Assembly (NCBI GenBank): GCA_943787745.1
Contig: CALSNJ010000002.1
Location: 818,125-882,124, forward strand
Direction of reading: 5' to 3'
Source: an uncultured Alphaproteobacteria bacterium
GTDB taxonomy: Bacteria; Pseudomonadota; Alphaproteobacteria; UBA6615
Length of the DNA: 64,000 nt
The position numbers and the translations under genes are program-made. Positions 1-64,000 of this stretch are shown here, piece after piece. How positions within the stretch are numbered: the first letter of the stretch is position 1; each line of letters begins with the position of its first letter. A model generated the notes under the pieces. That model had not been told where the DNA came from, searched no databases, and worked only from the letters and a program-made list of their open reading frames with translations.

Positions 1-857
1 CCTTTGACGGCAACGAAACCGCGATGGCCCAGCTGGTAGATGTTGTTTTCCACGCCCCAGCCCGTGCGTGCCTCGCGCACCAGATCGGGACGGACTTCGG
101 CGGTGATGATCTCATTGGCGCGGCCATTGGTGCCATGGGCGAGCACCGTCCCGTCAAAATTGACGATCATCCCCTCACCCATGGAATCGAAACTGCCATC
201 GGTGCCGCACATACAGACATTCGCCGTCACCATCAGGTTCTGGAAGGAATTCGCCTGATTGGTAAACCGCCAGCTGTCCCGGATCGGTGCGGTGTAACCG
301 GCTGTGCGGATCATGATCTCCGCGCCCTTGTAAGCGCATTCGCGCGCCATCTCCGGGAACATCCCGTCATGGCAGATGATCAGCGCCAGCTTGCAGCCCT
401 TCGGGCCATCAATGACCGGAATGCCAAGGTCACCGGGCTCCCACGGTTCGACCGGCACCCACGGGTGGAGCTTGCGATAGTAGAGTTGCAGTTCACCGTG
501 ATTGTCGATCACCAGACCGGAATTGTAAGGATTGCCGTCCGGGTTGAACTCCATGATGGAGAAGCAGCCCCAGATATCGTTTTCGACGCAGGCCGCCTTG
601 AAGGCCGCAACTTCCGGCCCGTCCAGCGAACACATGATCTCGGGATTGGTGTCCATCGACAGGCCGTGCAGCGCGTATTCGGGAAACACGACGAGGTCCA
701 TGGTCGACAGGTTGCGCCGGGCTTTGCCGACCATGTCGACGATCACCTGCGTCTGGGCCGCCAGATCGTCGGGCGTTTTCACGACGGGCAATTGCAGTTG
801 CACCATGCCGAGGACAACGCCTTCGGCTGATTTGTTGAGTCCACCCAATCCGTTCAT
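1..857 (-). CDS. amiF: Formamidase (AmiF-type nitrilase superfamily), 3' end cut by window
   Basis: Hydrolyses formamide to formate and ammonia. The 285 residues read from the minus strand follow the AmiF family closely. The nitrilase-superfamily triad is visible: Glu60 in FPEYALHG, Lys129 in YYRKLHPW and Cys162 in ICHDGMFPE, followed by the AmiF-like WGVENNIYQLGHRGFVA near the cut end. About 50 C-terminal residues lie beyond base 1. It is the last visible gene of a minus-strand run with an ABC importer, 13 bp after a permease, so the imported substrate may be a small amide or a compound releasing formamide; that is inference. Aliphatic amidase AmiE is the main alternative but is less likely from these motifs. 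Confidence 0.88.
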   Translation of the reverse strand, partial: MNGLGGLNKSAEGVVLGMVQLQLPVVKTPDDLAAQTQVIVDMVGKARRNLSTMDLVVFPEYALHGLSMDTNPEIMCSLDGPEVAAFKAACVENDIWGCFSIMEFNPDGNPYNSGLVIDNHGELQLYYRKLHPWVPVEPWEPGDLGIPVIDGPKGCKLALIICHDGMFPEMARECAYKGAEIMIRTAGYTAPIRDSWRFTNQANSFQNLMVTANVCMCGTDGSFDSMGEGMIVNFDGTVLAHGTNGRANEIITAEVRPDLVREARTGWGVENNIYQLGHRGFVAVK

Positions 858-870
858 GTGTGTCTCTCCG

Positions 871-1791
871 CTATTTGGTGATCGAGAGTTCCGCCGGCGC
901 ACCCTTGAGGGAGCGCTTGGGCGAGACCGCCACGATCAGGATGCCCAGCGTCATGATGTATGGCGCGGCGTTGAAGAAGTGATAGCCCTGACTGATCCCA
1001 ACCGATTGCAGCGCCGGACCAAGCGCCCCGGCCGCACCGAACAGGATCGCCGCCTCGAAACAGGCCAGCGGGTTCCAGCGGGCAAAAATCACCAGCGCGA
1101 CAGCCATCAGCCCCTGCCCCGAAGACAGGCCTTCGGACCAGCTTCCCGGATAGGACAGCGAGAGAAACGAGCCGCCGACCCCGGCAAAGAACCCGCCGAC
1201 ACTGGTTGCGATCAGACGCACCCGGTCGACATTGATGCCCAGCGCGACGGCGGCGGCTGTGCTGTCGCCCGTCGTGCGGACGATCAGACCCCAGCGGGTG
1301 TTCTTGAAGGCCCACCACATGGCCACAGCCAGAAAGAATCCGATGATGAACAGCGGATTGATCTCGAGGGCCTGCTGCACCGCGCTGTCATCGGACCAGC
1401 CACCGAAGGAAATCGAAGGCAAGCGCGCGGCCTGGGGCTGGATATATGCTTTGCCAAAGAAGAACGCCGCGCCGGTGCCGAACAGCATCAGCGCAATGCC
1501 AATGGCGATGTCATTCACCTTCGGCAGCTTGCACAGATAGCCGTGGATCGCTCCGAACAGCACGCCGACGACACCCGCACCGAGAACACCAATCCACGGC
1601 GAGCCCGTGTGAAACGACAGCGCGTAACCGCTCATGGCGCCGAACACGAGAGTTCCTTCCAGTCCAAGATTGATCCGGCCGGATTTCTCGGTCAGGCATT
1701 CGCCCAGACTGACAAACAGAAACGGTGTGGAGACACGGATCGCGCCGGCAAACATCGCCAGCAGAACGGTCGCGAGTGAGCCGTCATCCAT
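871..1791 (-). CDS. ABC transporter permease (BMP/nucleoside type, NupQ-like)
   Basis: Integral membrane permease of 306 residues in the branched-chain/simple-sugar permease family, the type used with BMP lipoprotein-like binding proteins. Alternating hydrophobic segments run throughout, and the N-terminal block EKSGRINLGLEG is the conserved signature of nucleoside-type permeases. Its start ATG overlaps the stop of the upstream permease by one base (TAATG), so translation is probably coupled. The substrate cannot be read from sequence; nucleosides, nucleobases or small amides are possible, and the downstream formamidase favours a nitrogen compound. No ATP-binding subunit is seen in the window; it may lie past the left edge. 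Confidence 0.85.
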   Translation of the reverse strand: MDDGSLATVLLAMFAGAIRVSTPFLFVSLGECLTEKSGRINLGLEGTLVFGAMSGYALSFHTGSPWIGVLGAGVVGVLFGAIHGYLCKLPKVNDIAIGIALMLFGTGAAFFFGKAYIQPQAARLPSISFGGWSDDSAVQQALEINPLFIIGFFLAVAMWWAFKNTRWGLIVRTTGDSTAAAVALGINVDRVRLIATSVGGFFAGVGGSFLSLSYPGSWSEGLSSGQGLMAVALVIFARWNPLACFEAAILFGAAGALGPALQSVGISQGYHFFNAAPYIMTLGILIVAVSPKRSLKGAPAELSITK

Positions 1792-2891
1792 TACGAGGTG
1801 GCCTCCTTCAACCGGAAGATCGCGAACCGGCCATACAGGGTTTCAGAGACCAGCAGGATAACGAAGATCAGCCCCTGCAAAACAAGCACCGTCGCGTCGG
1901 GCAAATCCATGCGCCGCTGGATCAACCCGCCCGAGGCGGCGATACCGCCCAGAAAGATCGCGACCGGGATAATCACCAGCGGATTGTGGCGGGCCAGAAA
2001 CGAGACGAGGATGCCGGTAAAGCCATAGCCCGCGACCAGCGAAGCATTCGCCTTGCCGTGGATCGCCGCGATCTCGAAGAACCCGGCCAGTCCCGCCGCT
2101 GCCCCGGCGATGGCGCAGGAAATCAGGATCAGCTTGCCCACAGGCAGGCCCTGCGCCTGTGCCGCGCGCAGATTGCCGCCGGTGATCCGGGCCGCAAAGC
2201 CAAAGGTCGTGCGGTTCATCACGAAATACAGAACGATGCACAGCAGAATGCCGAAGATCAGTCCCCAATGCACATCCGTGCCCGGGATATTGCCGATCAT
2301 GTTCTCCTTGCCGATGGGCATGGTCGACGGCTTGTTGGGGTCGGAAGGATCCCGCAGCGCGCCCTCGACAAAGAAGTTCAGGATCGAGACCGCGATATAA
2401 AACAGCAGCAGGCTGGAGATCGTCTCGTTGACCCCGCGATAGTGGCGGACGGCCCCCACAATCCCCATCCAGATGCCCCCGGCAATGGCAGAGGCAATCA
2501 CCATCACCCCGAGCAGCAGGAAGGTTGGTGCCCAAGAGATCATTGGGATGGCGATGGCTGCGGCCGCAAAGCCGCCCATGGTCAGCGCGCCCTCACCGCC
2601 AATCACCACCATGCCGAGGCGCGCCGGGATCGCCACACAAAGCGCGGTCAGCATCAGCGGAGAGGCCCGAATGAAGGTATTCTGCCAGGAAAACCAGGTG
2701 CCGAACCCGCCGCGCCAGAGCAATTCAAAGAACTGCACCGGCGACTTGCCGAGGATCAGCAGAAAAATCGAAAACAGTATGGCGGACAGCAGCAGCGCGG
2801 CAGCCGGCATCACCACGAATTCGGCAGAGCGCTTGAGGCGCGCAACCGTGTCGCTGGTGACCGGTGCGGCGGTGTCTGTGATGTCAGCCAT
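1791..2891 (-). CDS. ABC transporter permease (BMP/nucleoside type, NupP-like)
   Basis: Second permease of the importer, 366 residues, with a charged N-terminus then many membrane segments. It is longer than its partner by an N-terminal extension, the usual arrangement for the two permeases of BMP-family systems. The segment ARLGMVVIGGEGALTMGG matches the family's conserved cytoplasmic loop region. It lies 88 bp after the binding-protein gene and overlaps the next permease by one base. It presumably forms a heterodimer with the 871-1791 product in the inner membrane. Substrate unknown. Confidence 0.85.
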   Translation of the reverse strand: MADITDTAAPVTSDTVARLKRSAEFVVMPAAALLLSAILFSIFLLILGKSPVQFFELLWRGGFGTWFSWQNTFIRASPLMLTALCVAIPARLGMVVIGGEGALTMGGFAAAAIAIPMISWAPTFLLLGVMVIASAIAGGIWMGIVGAVRHYRGVNETISSLLLFYIAVSILNFFVEGALRDPSDPNKPSTMPIGKENMIGNIPGTDVHWGLIFGILLCIVLYFVMNRTTFGFAARITGGNLRAAQAQGLPVGKLILISCAIAGAAAGLAGFFEIAAIHGKANASLVAGYGFTGILVSFLARHNPLVIIPVAIFLGGIAASGGLIQRRMDLPDATVLVLQGLIFVILLVSETLYGRFAIFRLKEATS

Positions 2892-2979
2892 GTTGGTGTG
2901 TCACCTTCAACTCAGGGATGTGTAACGGGGGGACCTGCACGCACTCAAATCAGGTCCCCCGGCTCACGCAAACTGATGA

Positions 2980-4092
2980 TCAGGTGATGGAGCCGACAAC
3001 GCCCTCAATCAGGAAGTCGGTCTGGTCGAGCATCGGGTCGTAATTGTCGAGGCTCTTGCCTGCGCCCACGAGAACCGAACCGTCCTGCTTCATGATCGGC
3101 CCGGCAAAGATCGGCTTGCCCGCCTTCACTTCGGCCCGTGCGGCATCGGCAGCGGCAATCGCAGCCGGTGAGGCACCCGCGCCATAACCGGTGTTCTGGA
3201 CAAAGTCCTTGTCAAAGCCCGCACCGATGAAGTTGGGCAGCGGCTTCCCGGCAGCCAGATCAGCGGCATAGCCGGTGTATATCGTGGACCACTTGTATTC
3301 CGCGCCCGTGATGAAACCCTTGGGCGCCAGCGGAGCCTGGGACGCGTTATGGCCACAGGTTTTCACGCCACGGCCCTCGGCGGTCTCGATAACAACCTTC
3401 GGGCTGTCCACGTGACAGGTGATAACATCGCAATCGGCATTGACCAGCGCGTTGGTGGCCTCAGCCTCACGCACAGGCAGGGACCATTCGCCGGTGAAGA
3501 TCACCTGCACGGTGGCATCCGGGTTGACCTTCTTGGCGCCCAGCAGGAACGAGTTGATGTTGCGCAGCACGGTGCCAATTGGCTTGGCCGCGACAAAGCC
3601 CAGCTTGTTCGTGGTGGTCGAAAGACCCGCGGCCACGCCATCGACGTAATGGGCCTGATCGAGATACCCGAAATAGGACCCGGCATTCTTGGGGTCGGCA
3701 TCGGTCCAGAGCGGTGCGGCATGACGGAACTGCACATCGGGCTTCTTGGCGGCAAGATCGAGAACGAACGGCTTGTAGTAGCCGAAGGAGGTCGCAAAGA
3801 TCATCTTGGCGTCATCCAGATTGATCATCGATTCCATGGATTTGGATACGGCAATCGTCTCCGGCACGCTTTCCTCTTCCACCACGGTCACATCCGGCAA
3901 GGTGCCCAGCACCTTGGCGGCTTCCGCATGGGCCTGGTTCCAGCCGAAGTCGTCGCGCGGGCCAACATAGACAATGCCGATGGTCAGCCCGGCCGCAGAC
4001 GCCATGGTCGGCAGTCCCAGCGTGGCCAGTCCGGCAGCACCGGCGGCAGTGGATTTCACGAAGTTACGGCGTGAGATTTTGAAATCGTTCAT
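2980..4092 (-). CDS. BMP-family ABC substrate-binding protein, Tat-exported
   Basis: Periplasmic binding protein of 370 residues. The N-terminus carries a twin-arginine signal (SRRNFVK) followed by a small hydrophobic stretch ending near ASA. After it comes the BMP-family start LTIGIVYVGPRDDFGWNQAH, typical of PnrA/BmpA-like proteins that bind purine nucleosides or related small molecules. It heads the permease-permease-formamidase run, so it probably sets the specificity of that uptake system. Tat export suggests folding before export. The 5' region contains a TGTATACA palindrome that may be an operator. Confident on family; ligand is unknown. Confidence 0.88.
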   Translation of the reverse strand: MNDFKISRRNFVKSTAAGAAGLATLGLPTMASAAGLTIGIVYVGPRDDFGWNQAHAEAAKVLGTLPDVTVVEEESVPETIAVSKSMESMINLDDAKMIFATSFGYYKPFVLDLAAKKPDVQFRHAAPLWTDADPKNAGSYFGYLDQAHYVDGVAAGLSTTTNKLGFVAAKPIGTVLRNINSFLLGAKKVNPDATVQVIFTGEWSLPVREAEATNALVNADCDVITCHVDSPKVVIETAEGRGVKTCGHNASQAPLAPKGFITGAEYKWSTIYTGYAADLAAGKPLPNFIGAGFDKDFVQNTGYGAGASPAAIAAADAARAEVKAGKPIFAGPIMKQDGSVLVGAGKSLDNYDPMLDQTDFLIEGVVGSIT

Positions 4093-4210
4093 GGACAGGT
4101 CCCTTATGTGGCTCCGCCGGGTATCGATGCGCCCGGCTGCAAAGATGTGACGTCCGGCGCAAAACTACCGAACTTCTGTCTATGGTTAGCAATGCCCATA
4201 CCAAACCGGT

Positions 4211-4229
4211 CAGAATGTATACAATTCTG
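4211..4229. promoter_or_regulatory. Palindromic operator candidate CAGAAT-GTATACA-ATTCTG
   Basis: A 19-base inverted repeat (six-base arms, TGTATACA core) lies about 120 bases before the binding-protein start in the AT-rich leader of the transporter operon. TGTATACA-type cores are typical of GntR-family operators. No regulator gene is adjacent, so the assignment is inference. Confidence 0.4.
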
Positions 4230-4415
4230 TGTAGTGCATTGTTTTTAGGTGTTTTTATTAGATTTTCAGAGCATTTTTCAGGCGTGCAGTACCGTCGAAA
4301 TTCAGCGTCTGCCCGAAATTTGAGCAGGCCCTGATCTTTGGCGCGTTAACTGATCACTTTTTGTGCATGCCGTGCCTGACATCCGTTCGAGTGACTCCCC
4401 ACCTCCCCCTTTTAT

Positions 4416-4491
4416 CGTCATGGCCGGACTTGATCCGGCCATCTCATCTCAGTTTGTGGGGGGATGCCCGGATCAAGTCCGGGCATGACGG
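4416..4491. repeat. REP-like palindrome pair, GGCCGGACTTGATCCGGCC family (family A)
   Basis: Two imperfect palindromes in opposite orientation: GGCCGGACTTGATCCGGCC flanked by GTCAT and ATC, then GCCCGGATCAAGTCCGGGC flanked by GATG and CATGAC. The same unit recurs at 7711-7928, 9237-9451 and 32523-32595 with compensating stem changes, as expected for an element conserved as a hairpin. Together with the next two repeats it fills the gap between the ABC operon and the ParB-like gene, which holds no credible gene. Confidence 0.85.
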
Positions 4492-4520
4492 GGAATGCTA
4501 AAGCATGACGGCGCAGACCT

Positions 4521-4626
4521 CAGCATCCTTCGAGACGACCGCTTCGCGGTCTCCTCAGGATGAGGTTTGCGGCGAACCCAAAGGCCTCATCCTGAGGAGG
4601 GCCGGAGGCCCGTCTCAAAGGATGCT
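4521..4626. repeat. Inverted repeat, CATCCTTCGAGACG / CGTCTCAAAGGATG family (family B)
   Basis: Long inverted structure: CAGCATCCTT...CTCAGGATGAGG on the left and CCTCATCCTGAG...AAGGATGCTG on the right, with internal hairpins such as GACCGCTTCGCGGTC. It shares the CCTCATCCTGAG word with the repeats at 24261, 30939 and 32621. The 77-residue plus-strand ORF across it (4505-4738) is repeat-derived. Confidence 0.8.
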
Positions 4627-4661
4627 GCGGCGCGGCCTACCGCCGCCGAGCCCCGAACACA

Positions 4662-4740
4662 CCCTCACCCTGAGCCTGACGAAGGGCGAGGGTTTGAACC
4701 TCATACTTCGACAACCTCAGCATGAGGTTCTTCGGTGAGG
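4662..4740. repeat. REP-like element, CCCTGAGCCTGACGAAGGG family (family B)
   Basis: CCCTCACCCTGAGCCTGACGAAGGGCGAGGG-type hairpin followed by an inverted, degenerate copy containing CTTCGACAACCTCAGCATGAGG. Same family as 24261-24296, 30939-31011 and 32621-32690. Confidence 0.75.
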
Positions 4741-4756
4741 ATGACCGGCCGACAGT

Positions 4757-5002
4757 CTACCGCCGCCGCGCCTGAACCTTGATGCCGACGATGGTTTCCT
4801 CGCCCAGGGTCTTCGCCGCCTCGATCCGTTGCAGGCCCTCAACCAAAATCAGCCGCTTGCCGTCATCGCGCACCATGATCGGCGTCTTCTGGCCGTCTTC
4901 GAGCATGCTTTCGGCGATCTCGGCGACCTTGGCTTCGTCGACGGTCTTGCGCCGGGCGGTCGGGACGTAAATCTCATCAATCTTGAGAACGAGGTCTTTC
5001 AT
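4757..5002 (-). CDS. Small stand-alone ParB/Srx-like domain protein
   Basis: The 81-residue product has the ParB N-terminal (sulfiredoxin-like) fold pattern: a leading IDEIYVPTARRKTVDEAKVAEIAESM segment, then TPIMVRD and the phosphate-binding-type VEGLQRIEAAKTLGE. Classical ParB has GxHR at this point; here it reads GLQR. There is no helix-turn-helix or C-terminal domain, so it is not a chromosome-partition ParB. It is divergent from the cyclase-family gene at 5088. ParB-like nuclease or CTPase-type activity is only a family expectation; role unknown. Confidence 0.6.
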   Translation of the reverse strand: MKDLVLKIDEIYVPTARRKTVDEAKVAEIAESMLEDGQKTPIMVRDDGKRLILVEGLQRIEAAKTLGEETIVGIKVQARRR

Positions 5003-5087
5003 CTGGGCTCTCCCGAAGCTCTCTCACACCATGACGGCGCGTGCGCATAAGCCTATCATTCTTTGCAGACAATGGAAGGAACGCCAC

Positions 5088-5867
5088 ATGCAAATCCCCG
5101 GAAATATCGTCGACATCTCGATGACCCTAGATGATGTGATCATCGTCGACCCACCGGCCATGCGCCCCTCGATCAAGATGATGGAACATGGTGACAATCT
5201 TGACCGCTGGCGCAAACTTTATCCCGGCCTTGATACCGATGATCTGCCCGGCGGTGTGGCCTCCGCCTATGAGACGATCACCTTGGCCACCCATAACGGC
5301 ACCCATGTGGATGCGCCCAAACATTATCATCCGGTGGACAAGAACGGCGACCCGATGAAGGGCATCGACGAGATGCCGCTGGACTGGTTCATGCGCCCGG
5401 GCGTGAAGTTCGATTTCCGCCATTTCGCCGACGGCTATCTGGTGACCGAAGCCGATATCGAAGCCGAACTCAAACGCATCGGCCATGAGCTTCAGCCCTA
5501 TGACATCGTGCTGGTGAACACCAGCGCAGCGGCGGCCTATGGCAGCGATCACTACATCGACAGCGGCTGCGGCATGGGCCGTGAAGCCACGCTGTATCTC
5601 ACTTCGCGCGGCGTGCGCGTCTGCGGCACCGACGCCTGGACATGGGACGCCCCCTTTGCGCACACCGCCAAGCTTTGGGAGAAGACCAAAGACCCATCGA
5701 TCATCTGGGAAGGCCACTATGCGGGGATCGAGGAACCGTATTGCCAGATCGAAAAGCTGCAGAACCTCGAGCAACTGCCGGACACGGGCTTCGTGGTGAC
5801 CTGCTTTCCCTGCAAGATCAGGGGTGGCACGGCGGGCTGGACGCGGGCTGTGGCATTGTTTGATTAA
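5088..5867 (+). CDS. Cyclase-family amidohydrolase (kynurenine formamidase-like)
   Basis: A 259-residue metal-dependent hydrolase of the PF04199 cyclase family. The hallmark metal site HNGTHVDAPKH is near residue 65, and a second conserved block, DSGCGMGREATLYL, is near residue 165. The ORF track starts at 4983, but ATG 5088 has a good ribosome site (GGAAGGA, 7 bases before) and gives the family's usual N-terminus. Family members hydrolyse N-formylkynurenine, isatin or other amides and lactones. With formamidase nearby an amide substrate is attractive, but this gene stands alone and the substrate is not readable. Confidence 0.8.
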   Translation: MQIPGNIVDISMTLDDVIIVDPPAMRPSIKMMEHGDNLDRWRKLYPGLDTDDLPGGVASAYETITLATHNGTHVDAPKHYHPVDKNGDPMKGIDEMPLDWFMRPGVKFDFRHFADGYLVTEADIEAELKRIGHELQPYDIVLVNTSAAAAYGSDHYIDSGCGMGREATLYLTSRGVRVCGTDAWTWDAPFAHTAKLWEKTKDPSIIWEGHYAGIEEPYCQIEKLQNLEQLPDTGFVVTCFPCKIRGGTAGWTRAVALFD

Positions 5868-6048
5868 ACCACTATTCCCCAAAACAGGGCACATCAAACG
5901 AATATTGGAAACCAGTTTAGATACACCTGATAGTTCTTAAGGTTGCGTATCCAGCGCTAAGTTCTCATTTTGGTTGATGAAGAAATCGTAAATGGGATAA
6001 AATCGACCTAACAATAAAAATGGAAACGACTTACGGGGTAGCGAGAAA

Positions 6049-6918
6049 TTGAACCATCATATTCGGGATAATATTGTTTTCGTTGCCATAGCTACTTTTG
6101 CGTTTTTGTCCGAACCCACAATCGCACAGGGCCAAAACAGGGAATACGACCCCATAAATTTTACCCAACAATTGAATTTCGAGCGCGGAAGTCTTTCTCC
6201 AAAGAGCCAAAACGCGATCTACTTGACACATACCGATACTTGTCGATTGGTCCAGAAAGAATTTGGGTGGCTAGCCTCCCAATGTGATGAGATCGAAAAC
6301 ATAGTTTTCGGCTATCTACCCAATCTCGACAATATAATTGTCAACAAGCCAAACACCGACGGGTTTGTAAAATTCGATGATTGGGAAGATCGTGATTTAG
6401 ACGCTGAAATTGAACTAATTTGGGATAGCTACGTCTCTGGGATTGCATCACAGAGCGCACAACTTGGGATCAACATTACCCCGATTGATTGGTATGTCTA
6501 TCCAACTCTTAAGAAAAAAAATGGCTACATGTACTACGCAGTCTTACTAGACTGGAACGGGGAAAGAACTCTCAATGTAAACGCGACATTGTTTGATAGA
6601 AAAGGCTTCGTCAATTTTAGCCTTGTCCCCATCGACCCCAATATTGGAAAATCCGAACTGGAAGATACGATTGGAAATGTTCTTGTTTCCTATACGCCCA
6701 CTGTAGATCAATCCTATGTCGACTTCAGTTCTGGCGACAAGATTGCCGCTGTAGGAGCGGTGGGCGTCCTAGCCTCGTTACTTGGCGTGAAGTATGGAAA
6801 AGCAGCTGCAACAGGACTTTTCGCAATACTTCTAATATTTGCAAAAAAGCTTTGGTTTCTTGTTTTTCTACCGCTTTTTCTAATTCCAAAACTATTCAGA
6901 CGAAAGAAAGAGCATTAG
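6049..6918 (+). CDS. DUF2167 family membrane-anchored protein
   Basis: Product of 289 residues with an N-terminal signal peptide (hydrophobic VFVAIATFAFL, probable cleavage after IAQ), a periplasmic domain and C-terminal membrane segments ending in a basic FRRKKEH tail. The pattern GYLPN..., ITPIDWYVYPT, YYAVLLDWNGERTLNVN and DFSSGDKIAAVGAVG matches DUF2167. Function is unknown. Start is TTG 6049, because the ATG at 6021 runs into a stop after ten codons. The gene and its upstream 150 bases are visibly AT-rich compared with the GC-rich neighbours, suggesting separate ancestry or recent transfer. Confidence 0.75.
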   Translation: MNHHIRDNIVFVAIATFAFLSEPTIAQGQNREYDPINFTQQLNFERGSLSPKSQNAIYLTHTDTCRLVQKEFGWLASQCDEIENIVFGYLPNLDNIIVNKPNTDGFVKFDDWEDRDLDAEIELIWDSYVSGIASQSAQLGINITPIDWYVYPTLKKKNGYMYYAVLLDWNGERTLNVNATLFDRKGFVNFSLVPIDPNIGKSELEDTIGNVLVSYTPTVDQSYVDFSSGDKIAAVGAVGVLASLLGVKYGKAAATGLFAILLIFAKKLWFLVFLPLFLIPKLFRRKKEH

Positions 6919-6952
6919 CTTCCACCCTCATAGAAATCGGTAAAAGCCAACT

Positions 6953-7603
6953 CTACCCACGCGTCCACCCTCTTAACTCCACCGCCGTCACGCCGGTCTT
7001 CAGCTTTTCCATCATCTCCGCTTCCGCCGCTTCGCGCTTGAGGGAGGCTTCGATGGTCGCGGCGACCATGCCCTTGGGGATGATCACAACGCCGTCGCCG
7101 TCGCCCAGCACCAGGTCGCCGGGTGAGACGATGACGTCGCCGAAGGCCAGCGTCTCGTTGATCTTGAAGTCACCGTTGAGGTCTTTCAGGGTGCCGCGCA
7201 TGCACAGGCCCCGGGCGAAGACCGGCCAGCCTTTTTTGGCGAGCGCCGCGCCGTCGCGCACGCAACCGTCGATGACCAAGCCGCCGAGCTTGCGGGCGCT
7301 GGCCGAGGTGCACATCACTTCCCCGAAATAGCCGCCCTCGTAGCCGCCGCTGACATCGGCCACGATCACGTCGCCGGGCTGGGCTTCGTCGATGGCGAAG
7401 TGAATGGCGAGATTGTCCAGCGGTGGGCCCTTCACCGGGAAGGCCGGGCCGCAGATGGTCATGCCCGGGGCCACCGCCTTGATGGCAGAGGGCAGCGATC
7501 CGATGCGCCCGGCGGCCTCGTGCATGGTGGATGAGTCGATCTGCGCCGCAGCGGCGAGCAGTTCGGCGGTCAATACGGCGTCTGAATTATCCTGTGCGGC
7601 CAT
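6953..7603 (-). CDS. RraA-family protein (HMG/CHA aldolase-like)
   Basis: The 216-residue product belongs to the RraA/DlpA fold, whose members are class II 4-hydroxy-4-methyl-2-oxoglutarate aldolases / oxaloacetate decarboxylases or RNase E regulators. Visible blocks are DVIVADVSGGYEGGYFGEVM, GLVIDGCVRD (with the metal-associated Asp and Arg) and GDGDGVVIIPKG. ATG 7603 is chosen over the ORF-track start 7699 because it follows GGGGGA at about 9 bases and gives the expected N-terminus. The retained GxxxD...RD signature favours an aldolase or decarboxylase. It is a single gene facing the DUF2167 gene. Confidence 0.75.
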   Translation of the reverse strand: MAAQDNSDAVLTAELLAAAAQIDSSTMHEAAGRIGSLPSAIKAVAPGMTICGPAFPVKGPPLDNLAIHFAIDEAQPGDVIVADVSGGYEGGYFGEVMCTSASARKLGGLVIDGCVRDGAALAKKGWPVFARGLCMRGTLKDLNGDFKINETLAFGDVIVSPGDLVLGDGDGVVIIPKGMVAATIEASLKREAAEAEMMEKLKTGVTAVELRGWTRG

Positions 7604-7710
7604 TTCGGCGCGTCCCCCAAAAATGATAACGTTGGCGGTGAGTTTAGACGCGGAACGCGCATTCGTCATTGGGGGGAAGTTCGTGTTGGTTCGATTCAAT
7701 CAAAGTCACC

Positions 7711-7991
7711 CGTCATGCCCGGGCCTGACCCGGGCATCCCTTGCGCGAACCGATGATCATCGCGCTGAGATACGCGGATCAAGTCCGCGTATGACGAATT
7801 TGGTAACGCAGTATGGATTTCTCCTTCGTCATGGCCGGACTTGTTCCGGCCATCCACGTGGTCGATCCACGCGCAGCGGTCATTGGGGCCACCGGACGTG
7901 GATGCCCGCAACACGTGCGGGCATGACGATACCTGATGAGGCGCTATCCCCCACCTCACCCCGGCCCTCTCCTCGCGGGAGGAGAGGGTGT
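7711..7991. repeat. Cluster of REP-like palindromes (family A, two pairs) plus a CCCTCTCC...GGAGAGGG hairpin
   Basis: Four family A palindromes as two inverted pairs: CCCGGGCCTGACCCGGG with ACGCGGATCAAGTCCGCGT, then GGCCGGACTTGTTCCGGCC with GCCCGCAACACGTGCGGGC. A different hairpin, CCCTCTCCTCGCGGGAGGAGAGGG-type, follows at about 7965-7990. It fills the gap between the divergent RraA-like gene and mct; the mct start codon lies 18 bases after it. No gene is credible here. Confidence 0.85.
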
Positions 7992-8008
7992 TTGATTGGT
8001 GGTGCATC

Positions 8009-9226
8009 ATGACCGGCGTTCTCTCTGGCATGCGGGTCGTGGAAGGCTCGGCCTTTGTCGCCGCACCCACCTGCGGGATGACGCTGGCCCAGTTGGGGGC
8101 GGATGTGATCCGCTTTGACATGATCGGCGGCGGGATCGATTACAAGCGCTGGCCGGTGACGGCGCAAGGCAACTCGATCTACTGGGCCGGGCTGAACAAG
8201 GGCAAGCGCTCCATCGCCGTGGATTTCCGCAAACCCGAGGGGCAGGAAATCCTCTCCAACCTGATCACCCAGCCGGGCGAGGATCGCGGGATCCTGCTGA
8301 CGAACTTCCCCATGAAGGGCTGGCTGTCCTATGACACCCTGAAAGAGAAACGCGCAGACCTGATCGCGCTGAACATTCTGGGCAACCCGGATGGCTCGGT
8401 CGCCGTCGACTACACGGTCAATGCCGCGGTGGGCTTTCCCTATGTGACCGGGCCGGATGCGGAAACCCATCCGGTGAACCATGTCTTTCCGGGCTGGGAT
8501 GTCTCCACCGGCTATGCGGCGGCCACAGGCCTGTTGGGGGCCGAGCGGCACCGGCGGCTGACGGGCGAAGGCCAGTATGTCTCGCTGTCGCTCGCCGATA
8601 TGGCTTTCGCGACGGTCGGCAATCTTGGCTATATCGGCGAAGTGCAGATCAACGGCACGTCACGTCCTCATATCGACAACGACGTCTATGGCAGTTACGG
8701 CCGCGACTTCCCCACCAAGGATGGCCGGCAGGTGATGATCATCGCCGTGTCCGTGCCTCAGTGGAAAAAGCTGGTGGAGGCGACGGGCACCGAAACCGAG
8801 ATGACCGCGTTGGAACGTGAGCACGGCTACGATTTCCGGCAGGACAAGGACCGGTATGAAGCGCGCGATGCGATCTCGGCCCATCTGGCTGCGTGGTGCG
8901 CGGCGCGCACGTTGGACGAGATCCGCACGGTGTTCGACGCCCACAATGTCTGCTGGGGGCCGTACCAGACCTTCACCCAGATGGTCGAGGAAGACCCGCG
9001 CGCAACCACCGCCAACCCGCTGTTTGCCGAGATCGACCAGCCCGGTGTGGGGACTTATCTGGCGCCGGGATCACCCCACAAGTTCGGCGCGTTCGAACGG
9101 GAGCATGCCCGCGCGCCAGTGCTGGGCGAACACACCGATGAGATATTGTCGGGTGAACTGGGCCTGAGTGAGGGCGAAATCGGCAAGCTGCACGATGCCG
9201 GTGTCGTCGCGGGGCTGGATGACTAA
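8009..9226 (+). CDS. mct: 2-methylfumaryl-CoA isomerase (mesaconyl-CoA C1-C4 CoA transferase), CoA-transferase family III
   Basis: A 405-residue CaiB/BaiF (family III) CoA transferase. It resembles the Chloroflexus intramolecular mesaconyl-CoA transferase much more than generic CaiB proteins: the N-terminus GMRVVEGSAFVAAP, then GADVIRFDMIGGGIDYKRWP and WAGLNKGKRS, and the C-terminus LGEHTDEIL. That enzyme moves CoA from C1 to C4 of mesaconate in the glyoxylate-assimilation part of the 3-hydroxypropionate bicycle. The catalytic Asp expected near residue 165 falls in the PGWDVSTGYAAATG block. Start ATG 8009 rather than 7988. It is followed, across a repeat, by mcd, whose product is mesaconyl-C1-CoA, the substrate of this enzyme. 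Recognition is from memory of the family. Confidence 0.75.
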   Translation: MTGVLSGMRVVEGSAFVAAPTCGMTLAQLGADVIRFDMIGGGIDYKRWPVTAQGNSIYWAGLNKGKRSIAVDFRKPEGQEILSNLITQPGEDRGILLTNFPMKGWLSYDTLKEKRADLIALNILGNPDGSVAVDYTVNAAVGFPYVTGPDAETHPVNHVFPGWDVSTGYAAATGLLGAERHRRLTGEGQYVSLSLADMAFATVGNLGYIGEVQINGTSRPHIDNDVYGSYGRDFPTKDGRQVMIIAVSVPQWKKLVEATGTETEMTALEREHGYDFRQDKDRYEARDAISAHLAAWCAARTLDEIRTVFDAHNVCWGPYQTFTQMVEEDPRATTANPLFAEIDQPGVGTYLAPGSPHKFGAFEREHARAPVLGEHTDEILSGELGLSEGEIGKLHDAGVVAGLDD

Positions 9227-9236
9227 AAACACATAC

Positions 9237-9451
9237 GTCATGCCCGGGCTTGACCCGGGCATCTCAGAACCGACACAAGGGAGATGCGCGGATCAAGTCC
9301 GCGCATGACGAGAATGGGGGAAAGGGCCGTATGCCTGCGAATCACTCCACCGTCATGCCCGCACTTGTTGCGGGCATCCACGTCCATCGGCACACTCAGC
9401 GACCGAACCGGACACAATGACGTGGATGGCCGGAACAAGTCCGGCCATGAC
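9237..9451. repeat. REP-like palindromes (family A, two inverted pairs)
   Basis: CCCGGGCTTGACCCGGG paired with GCGCGGATCAAGTCCGCGC (9237-9310), then GCCCGCACTTGTTGCGGGC paired with GGCCGGAACAAGTCCGGCC (9351-9451). They occupy the 260 bases between mct and mcd. The extended N-terminus of the ORF-track frame starting at 9284 is translated repeat, not protein. Confidence 0.85.
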
Positions 9452-9487
9452 AAAAATAGATCGAGCCCAAAACTGCCGAGTTGCCCC

Positions 9488-11134
9488 ATGAACAACCCAC
9501 TCGACCTTTGCCGCGATGCCCTGCCCGATGCGCAGGCGTTCCGAACGGCCGCCGCGCAGGCCGCCATTGCGCTGGCCGCGCCCGGTGGCGCGGTGGACTC
9601 CGCCAAACTCGACGAGCACCAGTTCGCCCTGCACGGCTATGCCTGGATGGCCACCTATGTGACTGCGCTCGAACAGCTTCTCGGCTGGGCCGAGCGTCTC
9701 GACAGCGACGGCCGGTTCTCTGATCTGGAACAGCTGATCTTGTCCTGTGGCTTCGGGGCCTATCTCAAGCAGCTCAAATACGGCATCGCCATGAGCCAGG
9801 ACGAGATCGCCCGCCCCGGTGATCTGGGCCTCGATGAGAGTGAGTTCTTCACCGGCGCGGCCGCCCGCAAGCTGATGACCGAAGGTGACAGCATCGCCGT
9901 GCGTCAGGCCATCGCCGAAACCCTGCGGGACCGGTCCGGTGATTTTGGCGATCGCGGATTGGACGAAACCAACAGCATGATCGCCGACCAGTTTCATCGC
10001 TTTTCCGACGAGAAGGTCTCCCCCCATGCCCATGGCTGGCATGTGCGCGACGAGCTGATCCCGCTGGAGATCATTCACGAGATGGCCGAACTGGGCGTCT
10101 TCGGCCTGACCATCCCCGAAGCCGATGGCGGGCTGGGCATGGGCAAGATCGCCATGTGCGTGGTCACCGAGGAACTCTCGCGCGGCTATATCGGTGTGGG
10201 GTCGCTGGGCACCCGCTCGGAGATCGCGGCCGAACTGATCCGCGTCAACGGCACGCCGGAACAGAAAGCCAAGTATCTCGGCCCCATCGGTGCGGGCGAA
10301 ATTCTGCCGACCGCCGTCTTCACCGAACCCAATCACGGGTCGGACCTGGCCCATATCCGCACCCGCGCCACCCGGGATGGAGATGTGTACCGGGTGAAAG
10401 GCAACAAGATCTGGATCACCCATGCCGCCCGTACGGACATGATGACCCTGATGGCCCGCACCGACCCCGACGAGAACGGCTATCGCGGCCTGTCCATGTT
10501 CCTGGCCGAAAAACCACGCGGCACCGACGCCGATCCCTTCCCGGCTGCCGGCATGGAAGGCACCGAAATCCGCGTGCTGGGTTATCGCGGCATGAAGGAA
10601 TACGAGTTGGGCTTTGATGGTTTTGAGGTCTCTGCCGATAGCCTGCTCGGCGGACAGGAGGGTCAGGGCTTCAAACAGCTGATGGCAACCTTTGAGACCG
10701 CGCGCATTCAAACTGCGGCACGCGCCGTGGGTGTCAGCCAGAACGCCCTCGAGCTGGGCTTTGGTTACGCGAACGACCGTGAACAGTTCCGCCGCCCCAT
10801 CGTCGAGTTCGCCCGCGTGGGTGGCAAGCTGGGCTGGATGGCCACCGAGACGATGATCGCCCGTCAGCTCGCCTATTTCGCCGCGCGTCAGAAAGATTCC
10901 GATCAGCGCTGTGACATCGAAGCCGGCATGGCCAAGCTGCTCGGTGCCCGAGTCGCATGGTCGAACGCGGACAACGCCCTGCAGATTCATGGCGGCAATG
11001 GCTACGCCGAGGAGTACGACATCTCCCGCGTGCTGTGTGATGCGCGCATTTTAAATATTTTTGAAGGCGCGGCAGAGATCCAGGCGGGTATCATCGCCCG
11101 GGGCCTTTTGGGGCGTCCCAACCGCCCGGCGTGA
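9488..11134 (+). CDS. mcd: (2S)-methylsuccinyl-CoA dehydrogenase
   Basis: FAD-dependent acyl-CoA dehydrogenase of 548 residues. It has the roughly 170-residue N-terminal extension that sets methylsuccinyl-CoA dehydrogenase apart from ordinary family members of about 380 residues. The extension reads LDEHQFALHGYAWMATYVTALEQ; the core has the Mcd-like WHVRDELIPLEIIHEMAELG, GVGSLGTRSEIAAELI, TAVFTEPNHGSDLAHIRTRA and IHGGNGYAEEYDISRVLCDARI. It oxidises (2S)-methylsuccinyl-CoA to mesaconyl-C1-CoA in the ethylmalonyl-CoA pathway of acetyl-CoA assimilation. Start ATG 9488 follows a weak ribosome site; the upstream frame is repeat. The other pathway genes (ccr, ecm, mch, mcl) are not in the window. 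Confidence 0.87.
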   Translation: MNNPLDLCRDALPDAQAFRTAAAQAAIALAAPGGAVDSAKLDEHQFALHGYAWMATYVTALEQLLGWAERLDSDGRFSDLEQLILSCGFGAYLKQLKYGIAMSQDEIARPGDLGLDESEFFTGAAARKLMTEGDSIAVRQAIAETLRDRSGDFGDRGLDETNSMIADQFHRFSDEKVSPHAHGWHVRDELIPLEIIHEMAELGVFGLTIPEADGGLGMGKIAMCVVTEELSRGYIGVGSLGTRSEIAAELIRVNGTPEQKAKYLGPIGAGEILPTAVFTEPNHGSDLAHIRTRATRDGDVYRVKGNKIWITHAARTDMMTLMARTDPDENGYRGLSMFLAEKPRGTDADPFPAAGMEGTEIRVLGYRGMKEYELGFDGFEVSADSLLGGQEGQGFKQLMATFETARIQTAARAVGVSQNALELGFGYANDREQFRRPIVEFARVGGKLGWMATETMIARQLAYFAARQKDSDQRCDIEAGMAKLLGARVAWSNADNALQIHGGNGYAEEYDISRVLCDARILNIFEGAAEIQAGIIARGLLGRPNRPA

Positions 11135-11403
11135 TCCGGGATTCTCTTTTTGGAATCAACTCACTATTCAAATATGTGAAAAATTGGTTCTACTTTTTAG
11201 AGAATTTATTTCTAATTGTTCTCGCTTATTACACCTACAGTAATACCATTCAAGCAGCCAAAAATGCTTTCAGGACAAGGGCTTCTGTCTTGTCACTGAA
11301 ACAGGAGGGCGGCATGGTTGTTTCATTGACCATGGTTAACAATTTTCTAACCAATATGGACGCAACAAAATTCCGGGATTCAGGCACTCATGAGCCAAAG
11401 TGA
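11131..11403 (+). CDS. AT-rich small ORF with one membrane segment (doubtful)
   Basis: A 90-residue frame beginning GTG at the mcd stop and overlapping the next gene by 14 bases. It encodes one hydrophobic segment (FLENLFLIVLAYYTYS) and a polar C-terminus, with no recognised family. Base composition is much more AT-rich than the flanks over roughly 11140-11380. There is no clear ribosome site. It may be a truncated membrane protein, a relic of inserted DNA, or non-coding leader of the following gene. Confidence 0.25.
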   Translation: MIRDSLFGINSLFKYVKNWFYFLENLFLIVLAYYTYSNTIQAAKNAFRTRASVLSLKQEGGMVVSLTMVNNFLTNMDATKFRDSGTHEPK

Positions 11404-12202
11404 CATCGTCGTTGTTGATTCGGTAACGAAGTTCGGCCCCGCCGATCTTGGTCGTGTGTCCATCGCCGCATCCCATGGTGGCGCGTATGCGGGGTATCTC
11501 GCGGCACGCGCAGGGGTCCGGGGCGTCATTCTGCACGACGCGGGGGTTGGCAAGGATCAGGCGGGGATCACCGCGCTGCCGTATCTCGATGAACTCGGCA
11601 TTGGTGGCGCAACAATTGACTACAAAAGCGCTCGTATCGGCGACGGCCGCTCCATGGCTGACAGCGGTATTGTGAGCCATGTAAATCAGGCGGCCAGCGC
11701 GGTTGGATGCAAGGTCGGTCAATCGGCAATGGACTGCGCGCACGCCATGCAGGCGATCCGTGTGTCGGGGGGGGAAGTCCCCGGCTATGACGAAGCTCGG
11801 TTTGTATTGCGCGACGCACAGGGCGGATCACAAGTCATCGGTTGTGATTCAACCTCCCTCGTGAAGCCTGAAGATGCGGGAAACATCGTGGTCACAGCCT
11901 CTCATGGTGACCTGCTGAAAGAATCCCCCAGCTGGGGTGATCGTCCCGATGTGCTTGCGGCTATCTTCAATGACGCCGGTTCGGCAAACCCGACCCGCCT
12001 CCCCGATCTGGACACCCGTGCCATTGCGGGCGCGACCGTCTCCGCCGACAGCGCGCGCATCGGAGACGCCCGCTCCACCTATGAGGACGGGATTATCTCT
12101 CATATCAACGAAACCGCCCGCGCCCGAGGCGCACGTATCCGAATGACATGTCGTGAGTTTGTTCAACAGATGATCGACAGCGCCCGCGAGAACAGTGCCT
12201 AG
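11390..12202 (+). CDS. Uncharacterised protein with two tandem homologous domains
   Basis: Not recognised. The 270 residues fall into two similar halves. Half one: DSVTKFGPADLGRVSIAASHGG...LHDAG...GGATIDYKSARIGDGRSMADSGIVSHVN. Half two: DSTSLVKPEDAGNIVVTASHGD...FNDAG...AGATVSADSARIGDARSTYEDGIISHIN. Shared motifs are ASHG, a D-A-G turn, SARIGD(G/A)RS and GI(V/I)SH(V/I)N. No signal peptide or membrane segment is seen, so it is probably cytoplasmic. The conserved His, Asp and Arg positions are enzyme-like. It is convergent with the E1 genes and overlaps them by four bases. Confidence 0.6.
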   Translation: MSQSDIVVVDSVTKFGPADLGRVSIAASHGGAYAGYLAARAGVRGVILHDAGVGKDQAGITALPYLDELGIGGATIDYKSARIGDGRSMADSGIVSHVNQAASAVGCKVGQSAMDCAHAMQAIRVSGGEVPGYDEARFVLRDAQGGSQVIGCDSTSLVKPEDAGNIVVTASHGDLLKESPSWGDRPDVLAAIFNDAGSANPTRLPDLDTRAIAGATVSADSARIGDARSTYEDGIISHINETARARGARIRMTCREFVQQMIDSARENSA

Positions 12203-13164
12203 GCCAGCATCGCCTTGACCCGTGCGGCAATCCGGTCAGCCTTGATCTTGTAAGCTTCTTCGAGCGGGATTGAGAACGGAATAGGGATGCGCTCTCCACC
12301 CAGCCGCGCAACAGGAACACCGAGTTCCTCGGCGACTTCAGCTGCAATTTCACCCCCGAACCCGCCAACACGCACAGCTTCGTGAACCACCAGAAGACGG
12401 CCGGTTTTGCCAACCGAGTTCATCACAGCATCACGATCCCAAGGCCAAAGCGTCCGAAGATCGATGACCTCAACCGAAACACCCTCCCCGGCAAGGCTCT
12501 CGGCAGCCTCTGCCGCAACGCCCACCTGAGCCGCCCAGCTGACGATGGTCAGGTCGCTGCCTTCACGAACAATGCGCGCGACGCCCAGCGGAGTTTCGGA
12601 CTGGTCATCCTCGTCAACCTCTCCAACAGCGCCCCAAAGCCCCTTGTGCTCCATATAGACGACCGGGTCATCGCAACGAATGGCTGCTTTCAGCAGCCCG
12701 CGATTCTCTGCCGGTGTTCCCGGCGTCACAACGACCAATCCGGGCACATGGGTGTACCAGGCTTCCGGCGACTGGGAATGCTGCGCGGCAATCCCGCCAC
12801 GTATCCCAATCGGCATGCGGGCCACCATGGGCACCCGTGCCTGCCCGCCAAACATGTAGCGCGCTTTCGCGGCCTGATTGACGAGTTCATCCACAGCACA
12901 CATGGCAAAATCTGAAAACCTCAACTCCGCAATCGGACGGGTACCGGCAAGTGCGGCACCAACCGCAGCCCCCATGATTGTCGATTCAGAAATCGGCGTG
13001 TCAACGATACGATCCTCGCCAAACTCGGCCTGAAGATCACTGTACTGGCCGGCCATACCTCCCTCGTAACCAAGATCCTCTCCAAGTGCCCATACTGTCG
13101 GGTCCCGGCGCATTTCTTCCTGCAGGCCCAACCGGGCCGCCTGGGCATAGGTCATTTCGCTCAT
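12199..13164 (-). CDS. 2-oxoacid dehydrogenase E1 beta subunit (transketolase-like)
   Basis: The 321-residue beta subunit of a ThDP-dependent 2-oxoacid (pyruvate, acetoin or branched-chain) dehydrogenase E1. Family blocks: MTYAQAARLGLQEEMRRDP, VWALGEDLGYEGG, DTPISESTIMGAAVGAALAG, HSQSPEAWYTHVPGLVVVTPGTP and the C-terminal ERIPIPFSIPLEEAYK. The start is ATG 13164, overlapping the alpha-subunit stop by four bases (ATGA), so the pair is translationally coupled. No E2 or E3 gene is near, so the intended complex is unknown. A related C-terminal fragment lies at 17442-17555. Confidence 0.82.
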   Translation of the reverse strand: MSEMTYAQAARLGLQEEMRRDPTVWALGEDLGYEGGMAGQYSDLQAEFGEDRIVDTPISESTIMGAAVGAALAGTRPIAELRFSDFAMCAVDELVNQAAKARYMFGGQARVPMVARMPIGIRGGIAAQHSQSPEAWYTHVPGLVVVTPGTPAENRGLLKAAIRCDDPVVYMEHKGLWGAVGEVDEDDQSETPLGVARIVREGSDLTIVSWAAQVGVAAEAAESLAGEGVSVEVIDLRTLWPWDRDAVMNSVGKTGRLLVVHEAVRVGGFGGEIAAEVAEELGVPVARLGGERIPIPFSIPLEEAYKIKADRIAARVKAMLA

Positions 13165-14165
13165 CGGGCAGCCTCCGGAACATTGGGTGCACCGACATCC
13201 TGAACGTCCGTGAATGCGAGGGACGGATGTGGCCAGGGCGCTTGTTTGGCGTCCTCCACGTAGCCCGCAATCTCGGCATCGACCTCCGCGCGCATCCGGT
13301 CGAGTTCGTCCTGCTTGAGACCGTTCTCGAGCAACCACGTTTCTGTCCGCGCCACAGGTTCGTTCTTGAGCGCTGCCTCGGCTTCGCCCGCGGGTCGATA
13401 GCCTGCATCATCATGGGCAAAATGGCCGCGCAGGCGATAGGTCATTGCCTGAATAAGCTGAGGACCCGAGCCGTTTCGAATTTCAGAAATGATCCGTGCA
13501 GCTGTACCATCAACTTCGAAGAGATCGTTCCCATCAATGGTGACAGCCGGCACATCGAAACTCTCGGCGCGCTTTGCAATTCCTTCGCCCGCAGTGACCA
13601 GACGGGTCGTCGTTGTTGCGGCGATCTGATTGTTCTCGCAAACGAACAGCACCGGCAATTCATACACCTTGGCCCAGTTTAGGGCCTCCATGAACGGGCC
13701 GCGGTTGATCCCGCCATCGCCAATAAAGTTTACAATAATCCGGTCCTGCTTGAGCAGTTTGATCGCCTGCGCAGCCCCGACAGACATGGTGCAGCCATCT
13801 GCGATCACACCATTTGCGCCCAGCATTCCCACGGAAAAGTCCGCGATATGCATGGAACCGCCCTTGCCGTTGCTGGTGCCGCCCTCTTTGCCAAACAATT
13901 CCAGCATCATCGCGCGCGGATGGGCGCCCTTGGCGATGGAATGCCCATGCCCCCGGTGATTGCTCATCAGGTAGTCATCGTCGCGAAGATTTTCGCAGAT
14001 ACCGACGGCAATGGATTCCTCGCCGATATACTGGTGCACCGAGCCGCGCACATTTCCGGCAAAGAAATTCTCACCCGCAGCCTCTTCAAAAGCGCGGATC
14101 ACCAGCATCTTGCGATACATCGCAATGACGCGGGCTGGTTCATTGACCAATGTCTCGTTGTTCAC
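13161..14165 (-). CDS. 2-oxoacid dehydrogenase E1 alpha subunit
   Basis: The 334-residue alpha subunit, partner of the downstream beta subunit. The ThDP-binding motif GDGGINRGPFMEALNWAKVYELPVLFVCENN is near residue 150; the N-terminal RAFEEAAGENFFAGNVRGSVHQYIGEESIAVG and NHRGHGHSIAKG are typical of AcoA/PdhA. I choose GTG 14165, which has a strong GGGGAGG site six bases before it; the ORF-track GTG 14192 has none. Acetoin dehydrogenase and pyruvate dehydrogenase are both possible. Absence of E2/E3 means the assignment stops at the class level. Confidence 0.82.
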   Translation of the reverse strand: MNNETLVNEPARVIAMYRKMLVIRAFEEAAGENFFAGNVRGSVHQYIGEESIAVGICENLRDDDYLMSNHRGHGHSIAKGAHPRAMMLELFGKEGGTSNGKGGSMHIADFSVGMLGANGVIADGCTMSVGAAQAIKLLKQDRIIVNFIGDGGINRGPFMEALNWAKVYELPVLFVCENNQIAATTTTRLVTAGEGIAKRAESFDVPAVTIDGNDLFEVDGTAARIISEIRNGSGPQLIQAMTYRLRGHFAHDDAGYRPAGEAEAALKNEPVARTETWLLENGLKQDELDRMRAEVDAEIAGYVEDAKQAPWPHPSLAFTDVQDVGAPNVPEAAR

Positions 14166-14264
14166 GTGTTCCTCCCCTAGACGCACGTCCACGGACGCAG
14201 GCAGCGAGTATCGCGTGCCAATGCGTCCGCGGTAAAGCGCAGAGGTGAACCGTCGCCCGGTGCG

Positions 14265-15383
14265 TTATTCGGCAGCGACTTCGATGCGCGAGGATTCGCC
14301 CAATGCCTTGTTGACCCGTGGCATGACCTCTGTGGCCATCAATTCCATCGAGCGTTTGCCCAATTCAGGGTCAACCCAGTCGTGCCCGGCATAGACGAGT
14401 GTGCCGAACTCACCGACCTCCTCGCGGAACGCAAGAAGATCATCGACGATCTTGTTGACCGAACCAGCCATCACCAGAGAGTCGACCATGAAATCAACAG
14501 TGACTTCTTCCTCAGGCTGATCCCTGTCGGTTTTGAACAGACCCAGCTTGCCAGACCGCCTCAGTTTCTCACCCAGTTGCTGGAAGTAGAACCGATAGGG
14601 CGATTGCGCACCTGTTCCATATTCTTTGGCGACCTTGTCGTCGTCAGCCACGAAGATTGATCGTGCCACACGCCAGACGGACGGGTCCGCTTTCTGACCA
14701 ACAGCCTCGCAACCTTCGGCATAGTTCGGCCAATGCGTCGCCACCCATTTGGATTGCAGGAAGTTCGCTGAAACGGGAATCCAGCCACGCTTGCCAAGTT
14801 CGATCACACCTTTTGAATACGGCGCAACAACTGTTCCGAAAATCGGCGGGTGGGGATCTCGCTGATAGGGCTTGAGGATGTAGCCCTGCCCGAGATCTTC
14901 CTGATGCGTTTTGGCTGTCGAGATGTTCCAGTACTTGCCCGTCAGATTGTAGGGCGGCTCTTCGGTCCACAGCGCAATGATATGGTTGATCGCCTCCTCA
15001 AACTTCTCATTGCGGTCAATATCCAGAGTCCCAAACACCTCTGAATCAGACTGGAGGTTGCCAGGGCTGATACCCAGCATGAAACGCCCCTTGAGCATGT
15101 GGTCGACCATGGATGCCTCGCCCGCGAGTGCGGCGGGATGGTGATGCCCCAGATTGGCCGTGCCGGTCGCGAGCGTGATGTTCTTGGTGGCCTCCGCAAC
15201 CCAAGCAATGAACATCAGGGAGTTCGGTACCGGCTCAAAACGGTCCGTGACATGCTCACCCATATAAGCTTCTGCAAAACCGAGTTCGTCGGCCAGAATG
15301 AAAGCTTCGCGGTCTTCGCGAAGGGTTTCGCTGATCGGCCGGTCGGCCGGATGCAACGGCATTGTAAAAAATCCAAGTTCCAT
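14265..15383 (-). CDS. LLM-class flavin-dependent oxidoreductase (luciferase-like monooxygenase)
   Basis: A 372-residue two-component FMNH2-dependent monooxygenase related to limonene monooxygenase LimB and bacterial luciferase. Blocks seen: MELGFFTMPLHPADRP, ADELGFAEAYMGEHVTDRF, GTANLGHHHPAALAGEASMVDHMLKGRFMLGISPGN. It would need reduced flavin from a separate reductase; the flavodoxin-fold quinone reductase at 18509 is a conceivable but unproven partner. It is divergent from the ThDP enzyme at 15600 with a palindrome in the shared promoter region. Substrate unknown. Confidence 0.8.
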   Translation of the reverse strand: MELGFFTMPLHPADRPISETLREDREAFILADELGFAEAYMGEHVTDRFEPVPNSLMFIAWVAEATKNITLATGTANLGHHHPAALAGEASMVDHMLKGRFMLGISPGNLQSDSEVFGTLDIDRNEKFEEAINHIIALWTEEPPYNLTGKYWNISTAKTHQEDLGQGYILKPYQRDPHPPIFGTVVAPYSKGVIELGKRGWIPVSANFLQSKWVATHWPNYAEGCEAVGQKADPSVWRVARSIFVADDDKVAKEYGTGAQSPYRFYFQQLGEKLRRSGKLGLFKTDRDQPEEEVTVDFMVDSLVMAGSVNKIVDDLLAFREEVGEFGTLVYAGHDWVDPELGKRSMELMATEVMPRVNKALGESSRIEVAAE

Positions 15384-15473
15384 AGCTCTGCTCTTTATTC
15401 CTAAGCATTAAGAATCGATAAGCCGAAAACTAGTCGGCGCAACTTATGAAAGACTTGTTTCACATCAATGCAA

Positions 15474-15490
15474 ACCGAATCGATTTCGGT
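15474..15490. promoter_or_regulatory. Palindrome ACCGAA-TCGAT-TTCGGT in divergent promoter region
   Basis: A perfect six-base inverted repeat with symmetric centre in the 216-base region between the divergent monooxygenase (ends upstream at 15383) and ThDP enzyme (15600). A smaller repeat, GCCGA...TCGGC, lies at about 15422-15438. Position and symmetry suit an operator serving both genes; no regulator is adjacent. Confidence 0.35.
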
Positions 15491-15599
15491 CTCACCATAC
15501 AGGACAACTGGCTTCCGCCACTGGTAGATGGCCACTTCGTAGCCTAGATTGCCCATAATCAAAAAAAATCATCAGACGAAGTGTAGCGGGGAAATTCGA

Positions 15600-17354
15600 A
15601 TGAGCGAAACGGCTGCCGACGGCGGTAACGTCAAGATCGAGATGAGTGGCGGCGAAGCCATTGCCGAGATGTTCAAACTGCACGATGTTGGACCGATGTT
15701 CGGCATGGCCGGTTTCCAGTTGCTTCCCTTTTATGATGCTGTTCGTGAGTTGGGCCTTCAGCACACATTGATCAATGACGAACGCAGCGGCGCGTTCATG
15801 GCCGACGCCTGGGCGCGTGTCACAGGACGTCCGGGCGTATGCGACGCAACACTCGGACCGGGCGCGACCAACCTGCTGACGTCTCTCACGGAATCTCTGA
15901 ATGCGGGTATTCCCCTGATCGCCATGATCGGCGACAGCAATCGGGAACATGCCTGGAAGAACATGACTCAGGAGACCCGGCAGGTCGAAATGCTGCGCCC
16001 AGCCGTCAAGGAAGTGATCCGGGTCGAAGTGGGCACACGCATCCCCGAACACATTCGCTACGCCTACACGATCGCGACGACCGGGCGTCCGGGACCGGTA
16101 TTGCTCGATGTGCCGGAAGATATCTGTCATGGCGTATTTGAGTTCTCCGCCGATGATTTGTTCGCAGACCCAACGACCACCTATGCACCATCACGACGAT
16201 CCCGACCTGCGCGGGACGATGTGGAACGCGCCGCGAAATTGCTCGCCGAGGCCAAACGTCCCGTTATTCTTGCGGGCGGTGGCATACATATTTCCGGAGC
16301 TCAGGACGAACTGACGGCCTTTGCCGAAGAGCAATCCATCCCCGTCGGACACACGCTTTCGGGCAAAGGCTCGATCGCTTGCGTGCATGACCTCTCACTT
16401 GGTTTGTTCGGCCGATATTCCCGCACCGCCAACGACGTTTTGGACTCCGCCGACGCGATTTTCGTCGTCGGTTGCAAGCTCGGGGAAATCGCCACCAAGC
16501 GTTACACGATTCCGCGACTTGGCATTCCGATCATCCATCTTGACATCATGGCGGCCGAGATCGGCCGCTGGGCGCGCACAGATATCGCGCTTTGCGGCGA
16601 TGCGCGCGAAGGCATCGCGGATCTGCGCGAAGCGCTTTCTGATGGCGCCGAAAAGCGCCGCGCCGGACGTACCGACTTCATCACGGAAATCTCCGCCGGA
16701 AAAGCCAAATGGCGCGCTGAAGTTGAGGAGCGGCTGACGTCAGATGAAGTCCCGGTCAACATGGCCCGCATGGTCCATGAGCTGAACAACGTTCTGCCCG
16801 AGGATGCGATCCTTGTGGCTGATGGCGGCTTTGCTGCCCATTGGACAGGCTTGATCTATGACACCAAAAAAGCCGGACGTGGCTACATTCCGGATCGGGG
16901 TATGGCCTCTATCGGTTATGGCGTTTCCGGCGGCATCGGTGCCCAGCTTGCTGCACCGGATCGACCGGTGTTCACGCTCACCGGCGATGGTGGATTGAAC
17001 ATGACACTCGGCGATCTGGAGACCGCCGCACGGCTCAAGGTTCCGGTTACTGTCCTCGTGGTGAACAACGCCGCATCGGGCTACATCAAGGCACTCCAGC
17101 ACGCGATGTTCGGCGGGCGCTATCAGTCAGCCGACCTGTCAGAGCTGAACTACGCCAACATCGCCGAAAATCTTGGTTGTCGCGGCATTCGGGTCGAACA
17201 CCCCGACGAGTTGGCACCGGCGTTCCGCACAGCGCTGGAAAACCGTGACAAGCCAAATGTGATCGACATTGTTGTGACACGTGATGCCGGTAAGATGCTT
17301 CCTGGCGTCGACAACCGCACGGCTCCAATCAAGAAGGGCGACCGGATCGCATAA
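15600..17354 (+). CDS. Thiamine-diphosphate-dependent enzyme (acetolactate synthase / 2-oxoacid decarboxylase-like)
   Basis: A 584-residue three-domain ThDP enzyme. The N-terminal Pyr domain has DERSGAFMADAWARVTG with the catalytic Glu and GPGATNLLTSLTES; the central domain starts near residue 195; the C-terminal PP domain has the cofactor motif GDGGLNMTLGDLETAARLKVPVTVLVVNN. Start ATG 15600. The usual His preceding the Glu in acetolactate synthases and decarboxylases is replaced (INDERS), so the reaction may differ from valine-pathway acetolactate synthesis. No regulatory small subunit (ilvH) is nearby, arguing for a catabolic role. Stop is followed by AAGGAGAC and a degraded frame. Confidence 0.78.
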   Translation: MSETAADGGNVKIEMSGGEAIAEMFKLHDVGPMFGMAGFQLLPFYDAVRELGLQHTLINDERSGAFMADAWARVTGRPGVCDATLGPGATNLLTSLTESLNAGIPLIAMIGDSNREHAWKNMTQETRQVEMLRPAVKEVIRVEVGTRIPEHIRYAYTIATTGRPGPVLLDVPEDICHGVFEFSADDLFADPTTTYAPSRRSRPARDDVERAAKLLAEAKRPVILAGGGIHISGAQDELTAFAEEQSIPVGHTLSGKGSIACVHDLSLGLFGRYSRTANDVLDSADAIFVVGCKLGEIATKRYTIPRLGIPIIHLDIMAAEIGRWARTDIALCGDAREGIADLREALSDGAEKRRAGRTDFITEISAGKAKWRAEVEERLTSDEVPVNMARMVHELNNVLPEDAILVADGGFAAHWTGLIYDTKKAGRGYIPDRGMASIGYGVSGGIGAQLAAPDRPVFTLTGDGGLNMTLGDLETAARLKVPVTVLVVNNAASGYIKALQHAMFGGRYQSADLSELNYANIAENLGCRGIRVEHPDELAPAFRTALENRDKPNVIDIVVTRDAGKMLPGVDNRTAPIKKGDRIA

Positions 17355-17365
17355 GGAGACGCAGC

Positions 17366-17555
17366 ATGAGCGAAACCACAACGCGTCAGAACAAGCCCGC
17401 GCATATCTTCGAACTGTACAACCGACCTGAAAACCTATCCAAGACGAATTGGCGCACCGCGTATGCCCGTCCCTTATGCTGAACCCATGGAAAACGAATT
17501 CCGGGTCACAACCGAACGCGTGGTCTCAAAGGCCCGCGAAGTTCCAGACGCCTGA
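17366..17555 (+). pseudogene. Short ORF plus frameshifted E1-beta C-terminal relic
   Basis: A good ribosome site (AAGGAGAC) precedes ATG 17366, which encodes only 38 residues (MSETTTRQNKPAHIFELYN...) before TGA 17480. From about 17442 another frame reads RRIGAPRMPVPYAEPMENEF and RVTTERVVSKAREVPDA, ending at 17555. That stretch aligns with the C-terminus of the E1 beta protein at 12199-13164 (GGERIPIPFSIPLEEAYKIK...). The simplest reading is a gene that lost its middle by deletion and shifted frame, in the same strand as the ThDP and FAH-family genes. The 38-residue N-terminal piece is not recognised. Confidence 0.45.
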
Positions 17556-17570
17556 ACAGGAAAACAGATT

Positions 17571-18425
17571 ATGAAATTGATTACTTTTGATGCCGGGGAC
17601 GGCGCACATGTGGGTCTCGTTACCGATGCCGGTGTTGTCGATCTGACCCAGCATGCAGGTGTAACCTCCCTGCGCGGCCTGATCGCCGACGGCAAGGTCG
17701 CTGACATGGCCGCCCATGGGAACGCAGCCGCCGACCACGAACTTGATGACGTGACCTTTCTGCCTGTCATCCCGGACCCCGAGCATATCTGGTGTGTCGG
17801 CGTGAACTATATGGACCATCTGCAGGAAGCCATCGATGCCGGTCTGCCCCGTTCGAAATCCGAGTTCCCGATGATCTTTGGTCGCTATGCCGACACGATG
17901 GTTGGCCACAAGCAGAACCTGATGAAGGCGCCGATCGTCCACAAACTCGACTATGAGTGCGAACTCGCCGTGATTATCGGCAAAGGTGGACGCTACATCG
18001 CCAAGGAAGACGCCTTGTCCCATATCGCCGGATATTCCTGTTTCAACGAGGGCAGCGCACGCGACTGGCAGTACCACACCGCGCAAGTGGTCCCGGGCAA
18101 GAACTTCGCCAAGACGGGCGGCTTCGGCCCCTGGATGGTCACGGCGGATGAAATCCCCGACCCACAGGTCCTCGACATCTCGACTGTCCTCAACGGTCAG
18201 ACGATGCAAAGCGCCAACACCAAGGACATGATCTTTGATGTCGCGACGGTGATTTCCTATGTCTCAAACATCTCCGAGCTGCAGCCCGGTGATGTGATCG
18301 CCTCGGGCACACCCTCGGGCGTAGGTCAGTCCCGTGAGCCGCAGGTCTTTATGCAACCGGGCGACACCTGCGAAATCCATATCGAGAATGTTGGCGTTCT
18401 GGTCAACGAGATCGCCGAGGGATAA
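17571..18425 (+). CDS. Fumarylacetoacetate hydrolase (FAH) family protein
   Basis: The 284-residue FAH-superfamily enzyme has an N-terminal beta domain (MKLITFDAGDGAHVGLV) and the catalytic core. Metal and active-site blocks: IWCVGVNYMDHLQE, MIFGRYADTMVGH, DYECELAVIIGKGGRYI (metal Glu residues), GYSCFNEGSARDWQ, TGGFGPWMVTADEI and GDVIASGTPSGVG. Family members include acylpyruvate hydrolases, 2-oxo-hept-3-ene-dioate hydratases and oxaloacetate decarboxylases. It probably follows the ThDP enzyme in one transcript (216-base gap with the relic between). Substrate unknown. Confidence 0.83.
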   Translation: MKLITFDAGDGAHVGLVTDAGVVDLTQHAGVTSLRGLIADGKVADMAAHGNAAADHELDDVTFLPVIPDPEHIWCVGVNYMDHLQEAIDAGLPRSKSEFPMIFGRYADTMVGHKQNLMKAPIVHKLDYECELAVIIGKGGRYIAKEDALSHIAGYSCFNEGSARDWQYHTAQVVPGKNFAKTGGFGPWMVTADEIPDPQVLDISTVLNGQTMQSANTKDMIFDVATVISYVSNISELQPGDVIASGTPSGVGQSREPQVFMQPGDTCEIHIENVGVLVNEIAEG

Positions 18426-18440
18426 TCCCACCTGATCTCG

Positions 18441-18464
18441 ATCAATGCGCTTGAAAGCATTGAT
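18441..18464. promoter_or_regulatory. Perfect 8-base inverted repeat ATCAATGC / GCATTGAT
   Basis: Two perfect eight-base arms separated by eight bases, 16 bases after the FAH gene stop and before the quinone reductase. It could be an operator or a weak terminator; there is no T-tract. Confidence 0.4.
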
Positions 18465-18474
18465 GGGTATCGCT

Positions 18475-18501
18475 CTCCGGGTCGAAACCACAGACCCGGA
18501 G
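18475..18501 (+). promoter_or_regulatory. Ribosome-site-sequestering hairpin CTCCGGGTC / GACCCGGAG
   Basis: A perfect nine-base stem with a nine-base loop (GAAACCACA). The 3' arm ends in GGAG, seven bases before ATG 18509, so the ribosome binding site of the quinone reductase is paired in the folded mRNA. This suggests translational control, by temperature, a protein, or coupling to upstream translation. Confidence 0.5.
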
Positions 18502-18508
18502 ACGCGCC

Positions 18509-19093
18509 ATGCCAAAGAATATCCTGATCGTTCAGGGGCACCCCGACCCTGCAGGCGGGCATTTCTGTAATGCTCTGGAATCTGCATATGCCAATGGCGC
18601 GCGGCATGCAGGTCATGACGTCAGCATCATCCACGCTTCGACCTCCGATTTTTCCATTCTGCGGACCCAAGAAGAGTTCGACACCGGAAAACTGACCGCA
18701 GACATCAAAACCGCGCAGGACTCCATCCAGTGGGCAGACCATCTGGTTATTATCTATCCGCTGTGGCTTGGAACCATGCCGGCCCTGCTCAAGGGTTTTT
18801 TCGAGCAGGTTTTGCGTCCCAATTTCGGATTTCTAATCAAGGAAGACGGGCGCTGGGAAAAACGCCTCAAGGGACGCACGGCGCGCGTTGTAATCACCAT
18901 GGGCATGCCGGCATTTGTTTACCGATGGTACTTCGGCGCGCATTCACTACGAAGTCTTGAGCGCAACATCCTGGGGTTCTGCGGCATTGCCCCCATTCGC
19001 ACGTCGCTGATCGGCATGGTGGACGCACCGGCCCCAAAAGGCCGATTGCGCTGGCTCGCAAGAATGGAAAAATTTGGTTCCCGCGGTGACTAA
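18509..19093 (+). CDS. Flavodoxin-fold NAD(P)H quinone reductase-like protein
   Basis: A 194-residue protein of the flavodoxin-like NAD(P)H dehydrogenase family (KefF/MdaB/NQO1 type). N-terminal phosphate loop region ILIVQGHPDPAGGHFCNAL binds FMN or FAD; IYPLWLGTMPALLKGFFEQVL is the conserved mid-block; ITMGMPAFVYRWYFG follows. Such enzymes reduce quinones or supply reduced flavin. The start codon follows a hairpin that covers its ribosome site. It is convergent with the EamA gene at 19102. Confidence 0.78.
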   Translation: MPKNILIVQGHPDPAGGHFCNALESAYANGARHAGHDVSIIHASTSDFSILRTQEEFDTGKLTADIKTAQDSIQWADHLVIIYPLWLGTMPALLKGFFEQVLRPNFGFLIKEDGRWEKRLKGRTARVVITMGMPAFVYRWYFGAHSLRSLERNILGFCGIAPIRTSLIGMVDAPAPKGRLRWLARMEKFGSRGD

Positions 19094-19101
19094 AATGACG
19101 T

Positions 19102-20013
19102 CTAGCGCCGCCCGAACAAACGCCCATCGATCAGAGCCAGGCCAAACGCGATAAAGGCCATGCCAATGGCCTGCTCGATGGTCAGGGTCTCTTCCAGTAT
19201 GAAGATACCCAGAAGGAGCGCACTGACCGGAGCCATGAAGTTGACAAGCATCAGGTTGGTTGCGCCCGCCGAAGCCAGAACCCGATAGTAAATAAGATAG
19301 GCGACCCCGGTTGACCCAAGCGCCAATCCGGCGACCGCGCCCATACCCGCCAAGCTCGGCAATGCGAGTGTCCAGGGTCGGTCAAAAATCAGAACGAATG
19401 GCAGCAGCAGAACCACAGCCATGGTCACCTGACCCGCAGCGATAGAAATCGGCGACATATCCTTGCGGCCGAAGCGCCGGCCGAAGACTGCAGCAATCGA
19501 ATACGAGACCGCACCGCCCAGTACGGCCAGCTGCGCAAAAACATTGGCCCCAAGGTCACGCAGAAACTCCGGACCGATCAGGACGGCAACACCAAACACA
19601 CCGGACACCACACCCGCCCCCTTGAGAGGCGTGAAGCCTTCGTCATCGGTGAAGAAATGCGCTGTGATCACCGCAAAAAGTGGCGTCATGGCAATCAGGA
19701 TCGAAGCAAGCCCGCTCGTGATCTGGATTTGACCCCATGCGATCAGCGAAAACGGCAGCGCGGAATTGAACACCGCCATGATCGTCAGGACCACCCAAAG
19801 GCCCCAGCCGCGCGGGAACTCCTTCCGCAGGATCAGCACGATGCTCCACAAGAACAGTGATGCACCGCCCACCCGCAGAATCATGATGGTGAACGGCGGC
19901 AGGTCACGCAGCGCAACCTCGATGAGGAAAAAGGCGCCGCCCCACAAGACCGACAGAATCATTAACAAACCCCACTCAAAAGGGGTCATTCGCAAACTTT
20001 CAGACCTGGCCAT
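19102..20013 (-). CDS. EamA-type DMT transporter (first of pair)
   Basis: The 303-residue inner-membrane protein has the two EamA repeats, about ten hydrophobic segments, and the family pattern WGGAFFLIEVALRDLPPFTI at the N-terminus and a second repeat ending LIDGRLFGRR. Drug/metabolite transporters mostly export amino acids or metabolites. ATG 20013 is preferred over GTG 20019 because it aligns with the paralogue's start (LRMTPFEW / LRMTPVEW). It is the last gene of an operon racemase-racemase-EamA-EamA; the upstream stop is six bases before the start. Confidence 0.83.
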   Translation of the reverse strand: MARSESLRMTPFEWGLLMILSVLWGGAFFLIEVALRDLPPFTIMILRVGGASLFLWSIVLILRKEFPRGWGLWVVLTIMAVFNSALPFSLIAWGQIQITSGLASILIAMTPLFAVITAHFFTDDEGFTPLKGAGVVSGVFGVAVLIGPEFLRDLGANVFAQLAVLGGAVSYSIAAVFGRRFGRKDMSPISIAAGQVTMAVVLLLPFVLIFDRPWTLALPSLAGMGAVAGLALGSTGVAYLIYYRVLASAGATNLMLVNFMAPVSALLLGIFILEETLTIEQAIGMAFIAFGLALIDGRLFGRR

Positions 20014-20018
20014 ACGCA

Positions 20019-20942
20019 CTACCCTGTCAGCTGAAACCGGCTTAACAATCGACCGTCAATCGTCACAAGCCCGACCACAATACACGCCAAACCGATCACT
20101 TGCTCGATTGTCAGCGTTTCTCCCAGTACGAATATACCGAGCAGCAAAGCACTGACCGGCACCAGAAAGTTCACCAGAAGAATATTGATCGCACCCGCAT
20201 TGGCCAGAATGCGGAAATAGATCAGATAGGCAAAGGTCGTCGAAACAACGGCAAGACTTATGATGGCCCCCCAGACAGGGAGGCTCGGATTTGCCAGGGT
20301 CCATGGCTGATCGACAATCAGCGTAAACGGCACCAGCAGAACTGTTGCCATCGTCATCTGACCGGTCGCCACGAACAGGGGCGGCACGCCAAATGTCGCG
20401 AACCGCCGTCCATAGATCGCCGATCCGGCATAACAGATCGCAGCCGCCAGAACCGAAAGCTGTCCGATCAAATCGCTGCCAATATCCCCCAGCAGCTCGG
20501 GGCCCAGAAGAAACACCACGCCGATCAAGCCGGCGAGAATCCCGATTATCTTGCCCGGCGTCAGTCCCTCGTCCCGCGTCCAGTAGTGTGCGCCCACCAC
20601 GGCAAAAAGCGGCGAGGTCGCGATCAGGATCGAGGCCAGTCCACCGGTGATATGGATCTGCCCCCAGGCGATGAGAAAGAAGGGAATCGCCGAGTTGATT
20701 GCGGCCATGATGCCCAGTGCAACCCAGACGTCCCGGCTGCGCGGAATGGTGATGCCGCTCGCGAACACGACAATCCAGAGGATGATTGATGCCAGCCCGA
20801 CCCGAAACAAAATGATGGAGAGTGGCGGAAGTTCCAGAATCGCGATTTCATTGAAAAAGAACGTGCAGCCCCAAAAGCCACCAAGAATGAACAGCAAGAT
20901 CCACTCCACGGGGGTCATGCGCAGGCTGCTCGTCTTTAACAT
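20019..20942 (-). CDS. EamA-type DMT transporter (second of pair)
   Basis: A 307-residue paralogue of the 19102 gene with the same two-repeat layout (FWGCTFFFNEIAILELPPLSI; SALLLGIFVLGETLTIEQVIG). It starts five bases after the racemase-like gene. Tandem EamA pairs could act as separate exporters or as a heterodimer. The link to racemase-like proteins suggests transport of an amino acid or hydroxy/dicarboxylic acid, which is inference. Confidence 0.83.
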   Translation of the reverse strand: MLKTSSLRMTPVEWILLFILGGFWGCTFFFNEIAILELPPLSIILFRVGLASIILWIVVFASGITIPRSRDVWVALGIMAAINSAIPFFLIAWGQIHITGGLASILIATSPLFAVVGAHYWTRDEGLTPGKIIGILAGLIGVVFLLGPELLGDIGSDLIGQLSVLAAAICYAGSAIYGRRFATFGVPPLFVATGQMTMATVLLVPFTLIVDQPWTLANPSLPVWGAIISLAVVSTTFAYLIYFRILANAGAINILLVNFLVPVSALLLGIFVLGETLTIEQVIGLACIVVGLVTIDGRLLSRFQLTG

Positions 20943-20947
20943 TCAGA

Positions 20948-21622
20948 CTAGCCCGCCAGCTCCGCTTTGAGCTTGGCGACCGCCGTATAGGGTGCCGTGA
21001 AGACCGGACGCCCTTCCATCGGCGTAATCTTACGCGGCACCAGCCCCATGGAGAACTGCCCCAGCATCAAGCTATCGCAGTCCGTCATGGCCGCAGCGGA
21101 TGCCACCACCAGATCGTCATGAGCGGGGCGATCACCCTCCAGCAGGATTTCAAACGCGCCGTCCGCCACATCACTGATCAGGTCATAGGTCAGATTGTGG
21201 GCGGCGGCATAGCTGACGATATCGTCGGTCAGGCATTTGATAGTCCCCGGCGTGGTCGCAAGGATGCCCAGCCGGTTGCCCTGACCAAAGGCGGCTTCGA
21301 TCATCGCCTCGTAAGATGTCAGCACCGGGATATCCATCCCCTCGCGACCGGCCTCGACCAGACGGCCGAATACCGAGCCACAGAAAATAACGGCATCCGC
21401 GCCCGTGTTCTGGCTGTAACGCAGCAGCCGCGCAATCCGGTCGTAGCATTCCTCGGGCATGACATCGGGCACCGTCATGTCGTCATTGATGAAGTCCGCA
21501 TAAAGCGACTGATCCAGCACACAGACCGGCTCAGCCTCAGGCCAGAGTTCTTCAAACGCGGCGCGCACGGTCGGAAACGCGACTTCCGTGGGCGAAACAA
21601 CGCCGATGCGTGGTTTGGCCAT
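20948..21622 (-). CDS. Asp/Glu/hydantoin racemase superfamily protein (first of pair)
   Basis: The 224-residue two-lobed racemase-fold protein. The two catalytic Cys regions of the superfamily are visible: VIFCGSVFGRLVE near residue 80 and MTDCDSLMLGQFSM near residue 185. N-terminus RIGVVSPTEVAFPTV. Family members include aspartate/glutamate racemases, maleate isomerases, arylmalonate decarboxylases and hydantoin racemases. It lies five bases from its paralogue in an operon with two EamA transporters. Substrate cannot be told. Confidence 0.75.
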   Translation of the reverse strand: MAKPRIGVVSPTEVAFPTVRAAFEELWPEAEPVCVLDQSLYADFINDDMTVPDVMPEECYDRIARLLRYSQNTGADAVIFCGSVFGRLVEAGREGMDIPVLTSYEAMIEAAFGQGNRLGILATTPGTIKCLTDDIVSYAAAHNLTYDLISDVADGAFEILLEGDRPAHDDLVVASAAAMTDCDSLMLGQFSMGLVPRKITPMEGRPVFTAPYTAVAKLKAELAG

Positions 21623-21627
21623 GATCT

Positions 21628-22284
21628 CTAGTTCCCCAACAGACGTTTAAGCTTTCGCACCGAGGTGTGCGGGGCCGTCAGCACCGGGCGGCCGGGCATA
21701 TCGGTGAACTGCTTGACTGCACTGGTCATCGAGAACTGCCCGAGCATCAGACAGTCGCAGTCGGTCATCTTGTCGGCAGCGGCAGCCACCATCTGATCAT
21801 GGGTTTCCACATCGCCGGCCAGAATGATCGGCCGCGCGGCGTCTTCCACATGCTGAACCAGAGTGTAGGGCTTACCGTGTTCTTTCGAGTACCGATCAAT
21901 ATCGTCGAGCAGGCACTGCAGCGAACCCGACACAGTGGTCAGGATGCCAAACCGTGAGCCGGCGGCGAAGGCTTCCTCAATCATAGATTCCTGAGCGCTG
22001 AGCACCGGCACGGAGAGATTCTCACGCACTGCTTCAACGACGCGCCCAAACACAGACCCGCAGAACACAATGCCGTCCGCGCCGGTGTCCTGACTGTATT
22101 GCAGCAGCACCGCCATCCGCTCATAGGTCTCATCCGTGACACCCTTCCCGCCGCCGTAATCCGCATAAAGTGACTCATCAAGCAGGGTAATCGCCTGAGC
22201 CTCGGGCCAGACATCTGCAAAAGCTTCTGCGACGGCATCCATGGCATTGTCCATGGGTGTCACAACCCCGATACGTACTGGCAT
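21628..22284 (-). CDS. Asp/Glu/hydantoin racemase superfamily protein (second of pair)
   Basis: The 218-residue paralogue of the 20948 gene with the same Cys blocks (IVFCGSVFGRVVE and MTDCDCLMLGQFSM; the second has an extra Cys). First gene of the operon. ATG 22284 is preferred to GTG 22293 because the GGGGA ribosome site sits nine bases before the ATG but directly against the GTG. It is divergent from the thiolase at 22448. Confidence 0.75.
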   Translation of the reverse strand: MPVRIGVVTPMDNAMDAVAEAFADVWPEAQAITLLDESLYADYGGGKGVTDETYERMAVLLQYSQDTGADGIVFCGSVFGRVVEAVRENLSVPVLSAQESMIEEAFAAGSRFGILTTVSGSLQCLLDDIDRYSKEHGKPYTLVQHVEDAARPIILAGDVETHDQMVAAAADKMTDCDCLMLGQFSMTSAVKQFTDMPGRPVLTAPHTSVRKLKRLLGN

Positions 22285-22447
22285 TCGTTTCACTCCCCAA
22301 AAAGAACTGTCCCCACTTTAGGCTCTCAGAACAAACTGCGTAAATCAGCCGATAGATCGTCTTACCAAGCGAGCAAACCCATCAGCAAACTGGTGTGAGC
22401 CCCTCAGACAGGTCAAAATCGAATATCTCGCAGCAAGGATCAAAGAC

Positions 22448-23686
22448 ATGACGGATATCTACATCGTTGGCATTGGCATGACCGCTCTCGGGAAGTTCCC
22501 CGACAAGTCGGTCAAGGAACTCACCAATGAAGCCGTGTCCACCGCGCTGACCGATGCCGGCGCAACCATGGGCGATGTTGAGGCCGCGTGGTTCTCCAAC
22601 ACCCGTCAGGGGATGATGGAAGGTCAGAATACCGTGCGTGGCCAATGCGCGCTGCGCTCCATGGGGTTCGAGTCCATTCCCATCGTGAATGTCGAAAACG
22701 CCTGCTGCTCATCCTCCACAGGGCTCAATCAGGCCTATGCCTATCTCAAAGCTGGCATGGGAGGCGTGGCGCTGGTCGCGGGCAGCGAAAAGATGTTCTA
22801 CCCGGAAAAGCGCGACCTCATGTTTCAGGCCTTTCGCGGCGGCTGGGATGTGCACACCCAGGAAGAAACCGAAGCCCGGCTGCTCGCGCTCGGTGAAGGT
22901 CTGGAACTGCCCCCCGAAGCGCTCGAAGACACCGGCGAACACAGCGTCTTCATGGATATCTATGCCTCGCTGGCCCGCCAGCACATGAAGAATTTCGGCA
23001 CCACCCAGCGCCAGATCGCGGCGGCGGCTGCCAAAAGCCACTTCCACTCGACCATGAACCCTCTGGCCCAGTACCAGAAGGATTTCAGCGTCGATGACGT
23101 CCTCAACGACCGGCTGATTTCATGGCCCCTCACCCGTGCCATGTGTGCGCCGTTGTCCGACGGTGCCGGGGCGCTTGTGCTCGCCAGCGCGGACGCACTC
23201 GATCGCTTCGACAAGTCACGGGCGATAAAAGTCATGGGCACAGCATTGGTGAGCGGTTCGGACCGCGACCCGAACGACTTCGACAACCATCTCGGCATGG
23301 TCGCCGCCAACCGCGCCTACAATATGGCCGGTGTGTCACCCGAAGATGTCGATGTGGCCGAAGTTCACGATGCGTCCGCCTATGCCGAAATCGTGCAGGT
23401 CGAAAACATGGGCTTCTGCGCCCGTGGCGATGGCGGCGCGCTGGCCGAAAGCGGCGAAACCAAGCTCGGCGGGCGCATCCCGGTGAACACTTCGGGCGGC
23501 CTGCTGTCAAAGGGTCACCCCATTGGTGCGACCGGCGCGATGCAGATCCAAGAACTCGTCACCCAGTTGCGTGGCGAAGCCGGCAAACGTCAGGTCGAGG
23601 GCGCGCGGATCGCAGCCGCGGAAAACGGCGGCGGTTTCTTCGGCATCGAGGAAGCGGCGACTGTCGTGACAGTGCTGGGGCGATAG
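22448..23686 (+). CDS. Thiolase-family protein (SCP-x / acetyl-CoA acetyltransferase-like)
   Basis: A 412-residue thiolase-superfamily enzyme of the SCP-x type, shorter in the insertion loops than biosynthetic thiolase. The nucleophilic Cys region is VENACCSSSTGLNQAY near residue 85, the His region is VAEVHDASAYAEI near residue 300 (HDA replaces the usual HEA/HDC), and the C-terminal GHPIGATGAMQI near residue 360 is intact. It probably acts in thiolytic cleavage of a 3-oxoacyl-CoA or in a non-decarboxylating variant. Single gene; no partner DUF35/OB-fold protein is seen beside it, although many SCP-x thiolases have one. Confidence 0.8.
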   Translation: MTDIYIVGIGMTALGKFPDKSVKELTNEAVSTALTDAGATMGDVEAAWFSNTRQGMMEGQNTVRGQCALRSMGFESIPIVNVENACCSSSTGLNQAYAYLKAGMGGVALVAGSEKMFYPEKRDLMFQAFRGGWDVHTQEETEARLLALGEGLELPPEALEDTGEHSVFMDIYASLARQHMKNFGTTQRQIAAAAAKSHFHSTMNPLAQYQKDFSVDDVLNDRLISWPLTRAMCAPLSDGAGALVLASADALDRFDKSRAIKVMGTALVSGSDRDPNDFDNHLGMVAANRAYNMAGVSPEDVDVAEVHDASAYAEIVQVENMGFCARGDGGALAESGETKLGGRIPVNTSGGLLSKGHPIGATGAMQIQELVTQLRGEAGKRQVEGARIAAAENGGGFFGIEEAATVVTVLGR

Positions 23687-23691
23687 GACGG

Positions 23692-23764
23692 CGGGCGGGT
23701 CACAGACCCGCCCCTACATCGGAATTGCCCTGTCCCCGTAGGGGCGGGTTTCAAACCCGCCCGC
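23692..23764. repeat. GC-rich intergenic palindrome, GGGCGGGT...ACCCGCCC (family C)
   Basis: Nested inverted repeats: GGGCGGGTCACAGACCCGCCC, then GGGGCGGGTTTCAAACCCGCCC, with CGCCCCTAC and GTAGGGGCG also complementary. Only copy of this family in the window. It lies between the thiolase and slyX, and the transcript could fold into a large hairpin that acts as a terminator. Confidence 0.8.
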
Positions 23765-23798
23765 ATTGGGAATCACGAATTTCTGCTAGCCTCGCCCC

Positions 23799-24011
23799 AT
23801 GACCACCGACACCGACCGCATCGCCGAACTCGAAACCCGTCTGGCCCATCAGGAGCAGACCATCGACGAACTGTCTTCGGTCGTCGCCGAACAGGCGAGC
23901 CTCGTCGAACTCCTGCGCGAACAGGTCCGGCGGCTGTCCGGCCAGATGGGCGAACTGGCCGAAGTGGTCAACGACAAGGCCCCCGACGACCCGCCGCCAC
24001 CGCACTACTAG
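23799..24011 (+). CDS. slyX: SlyX family protein
   Basis: A 70-residue protein with an N-terminal coiled coil (RIAELETRLAHQEQTIDELSSVVAEQ) and a C-terminal proline-rich, aromatic end (DDPPPPHY), the diagnostic SlyX layout. Function is not established in the family. It sits five bases upstream of the GIY-YIG gene and is likely co-transcribed. Confidence 0.85.
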   Translation: MTTDTDRIAELETRLAHQEQTIDELSSVVAEQASLVELLREQVRRLSGQMGELAEVVNDKAPDDPPPPHY

Positions 24012-24016
24012 GCCAG

Positions 24017-24274
24017 ATGCCCGCCGACACCGCCTATTTCGTCTATGTCCTGCGCAATGATGCGGGCACCACCTATACCGGGATCGCGCTGGACGTGGAC
24101 GCACGGCTCTCGGCCCACAATGACGGCAGCGGCGCCAAGTTCACGCGCGGCCGCGGACCGTGGACAATCATCCACACCGAAGGCCCCCTGCCCCATGGCG
24201 ATGCCCTGCGCCGGGAAATGGCGATCAAGAAAGACCGGAAATTCAAGGCGGTGCTCAAAACAACCTCATGCTGA
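24017..24274 (+). CDS. Small GIY-YIG domain protein (YhbQ/UPF0213-like)
   Basis: The 85-residue GIY-YIG fold has YFVYVLRNDAGTTYTGIALDVDARLSAHNDG as the GIY...YTG core, then KFTRGRGPW and LRREMAIKKDRKFKAVL. Stand-alone family members are putative structure-selective nucleases. The last residues (TTSC) and the stop codon are read from the start of a REP-like element (CCTCATGCTGAG), so the repeat has set or replaced the original C-terminus. Confidence 0.82.
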   Translation: MPADTAYFVYVLRNDAGTTYTGIALDVDARLSAHNDGSGAKFTRGRGPWTIIHTEGPLPHGDALRREMAIKKDRKFKAVLKTTSC

Positions 24275-24296
24275 GCCTGTCGAAGTATGAGGTTGT
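24261..24296. repeat. REP-like element CCTCATGCTGAGCCTGTCGAAGTATGAGG (family B)
   Basis: Single hairpin CAACCTCATGCTGAG...CTTC/GAAG...ATGAGGTTG. Its left arm overlaps the end of the GIY-YIG gene and supplies its stop codon. Related to 30939-31011 and 32621-32690. Confidence 0.8.
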
Positions 24297-24324
24297 CAGG
24301 AATGCAGCCCCCTAGGGCGCATCA

Positions 24325-24768
24325 TCATTCGACAATGCCGGACATCAACGCCTGATCCGTCACCTGGCCACCGAGGTTGATGAACATCATGCGCGCGGGC
24401 CGATCCGACCGATTGTGCCAGGCGTGCATCGTGCCCAGCTGAACGACCGTGTCGCCGGCGACGAGCAGGGTTTCCTCTGTATCGAGGATGAGGTGAAGCT
24501 CCCCCTCGAGCATGATCGCGTAGTCCACCGTGTCCGTGACATGCATGGCGCTCTTGACGCCGGGCGGCACATCCACGACTCGAAACTGGCTGAAGCCCGA
24601 CCGGTCCGAATTCGGGCGAACGGGCTGATCGACTGTCGCCCATAATTCCGCAACCGGTCGACCATCGTCACGTACAACACGCGACGGATCGAGGTTCTCG
24701 TCACGCGCGATGACGGATCGCCCCACATCGTCGTGCCCTGTGATCACACGCCGAACCAAGCTCTTCAT
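24325..24768 (-). CDS. Cupin-domain protein
   Basis: A 147-residue single-cupin protein. The two cupin motifs are partly recognisable: FSQFRVVDVPPGVKSAMHVTDTVDYAIMLEGELHLIL, then GDTVVQLGTMHAWHNRSDRPARMMFI. It retains likely metal-binding His, Asp/Glu and His positions, so a small metalloprotein (sensor or dioxygenase/isomerase-like) is possible. ATG 24768 has GGAG upstream and is chosen over the ORF-track start 24849. Divergent from the DinB-family gene. Confidence 0.72.
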   Translation of the reverse strand: MKSLVRRVITGHDDVGRSVIARDENLDPSRVVRDDGRPVAELWATVDQPVRPNSDRSGFSQFRVVDVPPGVKSAMHVTDTVDYAIMLEGELHLILDTEETLLVAGDTVVQLGTMHAWHNRSDRPARMMFINLGGQVTDQALMSGIVE

Positions 24769-24900
24769 AGCTTCAACTCCATTCCGTCCATGTCGGAAAG
24801 CATTGCATCCTGCCCGTCGCTGCATCGACCCACCGCGAGTATCACACATTGTGGGGAGACGGCACCTCGGCGTATTCTATTGGTTTACGGAGGGGAAACC

Positions 24901-25428
24901 ATGCGCGACAAGACCTATCTCAGCACACTGATCGACTACAACGCCTGGGCGAACGAGGTGACCTATACGGACGTCTCGAAACTGCCGCCCGAGGAAATCA
25001 CCAAGAAGCGGGAAACCCCGCTGCAGTCGATCTATGTCAGCCTGCACCATCTGCTCAACGTCGATAACATCTGGCTCGGCCATATGCAGGGCAAGGGTCA
25101 CAATTATCAGACGCTGCGCGACGTGGAGATCGAGGATTTCGACGCGCTCTGGGCAGCGCGCAAGGCGATGGACAAGACCTTGAGCGAGTATGTCGCCTCA
25201 CTGAGCACCGATGATCTCGCCGAAATCGTGAACTATGAGCTGATCGGCGGCAACAAGGGCTCCATGTCGCGCGCCATGTGCCTGACCCATCTGGTCACCC
25301 ATGGCAGTTATCATCGGGGCTGGATTTCCGACATGTTCGGTCAGGCCGGTGCCACCCAGCCCTTTGCCGATATTCCGATCTATGAACGCGCCCTGCGCGA
25401 AGCCGGCAAACCGCCGATGCCGGTGTAA
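24901..25428 (+). CDS. DinB-family protein
   Basis: The 175-residue DinB/YfiT-like four-helix-bundle protein. The three metal-coordinating His are visible: VSLHHLLNVDNIWLGH and THLVTHGSYHRGWISDM. Family members are metal-dependent, often bacillithiol/mycothiol- or glutathione-type transferases, or of unknown role. ATG 24901 follows GGAGGGGAAACC; the upstream extension of the ORF is not coding. It is 24 bases before the 2OG oxygenase gene. Confidence 0.78.
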   Translation: MRDKTYLSTLIDYNAWANEVTYTDVSKLPPEEITKKRETPLQSIYVSLHHLLNVDNIWLGHMQGKGHNYQTLRDVEIEDFDALWAARKAMDKTLSEYVASLSTDDLAEIVNYELIGGNKGSMSRAMCLTHLVTHGSYHRGWISDMFGQAGATQPFADIPIYERALREAGKPPMPV

Positions 25429-25452
25429 CCCCAAACAACGAAGGAGAACCCA

Positions 25453-26427
25453 ATGGCCCTCGAACCCGCGCGAATTGCCGATCCCAGCGAAATCCCCGTG
25501 GTTGATATCAGCGCGCTGATCGACGGCGACGATGCCGCCCGCAAGGCCGTCGCGGCGCAGATCGTGCACGCAGCCGAGAACACCGGGTTCTTCTATATCG
25601 TCGAACATGGTGTCCCGCGCGAACTCATGGACGGCGTGTTCGACACCGCTGCAGACTTCTTCGCCACGCCCGACAACAACAAGCTCGGCATCGGGCTGGA
25701 GACCTCGACTTGCTTCCGGGGCTTCCTGCCGCTCGACTCAAAAGGCTCGGACCCGACCCAACGCAACTATCTCGAAGCCTTTCAGATGGGCGAGGAACAC
25801 GGCGCCGACAATTCCTATGAGGAAATGCTCTACGGCGCCAACCAGTGGCCAAGCCAGCCTGCGACCCTGCGCGACACGATGATGGCCTATCACCGGGCGA
25901 TGGACACGCTGGCCGACCGGCTGCAGCGCGCCTTTGCCATCGGCATCGACTTTCCCGAGGATTACTTCCTGCGGTTCTACCGCAAGCCGCTCAACCAGCT
26001 CCGCCTGCTGCACTACCCGCCACGTCCGCCCGAGCTCGACGAGCGCGTACTCGGCGCGCGGGTACACACCGACACCGGTGCCTTCACGATCCTGCTTCAG
26101 GACCAGATCGGCGGGCTGGAGGTCCAAAACGCCGATGGCGAGTGGGTCGCTGCCACCCCCATGGAAGGCGCGTTTGTGGTGAATGTCGGCGACATGCTGC
26201 AGAACTGGACCAACGGGCGCTTCATCTCGATCAAGCACCGGGTCATCAACCGGTCCGGCAAGGAACGCTATTCGGTGCCGTATTTCCTGAACCCGGACCT
26301 GACCGCACTCGTGGAGCCGCTGCCGGAATTCGTCAGCGACGACAACCCGCCCCGCTTCGAGCCCGTCCATGTGGGCGAGTTCCTGTCCAAACGTTTTGAT
26401 TCCATCTGGCCCCGCATGGCCACCTGA
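25453..26427 (+). CDS. 2-oxoglutarate/Fe(II) oxygenase, isopenicillin-N-synthase family
   Basis: A 324-residue non-haem iron oxygenase. The N-terminal DIOX_N block reads IPVVDISALIDGDD and NTGFFYIVEHGVP. The catalytic double-stranded helix has the iron triad HTDTGAFTILLQD (His, Asp) and FISIKHRVIN (His), and the 2OG-binding RYSVPYFL follows. Family members hydroxylate or oxidise small molecules, including uracil/thymine, ethylene and antibiotic precursors. Likely in one operon with DinB, and 22 bases before the frameshifted cinA. Substrate unknown. Confidence 0.83.
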   Translation: MALEPARIADPSEIPVVDISALIDGDDAARKAVAAQIVHAAENTGFFYIVEHGVPRELMDGVFDTAADFFATPDNNKLGIGLETSTCFRGFLPLDSKGSDPTQRNYLEAFQMGEEHGADNSYEEMLYGANQWPSQPATLRDTMMAYHRAMDTLADRLQRAFAIGIDFPEDYFLRFYRKPLNQLRLLHYPPRPPELDERVLGARVHTDTGAFTILLQDQIGGLEVQNADGEWVAATPMEGAFVVNVGDMLQNWTNGRFISIKHRVINRSGKERYSVPYFLNPDLTALVEPLPEFVSDDNPPRFEPVHVGEFLSKRFDSIWPRMAT

Positions 26428-26449
26428 TCCCTTTTTTCGGAGTATCCGC

Positions 26450-27673
26450 ATGCGTTGTGAAGTTGTTGCCGTCGGCACGGAGTTGCTGCTGGGTCAGATC
26501 GTGGACACCAATTCGTCGTGGATTGGTGAACAGTTGGCGCTGGCCGGGATCGATTCCCATTTTCAGGTGAAGGTCGGCGACAATTTCGACCGCATGGTGT
26601 TCTGCATTCGGCAGGCGCTCGAACGCAGTGACGCGGTGATCTGCTGCGGCGGGATTGGGGCCGACCCAGGACGACATCACCCGGGACGTCATCGCCCATA
26701 TCATGGGTGTCGAGATGGTGCGCGATGACAGATTGCCGCCCATATCCGTGACATCTTCGAAGGCCGTGGCCGGGTGATGCCCGAGAACAATTTGCGGCAG
26801 GCTGACGTGCCCGTGGGTGCCACAACGATCCCGCAGATGCCGGGCACGGCCCCGGGGCTGGTCTGTCCCCTGACCGTCGATGGGGTGGACAAGGTGATCT
26901 ACGCCGTCCCCGGTGTGCCCCATGAAATGCGCGAGATGATGCTGGGTACGGTGCTCGATGATCTGCGCCGACGCGGCGGGGATGCGTCCGTGATCCGCTC
27001 GCGGGTTCTGCGCACCTGGGGATATGGCGAATCTGCCATCGCCGAAACTCTTGCCCACAGGGTCGATGCGCTCGATGAAAGCGGCCATGCGACCATCGCG
27101 TTTCAGGCCAGCGGGATCGAGGGCATTAAAGTCCGGATCACCACCAAGGCCCCCGATGAGGCCGCCGCCGAAGCGATCATCGCGGCAGAGGAAACCCTCA
27201 TCCGCGAACTTCTGGGCGATTACATCTTCGGGATCGATGACGAAAGCATGGAAACTGTCGTGCTCAAGATGCTGCGCGGGCGCGGTCTGAGTTTTGCGGC
27301 GGCCGAAAACCTGACCGGTGGCATTCTGTCGAGCCGCATGACGGCGCTCGATCCCGGCATGGACGTCTTCCGTGGTGCGACCATCGCGCCGCACGGGACC
27401 AACGAGAACGCACTCACCCTTGCCGGCGAAGACCGGGCGCTTGCTGCAGCCTCCCATGCGCGTGAGATGATCGGAACCGATATCGGGATTGCCGCACTGG
27501 CGCCACCCGAGGGTGAAGATCACCCGCCGGGAACCGTGTTTGTGGCCGTGGTATTGCCGGACTATGCCGAAGCCAAGACGGTCGCCCTGCCCGGCGTGCT
27601 GTCGCGGATGCGCAGCTATGCGGTGATCACCGCGCTCGACCTGCTCCGCAAGCGCCTCTCCGAAACCAGCTGA
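26450..27673 (+). pseudogene. cinA: CinA-family protein, double frameshift and degenerate C-terminal active site
   Basis: From ATG 26450 the frame reads MRCEVVAVGTELLLGQIVDTNSSWIGEQLALAGID, the molybdopterin-binding (MoCF) domain of CinA. At the GGGG run 26657-26660 an extra base shifts it: the other frame continues GPTQDDITRDVIAHIMGVEMVRDD. Near 26724-26730 a missing base restores the first frame: QIAAHIRDIFEGRGRVMPENN and on to 27673. In the continuous frame a TGA occurs at 26726. The C-terminal NMN deamidase domain reads AAAENLTGG where active PncC/CinA proteins have AESCTGG, so the catalytic Ser is absent. Either a sequencing/assembly artefact or real decay. Confidence 0.75.
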
Positions 27674-27781
27674 ATTCAGAACGGCAGGATCCGGTCGAAC
27701 TCGCCAAGGATGTGATTATTGGCGACTTGCCTCGCGTTACGCTGCTGGTGAGCACCCCCGCACGGCGCGTATGATGCCTCC

Positions 27782-28735
27782 ATGTCTGACGCCCCTATCC
27801 CGGCCGCCAAGCCACGCCGTTTTCAAGCAGATGCGCCCAACAGCGCTTTGCCCTACGGGATGATCATTGGCGCCTCGATCATTTTGGCGTCCAACCATAT
27901 TGTGGCCCGGCATCTCAACGGCGTGATCCCGCCAATGGGACTGGTCTTCTGGCGTATGGCAATCGGGGCCATCGTGTTGATGCCTTTTGCCGCCCCCGGC
28001 ATCTACGCCAACCGCGCCTTGATCCTGAAACACTGGAAACTGTTCCTGATGCTTGGCGTGCTGTTCGTGCCCCTGGCCAACGGCATTATCTATGTCGCTT
28101 ACAACTTCACCACCGCCCTGAATGGCGGCGTGGTTTCGGCCTCCCAACCCGCCTTAACAGTAATTCTGTCATGGCTTCTGTTCCGGGACCTGATCAACTG
28201 GAAACAGGGGGTCGGTATTCTGATCGCGGCAGCCGGGGTTTTTGCCATTCTCACCCGGGGTGAACCGGCAGCGTTGCTCCATCTGCAATTCAATAGCGGC
28301 GATCTGATGATGATCGCGGCAACCCTGTTCATTGCCGCCCATAATGTACTGCTGCGGCTTGTCCCCGCAGCCATCCGCATATTGCCGCTGCTCGTGGTGA
28401 TCCAGCTGGCCGGCCTGCTGGTCGCGACCCCACTTTATATTGCCGAGACACTCTTCTACCGCCCGGTGCCCGTCACCCCCGAGACCATCGCGGCAATGCT
28501 GTGGGTCGGGATCGCCGTGACCGTGCTTGCGGTCGGCCTGACCAACACGGCGGTCCGCATCATCGGGGCCAACAAAGCGAGCGTGGGCAATTATCTGCGC
28601 GCCGGATTTACGGCGATCCTCGCCATTCTACTGCTGGGTGAACAGTTTCAAACCTTCCACGCGGTCGGGCTGGTTCTGGTGATCGGCGGTGTCTTTCTAA
28701 TGACTCGCAGCCGCCAGGCCGTGCGGAGCACGTGA
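27782..28735 (+). CDS. EamA-type DMT transporter (first of second pair)
   Basis: A 317-residue inner-membrane transporter with two EamA repeats, N-terminal ILASNHIVARHLNGVIPPMGLVFWRM and second-repeat NKASVGNYLRAGFTAILAILLLGEQF. Its stop overlaps the following paralogue's leader. This pair is more similar to each other than to the 19.1-20.9 kb pair by the shared NGGVVSASQPA and GANKAS blocks. Metabolite export is the family expectation; substrate unknown. Confidence 0.83.
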   Translation: MSDAPIPAAKPRRFQADAPNSALPYGMIIGASIILASNHIVARHLNGVIPPMGLVFWRMAIGAIVLMPFAAPGIYANRALILKHWKLFLMLGVLFVPLANGIIYVAYNFTTALNGGVVSASQPALTVILSWLLFRDLINWKQGVGILIAAAGVFAILTRGEPAALLHLQFNSGDLMMIAATLFIAAHNVLLRLVPAAIRILPLLVVIQLAGLLVATPLYIAETLFYRPVPVTPETIAAMLWVGIAVTVLAVGLTNTAVRIIGANKASVGNYLRAGFTAILAILLLGEQFQTFHAVGLVLVIGGVFLMTRSRQAVRST

Positions 28736-28740
28736 TCAGC

Positions 28741-29661
28741 ATGAAGAACACCAGCACAGAGACCAGCACCTCAAACGCCCTGCCCTATGCGATGATCGTG
28801 ATCGCCGCGCTGATCATCGCCTCGAACCATGTGCTGGCCCGCTATATCGGCGGCGTCATCCCACCCATGGGAATGGTGTTCTGGCGCAGCGTTGTGAGCG
28901 GACTGTTTCTGTTGCCGTTCGCAGTAACCGGTTTGATCACACATCGCCAGTTGATCGCGAAACACTGGAAGCTGTTCGTGCTTATGGGCCTGCTGTTTGT
29001 GCCACTGGGCAACGGCCTGATCTACACCGCCTACACTTTCACCACCGCGATCAATGGCGGCGTTGTGTCGGCCTCCCAACCGGCCATGACGGTCATTCTT
29101 GTGTGGCTGCTGTTCCGGGAAACGATCACATGGAAACAGGGCATCGGCATTCTGATTGCCGGACTGGGCGTACTTGCCATCATCACCCGGGGCGATCCTC
29201 TGGCCGTGCTTCGCATGGACTTCAATATCGGTGATCTGATCATGCTGGTCGCGATCGCGTTTGCCGCGCTTTACAACGTCCTGCTCCGCAATATTCCGGA
29301 TGAGATCAAGGTCCCCGAACTGATGTTCGTCGTGATGGTCACCGGGTCCCTCTCGGTCCTGCCGATTTACGTCCTTGAGACCATCTACATCCAGCCCGTC
29401 CCGCTGACATGGCTCTCCATCGCGTCCTTCCTGTGGGTCGGGATCGCTGTGACAGCCATCGCGGTCGGCCTGATGAACGCCGCGATCCGGCGCATCGGCG
29501 CCAACAAGGCCAGCATGTCGAACTACATGCGCGCGCTGTTCACGGCCCTGCTGGCCGTTGTTCTGCTGGGTGAAGAATTCCAGACCTTCCATCTGGTCGC
29601 CATGGTGCTGGTAATCGGCGGCGTTTATCTGATGACGCTGGGTCGCGCACCCAAGGCCTAG
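28741..29661 (+). CDS. EamA-type DMT transporter (second of second pair)
   Basis: The 306-residue paralogue of the preceding gene (IIASNHVLARYIGGVIPPMGMVFWR; NKASMSNYMRALFTALLAVVLLGEEF). ATG 28741 lies five bases after the upstream stop; GTG 28732 is an alternative start overlapping it. The tandem arrangement and high similarity suggest duplication. It faces the NIPSNAP gene, six bases away. Confidence 0.83.
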   Translation: MKNTSTETSTSNALPYAMIVIAALIIASNHVLARYIGGVIPPMGMVFWRSVVSGLFLLPFAVTGLITHRQLIAKHWKLFVLMGLLFVPLGNGLIYTAYTFTTAINGGVVSASQPAMTVILVWLLFRETITWKQGIGILIAGLGVLAIITRGDPLAVLRMDFNIGDLIMLVAIAFAALYNVLLRNIPDEIKVPELMFVVMVTGSLSVLPIYVLETIYIQPVPLTWLSIASFLWVGIAVTAIAVGLMNAAIRRIGANKASMSNYMRALFTALLAVVLLGEEFQTFHLVAMVLVIGGVYLMTLGRAPKA

Positions 29662-29667
29662 CCTTGC

Positions 29668-29988
29668 CTATTGCAGAGGCGAGAACGGCACCGGTTTCAG
29701 GATCTTGGTTTCCATCTTCACAATGAGTTCGGATTCTTTCAGCGCCTTCACATATTCGAGCCAGCCCGGATCTTCGTACATGGCCGTGCGTCGGCGTTCC
29801 CGGTCGCCCTGATCTTCGTAGCGCCACATATGCACGACCTGACTCAGATCACCGACATCGCAGGTAAACATGCCCACAAAGCCTTCGAGATACTGCATCT
29901 GATAGGGCAGCGCCATGCGCTCCCAGAGTTCCAGAAAATCCCCGGTATGGACCGGCTTTGTTGTGTAGGTGCGGTGGTCGATGATCAT
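29668..29988 (-). CDS. NIPSNAP-family protein
   Basis: A 106-residue ferredoxin-like dimeric alpha/beta barrel protein. The start MIIDHRTYTTKPVHTGDFLELW and the mid-block VVHMWRYEDQGDRERRRTAMYEDPGW follow the NIPSNAP pattern. Bacterial NIPSNAPs often lie in catabolic operons as small accessory proteins or monooxygenase-like folds. Its ATG overlaps the stop of a 48-residue upstream ORF by four bases, so the two are coupled, and both follow the class II aldolase gene. Confidence 0.8.
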   Translation of the reverse strand: MIIDHRTYTTKPVHTGDFLELWERMALPYQMQYLEGFVGMFTCDVGDLSQVVHMWRYEDQGDRERRRTAMYEDPGWLEYVKALKESELIVKMETKILKPVPFSPLQ

Positions 29989-30131
29989 AGCTGTGTAGGT
30001 CCTTCAATTAGAATGGAATGGGAAACGGCATCCCTGACTGGCGGGTCGCGCGCCTCCGCGCGGTTGCTGACCCAGACCGCGACGGCCATTGCAATGGCCG
30101 CCAAAACTATCAGGCGGATCAGACGGAACAT
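29985..30131 (-). CDS. Small single-pass membrane protein (48 aa), overlaps NIPSNAP start
   Basis: Too short for the ORF track. It reads MFRLIRLIVLAAIAMAVAVW followed by SNRAEARDPPVRDAVSHSILIEG and stops within the NIPSNAP start (ATGA overlap). A single N-terminal hydrophobic helix and a short polar tail are seen. The upstream aldolase stop is 16 bases away and the ribosome site is weak (AGG). Coupling to the next gene argues that it is translated. No family recognised. Confidence 0.5.
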   Translation of the reverse strand: MFRLIRLIVLAAIAMAVAVWVSNRAEARDPPVRDAVSHSILIEGPTQL

Positions 30132-30147
30132 TGCACGAAGTTAAAAC

Positions 30148-30924
30148 CTAAGACGCGTAGGACGGATCAATCCGATCCAGTCGACGCAGCCATGCCGGCC
30201 AGTCGGCGCTGCCGCGGCCCGCGTTGTGGGATTTTCGCTGTTCCACATACCGGTCCAGCACGTCTTTCGAAGGCATGGCGTATTCCGAACCGGCGGCCTG
30301 CTGCTGGAGTTGCAGTTTGCAGGCGGTTTCGAGATCACGCATCAGGATAAAGGCATCCCGCATCGTCTTGCCGACTGTGACCGGGCCGTGGTTGCGCATC
30401 ATCAGCGTGTGTTTGTCACCCAGGGCTGCGGCAATTTCTTCGCGTTCGCTCAAATTCTCCGTGATGCCCTGATAGTCGTGATAGCCAACATTGTTCCAGA
30501 ACTGCATCCCCGTCTGGGACAGCGGCAACACCCCGTCGGGCTGATTGGCGACAACGATGCATTCGGGGATGTGGGTGTGGAAGGCCGCGTTGATGTCCGG
30601 CCGCGCCTGCATCAGGCCGCCATGCAGGGTGAAGCCCGGTTTGTTCACATGGAGGCTTTCATCGACGTCGTCGTTGCGGGAATCCACCTTCACCAGATTG
30701 GACGCCGTGACCTCGTCATACAGCAGCTCGTGTGCCTTGATCAGGAAGAAGTCCGGTTCGCCGGGCACCCGGATCGAGACATGGTTGTAGATCGAGTCTG
30801 CCCAATTGTAGAGGTGGACCAGACGATAGGCCGCGGCCAGATCGACACGGACCTGCCACTCCTCGGGGCTGACGCTGTCACGTACCGAAGGCACGTCACG
30901 TAACTGAACGACATTGCTGGACAT
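30148..30924 (-). CDS. Class II aldolase/adducin-family protein
   Basis: A 258-residue zinc-dependent aldolase-fold protein (fuculose-phosphate aldolase / AraD-like). Zinc and active-site blocks: NHVSIRVPGEPDFFLIKAHELLYDEVTASNLVKVD, AAFHTHIPECIVVANQ (HTH zinc ligands) and LMMRNHGPVTVGKT. It lacks an obvious sugar-phosphate loop, so decarboxylase or non-phosphorylated aldol substrates are possible. ATG 30924 follows GGAG at eight bases; the track start 30945 lies inside a REP-like element. Leads a three-gene set with the 48-residue ORF and NIPSNAP. Confidence 0.82.
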   Translation of the reverse strand: MSSNVVQLRDVPSVRDSVSPEEWQVRVDLAAAYRLVHLYNWADSIYNHVSIRVPGEPDFFLIKAHELLYDEVTASNLVKVDSRNDDVDESLHVNKPGFTLHGGLMQARPDINAAFHTHIPECIVVANQPDGVLPLSQTGMQFWNNVGYHDYQGITENLSEREEIAAALGDKHTLMMRNHGPVTVGKTMRDAFILMRDLETACKLQLQQQAAGSEYAMPSKDVLDRYVEQRKSHNAGRGSADWPAWLRRLDRIDPSYAS

Positions 30925-30938
30925 TGTTTTCTCCAATG

Positions 30939-31011
30939 CCTTCATCCTGAGCCTGATGAAGGATGAGGTCTGGGTCAGTGCCCCTCATGCTTCGTCAGGC
31001 TCAGCATGAGG
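30939..31011. repeat. REP-like inverted pair CCTCATGCT...CCTGAGCCTGA (family B)
   Basis: CCTTCATCCTGAGCCTGATGAAGG, then an inverted copy CCTCATGCTTCGTCAGGCTCAGCATGAGG. It separates the aldolase gene from the FAD-linked oxidase. Confidence 0.85.
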
Positions 31012-31026
31012 TTTGTTACCAATCAA

Positions 31027-32427
31027 TCACACACGAACGATCTTGCCCGGGTTCATGATGTTGTCCGGATCAAAGGCCAGCTTGAGAGTCCGCATCAGGC
31101 TGACCGCCTCACCATGCTCGGCAATGAGGAAGTCCATCTTGCCGGCGCCAATCCCATGCTCACCGGTACAGGTGCCGCCCATGGCGATGGCCCGCTGGAC
31201 CAGCCGCTCGGTGCAATCCTTCACCCGCTTGAGTTCATCCTTGTCATCGGGATCGAGCAGGAAAATGCAGTGGAAGTTGCCATCACCGGCATGGCCGACA
31301 ATCGGCACTTCAAACCCGGATGCGCGGGTGTCCTGTTCGGTGGCCAGCAGGCACTCCGCCAATCGCGAAATCGGGACACAGACATCTGTCGACAGCCCCT
31401 GCTTGCCCGGTGCCTTTGCCAATGCGGCGTAGTAGCCGTCATGGCGCGCCTGCCAAAGGTGATTGCGCTCTTCCTGACTGGCGGTCCATTGAAACGCAGA
31501 GCCACCATAATCATCAGCGATCTCGCGCACCGTATTTGCCTGCTCCTCGACACCGGCTTCGGTGCCATGGAATTCGTAGAACAGAGTCGGTTTGGCCTCA
31601 TAGCCCTTGAGGTCGGCGTAATCGATGGTCCAATCCATCATCAGCGCGTCCAGAATTTCAATCCGGGCCACCGGGACACCGGCCTGAATGGTCAGAATGA
31701 CGCTGTCGACCGCGTTCTTCAGCGAGGGATACTGACAGACCGCTGACGCGATTTTCTCGGGAATGCCATAGAGCTTGAGCTGGATTTCGGTGATCACACC
31801 CAGCGTGCCCTCTGACCCGACAAACATGCGGGTCAGGTCATACCCCGCAGATGATTTCTTGGCGCGACCACCGGTTTTCACAATCCGGCCGTCGGCCATG
31901 ACCACTGTCAGACCAAGAACATTCTCTTTCATGGTGCCGTAGCGCACGGCGTTGGTGCCACTCGCCCGGGTCGCGGTCATGCCGCCCAGGGACGCGTCCG
32001 CACCCGGGTCGATGGGAAACATCAGGCCCGTATCGCGCAGATATTCGTTGAGCTGCTTGCGGGTCACACCCGCCTGAACCCGGCAATCGAGATCCTCGGC
32101 ATTGACCTCAAGCACATCGTTCATTTGGCTCATGTCGATGGTGATGCCGCCATGGGGTGCCGTCACATGACCTTCGAGCGAAGTCCCCGTGCCAAACGGA
32201 ATGATCGGTGTGTGGTTGGCCGCACAAATCTTGACGATTTCCGAGACCTCTTCCGTCGAATGCGGGAAACAGACGGCGTCGGACGGGATCGGCTTGAAAT
32301 AGTCCTCACCCCGACCGTGATGCTCGCGCACTGCCATGGATGTGGTGATCCGCTCACCCAGCAATTCCTGAAGTGCTTCGAGCACCGGAGAGCCGGTTTC
32401 GGCGCGAACGTAAGCCTGATCGGTCAT
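31027..32427 (-). CDS. FAD-linked oxidase (D-lactate dehydrogenase / GlcD type)
   Basis: A 466-residue FAD-linked oxidase of the vanillyl-alcohol-oxidase superfamily. The FAD-binding motif is TPIIPFGTGTSLEGHV, with GADASLGGMTATRASGTNAVRYGT and FVGSEGTLGVITEIQLKLYG downstream. The C-terminal FAD-oxidase domain has VGHAGDGNFHC and CTGEHGIGAGKMDFL, the D-lactate/glycolate dehydrogenase signature. It oxidises a 2-hydroxyacid and passes electrons to cytochrome c or quinone. ATG 32427 follows GGAAG; the track's longer N-terminus is translated repeat. No GlcE/GlcF-like partner is present. Confidence 0.84.
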   Translation of the reverse strand: MTDQAYVRAETGSPVLEALQELLGERITTSMAVREHHGRGEDYFKPIPSDAVCFPHSTEEVSEIVKICAANHTPIIPFGTGTSLEGHVTAPHGGITIDMSQMNDVLEVNAEDLDCRVQAGVTRKQLNEYLRDTGLMFPIDPGADASLGGMTATRASGTNAVRYGTMKENVLGLTVVMADGRIVKTGGRAKKSSAGYDLTRMFVGSEGTLGVITEIQLKLYGIPEKIASAVCQYPSLKNAVDSVILTIQAGVPVARIEILDALMMDWTIDYADLKGYEAKPTLFYEFHGTEAGVEEQANTVREIADDYGGSAFQWTASQEERNHLWQARHDGYYAALAKAPGKQGLSTDVCVPISRLAECLLATEQDTRASGFEVPIVGHAGDGNFHCIFLLDPDDKDELKRVKDCTERLVQRAIAMGGTCTGEHGIGAGKMDFLIAEHGEAVSLMRTLKLAFDPDNIMNPGKIVRV

Positions 32428-32522
32428 ACCAACTTCCTTCCCAATATTCGTTGGCCCTATCATAGCACCAAGGAAATAGGCGGGCCTAGCGTTGGAGCGC
32501 GGGACCGCAAATTCCAAATCAT

Positions 32523-32595
32523 CGTCATGCACGGGCTTGACCCGTGCATCTCCGGCACCCGAGCATGGGATGCCCGGATCAAGTCCGGGCATGAC
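32523..32595. repeat. REP-like palindrome pair (family A)
   Basis: GCACGGGCTTGACCCGTGC and GCCCGGATCAAGTCCGGGC in inverted order with compensatory stem changes relative to 4416-4491. Confidence 0.85.
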
Positions 32596-32620
32596 GGATT
32601 AAAATTTTGCACCAGACTGA

Positions 32621-32690
32621 GCCCTCATCCTGAGCCTGACGAAGGACGAGGGCGACATCCTCACGCTTCGACAAGCTCAGCATGAGGATG
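32621..32690. repeat. REP-like inverted pair (family B)
   Basis: CCCTCATCCTGAGCCTGACGAAGG, then the inverted CACGCTTCGACAAGCTCAGCATGAGG. It ends 26 bases before the CoA-transferase start. Confidence 0.85.
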
Positions 32691-32715
32691 CTTTTGAGAT
32701 ACGGGGAGAAACATC

Positions 32716-33840
32716 ATGGCGAACGCATTGGACGGAATTCTGGTGGTGAGCCTCGAACAGGCAGTCGCTGCGCCCTACGCGTCTTCGCGACTGGCCGATG
32801 CCGGCGCGCGGGTGATCAAAATCGAACGGCCGGACGGTGATTTCGCACGCAGCTATGACCGGGTGGCCAAGGCCCAAAGCGCCTATTTCGTTTGGCTCAA
32901 CCGCGGCAAGGAATCCCTCGCTCTCGACATCAAGGACGCCGGGGACGCAGCCCTTCTCCACCGCATCCTCGAGAAAGCCGATGTCTACATCCAGAACCTG
33001 TCCCCGGGGGCTGCCGCCCGATCCGGATTTGGTTCGGCCGATCTGCGGCGCAAGTTCCCACGCCTGATCACCTGCGATATCACCGGCTATGGCGAGGACG
33101 GCCCCTATCGGGACATGCGGGCCTACGATCTGCTGGTACAAGCCGAAAGCGGGCTTTGCGAAGTCACGGGAACACCTGACGGCCCCGGGCGCGTGGGCGT
33201 GTCCGTCTGTGATATCGCGTGCGGCATGGCGGTGCACGCCGCGATTCTCGAAGCCTTGTTCCACCGCGAACGCACCGGCGAAGGCCGCGCCATCGCATCA
33301 TCCCTGTTCGATGGCATGGCCGACTGGATGACGGTCCCGTATCTGCACGAAGTCTATGGCGGCAAAGCCCCCGAGCGGGCGGGTCTGCATCATCCCTCGA
33401 TCGCGCCATATGGCGCCTATACGACCGGCGACGGCAATCAGGTGGTCTTCGCCATTCAGAACCAGCGCGAATGGAAGCGGCTCTGCGAAGAGGTTCTCAA
33501 ACAACATGACATGGCCGAACAGGCCGAGTTTCATGACAACGTCGCGCGCGTTGCGAACCGCCCGGCGCTCGACGCCAGGATCAACACGGTCTTCGCCGAA
33601 CTCTCACGCGCCGAAATCGTCGACCGCCTGAACGCAGCCAAAATCGCCTATGGCGCTGTCAACAATGTGGCCGACTTCGCGGCGCATCCGCAGTTGCGGA
33701 CCGTGACTCTCGACACCCCAGAGGGCGAACTGGTCATGATCGCACCACCTGCGCGTGTTGATGGGGACACACCAAAACTCGGCTGCGTTCCAGCACTGGA
33801 TGCGGACGGGGGTTCTATCCGCAACGAATTTGGGGGCTAA
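32716..33840 (+). CDS. CaiB/BaiF family III CoA transferase
   Basis: A 374-residue family III CoA transferase. N-terminal LDGILVVSLEQAVAAPYASSRLADAGARVIKIERPDGDFAR and the Asp-bearing region YDLLVQAESGLCEVTG (catalytic Asp near residue 138) are visible. It transfers CoA between a carboxylic acid and an acyl-CoA by a classical ternary mechanism, but which acids is unknown. It is distinct from mct and from the 59660 gene. Single gene preceded by repeats, with a clear ATG. Confidence 0.83.
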   Translation: MANALDGILVVSLEQAVAAPYASSRLADAGARVIKIERPDGDFARSYDRVAKAQSAYFVWLNRGKESLALDIKDAGDAALLHRILEKADVYIQNLSPGAAARSGFGSADLRRKFPRLITCDITGYGEDGPYRDMRAYDLLVQAESGLCEVTGTPDGPGRVGVSVCDIACGMAVHAAILEALFHRERTGEGRAIASSLFDGMADWMTVPYLHEVYGGKAPERAGLHHPSIAPYGAYTTGDGNQVVFAIQNQREWKRLCEEVLKQHDMAEQAEFHDNVARVANRPALDARINTVFAELSRAEIVDRLNAAKIAYGAVNNVADFAAHPQLRTVTLDTPEGELVMIAPPARVDGDTPKLGCVPALDADGGSIRNEFGG

Positions 33841-33858
33841 CCCGAAAGCAGTCCAAGA

Positions 33859-33875
33859 ACTCGATCTTGTCGAGT
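33859..33875. terminator. Hairpin ACTCGA-TCTTG-TCGAGT between convergent genes
   Basis: A perfect six-base stem with a five-base loop 18 bases after the CoA-transferase stop and 20 bases from the end of the small membrane-protein gene on the other strand. There is no strong T-tract, so it is a possible bidirectional or weak terminator. Confidence 0.35.
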
Positions 33876-33895
33876 CCGCCTCACGCATCAGAAAT

Positions 33896-34156
33896 TCACG
33901 AGCAGTCCATGCTGCGTTGCTTTCCCTTACGACGAATAACGACGTGCAGGACCAACAACGAAACACACACGCCAAGCCCAACAATATTGGTAGTTAAAAG
34001 GGCTAAGAAATCGCCCTCCCGAAAAGGCATTTCCTGAAGAACAAAATACTGAAGAAACGTATCCGTCAGTCCAACCATGAAAAGCAATGCAAGGGCCGCA
34101 ATTAGAACCACGCCTACTGTTGTTGCCACCGCGTATATTCTATCGCTGCTCCACAC
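33896..34156 (-). CDS. Small two-helix membrane protein, unknown
   Basis: An 86-residue frame beginning GTG three bases after the DUF1761 stop. Two hydrophobic segments (VATTVGVVLIAALALLFMVG and TTNIVGLGVCVSLLVLHVV) enclose a polar loop; the C-terminus is basic. The base composition is less GC-rich than its neighbours. Coupling to the DUF1761 gene supports reality, but no family is recognised. Confidence 0.5.
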   Translation of the reverse strand: MWSSDRIYAVATTVGVVLIAALALLFMVGLTDTFLQYFVLQEMPFREGDFLALLTTNIVGLGVCVSLLVLHVVIRRKGKQRSMDCS

Positions 34157-34159
34157 GGA

Positions 34160-34579
34160 CTAAACCACCACACTTTCGCTCAACAACCCAATCACCACAC
34201 CCTGAATCGCAAACACGCCCAGCCAGTGGGCGCCATCGATAATCGAATGGGCCCACGACGAATTCTGGAAGCGGTGGTTGATCATCATGGTGGTGAGCAC
34301 GAGGCCGAACCAGAGCGTGACGCCCAGCGTCAGACCGCCTGACAGCGACACCGCGCCAAGACTGACCATCAGGTTCATCAGTACATAAGCGATAATGAGT
34401 TGCCCGGCGATGGCGACAATGTAGGGCACCGGCCCCGCGCCTTGCTTGATCTCGGCTTCGGTCTTGCCGATCGCGGCCATCCACGGCTTGGCAAGGGTGA
34501 TGTAAAATACCGCGCTGAACGCATAGCTGGCGGCAAAAGCCGCGATCAGCGCAACCCAGTCAACATTTCCAAACTGCAC
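34160..34579 (-). CDS. DUF1761 family membrane protein
   Basis: The 139-residue protein has four hydrophobic segments. The start NVDWVALIAAFAASYAFSAVFYITLAKPWMAAIGKT and the mid-block GGLTLGVTLWFGLVLTTMMINHRFQN match DUF1761, an uncharacterised membrane family often found in alphaproteobacteria. It lies eight bases after the alcohol dehydrogenase relic on the same strand. Confidence 0.75.
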   Translation of the reverse strand: MQFGNVDWVALIAAFAASYAFSAVFYITLAKPWMAAIGKTEAEIKQGAGPVPYIVAIAGQLIIAYVLMNLMVSLGAVSLSGGLTLGVTLWFGLVLTTMMINHRFQNSSWAHSIIDGAHWLGVFAIQGVVIGLLSESVVV

Positions 34580-34589
34580 TTTCGCCTCC

Positions 34590-35629
34590 TCAATCCAGTG
34601 TGGGGTCGATCACGATTTTTCCGATCCCCGCGTTACTCTCAACACGTGCCTGTGCTTCGACAGCGCGACTGAGCGGGAACACCTGATCAATGAGCGCCTT
34701 CACGCCACCCTCACCCGCACGTGCAAAAGCCGCCTGAAGCCCACCCGGGGCTTCGCGTGGTTCGCCGATAATCTGGAGCTGGTGCAGATAGAGATAGCGA
34801 ATATCGAGCGGCACATCGGCGGAACCCGACGCATTGCCCGCCGTCACCAGTTTTGCGCCACGCGCCATGGAATGGATCACCTTCGGGAACTGTTCCTGAT
34901 CGGCAACGCTGTCACACACACCGTTCACGCCCTGCCCGTCCGTGAGCTTGCGCACCTCTTCGGTCAAGTCCTGCTTGCGGTAATTGATGGCGTGGTCGGC
35001 GCCGATGGACAAACAGGCCGCGGCCTTTTCGTCCGAACCCGCACCGGCAATCACCTTGGCACCGGCCCATTTGGCGACCTGGATACAGGCGGCTCCAAGA
35101 CCCCCGGTCGCCCCCATGACCAGCACCCAATCGTCCGCTTTCGTCTCGAGCACATTCTCGACCTGGTTCGCGGCCGTCGCGAGATGTCGGCCGATCACCG
35201 TGGCGTCGTGAAAGCCGAGATTGTCCGGGATCGGAACCGTGCGCGCGGCCTTGCTGCGCACATACTGCGCGTAACCACCCCAGATGGTCACACCGAGGAA
35301 ATCCACCGGACCGAGGCCGGGGATAACCATGTAAGGGTCTGGCCGGTCGGTGGGCTGGAACAGACTGCAGAACACCCGGTCCCCCACTTTCCGGTCCGTC
35401 ACATTCGCACCCACGGCCGTGATGACCCCAGACGGATCAACGCCAAGGATATGCGGCAGTTCGGGCTGGTGGGCGTAGGTGCCTTCGCGGAGATAGATAT
35501 CGAAGGTGCGGTTGACCGAGACGCGCGGACCTCCACCAACACATCGTCGGGGCCCAGTTCAGGCGTATCGATATCCTGATAGGACAGAACCTCCGATCCC
35601 CCGAACTTCGTCATCACCATTGCTTTCAT
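34590..35629 (-). pseudogene. Zinc-type alcohol dehydrogenase / quinone oxidoreductase (MDR), frameshifted
   Basis: Two minus-strand frames together make one MDR dehydrogenase. The first starts at 35629 (MKAMVMTKFGGSEVLSYQDIDTPELGPDDVLVEVRA); after GCGTCT near 35518-35523 the sense continues in another frame as SVNRTFDIYLREGTYAHQPELPHILGVDPSGVITAVGANV and runs to 34590. The Rossmann domain (VLVMGATGGLGAACIQVAKWAGAKVI) is intact. One base appears to be missing. Zinc-binding Cys residues are not evident, so it is quinone-oxidoreductase-like. Whether the frameshift is real or an assembly error cannot be told. Confidence 0.75.
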
Positions 35630-35656
35630 GGTCTTCTCCCCTTGCTGTCGTTCTAT

Positions 35657-35992
35657 TTATTCATTCCGCGCGAGCGGTTTTGCGAAGCTTAACTCGTGGC
35701 CATCGGGATCAATCAAATGAAAATAGCGTTCGCCCCAATCGGCGTCCCGCGGCGCAAATTCCGGCTGTAGGCCTGCCGCAAGCGCGCGGGCATGGACCGC
35801 GTCCACATCGTTGACGTGGAAAATCGCCCGTCCCCACCAGCGAAAAACGCCGGGCCGCGCAATTATATTGAGGAAGCTGTCACCAGCATGGAAGCTGGTC
35901 AGCCGCGCCTCCGGGCCGCCATGGGCGATCTCGAACCCCAGCGCGGTGTAAAATGCTATCGACGCCTGCATATTGCGGGTCGCCAGCGTCAC
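35657..35992 (-). CDS. VOC-family (glyoxalase/bleomycin-resistance-like) protein
   Basis: A 111-residue vicinal-oxygen-chelate protein: VTLATRNMQASIAFYTALGFEI, WWGRAIFHVNDVDAVHARALAAGLQ and YFHLIDPDGHELSFAKPL. GTG 35992 is the first standard in-frame start, but the typical first strand (SLSAVTLATRNM) extends upstream without an ATG or GTG, so the annotated N-terminus is uncertain. Conserved His and Glu (HELSF) suggest metal binding. It lies 32 bases after the Gfo/Idh gene, probably in one transcript. Confidence 0.72.
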   Translation of the reverse strand: MTLATRNMQASIAFYTALGFEIAHGGPEARLTSFHAGDSFLNIIARPGVFRWWGRAIFHVNDVDAVHARALAAGLQPEFAPRDADWGERYFHLIDPDGHELSFAKPLARNE

Positions 35993-36024
35993 CGCGCTGA
36001 GAGATTCGATTTTCGATTCTACTG

Positions 36025-37035
36025 TCAGCCCACCTTCTCCGGTTTTCCGGTCGCAGCCGATTTCACAACGGCTTCGAGAACCGCAATCCCGTGAATGACA
36101 TCGGCGTCAGGCACCGGATAGGCCGCCCCACCCGAACACGCTTTGCCAAAGGCTTCCAGTTCGGCATTCACCATGTCGAAACCGGAGAAGTCGCTGGACT
36201 GGGCTTCGATCTTCCCGGTCGCGCCGGTAATCGGACCGTCGCCATTGGGCACGAATTCAAAAGAGGACAGATCGGGTTTGCGGATTTCGAAAGACCCGCC
36301 CAGACCATAGGCCTGCACGCGGAAGCTCGGGGCCGTCGCCAGCATGTTGGCCATATAGCCCGACATGCCGTTCTTGAAGCGAAAAAGGATGGATGTGGTG
36401 TCGTCGGTATCGTTGGGCACGGCGCGACGGAAGGACTGGCAGTAAACCTCGTCAATTTCCCCGAACAGGTTGATATAGGCATCAATGACATGAACACCCA
36501 TCGGGGTCAGCCCGCCCGCCGGGGTTTCGTTCTTGTCAGCACGCCACGCGTCCTTGGCAAGAAACATCCCGTTCGGAGCGCACATGGTACCTTCGACATG
36601 CATCAGTGTCCCCATCGCCCCGTCATCAACCAGCTTCTTGGCTTCGGCTATAGAGGGATGGAAACGGCGATTGAAGCCAACGGCGCATTGCACGCCTGCC
36701 GCGTGGCACGCCGCGATTGAGGCTTCGGCATCGGCCTTGGTCAGCGTGATTGGCTTTTCGCAGAAGACGTGCTTGCCAGCCGCTGCGGCCGCTTCGATCT
36801 GTTCGCGATGCTTTGAGTGCGGCGTGGCCAGAACAACCGCATCCACATCGTCATTGCTGAGCAGATCTTCATAACTGTCGACGAGGGTAAAGCCCTTCTC
36901 ATCGGCGAAGTCCTGCGCCTTGGATTTCGTGCGCGTCGCGCCATGGGTAAATTTTATGACGTCCGACTTGTCCTGGACCGAATTCACCAGAACCTGTCCC
37001 CACCAACCGAGACCGACAATAGCTGCGTTGACCAT
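36025..37035 (-). CDS. Gfo/Idh/MocA family oxidoreductase
   Basis: A 336-residue NAD(P)-dependent dehydrogenase. Rossmann start VNAAIVGLGWWGQVLVNSV, the EKP motif at HVFCEKPITLTKADAE and the substrate-domain block GGLTPMGVHVIDAYINLFGEIDEV are present. ATG 37035 is chosen over the upstream ATG 37050 and has GGGGGAAG immediately before it. A GTTCTAGAA palindrome is centred about 50 bases upstream, as for the 45879 gene. Sugar, inositol or hydroxy-acid substrates are usual; not identifiable here. Confidence 0.83.
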   Translation of the reverse strand: MVNAAIVGLGWWGQVLVNSVQDKSDVIKFTHGATRTKSKAQDFADEKGFTLVDSYEDLLSNDDVDAVVLATPHSKHREQIEAAAAAGKHVFCEKPITLTKADAEASIAACHAAGVQCAVGFNRRFHPSIAEAKKLVDDGAMGTLMHVEGTMCAPNGMFLAKDAWRADKNETPAGGLTPMGVHVIDAYINLFGEIDEVYCQSFRRAVPNDTDDTTSILFRFKNGMSGYMANMLATAPSFRVQAYGLGGSFEIRKPDLSSFEFVPNGDGPITGATGKIEAQSSDFSGFDMVNAELEAFGKACSGGAAYPVPDADVIHGIAVLEAVVKSAATGKPEKVG

Positions 37036-37080
37036 ACTTCCCCCAAACACCTGAGCTTTTAGAACTGCTTTGAAGTCATC

Positions 37081-37091
37081 ATTCTAGAACG
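37081..37091. promoter_or_regulatory. Palindrome GTTCTAGAAT upstream of Gfo/Idh gene
   Basis: TTCTAGAACG begins 47 bases before the start codon at 37035 on the minus strand. An almost identical word begins 47 bases before the other Gfo/Idh start at 45879. Likely operator or conserved promoter element. Confidence 0.45.
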
Positions 37092-37242
37092 CGGCGCAGG
37101 AAAAGTCCTCCGGTCTTCGTTCGAATTGAGACGAAAGGTAAGTGCATTTCTGTCCGCCGTATCCGTTGTCAAAGCTCCTCGCTATACTTCCCCATAAGAG
37201 GCAGCACCTGCTGTGCAGCAAACAAGGAAACGGGGAAAAGCT

Positions 37243-38172
37243 ATGAGTTTACGTGTCGGCATTGTGGGACTTGGCATTATGGGCGGGGCATTTGCCGCCA
37301 ATCTCGTAAAGAACGGTTTCGAAGTCACCGGGTTCGACCCGGTCAAGGCAAAGGTGAATGCCCTGGTGAAGGCTGGCGGCAAAGCAGGCAAGAGCGCAGC
37401 GGATGTCGCCCGAAAATCCGACATGATCCTCACTTCGCTCACATCACCAGCCATCCTTGATGCGGTTGTCACGGGCAAGAACGGTATTCTTGCCGGGGCA
37501 CATAAGGGCCTGATCGTTCTGGAAACCTCGACCCTCGGCATCGATGCCAAAGAAGCCGCCCGCGCGGCGCTCGCGACCAAAGGTGCGATCCTGATGGACA
37601 GCCCGGTCAGCGGTGCAGGAAAACAGGCGGCGACGGGCGAAATCACCGTCATGGTCAGCGGCGCCAAGAAGGACTTCAACAAGGTTAAGCCTGCACTCGA
37701 AGCGTTCTCGATGCTCCAGTATCACGTCGGCCCCTTCGGTGACGGTATGAAGCTGAAAATGCTGATCAATATGCTGATCAGCGTGCACGGCGCAGCATTC
37801 GCCGAAGCGATTACGCTGGCCCGCGCTTCGGGGATCGACCTCGATGTCTTCGGTGAGGTTCTCAAAAAATCTGCCGGCAATTCCCGGGTGATCGAGTATC
37901 GCGGCCCGCTGATGCTGGCCGATGAATACGCCGACCCGAAGGTCAAGACGGCCGACCTGACCGTGATGATCAAGGACAACAACCTGATTGAGGATTACGC
38001 CAAGGGCAACAACGCGCCGGTTCCTGTATTCCAGGCGAGCATGTTCAGCGCCTATGCCGCTCTGGCGCAGGGATATGGTTCCGAAGACCCTGGTGTCGTG
38101 ACCCGTGTCTACGAACAGATGGCCAATATCCCGCGCAAGAAGCGCGCACCGGCCAAGCGCAAGAAAAAGTAA
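37243..38172 (+). CDS. 3-hydroxyisobutyrate-dehydrogenase-family oxidoreductase with basic tail (first of pair)
   Basis: A 309-residue beta-hydroxyacid dehydrogenase. The NAD(P) motif MSLRVGIVGLGIMGGAFAANLVKNGF, the substrate-binding MDSPVSGAGKQAATGEITVMVSG and the catalytic Lys region KMLINMLISVHGAAFAEAI are seen. The C-terminal stretch IPRKKRAPAKRKKK is unusually basic for the family and absent from its paralogue. ATG 37243 is chosen. It overlaps the next gene by TAATG. Substrate unknown, possibly tartronate semialdehyde or a branched hydroxy acid. Confidence 0.82.
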   Translation: MSLRVGIVGLGIMGGAFAANLVKNGFEVTGFDPVKAKVNALVKAGGKAGKSAADVARKSDMILTSLTSPAILDAVVTGKNGILAGAHKGLIVLETSTLGIDAKEAARAALATKGAILMDSPVSGAGKQAATGEITVMVSGAKKDFNKVKPALEAFSMLQYHVGPFGDGMKLKMLINMLISVHGAAFAEAITLARASGIDLDVFGEVLKKSAGNSRVIEYRGPLMLADEYADPKVKTADLTVMIKDNNLIEDYAKGNNAPVPVFQASMFSAYAALAQGYGSEDPGVVTRVYEQMANIPRKKRAPAKRKKK

Positions 38173-39065
38173 TGGCACTCAACACCGGCGTCATCGGGCT
38201 GGGCAATATCGGCGGCGGCGTGGCGAAAAACCTCGCCGCCGCCGGACATATCGTCATTGGCTACGACACAGACCTCTCCCGGATTGGCGAGGCCGGCGCG
38301 CAGGAAGCTGCCGATGCCGCGGAGGTCTCACAACGTGCTGACCTTGTGGTGCTGGCTGTTCCGACACTATCGGCATGGCGCGCTTCGCTTGCCGCGATTA
38401 CAGCGAATGGTCGCCGTGGCCTGATCGTCATCGACCTCTGCACCTTTCCGCTCGCGGAAAAGGAACTCGCCTATGAGGAGCTCGCCCGCGTCGGGATTTA
38501 TCTCCTCGATTGTCCCGTCAGCGGTGCGCGCCCGCAGGCACTGGCAGGCGAACTGGCAATGCTGGTGAGCGGTGACGCCGATGCTTTCGCGCGCGCCCAG
38601 ACCGCCCTGGAATGCTTCTGCAGCAGCGTGACCCATGTGGGCACTTATGGCGTGTCCTCGAAAATCAAATACGTCATCAACCTGATGATTTCAGTCCAGA
38701 ACATGGCCTGCGCCGAAGCCTTCCTTCTGGCGCGCAAAGCGGGCATTGATCTGCAGCAAATGGCCGATGCCGTGATGGACAGCGCGGCCTATTCAAAAGT
38801 GTTTGAGATACGCGCCGAGAAATGGATAAGCGGGAACTACGATGACCCGACAGCCGAACTGGCCATCCAGTTGAAAGATAAAGATATTATCCGAGATTTC
38901 GCTGCCGACGTCGGCAGCCCAACGCCGATGTTCGACGCAGCTATTCCTTACTATATCGCAGCAGGTTCTCAGGGCCGCCAGCAGCAGGATGCGGCCTCTG
39001 TTCTTGCCGTGCTCGAGCACATGGCAGGCATCCCCCGTGATGAGAAACCAGATGGCTCCGGCTAG
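38172..39065 (+). CDS. 3-hydroxyisobutyrate-dehydrogenase-family oxidoreductase (second of pair)
   Basis: A 297-residue paralogue of the 37243 gene: NTGVIGLGNIGGGVAKNLAAAG, LLDCPVSGARPQALAGELAMLVSG and SKIKYVINLMISVQNMACAEAFLLA (catalytic Lys in KYVINL). No basic tail. Coupled by TAATG overlap to the first gene, so the two may be co-translated and act on related or enantiomeric substrates. Confidence 0.82.
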   Translation: MALNTGVIGLGNIGGGVAKNLAAAGHIVIGYDTDLSRIGEAGAQEAADAAEVSQRADLVVLAVPTLSAWRASLAAITANGRRGLIVIDLCTFPLAEKELAYEELARVGIYLLDCPVSGARPQALAGELAMLVSGDADAFARAQTALECFCSSVTHVGTYGVSSKIKYVINLMISVQNMACAEAFLLARKAGIDLQQMADAVMDSAAYSKVFEIRAEKWISGNYDDPTAELAIQLKDKDIIRDFAADVGSPTPMFDAAIPYYIAAGSQGRQQQDAASVLAVLEHMAGIPRDEKPDGSG

Positions 39066-39132
39066 CTCCCAGATTGTGGAATTCCACGCGAGCATCAGCC
39101 ATACTCGACACCTATAACGTGACGAGGAACTG

Positions 39133-39546
39133 ATGCTTTTTCGAAATCTGGGAATGCTTGTCGGAGCGGCCTTCGTATTGGCGGCCTGCACACCGCCTGC
39201 ACGAACACTCGTAACCGTTGCCGAACCCGGGCAACTGGCCGCCGAGACCAAAACCGAGGTCAAGAGCGACCGCAAAGCCACAGAGCCGAAGAACGTCATA
39301 TTGACGCGCGAAGATATAACCGACCGCGCTTATAAAGCGATCGCTGACATCAAGGTCGTTGTACGTCGGCTTTTTCTGCCCGATCCCGACCCGACTCAGG
39401 CGGAAGCCGACCTCATGCTAAAGACAACAGCGGCTGCGCTCGGAGCAGACGCTGTGGTCCTCGTACGTTACGGCAGTTCGGGCATAACGCTCACCACTTG
39501 GGGAACTTTGGAGAGTCAGGGACGTGCCGTCTATTTCACTGAATAA
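39133..39546 (+). CDS. Lipoprotein, unknown
   Basis: A 137-residue protein with a signal peptide and lipobox (VLAAC, acylated Cys near residue 19). The mature part has TREDITDRAYKAIADIKVVVRRLFLPDP and LKTTAAALGADAVVLVRYG followed by GRAVYF, a small alpha/beta layout resembling YbjQ/heavy-metal-binding or DUF4156 domains, which I cannot confirm. It overlaps the next lipoprotein gene by 23 bases. Confidence 0.6.
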   Translation: MLFRNLGMLVGAAFVLAACTPPARTLVTVAEPGQLAAETKTEVKSDRKATEPKNVILTREDITDRAYKAIADIKVVVRRLFLPDPDPTQAEADLMLKTTAAALGADAVVLVRYGSSGITLTTWGTLESQGRAVYFTE

Positions 39547-39931
39547 GCTGAGAGCGCTTTCATGCGGCGTATTGGTCGCCCTCGCCATTTCGGGCTGCGC
39601 ACGTCCCGCGCCTGACCTGCCTCCAGACTATGGCTCTGTTGACTCGAAAACACCGCTTACAGCGGATCAGTTTTCAGCGCAGGACCTCGCATTGTCTTGC
39701 ACCCAGGCCCGGCAGCAGCAGGTTGAGCTTACGGATGAGGCCAGCCGCCTGACCGGAGTGATTGATGACAGCAAGGGATATAACGAAGCGATCGGCATTC
39801 TGGGGGCTTTGTTCATCGTGCCGGCACTGGCTGCCGATCAGAACCCGGATGAGAAACGCCGCCTGGACGAAATCCAGACCCGTTGGGACACCCTGGTTGC
39901 ATTGCGCCGTTACAAATCCTGCACCACCTGA
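39524..39931 (+). CDS. Lipoprotein, unknown
   Basis: A 135-residue GTG-started protein with a signal peptide and lipobox (ISGC near residue 25). The mature part has SAQDLALSCTQARQQQVELTDEASRLTGVI, a helical segment, and a hydrophobic IGILGALFIVPALAADQ stretch, ending RRYKSCTT. It overlaps the preceding lipoprotein gene and is probably co-translated. Function unknown. Confidence 0.55.
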   Translation: MPSISLNKLRALSCGVLVALAISGCARPAPDLPPDYGSVDSKTPLTADQFSAQDLALSCTQARQQQVELTDEASRLTGVIDDSKGYNEAIGILGALFIVPALAADQNPDEKRRLDEIQTRWDTLVALRRYKSCTT

Positions 39932-39949
39932 CTGCGGGCTCCTTCGCAC

Positions 39950-40415
39950 CTATATCCAGCGCCGGACTTGTCGTTTGTAGTCGAGATAAGCTTGTCCAAA
40001 TTTGGCTTCAAGGAACGCCTCTTCGCGCGCGATGACAATGAAGTGGATCACCAACACCGCCGGAACGGTTCCGGCCACGACCCAAACCCTGTCGAAGAAA
40101 AACCGCAAGGCCCACACAGATAAGCGTCATACCCACATAGATCGGGTTACGTGACCAGGTGAACACACCACCGGGCACGATCGTGGTGGTCGGGCGCTCA
40201 TGCAAAGGACTGGTGCCGGCCCGGTAAAGCGTCACGACCGACACAAGAGCCAGCCCCACACCAAGTGCCATCAGAAGAGCGCCCACCGGCTGCTGCAGAG
40301 CCCCGGGAAACACGCGCACGGGAATCAGATAATCGATGCCCAGCCCAAGCAGTATCCCCGCCAGATAGACCAATGGTGGCAGCGGGACGTGTTCCTTGTC
40401 CTCTCCTGCCGCCAT
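39950..40415 (-). pseudogene. Isoprenylcysteine carboxyl methyltransferase family protein, frameshifted
   Basis: A PEMT/ICMT-type membrane methyltransferase. The N-terminal two-thirds (LPPLVYLAGILLGLGIDYLIP; TTTIVPGGVFTWSRNPIYVGMTLICVGLAVF) is in the frame starting at 40415. The 5-base T run on the minus strand (plus-strand AAAAA 40098-40102) appears to contain one extra T; in the other frame the rest reads DRVWVVAGTVPAVLVIHFIVIAREEAFLEAKFGQAYLDYKRQVRRWI, stopping at 39950. That C-terminus, with the conserved EE...Y block, is the family's expected end. Homopolymer location makes an assembly error plausible. Confidence 0.75.
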
Positions 40416-40424
40416 CGCCGTTTC

Positions 40425-41273
40425 CTATTTCGTCATCGCGGCGTGCATGACGCGAACGAAACGTTCGGGATTGAGGAACCCGCCACCCCAGCCTGAATCA
40501 AACTCGGCCGTCGGCTTGGCCGCCACAATATCCTCAACCGTTTTCCCGTCCGCAATAAGCGGCGAGATGCTGCCCCGTGCCTTGGTCAGCATGTCGCGAT
40601 AGGCGATCAGGTCGTCCCGGTCGCCCACAGGGCCATGCCCCGGAATGATGATCGTGTCGGCATCCGCCATGTCCAGCACCGTGTCGATGGCCGCAAACAC
40701 ACCCTCAATCGAGCCGCCGGACTTGGCGTCGATGAACGGATAGAACCCGTTGAAGAACGTGTCGCCCATATGGATCACATTGGCTTCGCGAAAACGGATC
40801 ATCGCATCGCCATCGGTATGAGCCGCTTCGGTGTGGAACACCTCGATGGTCTGACCATTCATGTGAAAGGTCGTTGTGTCGTTGAAGGTGACCACCGGCA
40901 GCGATGCGGCCGGTGCATTGCCGCCAAGAAGACGTTCGCGCACGTTGTCATGGGCGAAAATCAGCACACCCGCTTTGCCGAGGTTTTCGTTCCCGCCGGT
41001 ATGGTCGCGGTGAAAATGCGTGTTCACCAGAAAACGCACCGGCTGGTCCGACACGCTCTTGATCTTGTCAAGGATCGTCTCGGTCGCCGGGGCGAACTGA
41101 TCATCGATCATGAACACACCATCTGCACCGGCCGACACGCCGATATTTCCGCCCTTGCCCTGAATAACGTGGATGCCATCCTTGATAGCAGAAATTTCCT
41201 GTGCGCCTGCGGGAACAGCGACACCAATCAATGCCGCGGCGGCGATCAGAGCCGGTTTCAGTGTCTTGTACAT
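40425..41273 (-). CDS. Exported metallo-beta-lactamase-fold hydrolase
   Basis: A 282-residue protein with a signal peptide (cleavage near AGAQE) and the MBL zinc motif NTHFHRDHTGGNENLG. Further zinc ligands lie in HTEAAHTDGDAMIRF and IIIPGHGPVGD. Closest by layout to periplasmic cyclase/quinoprotein-relay-type MBL proteins, and more distantly to class B beta-lactamases; antibiotic hydrolysis is not implied. ATG at 41273. Divergent from the GST gene, with 147 bases between. Confidence 0.8.
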   Translation of the reverse strand: MYKTLKPALIAAAALIGVAVPAGAQEISAIKDGIHVIQGKGGNIGVSAGADGVFMIDDQFAPATETILDKIKSVSDQPVRFLVNTHFHRDHTGGNENLGKAGVLIFAHDNVRERLLGGNAPAASLPVVTFNDTTTFHMNGQTIEVFHTEAAHTDGDAMIRFREANVIHMGDTFFNGFYPFIDAKSGGSIEGVFAAIDTVLDMADADTIIIPGHGPVGDRDDLIAYRDMLTKARGSISPLIADGKTVEDIVAAKPTAEFDSGWGGGFLNPERFVRVMHAAMTK

Positions 41274-41366
41274 TTCAATCTCCAGCCGGTTGTGTTGCGA
41301 TCAATCTAGTTGCTCGGGTGATACCCAACAATCGAGATTGACCTCACTTCTACGTCAAGAGCTGCT

Positions 41367-41395
41367 TTGACCACGCACCGCCTGCCACCTATGAT
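41367..41395 (+). promoter_or_regulatory. Sigma-70-type promoter TTGACC-17-TATGAT
   Basis: A -35 box TTGACC (41367-41372), a 17-base spacer and a -10 box TATGAT (41390-41395) lie 25 bases before ATG 41421. The ribosome site GAGGGA (41409-41414) is six bases before the ATG. Transcription and translation signals therefore point to the ATG upstream of the in-frame UGA. Confidence 0.6.
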
Positions 41396-41420
41396 CGTGG
41401 CAACAAATGAGGGAATTCCT

Positions 41421-42116
41421 ATGACTGTAAAATACCACCTGATCAGCTCTTTCACCTGACCATGGGTCCAGCGCGCCGTGATCCTCTTGCGTGCCAAGAA
41501 AATTGAGTTCGACGTCACCTACATCAACTTGCTCGACAAGCCGGACTGGTTTCTCGAGATCTCTCCTCATGGGAAAGTTCCGGTTCTCAAGGTGGATGAT
41601 GAAATCCTGTTTGAATCCAACGCGATCGCGGAATACCTCGACGAAGTGGTGCCGCCACGGCTTCACCCCGAAGACCCGCTCGAGCGGGCCAAAAACCGGG
41701 CCTGGACCGATTTCGTGCCAACCTTCGCTGGTGCCATGAGCGCCATCCATTATTCCAAGACCAAGGAAGACATGGAGACCGCGATCGACAATGCGCAGGA
41801 CAAACTAACAAAGGTCGAAGGCGCCCTTGCAGGTCGTGGCAATGACGGCCCGTATTTCAATGGGCCTGATCTGGCTTTGGTGGATGCGGCCTATGCCCCT
41901 TTCCTGCAGCGCTACACCTTCGTCGACAAGGTTCTCAAAAACGATGTGTTGAAGGACTATCCGCTGATCAAGGCATGGTCCGACACATTGCTGTCTGACG
42001 CACGCGTCACAGGCGCTGTTCCCGACAATTTTGGGGACGAGTTTATTGCCGGGATCAAGCGCCGCAAGATGTACGCCGCGCAGTTCTTCGACAATGCCAG
42101 CGCAGCAGCAGAGTAA
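41421..42116 (+). CDS. Glutathione S-transferase-like protein with in-frame UGA at the catalytic Cys (candidate selenoprotein)
   Basis: If the TGA at 41457-41459 is read as residue 13, the product is 231 residues. It starts MTVKYHLISSFT-U-PWVQRAVILLRAKKIEF and continues LLDKPDWFLEISPHGKVPVLKV and LFESNAIAEYLDE, a standard GST N-terminal thioredoxin-like domain, followed by the all-helical domain. In homologues the UGA position is the conserved Cys of a CP(F/W)VQR motif. The ORF track starts only at GTG 41478, which would lack the first strand and active site. A promoter and ribosome site match ATG 41421, and a hairpin follows the UGA. The alternative is a point nonsense mutation. Confidence 0.6.
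41471..41494 (+). promoter_or_regulatory. Bacterial SECIS-like hairpin downstream of UGA
   Basis: GCGCGC (41471-41476) pairs with GCGTGC (41489-41494), one G-U pair, leaving a 12-base loop starting CG. The stem starts 11 bases after the UGA and the loop 17 bases after it, with a G among the first two loop bases. These features fit the general bacterial SECIS model as I know it. The hairpin is inside coding sequence, as bacterial SECIS elements are. Not experimentally supported. Confidence 0.4.
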
Positions 42117-42119
42117 CCG

Positions 42120-42812
42120 TTGAGCAGCAATGGCAATCCCGGTGGATATCGGCCCGACGACCCTCGCTATGGGCTGTCGGGCCAAGCCCTGAAGGATTAC
42201 TACCTTTCGCTTCCCGCGCAGTTCTATGTCCGGAGCCTCTACAAACCCGACGTTCTGCATCTCCGCGAAGGCGCGATGGCAACCCACCTCGCTCATGTGC
42301 GCAGCTATGCCGAACACATCCAGTTTGCGGGTCCGCTGCTTGCCGATGATGGCACAACGCCCATGGGCACCATGGCCATCATCAATCTGACCGATCGCAG
42401 CGCCGCCGAGGCTTATGCAGCCGGGGACGGCTTTGCGAAGGCGGGAATGTTTGAACCACCGCGCATCATCCGCTTCATGAGCAGCAAGCGCCTGACCCAG
42501 GCAGATCGTGAACCAGACCCGCAGCTACAGATGTTCGTCTGCGAATGCATTGATGGCGCCGATGCCGCAGCCTTGCGCAAGAAAAGCGCGGCCGCTCACC
42601 ACACCTATCAGGGTTCAATCATCGACAAATACATCGCCCACGGTCCATTGCGCAGCGATGACGGTGTCGACCTTCTGGGCAGCCTGTTTGTCCTTGAAGT
42701 CGCGGACCGCGCCGCCGCCGAAGAACTTGTCGCCAGCGAACCCATGACAGCGGCCGGTGTATTCAGTGAAATCAACATCTATCGCTGGCGCTACGGGAAA
42801 TCCCTCGCCTAG
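42120..42812 (+). CDS. Tandem YCII-domain protein
   Basis: A 230-residue protein with two YciI-like domains: the first includes VRSLYKPDVLHLREGAMATHLAHVRSYAEHIQFAGPLLADDG, the second MFVCECIDGADAAALRKKSAAAHHTYQGSIIDKYIAHGPLRSDDG. Each repeats the H...GP(L) block and ends with a DR-(S/A)-AAE segment. Start is TTG 42120, three bases after the GST stop. YCII domains are small dimeric folds of uncertain enzymatic role; here the dimer appears fused. Probably co-transcribed with the GST gene and the following reductase. Confidence 0.72.
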   Translation: MSSNGNPGGYRPDDPRYGLSGQALKDYYLSLPAQFYVRSLYKPDVLHLREGAMATHLAHVRSYAEHIQFAGPLLADDGTTPMGTMAIINLTDRSAAEAYAAGDGFAKAGMFEPPRIIRFMSSKRLTQADREPDPQLQMFVCECIDGADAAALRKKSAAAHHTYQGSIIDKYIAHGPLRSDDGVDLLGSLFVLEVADRAAAEELVASEPMTAAGVFSEINIYRWRYGKSLA

Positions 42813-42825
42813 GCAGGAGGTCCGC

Positions 42826-43854
42826 ATGGACAAGAAGATCGCCATCCTCGGATCCGGTGCCAATGGCACGGTCATCGGGGTCGACCTCATACGTGCCGGC
42901 CTCGACGTTAAACTGATCGACCAGTGGCCAGCCCATGTGGAAGCCCTGCGCAGCAATGGTGCGGTCATCAACCTGCCCGACGAAACCATCACGCAGGATG
43001 TGGATGCCTATCATCTGTGCGATGTCGCGACCTTCACCGAACCCTTCGACGTCGTTCTCATGCTGTTCAAGGCCTACGATACCCGATGGGCGGCACAACT
43101 TATTGAGCCCTATCTTGCCGAAGACGGCATCATCGTCGGCGTTCAGAACGGCATGAGCTACGACACACTGGCAGATGTCGTCGGTGTCGAACGCGCGATG
43201 GCCTGCGTTATCGAGGTGGCCTCGGAACTCCACAACCCGGGCATCATCAAACGCTCCTCACCGCGCGATGGTGGTTCATGGTTCGCCGTTGGGAGCGCCC
43301 ACCCCGCAACGGCTGGCCGGGAAGCCGAAATTGCAGAAATTCTCGGCCATGCCGGAGAAGTAGAGATTTCCGATGATATTCTCGCGGCGAAATGGATGAA
43401 GTTGGTCAGCAACACGATGACCCTCGCAACGACCGCATTGGTCGGCCTGCCGATCGACGAGGCCGAACAGATGCCGGGCATGCGGGAAATCATGCTCAAG
43501 GCCGGTGCCGAAGCGCTGGCGGCAGGCGAACTGCGCGGTCACGCGATCAAACCAATTTATGGCCTAAAGCCCGAGGATATGGAGAACACCAACCAGCTCC
43601 TCCAATTGCTGCACGAAAAACTGCTGTCCTTCACCCGGCCCGATACGCGCACCACGGTTCTGATGGATCACATGAAGGGTCGTCAGAGCGAAACCAATGA
43701 TGTGAACGGATTGGTTGCAGAAACGCTCACAAGCGCTGGCCAAATGGCACCGGCGAATGCAGCGATTGTGGCCCTGACTGAGCAGGTCAAACGCGGTGAA
43801 CTGGAACCCGATCCATCCAATCTCGCATTGATCCGGAATATGGTCGCGACCTGA
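42826..43854 (+). CDS. 2-dehydropantoate 2-reductase-family (PanE/ApbA-like) oxidoreductase
   Basis: A 342-residue NADP-dependent reductase. The nucleotide motif is KKIAILGSGANGTVIGVDLIRAG, with LMLFKAYDTRWAAQLIEPYL and GVQNGMSYDTLADVVG in the N-terminal domain; the C-terminal ApbA_C domain has the catalytic Lys in ILAAKWMKLVSNTMTLATTALVG. ATG 42826 follows AGGAGG at six bases. No other pantothenate gene is near, so a role on another 2-oxo acid is as likely as ketopantoate reduction. Confidence 0.78.
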   Translation: MDKKIAILGSGANGTVIGVDLIRAGLDVKLIDQWPAHVEALRSNGAVINLPDETITQDVDAYHLCDVATFTEPFDVVLMLFKAYDTRWAAQLIEPYLAEDGIIVGVQNGMSYDTLADVVGVERAMACVIEVASELHNPGIIKRSSPRDGGSWFAVGSAHPATAGREAEIAEILGHAGEVEISDDILAAKWMKLVSNTMTLATTALVGLPIDEAEQMPGMREIMLKAGAEALAAGELRGHAIKPIYGLKPEDMENTNQLLQLLHEKLLSFTRPDTRTTVLMDHMKGRQSETNDVNGLVAETLTSAGQMAPANAAIVALTEQVKRGELEPDPSNLALIRNMVAT

Positions 43855-43867
43855 GACAGCCCTCCGG

Positions 43868-44722
43868 TCAGGCGAATTCGGTGCGCCCACGCATTGCAAA
43901 CATACCCTCACCATTGGCGACCCAGACATCAACAGCATCCTCGCCATCGGGATCAACGTTTACGGTGAACGTCTCTGTATCCATGACCGGTCGCATGCCC
44001 CGGAATTCGAAGCGCGACACGGACCGATCGGGCAGTGAACCTGCGGCCATCCCCACCATCATCGTCGCGAGCAGCGGCCCGTGCACGACAAGGCCGTCAT
44101 AGCCTTCGACATCCCGGGCGTAGTCCCGATCATAGTGGATCCGATGGCCATTAAAGGTCAGCGCGGAATATCGAAACAAGAGCGTAGGATCGGGATCGAC
44201 CGTCTCGACCCATTGTGCACCTTCGGGCGCTGGCTCTCCCGGCCTGGCAGACGCGCCCTTGCCCGTATCCTCTCGATAGACAATGTCGTGTTCATCGATG
44301 ACAGCCAATCCGTCGGAACCCGACAGTTCGTGGCGGACGGTGACAAACACCAGTTTGCCCGACCGACCGGACTTTTCGGCAACCTTTTCGATAGTCGAAA
44401 CCCGGGTTGCAGGCTCACCCAGACCGAGTGTGCCGGGGAACGTCACACGACTGCCCGCCCACATCCGACGCGCCTGTCCAACCGGCGGCATGAACCCGCC
44501 GACGGCCGGATGCCCATCGCGTCCCAATTCGGATCGCGGTGCGATATCCCAGAAGTACAACCAATGCCAAAGTGGTGGCAGAGCATCACCGTCCGAAAGT
44601 CGGTCGCCTGAAAGGTTCAACGCGGCCTGAAGCGCCACGCAGCGTTCCGACTGGATGACATCACGACGCTCTTCGCTTCGCCCTACCCATGCCTGAAGGT
44701 CCGGACTGTCTTCATCGCCCAT
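43868..44722 (-). CDS. FAS1-like/MaoC-type dehydratase, mesaconyl-C4-CoA hydratase (Meh)-like
   Basis: A 284-residue double-hotdog hydratase. The N-terminal half has LPPLWHWLYFWDIAPRSELGRDGHP and GGFMPPV...RRMWAGSRVTF; the C-terminal hotdog has the catalytic HYDRDYARDVEGYDGLVVHGPLLATMMV (Asp/His pair). This layout matches Chloroflexus mesaconyl-C4-CoA hydratase, which makes citramalyl-CoA, as I remember it; itaconyl-CoA hydratases are close relatives. With mct at 8 kb it would convert mesaconyl-C4-CoA. ATG 44722 follows GAGGAGAGA. It lies downstream of a Gfo/Idh gene. Confidence 0.72.
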   Translation of the reverse strand: MGDEDSPDLQAWVGRSEERRDVIQSERCVALQAALNLSGDRLSDGDALPPLWHWLYFWDIAPRSELGRDGHPAVGGFMPPVGQARRMWAGSRVTFPGTLGLGEPATRVSTIEKVAEKSGRSGKLVFVTVRHELSGSDGLAVIDEHDIVYREDTGKGASARPGEPAPEGAQWVETVDPDPTLLFRYSALTFNGHRIHYDRDYARDVEGYDGLVVHGPLLATMMVGMAAGSLPDRSVSRFEFRGMRPVMDTETFTVNVDPDGEDAVDVWVANGEGMFAMRGRTEFA

Positions 44723-44742
44723 TGCTGTCTCTCCTCAAAGGG

Positions 44743-45879
44743 TCAGGCTTCGAGCCGTTCCATCAATTCATCGGGAGAAATCGGCAGTTCAATTTCCCGC
44801 TTTTCCTTGGCCGACAGATCCATCGCCATGGTGAGCATCAAATTGCGGTGGCCTTCGGCGGCTGTGGCGTGTGGTGTCGCCTTCTTGTTGTAGATGCGCT
44901 GAAACCAGTTGTTGGTTTCCTCACGCATGGGCCCCCAGAGTTCATCGGCATAGACATCCCCCGGCGGGAAGCTTGTCAGAAAGTCGACATGACGAACCGC
45001 TTCGAGGTTCAGGCCATCCGGGTTGTAGGCGGGACCTTGCGGATTGTGGTCGGACGCCAAAATCACATCGCGATGGGTATCTTCAATATCGATCACCCCT
45101 TCGGTGCCGACAATACCGATCTCCAGCCCGTAGACGGCACCCGGCCAGACCTTCGGCAGTGCCCAGCAGATATTCATGGAGAACATCCCGCCATCTTCCA
45201 TCTGGAACAGCCCAAAGGTCGCGTCCTTTACACCAAGGTCGGTGAGGATTTTCTCGGTTGAACGGGCGTAGACAGAAACAGGCTTGGCCGCGTCCCCCAT
45301 CAGCCACATGGACATATCCAGACTATGAGTGCCCGAAACAACCATCGGCGACAGGAAACGACGATCCTGGGTCAGCCGGGTTTCGCCCGTGGGTGCCATA
45401 CGGTTCATGAACGCGCGCACTGTCGCCGCGGTGAACTCACCGATCTGTCCGCTTTCGATCCGCTGCTTCACAACAAGGAAACGACGACGGAAGCGCTGCG
45501 TGTACCCAACAACGGCATCGACACCAGCGGCTTCGATCGCGGCCAGCACCTGAGCGGACTCTCGAGCATCCGTGGCCAGCGGCTTTTCAATGAACAGCAT
45601 ATGGCCGTGTTCGACGGCGGCCAGGGTCGGCTCGACATGTGCCCAGGTCGAGGTCGCGATAATCACCGCATCGACTTCGGGCCGTGCCACCAATTCACGG
45701 AAATCATCTGTGTAGAAATCGGCATCAATGTCGTCGCGCAGTTGGTGCCCGACTTTCTCGTTTACATCGCTCAGGCCAATCCAGCCGATACCGGGGAAAT
45801 CCTTCGCCAGGGTCGCGCGCATCCGGCCAACCACACCGCATCCGATTACGGCCAATCCGATCTGCTTCTTGTCCGACAT
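44743..45879 (-). CDS. Gfo/Idh/MocA family oxidoreductase
   Basis: A 378-residue NAD(P)-dependent dehydrogenase: IGLAVIGCGVVGRMRATLAKDF, EKP motif in HMLFIEKPLATDARESAQVL, and VVGYTQRFRRRFLVVKQRI. The substrate domain has VVSGTHSLDMSMWLMGDAAKP. A GTTCTAGAAC palindrome begins 46-47 bases upstream, matching the 37035 gene. It precedes the hydratase gene by 20 bases and is probably in one transcript with it. Substrate unknown. Confidence 0.83.
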   Translation of the reverse strand: MSDKKQIGLAVIGCGVVGRMRATLAKDFPGIGWIGLSDVNEKVGHQLRDDIDADFYTDDFRELVARPEVDAVIIATSTWAHVEPTLAAVEHGHMLFIEKPLATDARESAQVLAAIEAAGVDAVVGYTQRFRRRFLVVKQRIESGQIGEFTAATVRAFMNRMAPTGETRLTQDRRFLSPMVVSGTHSLDMSMWLMGDAAKPVSVYARSTEKILTDLGVKDATFGLFQMEDGGMFSMNICWALPKVWPGAVYGLEIGIVGTEGVIDIEDTHRDVILASDHNPQGPAYNPDGLNLEAVRHVDFLTSFPPGDVYADELWGPMREETNNWFQRIYNKKATPHATAAEGHRNLMLTMAMDLSAKEKREIELPISPDELMERLEA

Positions 45880-45924
45880 TATCTTCCCCCCGAAATTCTA
45901 GTTTTCTCTCCAGTTTTCGAACCG

Positions 45925-45935
45925 GTTCTAGAACG
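45925..45935. promoter_or_regulatory. Palindrome GTTCTAGAAC upstream of Gfo/Idh gene
   Basis: Perfect ten-base palindrome followed by G on the plus strand, starting 46 bases before the start at 45879; the shared word TTCTAGAACG begins at 47 bases, the same as for the 37035 gene. It overlaps the stop codon of the exported-protein gene upstream. Confidence 0.45.
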
Positions 45936-46539
45936 TAGTCTTCCCGCCTTCACGGCCAAGGCTGTCAACGATCACCCGCGATACAAACCGCGCAAGAAGC
46001 GTGCGGTCACCCGTCAGAGGCGTGCAGCTCAGCGTCGCCAGCCAGATGACCTTGCCTGTTTTTGTGTCCCGCAATTCCGCTTTCACATTCAGCTTCTGAC
46101 CAACCGATGTTCGACTACCGCGATCACTGCTTCGAATTGTATCGCGAAGCTCACTGACCCCAACATTCTCGCCCGGATCACGTTGTCGTTCAGCCGCACC
46201 CCGTGCCTGATCCACACCACCGCGACCACTTAACCCAAGAAAGGCTGACTGAGATTCAAAGTTGAAAACCAGACGACCATCTTTGTTTGTTTTGTAGGAA
46301 TCAGACTGCAACGTTTTGAGATAGATCTCGCGAAAGGCCAGTGCTTCATCCGTCTGATCAAAAATATCGACCCAATAGAATTCGTCGCGCGGCACGGAAT
46401 CCAGAGGGAATGTGGAGATCTGGCCCTCGCAAAACGACTCCTCAAACCCTGGCACGGATTGTCGTTGTGCGGATGCGGGAGCGGTCACAAACATCACGAA
46501 CGCCAAAGGGATTGCCACCAAGGCAGGAATAAACTTCAT
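45928..46539 (-). CDS. Exported protein, unknown
   Basis: A 203-residue protein with a signal peptide (MKFIPALVAIPLAFVMFV, cleavage near ASAQ). The mature part has GFEESFCEGQISTFPLDSVPRDEFYWVDIFDQTDEALAFREIYL and AELRDTKTGKVIWLATLSCTPLTGDRTLLARFVSRVIVDSLG. The last block resembles the C-terminus of small lipoproteins or LptE-like exported proteins in general style, but no family is recognised. ATG 46539 replaces the track start, giving the signal peptide at the N-terminus. Confidence 0.6.
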   Translation of the reverse strand: MKFIPALVAIPLAFVMFVTAPASAQRQSVPGFEESFCEGQISTFPLDSVPRDEFYWVDIFDQTDEALAFREIYLKTLQSDSYKTNKDGRLVFNFESQSAFLGLSGRGGVDQARGAAERQRDPGENVGVSELRDTIRSSDRGSRTSVGQKLNVKAELRDTKTGKVIWLATLSCTPLTGDRTLLARFVSRVIVDSLGREGGKTTF

Positions 46540-46633
46540 CTCAAACTGGTTCCTTCTGTCGCTGATCTGCCGCAAATGCTGCGCGCACAGTCTAGCCCAT
46601 ACACCCCCTTACAAAAGCCTAATCTCTTTGTCG

Positions 46634-47578
46634 CTAATCCCGAATGCTCGGGTTCACCGTCGACCCTACAGAACTGACCGGGCGCGGCTCACTGCGCGAT
46701 TCCTTTCGCGCCAGCAGGGTCGTCCCCACCACGATGACGCCGGCACCAATCCAGGTCCAGAATTCCGGGAATTCCGCAAAAAGCAAATATCCGATAAGCG
46801 CCGCCCAGACCATGCGCGTAAACATGGCCGGTTCGACAAGGCTGATATCCGCCAATTTATAGGCCTGCACGAACAACAAATGCCCGACGGTCCCGCAAAC
46901 CCCAATCACTGCCATGACGGCAAGTTGTTCGAGGGTCGGCGTTTGCCACACGAACAGTGCCGGGATCAGCGTAATCGGCGTCATGAGCAGAGTGAGATAA
47001 GCCACGATGGTCGCCGGGCCTTCGGTGCGCGTAAGAACCTTGGCGATGACCTTGGAATTGGATACGGCAACGGCGGAAAACAGCACCAGCCAGACTCCCG
47101 AACTCACTTCGGCGAAGCCGGGGCGGACAACTATGAGCCCACCGATGATCGCCAATGCGATCCCGATCCAGCGAACCGGCCCGACATGCTCTTTGAGAAG
47201 GACCATCGCAAGAAGCGCGATAAAGACTGGACCGATCAGGCTCACCGCCGTTGCATCGGCAACCGGCATCAGGCTGAGCGCAGTAAACCATGACAGCATG
47301 GATGCCGAATTCAGCAATGCGCGCCCCATATGCCAGTGGATTTTCGGCGTCCGCAGAACACCGATCCCCATCCGGGTGAAGATCGGGATGAAAACAATCA
47401 GGCCCAGAAAATTGCGGAAAAACGCGACGACGAAGGGGTCAACGCCTTCGTCAAAAGTGACATAGCGGATAGCGTTGTGCATCGTCGCGAAGAACGCGCT
47501 GGCGAGCACAACAAGCAAAACACCCCGAACCCCGGCCGGGATAGCTTCTATCCGCGCGTTCAGGCCACTTACCGCCAT
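46634..47578 (-). CDS. EamA-type DMT transporter (single)
   Basis: A 314-residue inner-membrane transporter: LVVLASAFFATMHNAIRYVTF, FFRNFLGLIVFIPIF, and the second repeat KLADISLVEPAMFTRMVWAALIGYLLFAE. It is the fifth EamA protein of the window and differs from both tandem pairs (RhaT/YdcZ-like DMT subgroup). It lies 24 bases after the stop of the exported-protein gene on the same strand. Substrate unknown. Confidence 0.82.
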   Translation of the reverse strand: MAVSGLNARIEAIPAGVRGVLLVVLASAFFATMHNAIRYVTFDEGVDPFVVAFFRNFLGLIVFIPIFTRMGIGVLRTPKIHWHMGRALLNSASMLSWFTALSLMPVADATAVSLIGPVFIALLAMVLLKEHVGPVRWIGIALAIIGGLIVVRPGFAEVSSGVWLVLFSAVAVSNSKVIAKVLTRTEGPATIVAYLTLLMTPITLIPALFVWQTPTLEQLAVMAVIGVCGTVGHLLFVQAYKLADISLVEPAMFTRMVWAALIGYLLFAEFPEFWTWIGAGVIVVGTTLLARKESRSEPRPVSSVGSTVNPSIRD

Positions 47579-47602
47579 GGGGCGTGACCTCCCGCGATCA
47601 TA

Positions 47603-49936
47603 CTATCCATGTATGGCGCGCCAGACCTTCTCGGGGGTCGCCGGCATGTTGATGTTGGTCACGCCATAATCGGCGAGCCCATCAATCACCGCGTTCATAA
47701 TGGCCGGTAACGCCCCACTGACCCCTGCCTCCCCGGCACCCTTGGCACCAAGAACATTCGTGGTCGCGGGGACCGGATGATCGAGAAACACGATATCGGG
47801 CACCTGATCGGCGCGCGGCAGCGCGTAGTCCATATAGGACCCCGTCACGAGTTGACCATCATCATCGTAGACAACGTCCTCCATCAGGGCCTGACCAATC
47901 CCCTGCACCACACCGCCATGCACCTGACCACCCACCAGCAATGGGTTGATCATGTTTCCGAAATCATCAACCACCGTGTACTTCACCACGTCGATTTCAC
48001 CGGTATTCGGGTCAATCTCGACTTCAGCCACGTGAACGCCATTGGGGAATGCTGATGGCGCGGTATCGTGCACCAGATTCACATCCAGACTATCGGGCAT
48101 TCCATTCGCACCGCCCAGTTCACGGGCCTTTGCGGCCAGATCGAGAATATTGATCGTGCGATCGGTGCCCGTAATCCGGAAGTCCCCGTTGTCGAACTCA
48201 ATGTCTTCAACAGAGGCTTCGAGCACATGCCCGGCCACGACCTTGCCCTTCTCGACGACCTCGGCAGCCGCTTCATAGAACGCACCACCCGCCGCGATGA
48301 CAGACCGAGACCCGCCGGTTCCGCCGCCGACAAGCAATTCATCGGAATCACCCTGCAAAAGATCGATCTGTTCAAACGGAATCCCCAGCCGTGAACTGAC
48401 AATCTGGCCAAAGGTTGCACGGTGGCCCTGTCCATAGTCGAGCGTCCCCGAAACCATAGTCACCCGGCCATCTTCGCCGAACCGAATACCGCCGTTTTCC
48501 TTGCCCGCTGGAGCTGTCACCTCAAGATAGGCGCACACGCCAATCCCGCGATCCTTACCGCGCGCTTTGGCGCTGGCCTTGCGGCCTGCAAACCCGGCCC
48601 AGTCACTTGCGGCGACCGCCTGCACAAGCATCGCCTCAAAATCACCGCTGTCGATCACCTGTCCGCTGGCTGCGGTGTAGGGAAAGGCGGAATTGGGGAC
48701 GAGATTGCGACGACGTAATTGAATGGGATCAATGCCCATCTCACGGGCCGCTGTATCCACCAGCCGCTCCATGATGAAGTTGCCTTCGGGACGCCCCGCG
48801 CCGCGATAGGCACCGACATAGAGCGTGTTGGTGAACACGCAGCGCATATTCACGTCGATTGCCGGCGTGGTGTACATGCATGGCAGGTTCTTGCCGATGT
48901 TCACGGACTGAGCCAGCGGGCCTGTTCCAGTCAAATAGCCCCCCATATCGGCCAGCCCCGTGACCCGGGCAGCAAGGAACTTTCCGTCCTTGTCGAGCGC
49001 AAGCTCCGCTTCGAACTGGCTGGCGCGGCCCTGATGATCCGACACGCAGCTCTCACTGCGATCCGCGGTCCATTTGACAGGGCGTCCCAACTGTTTGGCG
49101 GCCAGCATGATCACGGGATATTCGTGATAGGGCATGGCCTTCATACCGAAGGAACCACCCACATCGCTGGTAAACACACGGATTTTCTCTGGTTCCACAT
49201 TGAAAATCGCGCCGGCGAGCGTGTTGCGCATGCCCATAACGCCCTGGGAACACACATGCAGGATGTAACGATCATCATCGGTGTCAAAATCAGCAATGGC
49301 CGCGCGTGGCTCCATCGCAGAGACAAAGACGCGGTTGTTGTCGAGATGTACTTTCGTGACGTGCGCTGCTGCTTCAAAGGCCTTGGCGGTCGCGTCCGCA
49401 TCGCCCATCTGGAAGTCCAGGCAGACATTGTTGGGCGCTTCATCGTGCAGTTGCGGAGCGCCATCACGGACCGCATCATTGAGCGTGGTCACAGGCGGAA
49501 GCGGCTGGATATCCAACACAACCAGTTCAGCCGCATCCAGGGCCTGGGCCTGAGTTTCAGCGATGATCGCAACAACCGGCTGCCCGACATGGCGAACGCG
49601 GTCGGTTGCCAGCAGCGGCCGCGCAGGTTTAATCAGCGGCGATCCATCCCGGCTTTTGACCGGCAAATTGTTCGGCAAAGTGCCCAAACCAGCAGCTTCG
49701 ATATCTGCAGCTGTCAGCACCGAAAGCACGCCCGGCGCGGCTTTGGCGGCTGCGACATCAACATTTCCGACCGTTCCATGGGCGATCGGCGAACGAACGA
49801 ACACCGCATAGGCCTGCCCAGCGAGGTTCTTGTCATCGGTGTAAGCGCCGCCGCCGCGCAACAGGCGGGGGTCTTCGGTGCGGGTGACGGGTTGGCTGAC
49901 CGCATAGGGGCCCGTGCCGAAAATCATGTCTTCCAC
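47603..49936 (-). CDS. Molybdenum hydroxylase large subunit (xanthine dehydrogenase family, form II CoxL-like)
   Basis: A 777-residue molybdopterin-binding subunit of the xanthine dehydrogenase/aldehyde oxidase family. Form II active-site motif AYRGAGRPEGNFIMERLVD is present instead of form I AYxCSFR, so true CO dehydrogenase is not implied. GVQGVGQALMED and GAKGAGEAGVSGALPAIMNAV with the catalytic Glu (GEAG) are visible. GTG 49936 is preferred: it sits eight bases after GGAGGAG. No medium (FAD) or small (2Fe-2S) subunit gene is adjacent in the window, so the holoenzyme partners are missing or remote. Confidence 0.85.
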   Translation of the reverse strand: MEDMIFGTGPYAVSQPVTRTEDPRLLRGGGAYTDDKNLAGQAYAVFVRSPIAHGTVGNVDVAAAKAAPGVLSVLTAADIEAAGLGTLPNNLPVKSRDGSPLIKPARPLLATDRVRHVGQPVVAIIAETQAQALDAAELVVLDIQPLPPVTTLNDAVRDGAPQLHDEAPNNVCLDFQMGDADATAKAFEAAAHVTKVHLDNNRVFVSAMEPRAAIADFDTDDDRYILHVCSQGVMGMRNTLAGAIFNVEPEKIRVFTSDVGGSFGMKAMPYHEYPVIMLAAKQLGRPVKWTADRSESCVSDHQGRASQFEAELALDKDGKFLAARVTGLADMGGYLTGTGPLAQSVNIGKNLPCMYTTPAIDVNMRCVFTNTLYVGAYRGAGRPEGNFIMERLVDTAAREMGIDPIQLRRRNLVPNSAFPYTAASGQVIDSGDFEAMLVQAVAASDWAGFAGRKASAKARGKDRGIGVCAYLEVTAPAGKENGGIRFGEDGRVTMVSGTLDYGQGHRATFGQIVSSRLGIPFEQIDLLQGDSDELLVGGGTGGSRSVIAAGGAFYEAAAEVVEKGKVVAGHVLEASVEDIEFDNGDFRITGTDRTINILDLAAKARELGGANGMPDSLDVNLVHDTAPSAFPNGVHVAEVEIDPNTGEIDVVKYTVVDDFGNMINPLLVGGQVHGGVVQGIGQALMEDVVYDDDGQLVTGSYMDYALPRADQVPDIVFLDHPVPATTNVLGAKGAGEAGVSGALPAIMNAVIDGLADYGVTNINMPATPEKVWRAIHG

Positions 49937-50074
49937 GATACTTACTCCTCCGGACAGCGGCGCACCGTTGCCCAATTTCGGCAGAATTCGGCCAGCAGCC
50001 GAGCATTCAACATAGTAACGAAAGATACGCCAATTGTATCACCGGGCAAACCAGCCCAGCCCTCGAAAAAGGGC

Positions 50075-51124
50075 CTATTCAGCCGCCTGTGCAGCGTCAC
50101 CTTCGCGGCCCGCGAAATGCGGCATGACTTCTTCGGCGAATTGCTGAAGCGCATCGAACGAACCCGACAGATCGTGCAACAGGATGTTGCGCACACCAAG
50201 CTCATACAGCTTTTCAACCCGCTCTATCATCTCTTCCGATGATCCCAGAACAGCGCCCGCTTCCGACACTTCGGTCGGATGGGCACGGTTTTTGTGGCGT
50301 TCGGCCGGGACAAAGGTTTTTGACTGGAATTTCGGGTCCGTCGCCAGGGATTGCACTTCGGTCAGGAACTTCCCGCGCAGGACATGCGCCTCAGCGCGTT
50401 CATTATCGTTGTTGGCCACCATAAGACCACGCGTGACAGCAACACGGCTGGCATCGAACGCAACGCCCATCTTGTCGAGCTCATCGCGATAAAACGACAG
50501 AGACTCACCAATTGTCTCAAATGTCGGCACCTGGGCCAGCAACAGATTGTTGCCGTTCCGCGCTGCGCCCCGGATGGAGCCTTCACTTGCCGCACCCACC
50601 CACATCGGCGGATAGGGCTTTTGAACCACCGGCGGTTCCACAATGATGTCATTGAACTGGTACCGGTCGGATTTGTAGGACCAGCGCTCGGTTTCCGTGA
50701 AGGAGCGCTTGAGCAGCATGATCGACTCTTCGAAGATGTCCTGCGCGTCGCCCATTTCGAGGCCAAAGCCATGGAATTCGTTCGCACGATAGCCGCGCCC
50801 AATCCCAAAATCATATCGTCCCTTGGACAGCTGATCGATGGTCGCGACCTGCTCGGCCAGCAAAATAGGATTGTGCCAAGGCACAACAACAACAGCACTC
50901 CCGAGGCGAATTTTTGACGTAATTCCAGATAGATATGAGATATAGTTGAGAGTTGCTGAAAGCTGGGAAAACCCGGTGAAATGGTGTTCCACCAGCCAAG
51001 CGCTGGAATATCCGTGCTTCTCGGCAGCCTGAATATACTCGCCAAATTCATGATAACCGAGCGCGGCCTCGGTCACGACCTCACCGGGTACCGCCTGTGC
51101 ACCGCCAAACAACCCAAACTTCAT
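50075..51124 (-). CDS. LLM-class flavin-dependent oxidoreductase (first of pair)
   Basis: A 349-residue luciferase-like monooxygenase: MKFGLFGGAQAVPGEVVTEAALGYHEFGEYI, AWLVEHHFTGFSQLSATLNYISYLSGIT, KIRLGSAVVVVPWHNPILLAEQVATIDQLSKGRYDFGIGRGYRANEF. ATG 51124 is chosen; the track start adds a non-family leader. The neighbouring paralogue at 51147 is very similar in the first 200 residues. A flavin reductase partner is not adjacent. Substrate unknown. Confidence 0.82.
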   Translation of the reverse strand: MKFGLFGGAQAVPGEVVTEAALGYHEFGEYIQAAEKHGYSSAWLVEHHFTGFSQLSATLNYISYLSGITSKIRLGSAVVVVPWHNPILLAEQVATIDQLSKGRYDFGIGRGYRANEFHGFGLEMGDAQDIFEESIMLLKRSFTETERWSYKSDRYQFNDIIVEPPVVQKPYPPMWVGAASEGSIRGAARNGNNLLLAQVPTFETIGESLSFYRDELDKMGVAFDASRVAVTRGLMVANNDNERAEAHVLRGKFLTEVQSLATDPKFQSKTFVPAERHKNRAHPTEVSEAGAVLGSSEEMIERVEKLYELGVRNILLHDLSGSFDALQQFAEEVMPHFAGREGDAAQAAE

Positions 51125-51146
51125 GACTTTCTCTCCCGATGGCACG

Positions 51147-52184
51147 CTATTCGGCTGCGCGCACGTTATCTGTTTCATCAGCAAATTTCGGCATCACTTC
51201 TTCAGCAAACTGCTGGAGCGCATCAAACGAGCCGGAAAGATCATGCAACAGGATCGTGTGCACCCCCTCGTCTCGCAAACGCTCTACCCGTTCGCCCATT
51301 TCGTCCTTGTCGCCGAGCACGGCGCCATTGTTGGAAATAGCATCCGTATCATTCGAAACCGCCACCGGACTAAAGGCCTTTGGCCCAGCAGACTTGTCTT
51401 TCGTCAGAATCTGAACTTCGGAAATAAACTTTCCGCGCAGGATATGTGCTTCAGCGCGCTGATTGTCGTTGTTCGCGACCATCAATCCCCGAGTCACAGC
51501 CACCCGTTCCCGATCATAGGGCTTGCCGAGCTTGTCGAGTTCATCCTGATATATCCGGATTTTCTCGCCAATCGCTTCAAACGGGGACATCTGATCAAGC
51601 AGCAGGTTAAAATCGTTGCGGGCGACGCCGCGGATCGAACCTTCGCTGCCCGCGCCCACCCACATCGGCGGATAGGGCTTTTGGACGACCGGCGGCTCCA
51701 CAATGATGTCGTTGAAGGTCCAGCGGTCCGATGTATAGGACCAGCGTTCGGTCTCGGTGAAAGACCGTTTCAGCAACATCAATGACTCTTCGAAGATGTC
51801 CTGCGCTTCGCCCATATCAAGACCGAAGCCGTTAAACTCGTTGGCACGATAGCCCCGCCCGATGCCGAAATCATAGCGCCCTTTGGACAACTGATCGATC
51901 GTCGCCACCTGTTCGGCCAACAGGATAGGGTTGTGCCAAGGCACTACGACCACGGCACTTCCGAGTCGTATTTTTGATGTAATTCCAGACAGATAGGATA
52001 TATAGTTAAGAGTCGCCGACAGCTGTGAAAAGCCGGTAAAATGATGTTCCACCAGCCAAGCACTCGAATAACCAAGCTTCTCGGCCAACTGGATATATTC
52101 TCCGTATTCATGATAGCCGAGCGCGGCCTCGGTTACGACGTCACCAGGCACCGCCTGCGCACCACCAAACAGTCCAAACTTCAT
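51147..52184 (-). CDS. LLM-class flavin-dependent oxidoreductase (second of pair)
   Basis: A 345-residue paralogue of the 50075 gene, differing mainly at VPGDVVTEAALGYHEYGEYIQLAEKLG and in the C-terminal half (SPVAVSNDTDAISNNGAVLGDKDEMGERVERL). The two lie 22 bases apart in tandem. Divergence is concentrated in the region that lines the substrate pocket in this family, which would suit related but distinct substrates. Confidence 0.82.
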   Translation of the reverse strand: MKFGLFGGAQAVPGDVVTEAALGYHEYGEYIQLAEKLGYSSAWLVEHHFTGFSQLSATLNYISYLSGITSKIRLGSAVVVVPWHNPILLAEQVATIDQLSKGRYDFGIGRGYRANEFNGFGLDMGEAQDIFEESLMLLKRSFTETERWSYTSDRWTFNDIIVEPPVVQKPYPPMWVGAGSEGSIRGVARNDFNLLLDQMSPFEAIGEKIRIYQDELDKLGKPYDRERVAVTRGLMVANNDNQRAEAHILRGKFISEVQILTKDKSAGPKAFSPVAVSNDTDAISNNGAVLGDKDEMGERVERLRDEGVHTILLHDLSGSFDALQQFAEEVMPKFADETDNVRAAE

Positions 52185-52325
52185 CGTTTCCTCGTCATGC
52201 CGGTTAACACCCGGAAAATTGATATTTCAACCAAGAACAACCTACCAACTGGCGTTGGAGATGTCCTCGCCCGTGAAAAAAGCGTTCGGATCGTGAGACC
52301 ACTTTTCTTAAACGGATTGCTCAGA

Positions 52326-53555
52326 TCAAGGGTTCAATCCTTCGTAGCGCAACGCGTAAATTCCCAAATTCTTGTCGGAAATAAAGATGTTACCGCGCGC
52401 ATCCACAATCACATCCTCGGTCTGCGCCACCAGCTTGGACGCAGGCAGCAATCCCAACCGTTCCATAGGGTCGGGCGGCAAGAAGTAGCCGACTTCCTGC
52501 GGTTGGGTCGCTTCCGAAACATCATAAACGCGCAATCCTGCGTTGAAATAGGTCAGGAAGCACAGATCCTCACCCTGATAGAGGATATCCTGATATTGTG
52601 GCTGGTGCTGATTGTGCGGCCCAAAACGGCCACCACGCTCGCAGAATGTGCGATATGGCGCGTCTTCGGGGGGTACTGGCAGCGGGAATAGCGACATCAG
52701 GCGGGGATTGGTCTCATCCGCCACATCAACGAACCCGGCATAGCCCAGCGGTTCCTCACAATTCTCCTTGATCGCCTCCGAATTCACGATCACGACGTCC
52801 CGGTTTTGCAGAGGAACGGCTGTGTGGACAGCAATAAATGTCTGAAATGGCGGGCAAAACGGCAAGTCACTGATCATGGTCGGATTGGTCTTGTCGCTGA
52901 TATCGAGCACCACAAAACCGCCCGAACTGTACGGCAAATAAGCCCGGTCGCCCTTCACATAGGCACCGCCATGCAGCATCACGCCTTTTGCTGCGGGCTC
53001 TTCGCCGCCGCCGACATTCTGACCTTCCATCCACCAGCGCCCCACTTCAACAGGGTTGCGCGGATCTTCAATATCGATGATCTGCAGGATATTGCCCTGA
53101 AAACCCTCGGGTAGACCGGTCGCGTAGATATAGCGCCCGCCATCGTAATAGTTTCGATGGGTCCCATCTCCGCCGGTTTTCCAGTGACTGAGCAGTTCGG
53201 GGTTCTCCGGATCCTTCAAATCCCAGATCAGAACACCCTCACCCCAGGGCTGACCTTCAACATGGCCCCAGCCCTCCATGATCTTTTCCTGCGATGTGAC
53301 AAGCAGACCATCGGCGACCTGAACCTGAAGCGTCCAGGTATTTGCAGGACCTTCAATGGTGCGCACAAACCGAGGGTTGGCCGGGTCCGTAACCTCGATA
53401 ATCGAGAATCCAGACTGCCAGAACAGGCCGCAATACAGGAACCAGCGATCGCCATCCCTATGCAACGCCAGCTTGAAGGCAGGTTTCTTGTCGCAATCTG
53501 TGTATCCGATTGCAGTGATATTCTTGGAAAAGGATTTCCCTTGCGGAAAAGCCAT
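52326..53555 (-). CDS. LVIVD-repeat beta-propeller protein
   Basis: A 409-residue protein with repeated IIEVTDPANPRFV, IWDLKDPENPELLSHW, IIDIEDPRNPVEVG, VLDISDKTNPTMISDL, VDVADETNPRLMSLF and VYDVSEATQPQEVGYF units, each of about 45 residues, typical of LVIVD propellers. No signal peptide is visible. ATG 53555 follows GGAGGG. The conserved EGWGHVEGQPWGEG and HNQHQPQYQ segments are unusual for the repeat and may form a binding site. Related to regucalcin-like or selenium-binding-protein-style propellers only by layout. Confidence 0.75.
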   Translation of the reverse strand: MAFPQGKSFSKNITAIGYTDCDKKPAFKLALHRDGDRWFLYCGLFWQSGFSIIEVTDPANPRFVRTIEGPANTWTLQVQVADGLLVTSQEKIMEGWGHVEGQPWGEGVLIWDLKDPENPELLSHWKTGGDGTHRNYYDGGRYIYATGLPEGFQGNILQIIDIEDPRNPVEVGRWWMEGQNVGGGEEPAAKGVMLHGGAYVKGDRAYLPYSSGGFVVLDISDKTNPTMISDLPFCPPFQTFIAVHTAVPLQNRDVVIVNSEAIKENCEEPLGYAGFVDVADETNPRLMSLFPLPVPPEDAPYRTFCERGGRFGPHNQHQPQYQDILYQGEDLCFLTYFNAGLRVYDVSEATQPQEVGYFLPPDPMERLGLLPASKLVAQTEDVIVDARGNIFISDKNLGIYALRYEGLNP

Positions 53556-53723
53556 GACATCCCTCCGGTTCATTCTTGATTTTGTGTAACGAGACTAGGG
53601 GTGATCTGGCGTCCCTGTAAAGGATTTGGCGCCCGACAATACGCCCAACTATGGGATCATTTCGCAGTTTGGCCCACGCTGCATATAATTCAGGCATACT
53701 TGCCAGAACAGTCAGGTCAGAAG

Positions 53724-54470
53724 ATGCCTCTTGCGCAGAATGAGCGCCGCCCCCGGTACCAGGTTATTGCATCCGAACTGCGTACGCAGATCGAATCTGG
53801 CGCTCTGGGAATCGACACCATGCTGCCCACCGAAATGGAACTGTGCGAGCGCTACGACGTCAGCCGTTACACTGTCCGGGCGGCCTTGCGGCAGTTGCGT
53901 GAACTCGGGCTCGTATCCATGCGCCGGGGATCGGGCACGCGGGTTGTTTCTGCAGCCCCAAAAAGCAGCTACGTCCAATCAGTCAACTCGCTCTCAGAGC
54001 TTCTGCGTTACCCAAACACGACATTCGAACTGGGTGACGCAGGAACGGTAACCCTCGCGCCGACAAATGCGAAACGCCTCTCGTTACCGGCCGGTTCAAT
54101 CTGGTTCCGTATTTCCGGCGTGCGCCGCTCAAACGAGAACAGCCAACCCATCTGCTGGCAGGAAATCTTTGTGATACCTGAGTATGAAGACACGGCGCAC
54201 CGCCTGCTTATCGAGCATGGTCCCGTACACCGGATCATAGAGAGCGCACATCGCGAAGTGATCGCCCACACCCAGCTTGAGATGACTGCCAGTCAGGTTC
54301 CGGGCGAACTGGCAGAAAAACTGGACGTTGAGGCCGGAAGCGCGGCGATGACAATCATCCGCCGGTATACTGCACAAGACGACAGGGTCTTCGAGACCAC
54401 GGTCAGCGTGCATCCCGAAGGCCGGTTCGTCTATTCACTGGAAATGACCCGCGACTGGAGTGTCGCCTGA
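53724..54470 (+). CDS. GntR-family transcriptional regulator, HutC/UTRA subfamily
   Basis: A 248-residue regulator. The N-terminal winged helix-turn-helix (ASELRTQIESGALGIDTMLPTEMELCERYDVSRYTVRAALRQLRELGLVSMRRGSGTRVV) is the classic GntR domain, and the C-terminal UTRA sensor domain runs from about residue 90, with VYSLEMTRDW at the end. The sensed ligand is unknown. It starts at ATG 53724 with a modest AGG. It lies at the edge of the catabolic block 54-64 kb, so it likely controls it; a TGTATATAT site upstream of 58774 is a candidate target. Confidence 0.84.
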   Translation: MPLAQNERRPRYQVIASELRTQIESGALGIDTMLPTEMELCERYDVSRYTVRAALRQLRELGLVSMRRGSGTRVVSAAPKSSYVQSVNSLSELLRYPNTTFELGDAGTVTLAPTNAKRLSLPAGSIWFRISGVRRSNENSQPICWQEIFVIPEYEDTAHRLLIEHGPVHRIIESAHREVIAHTQLEMTASQVPGELAEKLDVEAGSAAMTIIRRYTAQDDRVFETTVSVHPEGRFVYSLEMTRDWSVA

Positions 54471-54490
54471 CATCATCAGGAGAAGGCCAA

Positions 54491-55357
54491 ATGCACAAAC
54501 ACCTGATTGCCGTGACCGGTGCGACTGGTGTGACAGGACAACATCTGATCCCAAGGCTCGCAAGACGGGGCCTAAACCTTCGATATCTCGCGCGGGACAT
54601 CAGAAAAGCACGACAGTTCTTGGGAAATGACGTGGAGTTGGTCGCAGCCGACCTCGATGACCGCGCGTCCTTTGACCGCGCACTTGAAGGCGTGCACACG
54701 CTGTACCTCAATTCGGGCCATAGTCCTGCACTTGAGGAACAACAGACCAATGCCATAGAGGCCGCTGTCGCGACTGGCTGTGCCCGAATTGTGAAACTAT
54801 CCGGGAATATCGATTCTCCGGCCCCAATTCCGGAAGCCCACAAGGCTTTGGAAGCCAAAATCGCGGCTTGCGGCCTTCGCCACACGTTCCTGCGCCCCAA
54901 TTTCTACATGACCAATCTGCATTACGTCGCAGCGGGCCTGAAAGATGGAGACACCTTCACCAGCGCGATCCCGCGCGACGTGAAGATCAGCATGACCGAC
55001 CCGCGCGACGTTGCCGACCTGACAGCAACGGTTCTGGACGAAGATAGCGAGCACGACGGACAGGGTTACTACCAGACAGGTGCTGCGGTCAGTCTCGACG
55101 AGGTTGCGGAGACCTTCAGCCGGGTTCTCAACCGCGATATACGCTACGAGATGGTCGATGTGGATGTATGGGAGGACATGGTGACCAAACGCGGTCTGCC
55201 CTCCTGGCTCATCGAACATCAGGTCAAGATGATTGGGTTTGCGGCCAACGGCGCTTACGCCTATGTCACCAACGCAACCGAAGAGATCACCGGCCAAAAA
55301 CCGCGAACGCTGGAAACCTTCATCGCCGATCACGCCCTGGCTTTTGCCCGGACCTGA
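54491..55357 (+). CDS. NmrA-type NAD(P)-binding protein
   Basis: A 288-residue atypical short-chain dehydrogenase: IAVTGATGVTGQHLIPRLARRGLNLRYLARD (NAD(P) motif GATGVTG), VKLSGNIDSPAPIPEAHKALEAKI and TFLRPNFYMTNLHY. The usual catalytic Tyr-x-x-x-Lys is absent, replaced by HKALE, as in NmrA-like redox sensors or isoflavone-reductase-like enzymes. It follows the GntR gene by 21 bases and is probably co-transcribed. Confidence 0.78.
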   Translation: MHKHLIAVTGATGVTGQHLIPRLARRGLNLRYLARDIRKARQFLGNDVELVAADLDDRASFDRALEGVHTLYLNSGHSPALEEQQTNAIEAAVATGCARIVKLSGNIDSPAPIPEAHKALEAKIAACGLRHTFLRPNFYMTNLHYVAAGLKDGDTFTSAIPRDVKISMTDPRDVADLTATVLDEDSEHDGQGYYQTGAAVSLDEVAETFSRVLNRDIRYEMVDVDVWEDMVTKRGLPSWLIEHQVKMIGFAANGAYAYVTNATEEITGQKPRTLETFIADHALAFART

Positions 55358-55378
55358 CCGAACCACACATCCGACCAA

Positions 55379-56485
55379 TCAAACTTTGCGGGTCATTCCC
55401 GCAAGCGCGCTCTCATCGACCTCAATACCGAGACCGGCACCTGTCGGCACGCTCACCTGTCCGTTAACCACGTCGATACAGTGACCTTCTTTTGCAATAT
55501 CCTGCTTGAGATACTGAGACGTCACGCTCACCCCCCATTCAAGGGACGGTGCAGCCGCGGCAATTTGCAGAACAGCTGCGCTTGAAACGCTGGATTCTGC
55601 GACTTTACCCGCAAGGTTCACATGCATACCGAGTTCATCAAAGAGTTCGGCTGCCTGAAAGGCACGGGTGAGACCGCCAAGTTTGATCATTTTCAGACTG
55701 CCGCCCTTTGCAGCGCCCGATTCAAGATGCTTGCGGATGTCATCAAAGCTGTGAAGGCCCTCGTCGGCACCAATGGGGCACGCAGATGCTGCTGCCACGA
55801 TGGCCATCCCTTCAACATCATGTCCCATCACAGGCTGCTCGAGAAAGTCCAGGGAGTCGCTGGCCGCGCGCACATAGGTCAGAGCTTCGTCCCGGCTCCA
55901 GCCCTGATTGCAGTCGGCGGAAAGCTGCACGCCGCCATTCACCGCCTTGCGGATCGCGATCGTGCGCTCGATATCCTGTTCCACAGGCTTGCCGCCGACC
56001 TTGATCTTCATGGTCGTCACTCCCGCCTGCGCGCGCTCTGTTGCTTCGGCAACATCAACATCTATGTCACCAGTTGCCAGCATGTAGAGGACAGGAACCT
56101 CGGTCCGGCGAACACCACCGAGAATCTCTGCAATCGACTTCTGCTGGGCTTTGCCCGCGATATCGTAAAGCGCCATTTCAACAATTGTCTTGGCGCTGGC
56201 GTTGCCATACATGCGCCAGTTCATTTCCTTGAGGTTTTCCTCAAAATCGGCCGGATCGCGCCCTTCCATGAAGGGAGCCAGAAAATTGACTGCTGCGACC
56301 ATGCTCTCGACAGTTTCACCTGTCATTGAAGGCGCGGCAGAGGCCTCTCCCCAGCCAACATGGCCGTCATCAGTCTCGATACGAGCGAACACATTCTCGG
56401 AAGTCGAAATTTCGACACCAGCCATCTTGATCGGGCGTTTGAGAGGCAGATCGACTGCCATGGCTTCGATTTTCTTGATTTTCAT
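55379..56485 (-). CDS. Enolase-superfamily enzyme, muconate-cycloisomerase subgroup (first of pair)
   Basis: A 368-residue enolase-superfamily enzyme with the KxK...K chemistry: TTMKIKVGGKPV (catalytic Lys pair), metal ligands in LSADCNQGWS (Asp), LDFLEQPVMG (Glu) and IGADEGLHS (Asp/Glu), and the second-face Lys in MIKLGGLTRAF. The lid domain has SENVFARIETDDGHVGWGEASAAPSMTGET. Such enzymes are racemases, epimerases or cycloisomerases, for example dipeptide epimerase or N-acyl amino acid racemase. Substrate not assignable. Confidence 0.82.
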   Translation of the reverse strand: MKIKKIEAMAVDLPLKRPIKMAGVEISTSENVFARIETDDGHVGWGEASAAPSMTGETVESMVAAVNFLAPFMEGRDPADFEENLKEMNWRMYGNASAKTIVEMALYDIAGKAQQKSIAEILGGVRRTEVPVLYMLATGDIDVDVAEATERAQAGVTTMKIKVGGKPVEQDIERTIAIRKAVNGGVQLSADCNQGWSRDEALTYVRAASDSLDFLEQPVMGHDVEGMAIVAAASACPIGADEGLHSFDDIRKHLESGAAKGGSLKMIKLGGLTRAFQAAELFDELGMHVNLAGKVAESSVSSAAVLQIAAAAPSLEWGVSVTSQYLKQDIAKEGHCIDVVNGQVSVPTGAGLGIEVDESALAGMTRKV

Positions 56486-56563
56486 TGTTCGTCTCCGTTT
56501 CCCCGCGCCGGATCAATCCGACATTTTCCCGATATTACTACAGTGCAGGACTGAACATCACGC

Positions 56564-57658
56564 CTACCTGACAAATTCGGCAAGCGCATCCTCATTGACC
56601 TCAACGCCCAGTCCCGGGCCTGAGGGCACATCTGCACGACCCTTGATAACCCTGATGGGGTTTTCGACAACATCGCTTTTCAGAAATGGTGTTGTCGGGC
56701 TCACACCCCACTCAATGGATGGAGCCGCTGCAGCGATCTGCAGCACCGCTGCACTCGACACACTGGATTCCGCCGTTTTGCCAGCCAGGTTGACCTTCAT
56801 ACCGAGCTTTTCGAACAACACAGTCCCTTCATAAGCCCGAGTCAGGCCCCCAAGCTTGATCATTTTTATGCTGCCGCCTTCTGCCGCGCCCAGATCATGG
56901 TGTTTGTGAACATCCCCAACGCTGTGGAGGCCTTCATCAGCGGCAATCGCGCAGGACGAAACAGCGGCAATCTGTGCCATGCCTTCAACGTCGTGCCCCA
57001 TGACGGGCTGCTCCAGAAAGTCGAGCGAGGCACTGGCCGCCTTGGCAAAGGTTACGGCCTCTTCGCGACTCCAACCCTGATTGCAATCCGCAGAGAGCTG
57101 AACACTGTCATTCACGGCTTGCCGGATCGCGATCGTACGCTCGATATCCTGCGCGACGGGTTTGCCCCCGACCTTGATTTTCATATTGGTAACACCGGCC
57201 TTCGCGTAACCGGCAGCTTCTGCCACATCAATCTCGATATCGCCCGTCGCCAGCATGTGCACGATCGGCACCTGCGTCCGTTTCGTGCCTCCGAGAAGTT
57301 CGGAAACCGGCTTCTGTGCTGCTTTGCCCGCCAAATCATAGAACGCCATTTCCAACACGGTTTTGGCACTGGCATTGCCATATAGACGCCAGTCCATCTC
57401 CGCGAGGTTCTCCTGAAACGCGGCAGGATCGCGGCCGACCATAAATGGCGCCAGATACTCGATAGCCGCGACCATGCTCTCCACAGTCTCGCCCGTCATA
57501 GCCGGCGAAGACGAAGCCTCACCCCAGCCCACAAGACCATTGTCTGTCTCGACCCTTGCAAAGACGTTCTCGGAAACCGTGATTTCCACGCCCGACATCT
57601 TGAACGGACGTGACAAGGGCAGATCGACGATCTTGGTGTCAATTTTTGAGATTTTCAT
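56564..57658 (-). CDS. Enolase-superfamily enzyme, muconate-cycloisomerase subgroup (second of pair)
   Basis: A 364-residue paralogue of the 55379 gene, sharing TNMKIKVGGKPVAQDIERTIAIRQAV, LSADCNQGWS, LDFLEQPVMGHDVEG, DEGLHS and MIKLGGLTRA. ATG 57658 is chosen (the track start adds seven residues). It is 78 bases upstream of its paralogue and downstream of the hydroxyacyl-CoA dehydrogenase, so the three form one minus-strand operon. Confidence 0.82.
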   Translation of the reverse strand: MKISKIDTKIVDLPLSRPFKMSGVEITVSENVFARVETDNGLVGWGEASSSPAMTGETVESMVAAIEYLAPFMVGRDPAAFQENLAEMDWRLYGNASAKTVLEMAFYDLAGKAAQKPVSELLGGTKRTQVPIVHMLATGDIEIDVAEAAGYAKAGVTNMKIKVGGKPVAQDIERTIAIRQAVNDSVQLSADCNQGWSREEAVTFAKAASASLDFLEQPVMGHDVEGMAQIAAVSSCAIAADEGLHSVGDVHKHHDLGAAEGGSIKMIKLGGLTRAYEGTVLFEKLGMKVNLAGKTAESSVSSAAVLQIAAAAPSIEWGVSPTTPFLKSDVVENPIRVIKGRADVPSGPGLGVEVNEDALAEFVR

Positions 57659-57690
57659 CACAAAATCCTGTTGCAGCACTGATGAGCGGA

Positions 57691-58620
57691 CTATCGGCCC
57701 CGCTTCAACTCACGCGATTTGGGCTTGGTGCCCGGCGCATAGTCGGAAACCTCTTCGTCGAGGAACTTGCTGAGTTTGCGCAATCGCGCCGAGGACTGCT
57801 TGCGAACCATATCCACGTCGCAACCCTCCCAATCATAGAAGCCTTTGCCAGCAGACAGACCGACTTCGCCGCGCGCCACCATATCCTGAATAAGCGGGTT
57901 GGGCGTATCGGTGGAATGCAATTCGGGAACAATGGACATTTGTGCCAGCGCGTGGATCTCCAGTCCGGAAGTGTCCTTCTGTTCAATCAGGCCATTGAGG
58001 CACATGCGCGGCGCCAGCATTTTGCGGGCTGCCATATCAATATCTGCCGGGGTCGCGACACCGGCTTCCACCAGATAGTAAGCCTCATGCAGAATGATGT
58101 GCTGCAGCCGGTTGATGAGAAACCCGACAATGGGCTTGTACAGGGTGACAATTTCCTTGCCGGTTCGCGCAACCGCATCGGCCACCGCATCAACAACATC
58201 TTCGGGGGCGTGTGTTCCGGCCATCACTTCAGCTACGGCAGTGGTATCCGCAGGCATAAAATAGTGGATACCGGTAAACAGGTGCGGCCTTTTAAGGTCC
58301 GCTTCCAGGTCTTCCAGCGCCATTCCCGACGTACCTGTTGAGATGATCACCTCGTCATCGGGATAGGCAGCTTCTATCTCAGCAAACACCTTCTTCTTGA
58401 TCGTAACGTCTTCGGGGACAAACTCGATCACCAGATCGGGTGCCTTCTCCGGGAAATCTGCTACCGCCGTAACACCGTTGGGAAGGTCATCAATCTCACT
58501 CGCCCGGCTGCTTTTGACGATGGTTTCAAAGCCAGCATCCGCGAAGGTTGCGGACACGCCCTTACCCATAACGCCATAGCCATAGATGAGCACGGTCTGA
58601 ATCGGTTTTCTGGCTGACAT
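57691..58620 (-). CDS. 3-hydroxyacyl-CoA dehydrogenase-family protein
   Basis: A 309-residue NAD-dependent enzyme: TVLIYGYGVMGKGVSATFADAGFETIV (Rossmann motif GYGVMG), LEADLKRPHLFTGIHYFMPADTTAVAEVMAGTHAP (catalytic His and Asn/Thr region) and FLINRLQHIILHEAYYLVEAGVATPADIDMA for the C-terminal domain. ATG 58620 follows AGGGGAA. It heads the operon with the enolase pair and is divergent from the enoyl-CoA hydratase gene. A beta-hydroxyacid substrate is expected, possibly L-carnitine- or lambda-crystallin-like. Confidence 0.8.
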   Translation of the reverse strand: MSARKPIQTVLIYGYGVMGKGVSATFADAGFETIVKSSRASEIDDLPNGVTAVADFPEKAPDLVIEFVPEDVTIKKKVFAEIEAAYPDDEVIISTGTSGMALEDLEADLKRPHLFTGIHYFMPADTTAVAEVMAGTHAPEDVVDAVADAVARTGKEIVTLYKPIVGFLINRLQHIILHEAYYLVEAGVATPADIDMAARKMLAPRMCLNGLIEQKDTSGLEIHALAQMSIVPELHSTDTPNPLIQDMVARGEVGLSAGKGFYDWEGCDVDMVRKQSSARLRKLSKFLDEEVSDYAPGTKPKSRELKRGR

Positions 58621-58679
58621 AGATTTCCCCTGAATGAACACTGCGATTGTTTTTGAAAAGCACTGTTTTGTGCTCGCGT

Positions 58680-58696
58680 GGACTGTATATATGTCC
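58680..58696. promoter_or_regulatory. Operator candidate GGAC-TGTATATAT-GTCC
   Basis: A 17-base near-palindrome in the divergent region between the hydroxyacyl-CoA dehydrogenase (58620) and the enoyl-CoA hydratase (58774). The TGTATATA core is similar to sites bound by HutC-type GntR regulators. The only such regulator here is at 53724, 5 kb away, so a link is inference. Confidence 0.4.
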
Positions 58697-58773
58697 GGAC
58701 AAAATCAACAGACCCGTCACTACGTATCGCATTGACGGGAACCGACAGCTCAAATCCCGGGGGAGCCCCAAAA

Positions 58774-59649
58774 ATGTCCTACCTGCCCACATCTGAAGAT
58801 TTCGAAGACATCCTGTTCGAAGTTAAAGACAACGTCGCTTGGATCACGATCAACCGCCCGAACTCGCGCAATGCGTTTCGTGAGCACACGCTCGATGAAC
58901 TGATCGAGGCCTTCAAGTCGACCCGCAATGACGCCTCGATTGCCTGCGCGGTTGTCACCGGTGCGGGTGACCAGTCTTTCTCGGCCGGCGGCGACTTCGG
59001 CGCCATGATGAAGCTGAACTGGACCAACGCCTATCACTGGAATGACCGGATGCTGGGCACCGCCATGACCATTCGCGGCCTGCCGATCCCCGTCATTGCC
59101 ATGGTCAATGGCTGGTGCATGGGCGGCGGACATGAACTCGCGCTTTGGTGCGACATGGTGATCGCCTCCGACCGGGCCCATTTCGGTCAGTCCGGTGCCA
59201 AAGTTGGCGCCTGCCCGACTGTGGGTGCGACCCAGTACATTCCCCGTATCATCGGCGAGCGTCTGGCCCGCGAGATGATTTTCCTGGCGCGTACATTCTC
59301 GGCTCAGGAAGCTGTCGATATCGGCCTCATCAACAAGGTCGTCCCGCATGACGATCTGCTCGAAGAAACAAAAAAATGGTGCGAGACGATCAAGGGCCAC
59401 AGCGGTCAGACCATCCGCATGACCAAGAAATCCCTCAACCATGAGTCCGATGAGCTTTACGCATCGTGGCAGCATGGCATGGAGCTGTTGGCCCATGTCT
59501 GGGGCAGCGAAGAATCCATGGAGGGCATGCAGGCCTTCCTCGACAAGCGCAAGCCCGACTTCATGAAGTTCCGCATGAAGAACAAGGAAGTGGTCGATAC
59601 CTATCTCGATGATCTGGCCAACGACCGCAACCAGCTCAAGAAGGGCTAA
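58774..59649 (+). CDS. Enoyl-CoA hydratase/isomerase (crotonase) family protein
   Basis: A 291-residue crotonase-fold enzyme: VKDNVAWITINRPNSRNAFREHTLDELI, VVTGAGDQSFSAGGDFGAMM (oxyanion-hole region), NGWCMGGGHELALWCDMVIASDRAHFGQSGAKVGACPTVGATQYIPR. The second oxyanion-hole glycines (GGGHE) are present. ATG 58774 follows a GGGGGAGCCCC leader. The C-terminal motif resembles naphthoyl-CoA synthase/MenB-like and cyclohexenylcarboxyl-CoA hydratases in style (EESMEGMQAFLDKRKPDF). First gene of a plus-strand operon. Confidence 0.8.
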   Translation: MSYLPTSEDFEDILFEVKDNVAWITINRPNSRNAFREHTLDELIEAFKSTRNDASIACAVVTGAGDQSFSAGGDFGAMMKLNWTNAYHWNDRMLGTAMTIRGLPIPVIAMVNGWCMGGGHELALWCDMVIASDRAHFGQSGAKVGACPTVGATQYIPRIIGERLAREMIFLARTFSAQEAVDIGLINKVVPHDDLLEETKKWCETIKGHSGQTIRMTKKSLNHESDELYASWQHGMELLAHVWGSEESMEGMQAFLDKRKPDFMKFRMKNKEVVDTYLDDLANDRNQLKKG

Positions 59650-59659
59650 GTCCGAAACC

Positions 59660-60862
59660 ATGACAGGCACCGAAACTCCCGGCGCCCTCGACGGCATCCG
59701 CGTGATTGATCTCACGCGGGTGCTCGCAGGGCCGTTCTGCGCAATGATGCTCGGCGACATGGGTGCCGACGTGGTCAAAATCGAACAACCCGGTCGCGGC
59801 GACGACACGCGCGCCTGGGGGCCGCCATTCGTGGGAGAGGAATCCGCCTACTTCCTGGGGGCCAACCGCAACAAACGCGGCATGACCCTCAACCTGAAAG
59901 AAGAAAGCGCACGCTTGGTGCTCGCCGAATTGCTGCGTGACGCCGATGTGGTGATCGACAACTTCAAGCTCGGCACCATGGCGCGGTTCGGCTTTGACGA
60001 TGCCTGGTACGAAGAAAACGCACCCCATATCGTGCGTGCGTCGATCCTCGGCTATGGCTCCACCGGCCCGCGTGCGGGCCTGCCAGGCTATGACTTCCTG
60101 CTGCAGGCGGAAAGTGGCCTGATGAGCATCACCGGCGAAGCCGATGGCGATCCGATGAAACTCGGTGTGGCTATTGTCGATCTGTGTACCGGCATGTACG
60201 CGCTGTCCTCGATCCTCGCGGGATTGCAGGCACGACATTCGACCGGCAAAGGCCAGTATGTCGAAGTCTCGCTTTACGATACCGGCATATCCCTGCTCGC
60301 CAATGTCGCGGCAAACTATCTCGCCTCGGGCAAGGAAGCCGGACGCTACGGCAACGGACACCCCAATATTGTGCCTTACAACGCCTATCCCACACGCGAC
60401 GGCATGATCGCTCTGTCCGTCGGCAATGACGGGCAATTCCAGACCTTCTGTAATGCCGTGGGACAGGACGCATGGGCAGACGACGTTCGATTTACACGCA
60501 ACCGCGACCGTGTTGAAAACCGTGACGCCTGTGACGCAATGATTTCTGAACTGTTGAAGACGGACGACACCGCCGCGTGGCTCGACAAACTTCAGTCCGC
60601 CGGTGTGTCTTGTGCTCCGATCAACACCGTCGCGCAGGCGCTGACTGCAGAACACACGATTGCACGCAAGCTGGTGACCAAGGCCACCCACAGCGTTGAG
60701 GGTGAAATTGATCTGCCAGGTATCCCCTTCCAACTCATGGGCACACCCGCAACCGTCCGTCGCGCACCGCCCACATTGGGTGAACACACCGAGGAAGTGC
60801 TCCGCGAAATCGGAAAATCGGCCGACGACATCGCCCGTCTGCGCAAGAGCGGCGCGATCTAA
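59660..60862 (+). CDS. CaiB/BaiF family III CoA transferase
   Basis: A 400-residue family III CoA transferase: LDGIRVIDLTRVLAGPFCAMMLGDMGADVVKIEQPGRGDDTRAWGPPF and PGYDFLLQAESGLMSITGE (catalytic Asp in GYDF). ATG 59660 is ten bases after the enoyl-CoA hydratase stop, so the two are co-expressed. It likely activates the organic acid degraded by the neighbouring operon, giving the CoA ester handled by the hydratase and dehydrogenase. Confidence 0.85.
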   Translation: MTGTETPGALDGIRVIDLTRVLAGPFCAMMLGDMGADVVKIEQPGRGDDTRAWGPPFVGEESAYFLGANRNKRGMTLNLKEESARLVLAELLRDADVVIDNFKLGTMARFGFDDAWYEENAPHIVRASILGYGSTGPRAGLPGYDFLLQAESGLMSITGEADGDPMKLGVAIVDLCTGMYALSSILAGLQARHSTGKGQYVEVSLYDTGISLLANVAANYLASGKEAGRYGNGHPNIVPYNAYPTRDGMIALSVGNDGQFQTFCNAVGQDAWADDVRFTRNRDRVENRDACDAMISELLKTDDTAAWLDKLQSAGVSCAPINTVAQALTAEHTIARKLVTKATHSVEGEIDLPGIPFQLMGTPATVRRAPPTLGEHTEEVLREIGKSADDIARLRKSGAI

Positions 60863-60933
60863 ATCGTTCCGTTTCGTCGCAAGTGACGTTCGCTCCAACG
60901 GGTGGGTAGATATCCGCACGTGTGAGAAACTGT

Positions 60934-60958
60934 CCTCTATCAAGAAACTTATTAGAGG
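60934..60958 (+). promoter_or_regulatory. Ribosome-site hairpin CCTCTA / TAGAGG before hydrolase gene
   Basis: A six-base perfect stem with a 13-base loop; the 3' arm AGAGG is the ribosome site 10 bases before ATG 60969. Weaker than the 18475 hairpin but of the same type. It may damp translation of the hydrolase relative to the upstream genes. Confidence 0.35.
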
Positions 60959-60968
60959 TTGAATCTCC

Positions 60969-61778
60969 ATGGCGAAACGAATTGACGTCGGACGCATCAC
61001 GCTCAATGTCGACGAAAAGGGTGATGGTCCGCCCTTCATCTTCATTCCCGGCCTTGTCGGGGTCATGAACTCCTGGGACTACCAGCGGGAAATCTTTTCC
61101 GACCGTTACCGCTGCATCTCCTTCGACCATCGTGGCGCCGGCGACAGTGACCGTCCCGGCCCCGACGGCTATTCGACCCAGCACATTGCCGATGACGTGA
61201 TCGCGCTCATGGACACGCTGGGTATTGAGAAGGCGCACGCTCTGGGCACGTCAACGGGCGGTGCGATTCTTCAGAATCTGGCCATCGACCATCCTGACCG
61301 TCTGCGTTGCTGCATCTTCTCCAACACCTGGACCAAGGCCGACGAATACATCCGCCGTGTCCAGATCGCACGCAAAGAGATCGCGCTGAACGAAGGCAAG
61401 GAAGCCTATGTGCGGGTCAGCTCGCTCTTCACCAACGGCTGCAATCAGTTCCGCTACAACCTCGACAAGGTGATGGAGCTTGAGAAACGCTCGCTGGAGA
61501 CCATCGCGGAACCCGATGTTCTCGCCGCACGCATCGACATGACTCTGAACCACGACCGGCTGGACGAGATCACGAAGATCAAGAACCCGTCACTGGTTGT
61601 CGGGACGCGCGACGATGCGACCGTGCCCTACTATTTCTCCGAAGACCTGCACGAAGCCATCGAAGGCTCGGAGCTGGTGATCGTCGAAGAAGGCGGGCAT
61701 TACTCGTACCGCCGCCACCCGGAAGAGTGGGCCGAGATCGTGGGGCCCTTCCTCGCGAAGTGGGAAGACAAAATCTGA
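60969..61778 (+). CDS. Alpha/beta-fold hydrolase
   Basis: A 269-residue alpha/beta hydrolase: GDGPPFIFIPGLVGVMNSWDYQRE (oxyanion region), DHRGAGDSDRPGPDGYST, nucleophile elbow ALGTSTGGAILQNLA (Ser in GTSTG), acid Asp in VVGTRDDATVPYYFSEDLHEAI and His in VIVEEGGHYSYRR. Likely hydrolyses an ester, lactone or a CoA thioester-derived ring (3-oxoadipate enol-lactonase style). It overlaps the next gene by TGATG, so the two are coupled. Confidence 0.82.
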   Translation: MAKRIDVGRITLNVDEKGDGPPFIFIPGLVGVMNSWDYQREIFSDRYRCISFDHRGAGDSDRPGPDGYSTQHIADDVIALMDTLGIEKAHALGTSTGGAILQNLAIDHPDRLRCCIFSNTWTKADEYIRRVQIARKEIALNEGKEAYVRVSSLFTNGCNQFRYNLDKVMELEKRSLETIAEPDVLAARIDMTLNHDRLDEITKIKNPSLVVGTRDDATVPYYFSEDLHEAIEGSELVIVEEGGHYSYRRHPEEWAEIVGPFLAKWEDKI

Positions 61779-62770
61779 TGCGCGTTGGTATCGTCGGAAT
61801 CGGCTGGTGGTCGGATGTTCTGGCTGGCGTGATCGCGAAAACCGACAAGCTCGAACTGCGGGCCGGTTTCACGCGCTCGCCGGAGAAGAACGCAAAATTT
61901 GCGGAGACCTTCAACTGCGAAGCGATGTCCTCTTATGAGGACATGCTCGCACTTGACGATCTCGACGGTGTCATCCTGACGACCCCCAATTCCGCCCATC
62001 TGCCGGGCACGTTGGCAGCGGCAGCAGCGGGCAAGCATGTATTTGTCGAAAAGCCGGTCTCCAACACCATTGCAGACGGGCGCGCGATGATTGCAGCCTG
62101 TGATGCGGCCAACGTCGTTCTTGCGGTGGGGCATTCCTACCGCCGTCACGGTGCCCTGCGCCATCTGAAGAAAATGATCGACGATGGCGAACTGGGGCGG
62201 GTCAGCCGGGCCGAGGGCATATTCTCAAATGACAATGGCCTGAAGTTGAAGCCGGGTGCCTGGCGCACCGATCCCGCCGAAATTCCCGGCGGCTGCCTGA
62301 TGCAGATCGGCATTCATCAGATCGACAATTTGCTCTATCTGCTTGGGGACGCGCAGGAACTGACCGCTTATGTCGACCGTCTGGAAACCGAACCGGAAAT
62401 CGAGGATGTGACTTCGGTTCTGATGCGCTTTCGGTCCGGGGCGATCGGTTTCGTCGCATCTGACTATATTTCTCCCCGCCGTTTCATGATCAACGTCCAT
62501 GGCACCAAGGGGAATGCCTTTTTCGACATGGACAATGACGGCCTGCGCGTTCAACGAACAGGCGAGAGCAAACCGTCTCCGGTCGTGTTTCCCCCGGCAG
62601 ATCATCTGCTGGCCGAATTGGAAGATTTTGCGGACGCCGCCAAAGAAGGCCGGAAGCCGGAAATCGATGGAACAGACGCGCTGAACCCCCTCGCCGTCGT
62701 ACTCGGAGCCGTTCAGTCTTCCAAAGAGGGCCGTTCGATCAGTCTCAAGGAAATCCTAGGCGAGGCCTGA
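61778..62770 (+). CDS. Gfo/Idh/MocA family oxidoreductase
   Basis: A 330-residue NAD(P)-dependent dehydrogenase: MRVGIVGIGWWSDVLAGVIAKTDKLELRAGFT, EKP motif HVFVEKPVSNTIADGRAMIAAC, and IPGGCLMQIGIHQIDNLLYLLGDAQELTAYV in the substrate domain. It closely resembles the 36025 gene in the GIGWW/GLGWWG start. Coupled to the alpha/beta hydrolase by TGATG, last gene of the plus-strand operon, and overlapping the convergent Ldh-family gene by 15 bases. Confidence 0.83.
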   Translation: MRVGIVGIGWWSDVLAGVIAKTDKLELRAGFTRSPEKNAKFAETFNCEAMSSYEDMLALDDLDGVILTTPNSAHLPGTLAAAAAGKHVFVEKPVSNTIADGRAMIAACDAANVVLAVGHSYRRHGALRHLKKMIDDGELGRVSRAEGIFSNDNGLKLKPGAWRTDPAEIPGGCLMQIGIHQIDNLLYLLGDAQELTAYVDRLETEPEIEDVTSVLMRFRSGAIGFVASDYISPRRFMINVHGTKGNAFFDMDNDGLRVQRTGESKPSPVVFPPADHLLAELEDFADAAKEGRKPEIDGTDALNPLAVVLGAVQSSKEGRSISLKEILGEA

Positions 62771-63841
62771 TATCTCGAGCGCCCGAGCGCGTTCCAGCCC
62801 GAGCAGTTCACCACCATCCAGCAATCCGGTCCAGGTGCGTTCGGGAATCGGAATACCATTGGCCCGCCGATCCTTTCGGGCCGCGCGTTCAGGATCACCG
62901 GGTACCAGAACCGGCTTGTCGGGATCTGCGGGTTTGGCGCTCTTCGTGTAGTCCGCCATTGCATCGACTTCCTGCTTGATCCAGTCGGCATCACCCAGAC
63001 GTGCCGGATCCATCACAATCATCGTCATTGTGTTGATGATGCCATCCAAACGTTTGTGACCAGGCTGAAGTGTTCCGCCGCCAGAAAGCGCGCCGGACAT
63101 CAGTTCAGCCATCAAGCACAATGCGTAACCCTTGTGTTCGGCAAACGCCCGCAATGCGCCCAGCGGTTGGCGAAACATCACACCCGGATCGCTACTGGGC
63201 TGTCCCTCGGAATCAATAATCCAGGCATCGGGCACCTGCTTGCCGGAATCATGCGCCACGCGAATTTTGCCCATCGCGACAACGCTCGTGGCCATATCAA
63301 GGATAATCGGTTCGTCCGGGTTGCTCGTCGGCATGGCCATCGTGACCGGGTTGGTGCCGAAACGCGCTTCGGCCCCACCAAAGGGCGCGACCATGGCCCA
63401 GTGATCAGTCACGTTCGTGAAATGGATCGAAACAAACCCGGCAGCAGCCACCATCTCGGCATATGTCCCCACCCGGCCGATATGGTGTGAGTTTTTGAGC
63501 GTCGCGACACAAATACCGCTCTCCTGCGCGCGCGCAATCGCGGCCTCTGTCACCTCTTCGGCAACGCGCTGGCCATAACCTTTGTGCCCGTCAAACTGAA
63601 GAAACGGCCCGTCATCATGCACGCAATCGGCTGGCGTATTGGGGACCAACAACCCGCGCTTAAGATTGTTGATATAGGTCGCAACAATCCCGATGCCGTG
63701 ACTGTCATGACCAGCTAGGTTGGCACCCACAAGGTGCTCGGAAACAATACGACACTCTTCCTCTTCGCTGCCCCCGAGACGGACCATCTCATGGATCAGA
63801 GCTGTTAACGCATCGACTTGAACGGTGACATCACCCGACAT
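62756..63841 (-). CDS. Ldh-family (malate/L-lactate dehydrogenase, YlbC/AllD-like) oxidoreductase
   Basis: A 361-residue member of the NAD(P)-dependent malate/ureidoglycolate/L-sulfolactate dehydrogenase family, which has its own fold. Visible family blocks: HLVGANLAGHDSHGIGIVATYINNLKRGLL, NSHHIGRVGTYAEMVAAAGFVSIHFTNV (catalytic His) and APFGGAEARFGTNPVTMAMPTSNPDEPIILDMATSVVA. ATG 63841 follows a GGGGGGA site at eight bases. It reduces or oxidises a 2-oxo/2-hydroxy acid; which is unknown. In a minus-strand operon with the SDR at the right edge. Confidence 0.84.
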   Translation of the reverse strand: MSGDVTVQVDALTALIHEMVRLGGSEEEECRIVSEHLVGANLAGHDSHGIGIVATYINNLKRGLLVPNTPADCVHDDGPFLQFDGHKGYGQRVAEEVTEAAIARAQESGICVATLKNSHHIGRVGTYAEMVAAAGFVSIHFTNVTDHWAMVAPFGGAEARFGTNPVTMAMPTSNPDEPIILDMATSVVAMGKIRVAHDSGKQVPDAWIIDSEGQPSSDPGVMFRQPLGALRAFAEHKGYALCLMAELMSGALSGGGTLQPGHKRLDGIINTMTMIVMDPARLGDADWIKQEVDAMADYTKSAKPADPDKPVLVPGDPERAARKDRRANGIPIPERTWTGLLDGGELLGLERARALEISGLA

Positions 63842-63878
63842 TAAAAATCCCCCCGGACCTCTTCACAAAAACGACGGA

Positions 63879-64000
63879 TCACACGACCGGTGTGCGCCCG
63901 CCATCAACATTGATCGCACAACCCGTCACATAAGAACCGGCATCCGAGACCAGAAAACAGGCCATGTTTGCGAACTCTTCGGCTTCGCCGATCCGACCGA
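63879..64000 (-). CDS. SDR-family oxidoreductase, C-terminal part (5' end outside window)
   Basis: The last 40 residues of a minus-strand reading frame: GRIGEAEEFANMACFLVSDAGSYVTGCAINVDGGRTPVV, then stop. This is the C-terminal signature of classical short-chain dehydrogenases (FLVSD...YVTG...VDGG). It ends 37 bases before the Ldh-family gene, so they likely share a transcript. Start and catalytic residues lie beyond 64000. Confidence 0.8.
   Translation of the reverse strand, partial: GRIGEAEEFANMACFLVSDAGSYVTGCAINVDGGRTPVV

Follow-up and report, generated by a model that had tools for sequence, protein, structure and literature searches.

Enzymes of the Asp/Glu-racemase superfamily (PF01177) include the glutamate racemase MurI, the aspartate racemase 1jfl and the allantoin racemase KpAllR (3qvj). 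The L-Asp/Glu racemase YgeA of E. coli (5ell/5hqt) has an atypical first-cysteine site, in which Thr83 comes after Cys82, and retains its second catalytic cysteine (Cys197). In KpAllR the catalytic cysteines are Cys79 and Cys184 (PMC12661438). The arylmalonate decarboxylase of Bordetella bronchiseptica (AMDase), characterized by the motifs GAxxVxLMGTSLSF and DALLISCGxL, carries a glycine at the position of the first cysteine and depends on Cys188 as its sole proton donor (PMC4996985).

Two proteins that share the two-domain fold, the size and the Pfam profile of the PF01177 racemases, here called RacA and RacB, are encoded in the window, that is, the whole stretch of 64,000 nucleotides that was analysed, which belongs to a marine alphaproteobacterial genome. 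They differ from these racemases by having Gly and Gln in place of both catalytic cysteines, and their identity to them is just 12-20%. The genes are part of the following operon:

21628-22293, minus strand: RacA, operon gene 1, 221 aa, PF01177, Asp/Glu-racemase fold by Pfam, AF2 and Foldseek
20948-21622, minus strand: RacB, operon gene 2, 224 aa, PF01177
20019-20942, minus strand: EamA1, 307 aa, DMT-superfamily permease
19102-20019, minus strand: EamA2, 305 aa, DMT-superfamily permease

The ORF positions give a head-to-tail order RacA, RacB, EamA1, EamA2 with gaps of 5, 5 and -1 bases, and both members of each pair are related, with 52% identity between RacA and RacB (E 2e-79) and 57% between EamA1 and EamA2 (E 1e-117). 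The tightly packed four-gene order and the two paralogue pairs that a preliminary description of this DNA had reported are thus confirmed. In Pfam, RacA and RacB reach 63.3 and 60.6 bits for Asp_Glu_race, with a curated cut-off of 31, and EamA1 and EamA2 reach 129 and 124 bits for EamA, also above the curated cut-off and with two EamA stretches each. No named racemase family of NCBIfam scored above its cut-off for the Rac proteins, and neither permease reached an NCBIfam equivalog of known substrate, the best score being 92 bits for 2A78, whose cut-off is 230. The RacA ORF starts with a GTG at 22293, and the downstream ATG at 22284 (MPVRIG...), with which the range given in the preliminary description ends, is the likely true start, judging from several relatives that begin at the equivalent ATG. 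Scans for promoters and terminators gave signals at chance level.

Fold and active-site positions of RacA and RacB

The AF2 model of RacA has a pLDDT of 92.3, and nearly all of the 50 PDB matches listed by Foldseek are racemases of glutamate, aspartate, hydantoin or allantoin, with identities of 12-20%. At fold level, the Pfam profiles of both proteins, together with the predicted structure of RacA and its Foldseek matches, assign the pair to the Asp/Glu-racemase superfamily. Searches of the PDB by phmmer with single Rac proteins and with EamA1 gave no match, and an alignment profile of the Rac family was required for aligning Rac to the solved racemases. The positions of interest are:

22057-22059, minus strand: RacA Gly79 codon, canonical catalytic position of the first cysteine (Cys1), by alignment
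21736-21738, minus strand: RacA Gln186 codon, canonical catalytic position of the second cysteine (Cys2), by alignment
21751-21753, minus strand: RacA Cys181 codon, the extra Cys of TDCDC, a non-catalytic position
21377-21379, minus strand: RacB Gly82 codon, canonical Cys1 position, by alignment
21056-21058, minus strand: RacB Gln189 codon, canonical Cys2 position, by alignment

Residues at these sites were counted in 20 aligned RacA and RacB proteins (9 RacA, 11 RacB) and in 33 more distant relatives. Instead of the catalytic cysteines, all 20 Rac proteins have Gly at the Cys1 site and Gln at the Cys2 site. When the family profile is aligned with solved racemases, C82 of 1jfl, C83 of 2eq5 and T83 of 5hqt fall onto RacA Gly79, and the second cysteine of 2eq5 (LGC) falls onto Gln186. 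Both superfamily catalytic cysteines, which maleate isomerase has at the same two positions, are therefore absent from RacA and RacB, and the racemising step proposed in the preliminary description is not supported. A cysteine does stand beside the first site: Cys78 precedes Gly79 in RacA, with T, V or A at that position in other RacA proteins, and Cys81 of RacB, directly before Gly82, is kept in 11 of 11 RacB sequences and might still reach the active site. The resulting Cys-Gly of RacB resembles the first-cysteine site of YgeA, from which both Rac proteins differ in lacking the second cysteine.

The extra cysteine that distinguishes the TDCDC of RacA from the TDCDS of RacB is real, but its suggested role as a specificity determinant is not supported. 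The residue varies among orthologues (C in eight of nine RacA and V in the other; S in ten of 11 RacB and C in the other) and lies five residues before the Cys2 site. Cys181 was also considered as a catalytic residue and rejected.

The AMDase motifs can be aligned to RacA without gaps, which places AMDase G74 on G79 and C188 on Q186. Besides Gly at the first site, AMDase has the motif GAxx[VI]x[LF]xG[TS] in common with RacA and RacB (PMC4996985). There are two differences: the proton donor of AMDase is replaced by Gln, and the position of its dioxyanion-hole residue S76 is occupied by Val in the Rac proteins. Outside the host family, the closest sequence relatives are uncharacterised proteobacterial proteins of the 'aspartate/glutamate racemase family', which have Gln or His at the second site and, unlike RacA and RacB, mostly keep Cys at the first. 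Of the 33 distant relatives counted, 30 keep Cys at the first site and three have Gly; at the second, 27 have Gln and six have His. As aligned, no sampled member of the clade has the second cysteine, and the RacA/RacB branch and three near relatives lack the first as well.

Across the 20 RacA and RacB proteins 52 positions are invariant, which argues for a retained function. The polar ones include D39, S41, Y43, D45, R59, Y66, S80, E87, R90, E102, R114 and D131, followed by D166, D180, Q186, S188, T206 and K214. Among solved structures we found none whose centre is Gly/Gln. Neither did we find a published description of a cysteine-free member of the Asp/Glu-racemase family, which is weak evidence given the incomplete coverage of the literature.

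Recurrence of the operon and its neighbourhood

Gene order was surveyed in 24 genomes of the order, all from one family. Recurrence in relatives had been set beforehand as a test, and the order does recur. Its full form RacA-RacB-EamA1-EamA2 is present in the window, in G005 (same genus) and in G009 (genus g5); a shorter and commoner form, RacA-RacB-EamA1 without EamA2, is present in six more genomes (G001, G002, G004, G015, G019 and G021). The locus of G003 is interrupted by a contig end, and G022, also at the end of a contig, has EamA1 next to a fragment of RacB. EamA1 follows RacB in every locus of genera g1 and g5 that extends that far, and an orthologue of the operon's EamA2 was seen in G005 and G009 only. 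In genus g2 (G006, G014 and G018) RacB stands alone at the site, and in g7 (G011) RacA does, in both cases with no adjacent EamA and with the TPP/E1 genes still next door. The operon is modular, and the doubling of EamA is not a fixed component of it.

In a tree of 51 proteins, RacA and RacB form two supported sister clades, each of them spread over several genera, which indicates that the duplication predates those genera; the singletons of g2 and g7 would then have lost one copy. In a tree of 24 EamA proteins, EamA1 (11 rows) is separate from EamA2 (three rows, two genera), and the simplest reading of this tree is that EamA2 is an old copy which most relatives have lost.

The spacer between RacA and RacB is longer in g5, G003 and G005; these longer spacers were checked for a hidden element, and most of them contain a dispersed palindromic repeat. 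In the window this repeat occurs at 4416-4490, 7711-7796, 9236-9310 and 32523-32596, and consists of CGTCATnnnCGGGCTTGACCCG and, about 75 bases further, its inverted copy (eight half-sites for 0.01 expected). Related copies lie in the RacA-RacB spacers of L042, L046, L048 and L038.

The operon is flanked by the following genes:

15549-17354, plus strand: TPP-dependent enzyme, acetolactate-synthase-like, likely start near 15603; convergent neighbour operon
17571-18425, plus strand: FAH-family hydrolase/decarboxylase, same operon as the TPP enzyme
18509-19093: flavodoxin-fold gene, convergent with EamA2, downstream of the FAH and TPP genes
22448-23686, plus strand: thiolase/SCP-x-like gene, divergent from RacA

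The TPP protein has its matches among acetolactate-synthase-like enzymes, and the FAH protein among hydrolases/decarboxylases of the FAH family. Orthologues of the TPP enzyme (77-100% identity) are present in 19 genomes of the order, 16 of which have RacA and/or RacB (G022 as fragments only); in the other three (G013, G017 and G020) the contig stops beside the TPP or FAH gene. Among the genomes of the order, neither RacA nor RacB was found without that TPP orthologue. The TPP/FAH operon is a steadier partner of the Rac pair than EamA is. Several loci have an extra E1-alpha/E1-beta pair beside the TPP gene (checked by Pfam in L034 and L043, and visible in L041). In several relatives such a pair lies between the TPP and FAH genes; the corresponding stretch of the window (17355-17570) is without it, and another E1 pair lies at 12199-14192.

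Further flanking genes are conserved as well, namely the thiolase, YhbQ, DinB and CinA; in all loci of g1 and g5 that extend to it, the thiolase gene diverges from RacA. The CinA-like gene of the window (26369-27673) is seemingly interrupted by an in-frame stop and by about 25-30 codons that are read in a different frame, and is continuous in L034; two compensating indels or assembly errors appear to be the cause.

The uncharacterised relatives outside the host family are single copies in their loci and have no EamA neighbour in the loci inspected. Distant relatives stand beside otnK/otnC tetronate genes with dehydrogenase and uptake genes, beside RraA-like and isopropylmalate-dehydrogenase-like genes, beside DctA, beside malonyl-CoA synthase/decarboxylase genes, beside amidohydrolases, and beside Ldh_2 dehydrogenase or CoA-transferase genes. 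These contexts mostly belong to small-organic-acid catabolism. One distant relative adjoins hydantoinase and FAH genes, which calls for caution with a non-racemase reading. A third, distant Rac homologue of the Cys/Gln type, from another clade, is encoded in the same genome as the window (L035; G000:C2:678572-679222), adjoining genes for a short-chain dehydrogenase and for 3-oxoacid CoA-transferase subunits. The relatives L147, L150 and L157 are annotated as 'arylsulfatase' or 'aspartate/glutamate racemase family protein' despite Gln or His at the second site.

Possible roles of the Rac pair

The loss of both racemase cysteines suggests that RacA and RacB probably carry out another chemistry on small carboxylic acids. 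With a probability of roughly 0.5, we think that they are an ancient pair of Asp/Glu-racemase fold which, with one or two EamA permeases, handles a small carboxylic acid of the neighbouring TPP/FAH pathway and needs no cofactor to do so. Given the absent cysteines, the two proteins would not be two-base racemases; the oxyanion-hole architecture of the fold would be used for cofactor-free action on a small oxo-, hydroxy- or di-carboxylic acid, with decarboxylation, tautomerisation/isomerisation or lyase chemistry as candidate reactions. Two related substrates or two successive steps might be the reason for having two Rac copies, and EamA1, sometimes joined by EamA2, may import or export either the substrate or an overflow product.

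The preliminary description had instead proposed that two EamA transporters are coupled to a pair of racemases or isomerases, either acting on different stereoisomers or joined in a heterodimer, with each step duplicated. The Pfam family and the fold fit such a circuit, the operon order recurs, and both Rac paralogues are kept together in g1 and g5; we nevertheless consider it improbable, since both catalytic positions are replaced in 20 of 20 proteins and the extra cysteine is not conserved. Moreover, EamA2 is absent from most relatives, no EamA lies beside Rac in g2, in g7 or in the outside contexts inspected, and the single Rac genes at this same site, RacA in g7 and RacB in g2, speak against a heterodimer being obligate. 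The stereoisomer circuit is thus mostly unsupported. Similarly doubtful, in our view, is a role for the two Rac proteins as pseudoenzymes, non-catalytic or regulatory, binding a carboxylate as ligand and modulating the permease or TPP enzyme next to them: the missing cysteines and the constant linkage to the TPP operon would suit this role, but 52 invariant positions, many of them polar, and the mostly catabolic operons of the wider Cys/Gln clade do not.

It is also unlikely, in our opinion, that the linkage of Rac-EamA with TPP-FAH reflects gene order kept by descent only, the Rac and EamA proteins having an unrelated task such as detoxification or export of a metabolite. All linked genomes come from one bacterial family, in which kinship by descent could hold neighbours together, and unrelated flanking genes are likewise conserved; yet thiolase, DinB and CinA were undetected near the g2 and g7 loci, where Rac still adjoins the TPP/E1 genes.

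Within the preferred reading of a cofactor-free pair acting on an acid of the TPP/FAH pathway, we propose more tentatively that RacA and RacB represent a class of cysteine-free enzymes built on the Asp/Glu-racemase fold, whose Gly/Gln centre would have arisen stepwise, by change of the second cysteine to Gln or His throughout the related proteobacterial clade and then of the first to Gly. Such enzymes may perform decarboxylation, tautomerisation or lyase chemistry on the carboxylic acid.

The label 'aspartate/glutamate racemase family', which is often given by profile alone, probably misleads for this clade, because the sampled members lack the second catalytic cysteine and the RacA/RacB branch lacks both. 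What is of interest here is the cysteine-free active site, a modest novelty inside a known superfamily; if its chemistry were new, the fold would support cofactor-free catalysis without a thiol.

Follow-up and report, generated by a model that had tools for sequence, protein, structure and literature searches.

A probable selenocysteine-containing glutathione S-transferase of omega-like type in a marine-type alphaproteobacterium

The locus lies in a window of 64,000 nucleotides (the whole stretch of DNA that was analysed) from an uncultured, marine-type alphaproteobacterium, and comprises a glutathione S-transferase (GST) gene with an in-frame TGA near its 5' end (Table 1). The frame opens with an ATG, runs for 12 codons to the TGA and is then open to a TAA at 42114-42116. 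Translation of the TGA as selenocysteine (Sec, U) yields the one continuous GST of 231 amino acids that the sequence-only reading had described, and Pfam identifies in this read-through product GST_N_2 (PF13409, 2.2e-19, from residue 12) and GST_C_2 (1.3e-8). The proposed ribosome site, GAGGGA, is present and has purine-rich counterparts at the same position in most orthologues. The proposed promoter is also present, but at chance level (one match found, 0.6 expected). Taken on this single sequence alone, a Sec-containing GST is plausible, not proven.

The commonest and most persistent neighbour is the gene with two YCII domains, which adjoins the GST in 14 UGA loci; the divergent metallo-beta-lactamase-fold hydrolase adjoins it in 6 loci, all from the closest relatives. 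The surrounding cluster (37213-45879) contains two 3-hydroxyisobutyrate-type dehydrogenases, the GST, the YCII gene, an ApbA reductase, a FAS1-type dehydratase domain and a Gfo/Idh protein. It is common to close relatives only, with the divergent hydrolase present in some of them.

Table 1. Features of the GST locus and Sec-related genes elsewhere in the source genome (window positions unless a contig is given).
Feature	Position	Strand	Remarks
Candidate Sec-GST coding sequence	41421..42116	+	231 aa with TGA translated as U; Sec is residue 13 (S-F-T-U-P-W-V-Q-R)
Putative Sec-UGA codon	41457..41459	+	Position of the catalytic Cys, equivalent to GSTO1 Cys32; from orthologue codons and omega GST alignment
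Shine-Dalgarno-like GAGGGA	41409..41414	+	6 nt 5' of ATG 41421
Sigma-70-like promoter match TTGACC-17-TATGAT	41367..41395	+	Weak
Predicted bacterial SECIS hairpin GCGCGC-(CGTGATCCTCTT)-GCGTGC	41471..41494	+	Loop begins 17 nt past the UGA
Putative SECIS core, codons 17-20 (CAG CGC GCC GTG)	41469..41480	+	Synonymous constraint in UGA orthologues only
Two-YCII-domain gene	42120..42812	+	PF03795; TTG start as listed; 3 nt past the GST stop
Metallo-beta-lactamase-fold hydrolase, divergent	40425..41273	-	PF00753
selD	C1:301605-302513		295 bits, over curated cut-off
tRNA-Sec (selC)	C1:303811-303902		Anticodon TCA; ARAGORN tRNA-SeC(tca)
selB	C1:313946-315817		458 bits, over curated cut-off
selA	C1:315853-317196		582 bits, over curated cut-off
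Prx-like UGA genes (L122, L123, L124, L126)	C2:1350677-1351117, C1:309145-309510, C5:214546-214920, C5:215149-215544		WUPYC or WUPTC
SelW-like UGA gene (L119)	C1:264318-264518		CKIU

The source genome (3.27 Mb, 7 contigs, 98% complete) contains the four genes that the sequence-only reading had proposed to look for, selA, selB, selC and selD, all on contig C1, a different contig from that of the window, and all over curated cut-offs. A score for RF01852 is not specific by itself, since the Caulobacter and Thermus controls pass the cut-off too, and the identification of the tRNA-Sec therefore leans as well on its recognition by ARAGORN. The selD gene forms part of a 782-aa open reading frame (C1:301494-303842; L114:2495-4843) in which an apparent oxidoreductase domain precedes the SelD part, and selC overlaps the 5' end of this over-extended frame, an overlap that suggests joint transcription. 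At least five further redox genes with an in-frame UGA were identified, four Prx-like (two in tandem on C5 and one within the sel locus) and one SelW-like. Their UGA codons fall at known Sec positions (CKIU and WUPxC), and the predicted Sec machinery of this genome is thus in use. Formate dehydrogenase was considered as a further selenoprotein and rejected, no UGA being found within its matches; the FdhA-like gene (C5:263650-265704; L115, L118) was matched as three separate pieces, which suggests frameshifts or assembly indels.

Across the class, 385 evenly drawn genomes were sampled, 12 with a UGA-GST and 373 others. The selB gene was identified in 11 of the former and 43 of the latter (Fisher p ~2e-9, a value that overstates independence because the phylogenetically independent pairs of Sec and selB number only 2-3 and have no power). 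The sole UGA-GST genome of this sample without selB is only 77% complete. The five Cys orthologues of the sample are likewise found in selB genomes, and these counts together indicate that the UGA form almost requires a capacity for Sec, which in turn does not enforce that form. Neither selA, selB nor tRNA-Sec was found in UGA-GST genomes L044 and L098 (the latter 77% complete), perhaps through incompleteness of these metagenome-assembled genomes.

The orthologue set comprises 54 sequences, that of the window included, with 47-100% identity; it was taken from two genome collections, and a few loci are duplicates, from one genome reached via both. Codon 13 is TGA in 39 of them, TGC or TGT in the other 15 and no other codon in any, and the distant GST homologues that cover this codon have Cys there. 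The exchange of UGA and Cys at residue 13, suggested beforehand as a check, is therefore present in close and distant homologues alike. Dozens of species, at 54-84% identity, share the in-frame TGA, and S9, residue 13, P14 and R18 are invariant among 44 homologues.

The predicted SECIS hairpin has a 6-bp stem and a 12-nt loop, with G at loop position 2 and U at position 3. Stem, loop and early G are thus as the sequence-only reading had them, but the hairpin is a weak argument by itself because its folding energy in the window sequence is unremarkable (z = 0.04). Among 35 distinct UGA orthologues 96% of the stem cells remain paired and no compensatory change was identified in the stem, since protein and RNA constraints overlap there; the exact structure is accordingly supported and not proven. 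Covariation was replaced by a test of synonymous constraint in 4-codon windows, with near-duplicates removed. In the UGA orthologues, codons 17-20, which correspond to the 5' arm of the hairpin and the loop start CGUGAU, have a synonymous identity of 0.88 and rank first of 210 windows (mean 0.46, SD 0.09), whereas in the Cys orthologues the same codons have 0.42 and rank 138 of 191. A constraint limited to the Sec forms is the appearance that an mRNA signal (SECIS) needed by those forms only would have. The published bacterial SECIS model places a hairpin 3' of the UGA with a G as first or second base of the loop, a spacing of 16-37 nt and a loop of 3-9 nt; the G at position 2, the U third, the 17-nt spacing and the 6-bp stem fit it, while the 12-nt loop exceeds it. 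For relatives L100, L103 and L104 a GGGC/GCCC stem with a 7-nt loop, CGUGAUU, can be fitted by eye from the alignment. An Rfam scan of the window gave no match. The hairpin is, on these comparisons, a putative SECIS element, in favour of whose function the synonymous constraint speaks.

Four other explanations of the TGA were weighed. The first takes it as a real stop, with a working protein that begins downstream and is missing the active site. Such a frame exists (from GTG 41478, 212 aa) and is probably the one that automatic annotation would choose, but the product would be without strand 1 and without the nucleophile. Moreover, residues 4-12 evolve as coding sequence: variation among orthologues peaks at third codon positions (0.46, against 0.15 and 0.10), and the short stretch 5' of the UGA is for this reason taken as translated. 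The GTG itself belongs to a run of four adjacent codons, all of them frozen, which fits an RNA signal better than a start codon alone, and a downstream start is very unlikely. The second is an error of sequencing or assembly, an ordinary Cys-GST whose true codon is TGC or TGT, a concern already raised by the sequence-only reading. There are signs of frameshift elsewhere in the genome, the FdhA-like gene among them, but the same TGA is found in 38 other orthologue loci (a few of them duplicates) from independently assembled genomes, and codons 17-20 are constrained in the TGA forms only. This explanation is extremely unlikely, and the recurrence in other genomes makes resequencing unnecessary. 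Just as improbable is the decoding of UGA as Cys or Trp by an unusual tRNA, for which no support was found and against which stand a complete Sec machinery and other UGA genes with their UGA at known Sec motifs. Finally, the stop lies close to the 5' end, as a nonsense mutation at codon 13 of a pseudogene could, but the 231 codons are otherwise intact, protein-level conservation is evident on either side of the UGA and the stop persists over dozens of species, leaving this reading a negligible probability; it is, like sequencing error, effectively excluded by the comparison of orthologues.

The case for Sec is strong because of conservation, namely the TGA/Cys alternation at one codon and the constraint of codons 17-20 in UGA forms only. 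Comparative genomics shows predicted Sec decoding in this genome, exchange of UGA and Cys, an RNA constraint restricted to Sec forms and a modelled omega-like fold, and it supports the selenoprotein proposed by the sequence-only reading through the sel genes, the UGA/Cys pairs and the recurrence of the TGA. The product is very probably a genuine selenoprotein, namely an omega-like GST of the Cys type with Sec, directed by the putative SECIS, in the place of the catalytic Cys.

The GST tree was built with the Sec codon left out and rooted on Cys outgroups. The UGA forms constitute one large clade with two groups of Cys forms inside it (L031, L032, L033, L034, L035, L038, L039 and L050), and the Sec/Cys label requires three changes. 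Several basal forks are without resolution, and gain and loss are indistinguishable from the tree itself. A single clade of all UGA forms is rejected (AU p = 0.02), and between one and two Sec-to-Cys reversions neither is rejected (p = 0.11). With the Cys outgroup, a single gain of Sec followed by loss would be the best fit, and the tree thus favours at least one reversion. Neither selA nor selB was found in the nested Cys group of six rows, where one borderline tRNA-Sec match was obtained; the group of two rows keeps at least part of the Sec machinery, and the selB of the L050 genome has an internal TAG. Evenly balanced is a fuller proposal, in which the Sec-GST clade had one origin from a Cys-GST, underwent at least one reversion to Cys in the lineage without selA and selB, and may have a larger-loop SECIS in one sub-clade. 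A 2026 review (PMC13188914) regards the change from Sec to Cys in bacteria as a rare event, with FdhA and SelD as the main documented cases, and the GST reversion is for this reason a modest new lead; if true, it extends the documented cases past these two proteins.

The AlphaFold2 model (pLDDT 95.5, pTM 0.91) places residue 13 immediately N-terminal to helix 1. By sequence, the closest solved structures include omega-class GSTs, and by fold these are the top matches, with human GSTO1 first (TM 0.78, 26% identity); its Cys32 aligns with residue 13, in agreement with the earlier placement of the UGA at the catalytic Cys. Omega GSTs (GSTO1/GSTO2 and the insect pyrimidodiazepine synthase) have the motif CP[FWY]xxR at the N-end of helix 1 and a two-domain fold, both shared with the window protein, whose motif is U/C-P-W-V-Q-R; motif and fold are common also to other Cys-GSTs (lambda, DHAR and Leishmania TDR1). 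The window protein differs from all of these in its predicted Sec in place of Cys, at about 25-28% identity. It is called omega-like and not omega because the N-terminal extension of the omega class (about 20 residues) is absent, the nucleophile being residue 13 and not 32.

Cys-GSTs carry out deglutathionylation instead of conjugation (PMC4138524). The proposal for Sec13, made by analogy, is that it serves as nucleophile in an enzyme that depends on glutathione and is either a reductase or a thioltransferase. At the UGA, the hairpin with its CGUGAU loop start would position SelB carrying Sec-tRNA-Sec, and the Sec so delivered would be inserted in place of termination. The selenolate of Sec13, at the N-end of helix 1, would then probably serve as the nucleophile; the reaction, dependent on glutathione, would be a thiol transfer or a reductive deglutathionylation, and its substrate a small metabolite or a protein. 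A Se-S-glutathione intermediate would arise, and a second GSH would resolve it with release of GSSG, the course followed by the omega class and the other Cys-GSTs. Both the chemistry and the type of substrate are predictions from these relatives.

Sec and Cys orthologues are available as a matched set, some of the Cys forms lying within the Sec clade, and what selenium contributes to a GST can thus be tested directly. Gene callers are likely to shorten genes of this kind or to label them defective, and marine proteobacteria therefore probably have more members of the family than are annotated.

The family itself is already listed in the literature. The Sargasso Sea study, the first to report 15 selenoprotein families, had 'Glutathione S-transferase' among them, with 4 sequences (Zhang et al. 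2005, PMC1088965), and the GOS study of 2008 again included it, with 12 sequences (PMC2398784). Reviews of 2022 and 2026 (PMC9312934, PMC13188914) name it without characterisation in the sections that deal with it, and its biochemistry has apparently never been studied. The window locus is a new and unusually well-documented member of this family, and a solid genome-backed case of a selenoprotein that the cited accounts list and leave uncharacterised. According to the family description, on which the match rests, it shares with the GST-like family of Zhang et al. a COG0625/PF13409 GST, Sec in place of the Cys of homologues, the lack of a UxxC motif, an origin in marine bacteria and a bacterial SECIS, putative in the window locus; the listed reference proteins are PPR62222.1 and MEK9676863.1. 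What the present locus adds is modest: the core of the SECIS is defined, the protein is assigned as omega-like, and the tree speaks for one or more reversions of Sec to Cys. The passages cited here on the family contain neither the SECIS core of this sub-clade nor the tree of Sec and Cys forms. A recombinant Sec-GST has also been made in E. coli (Jiang et al. 2004, as cited in PMC10778597). It has, as predicted for the window protein, Sec in a GST and a SECIS placed 3' of the UGA, but it is an engineered protein, whereas the Sec-GST of the window would be a natural one.
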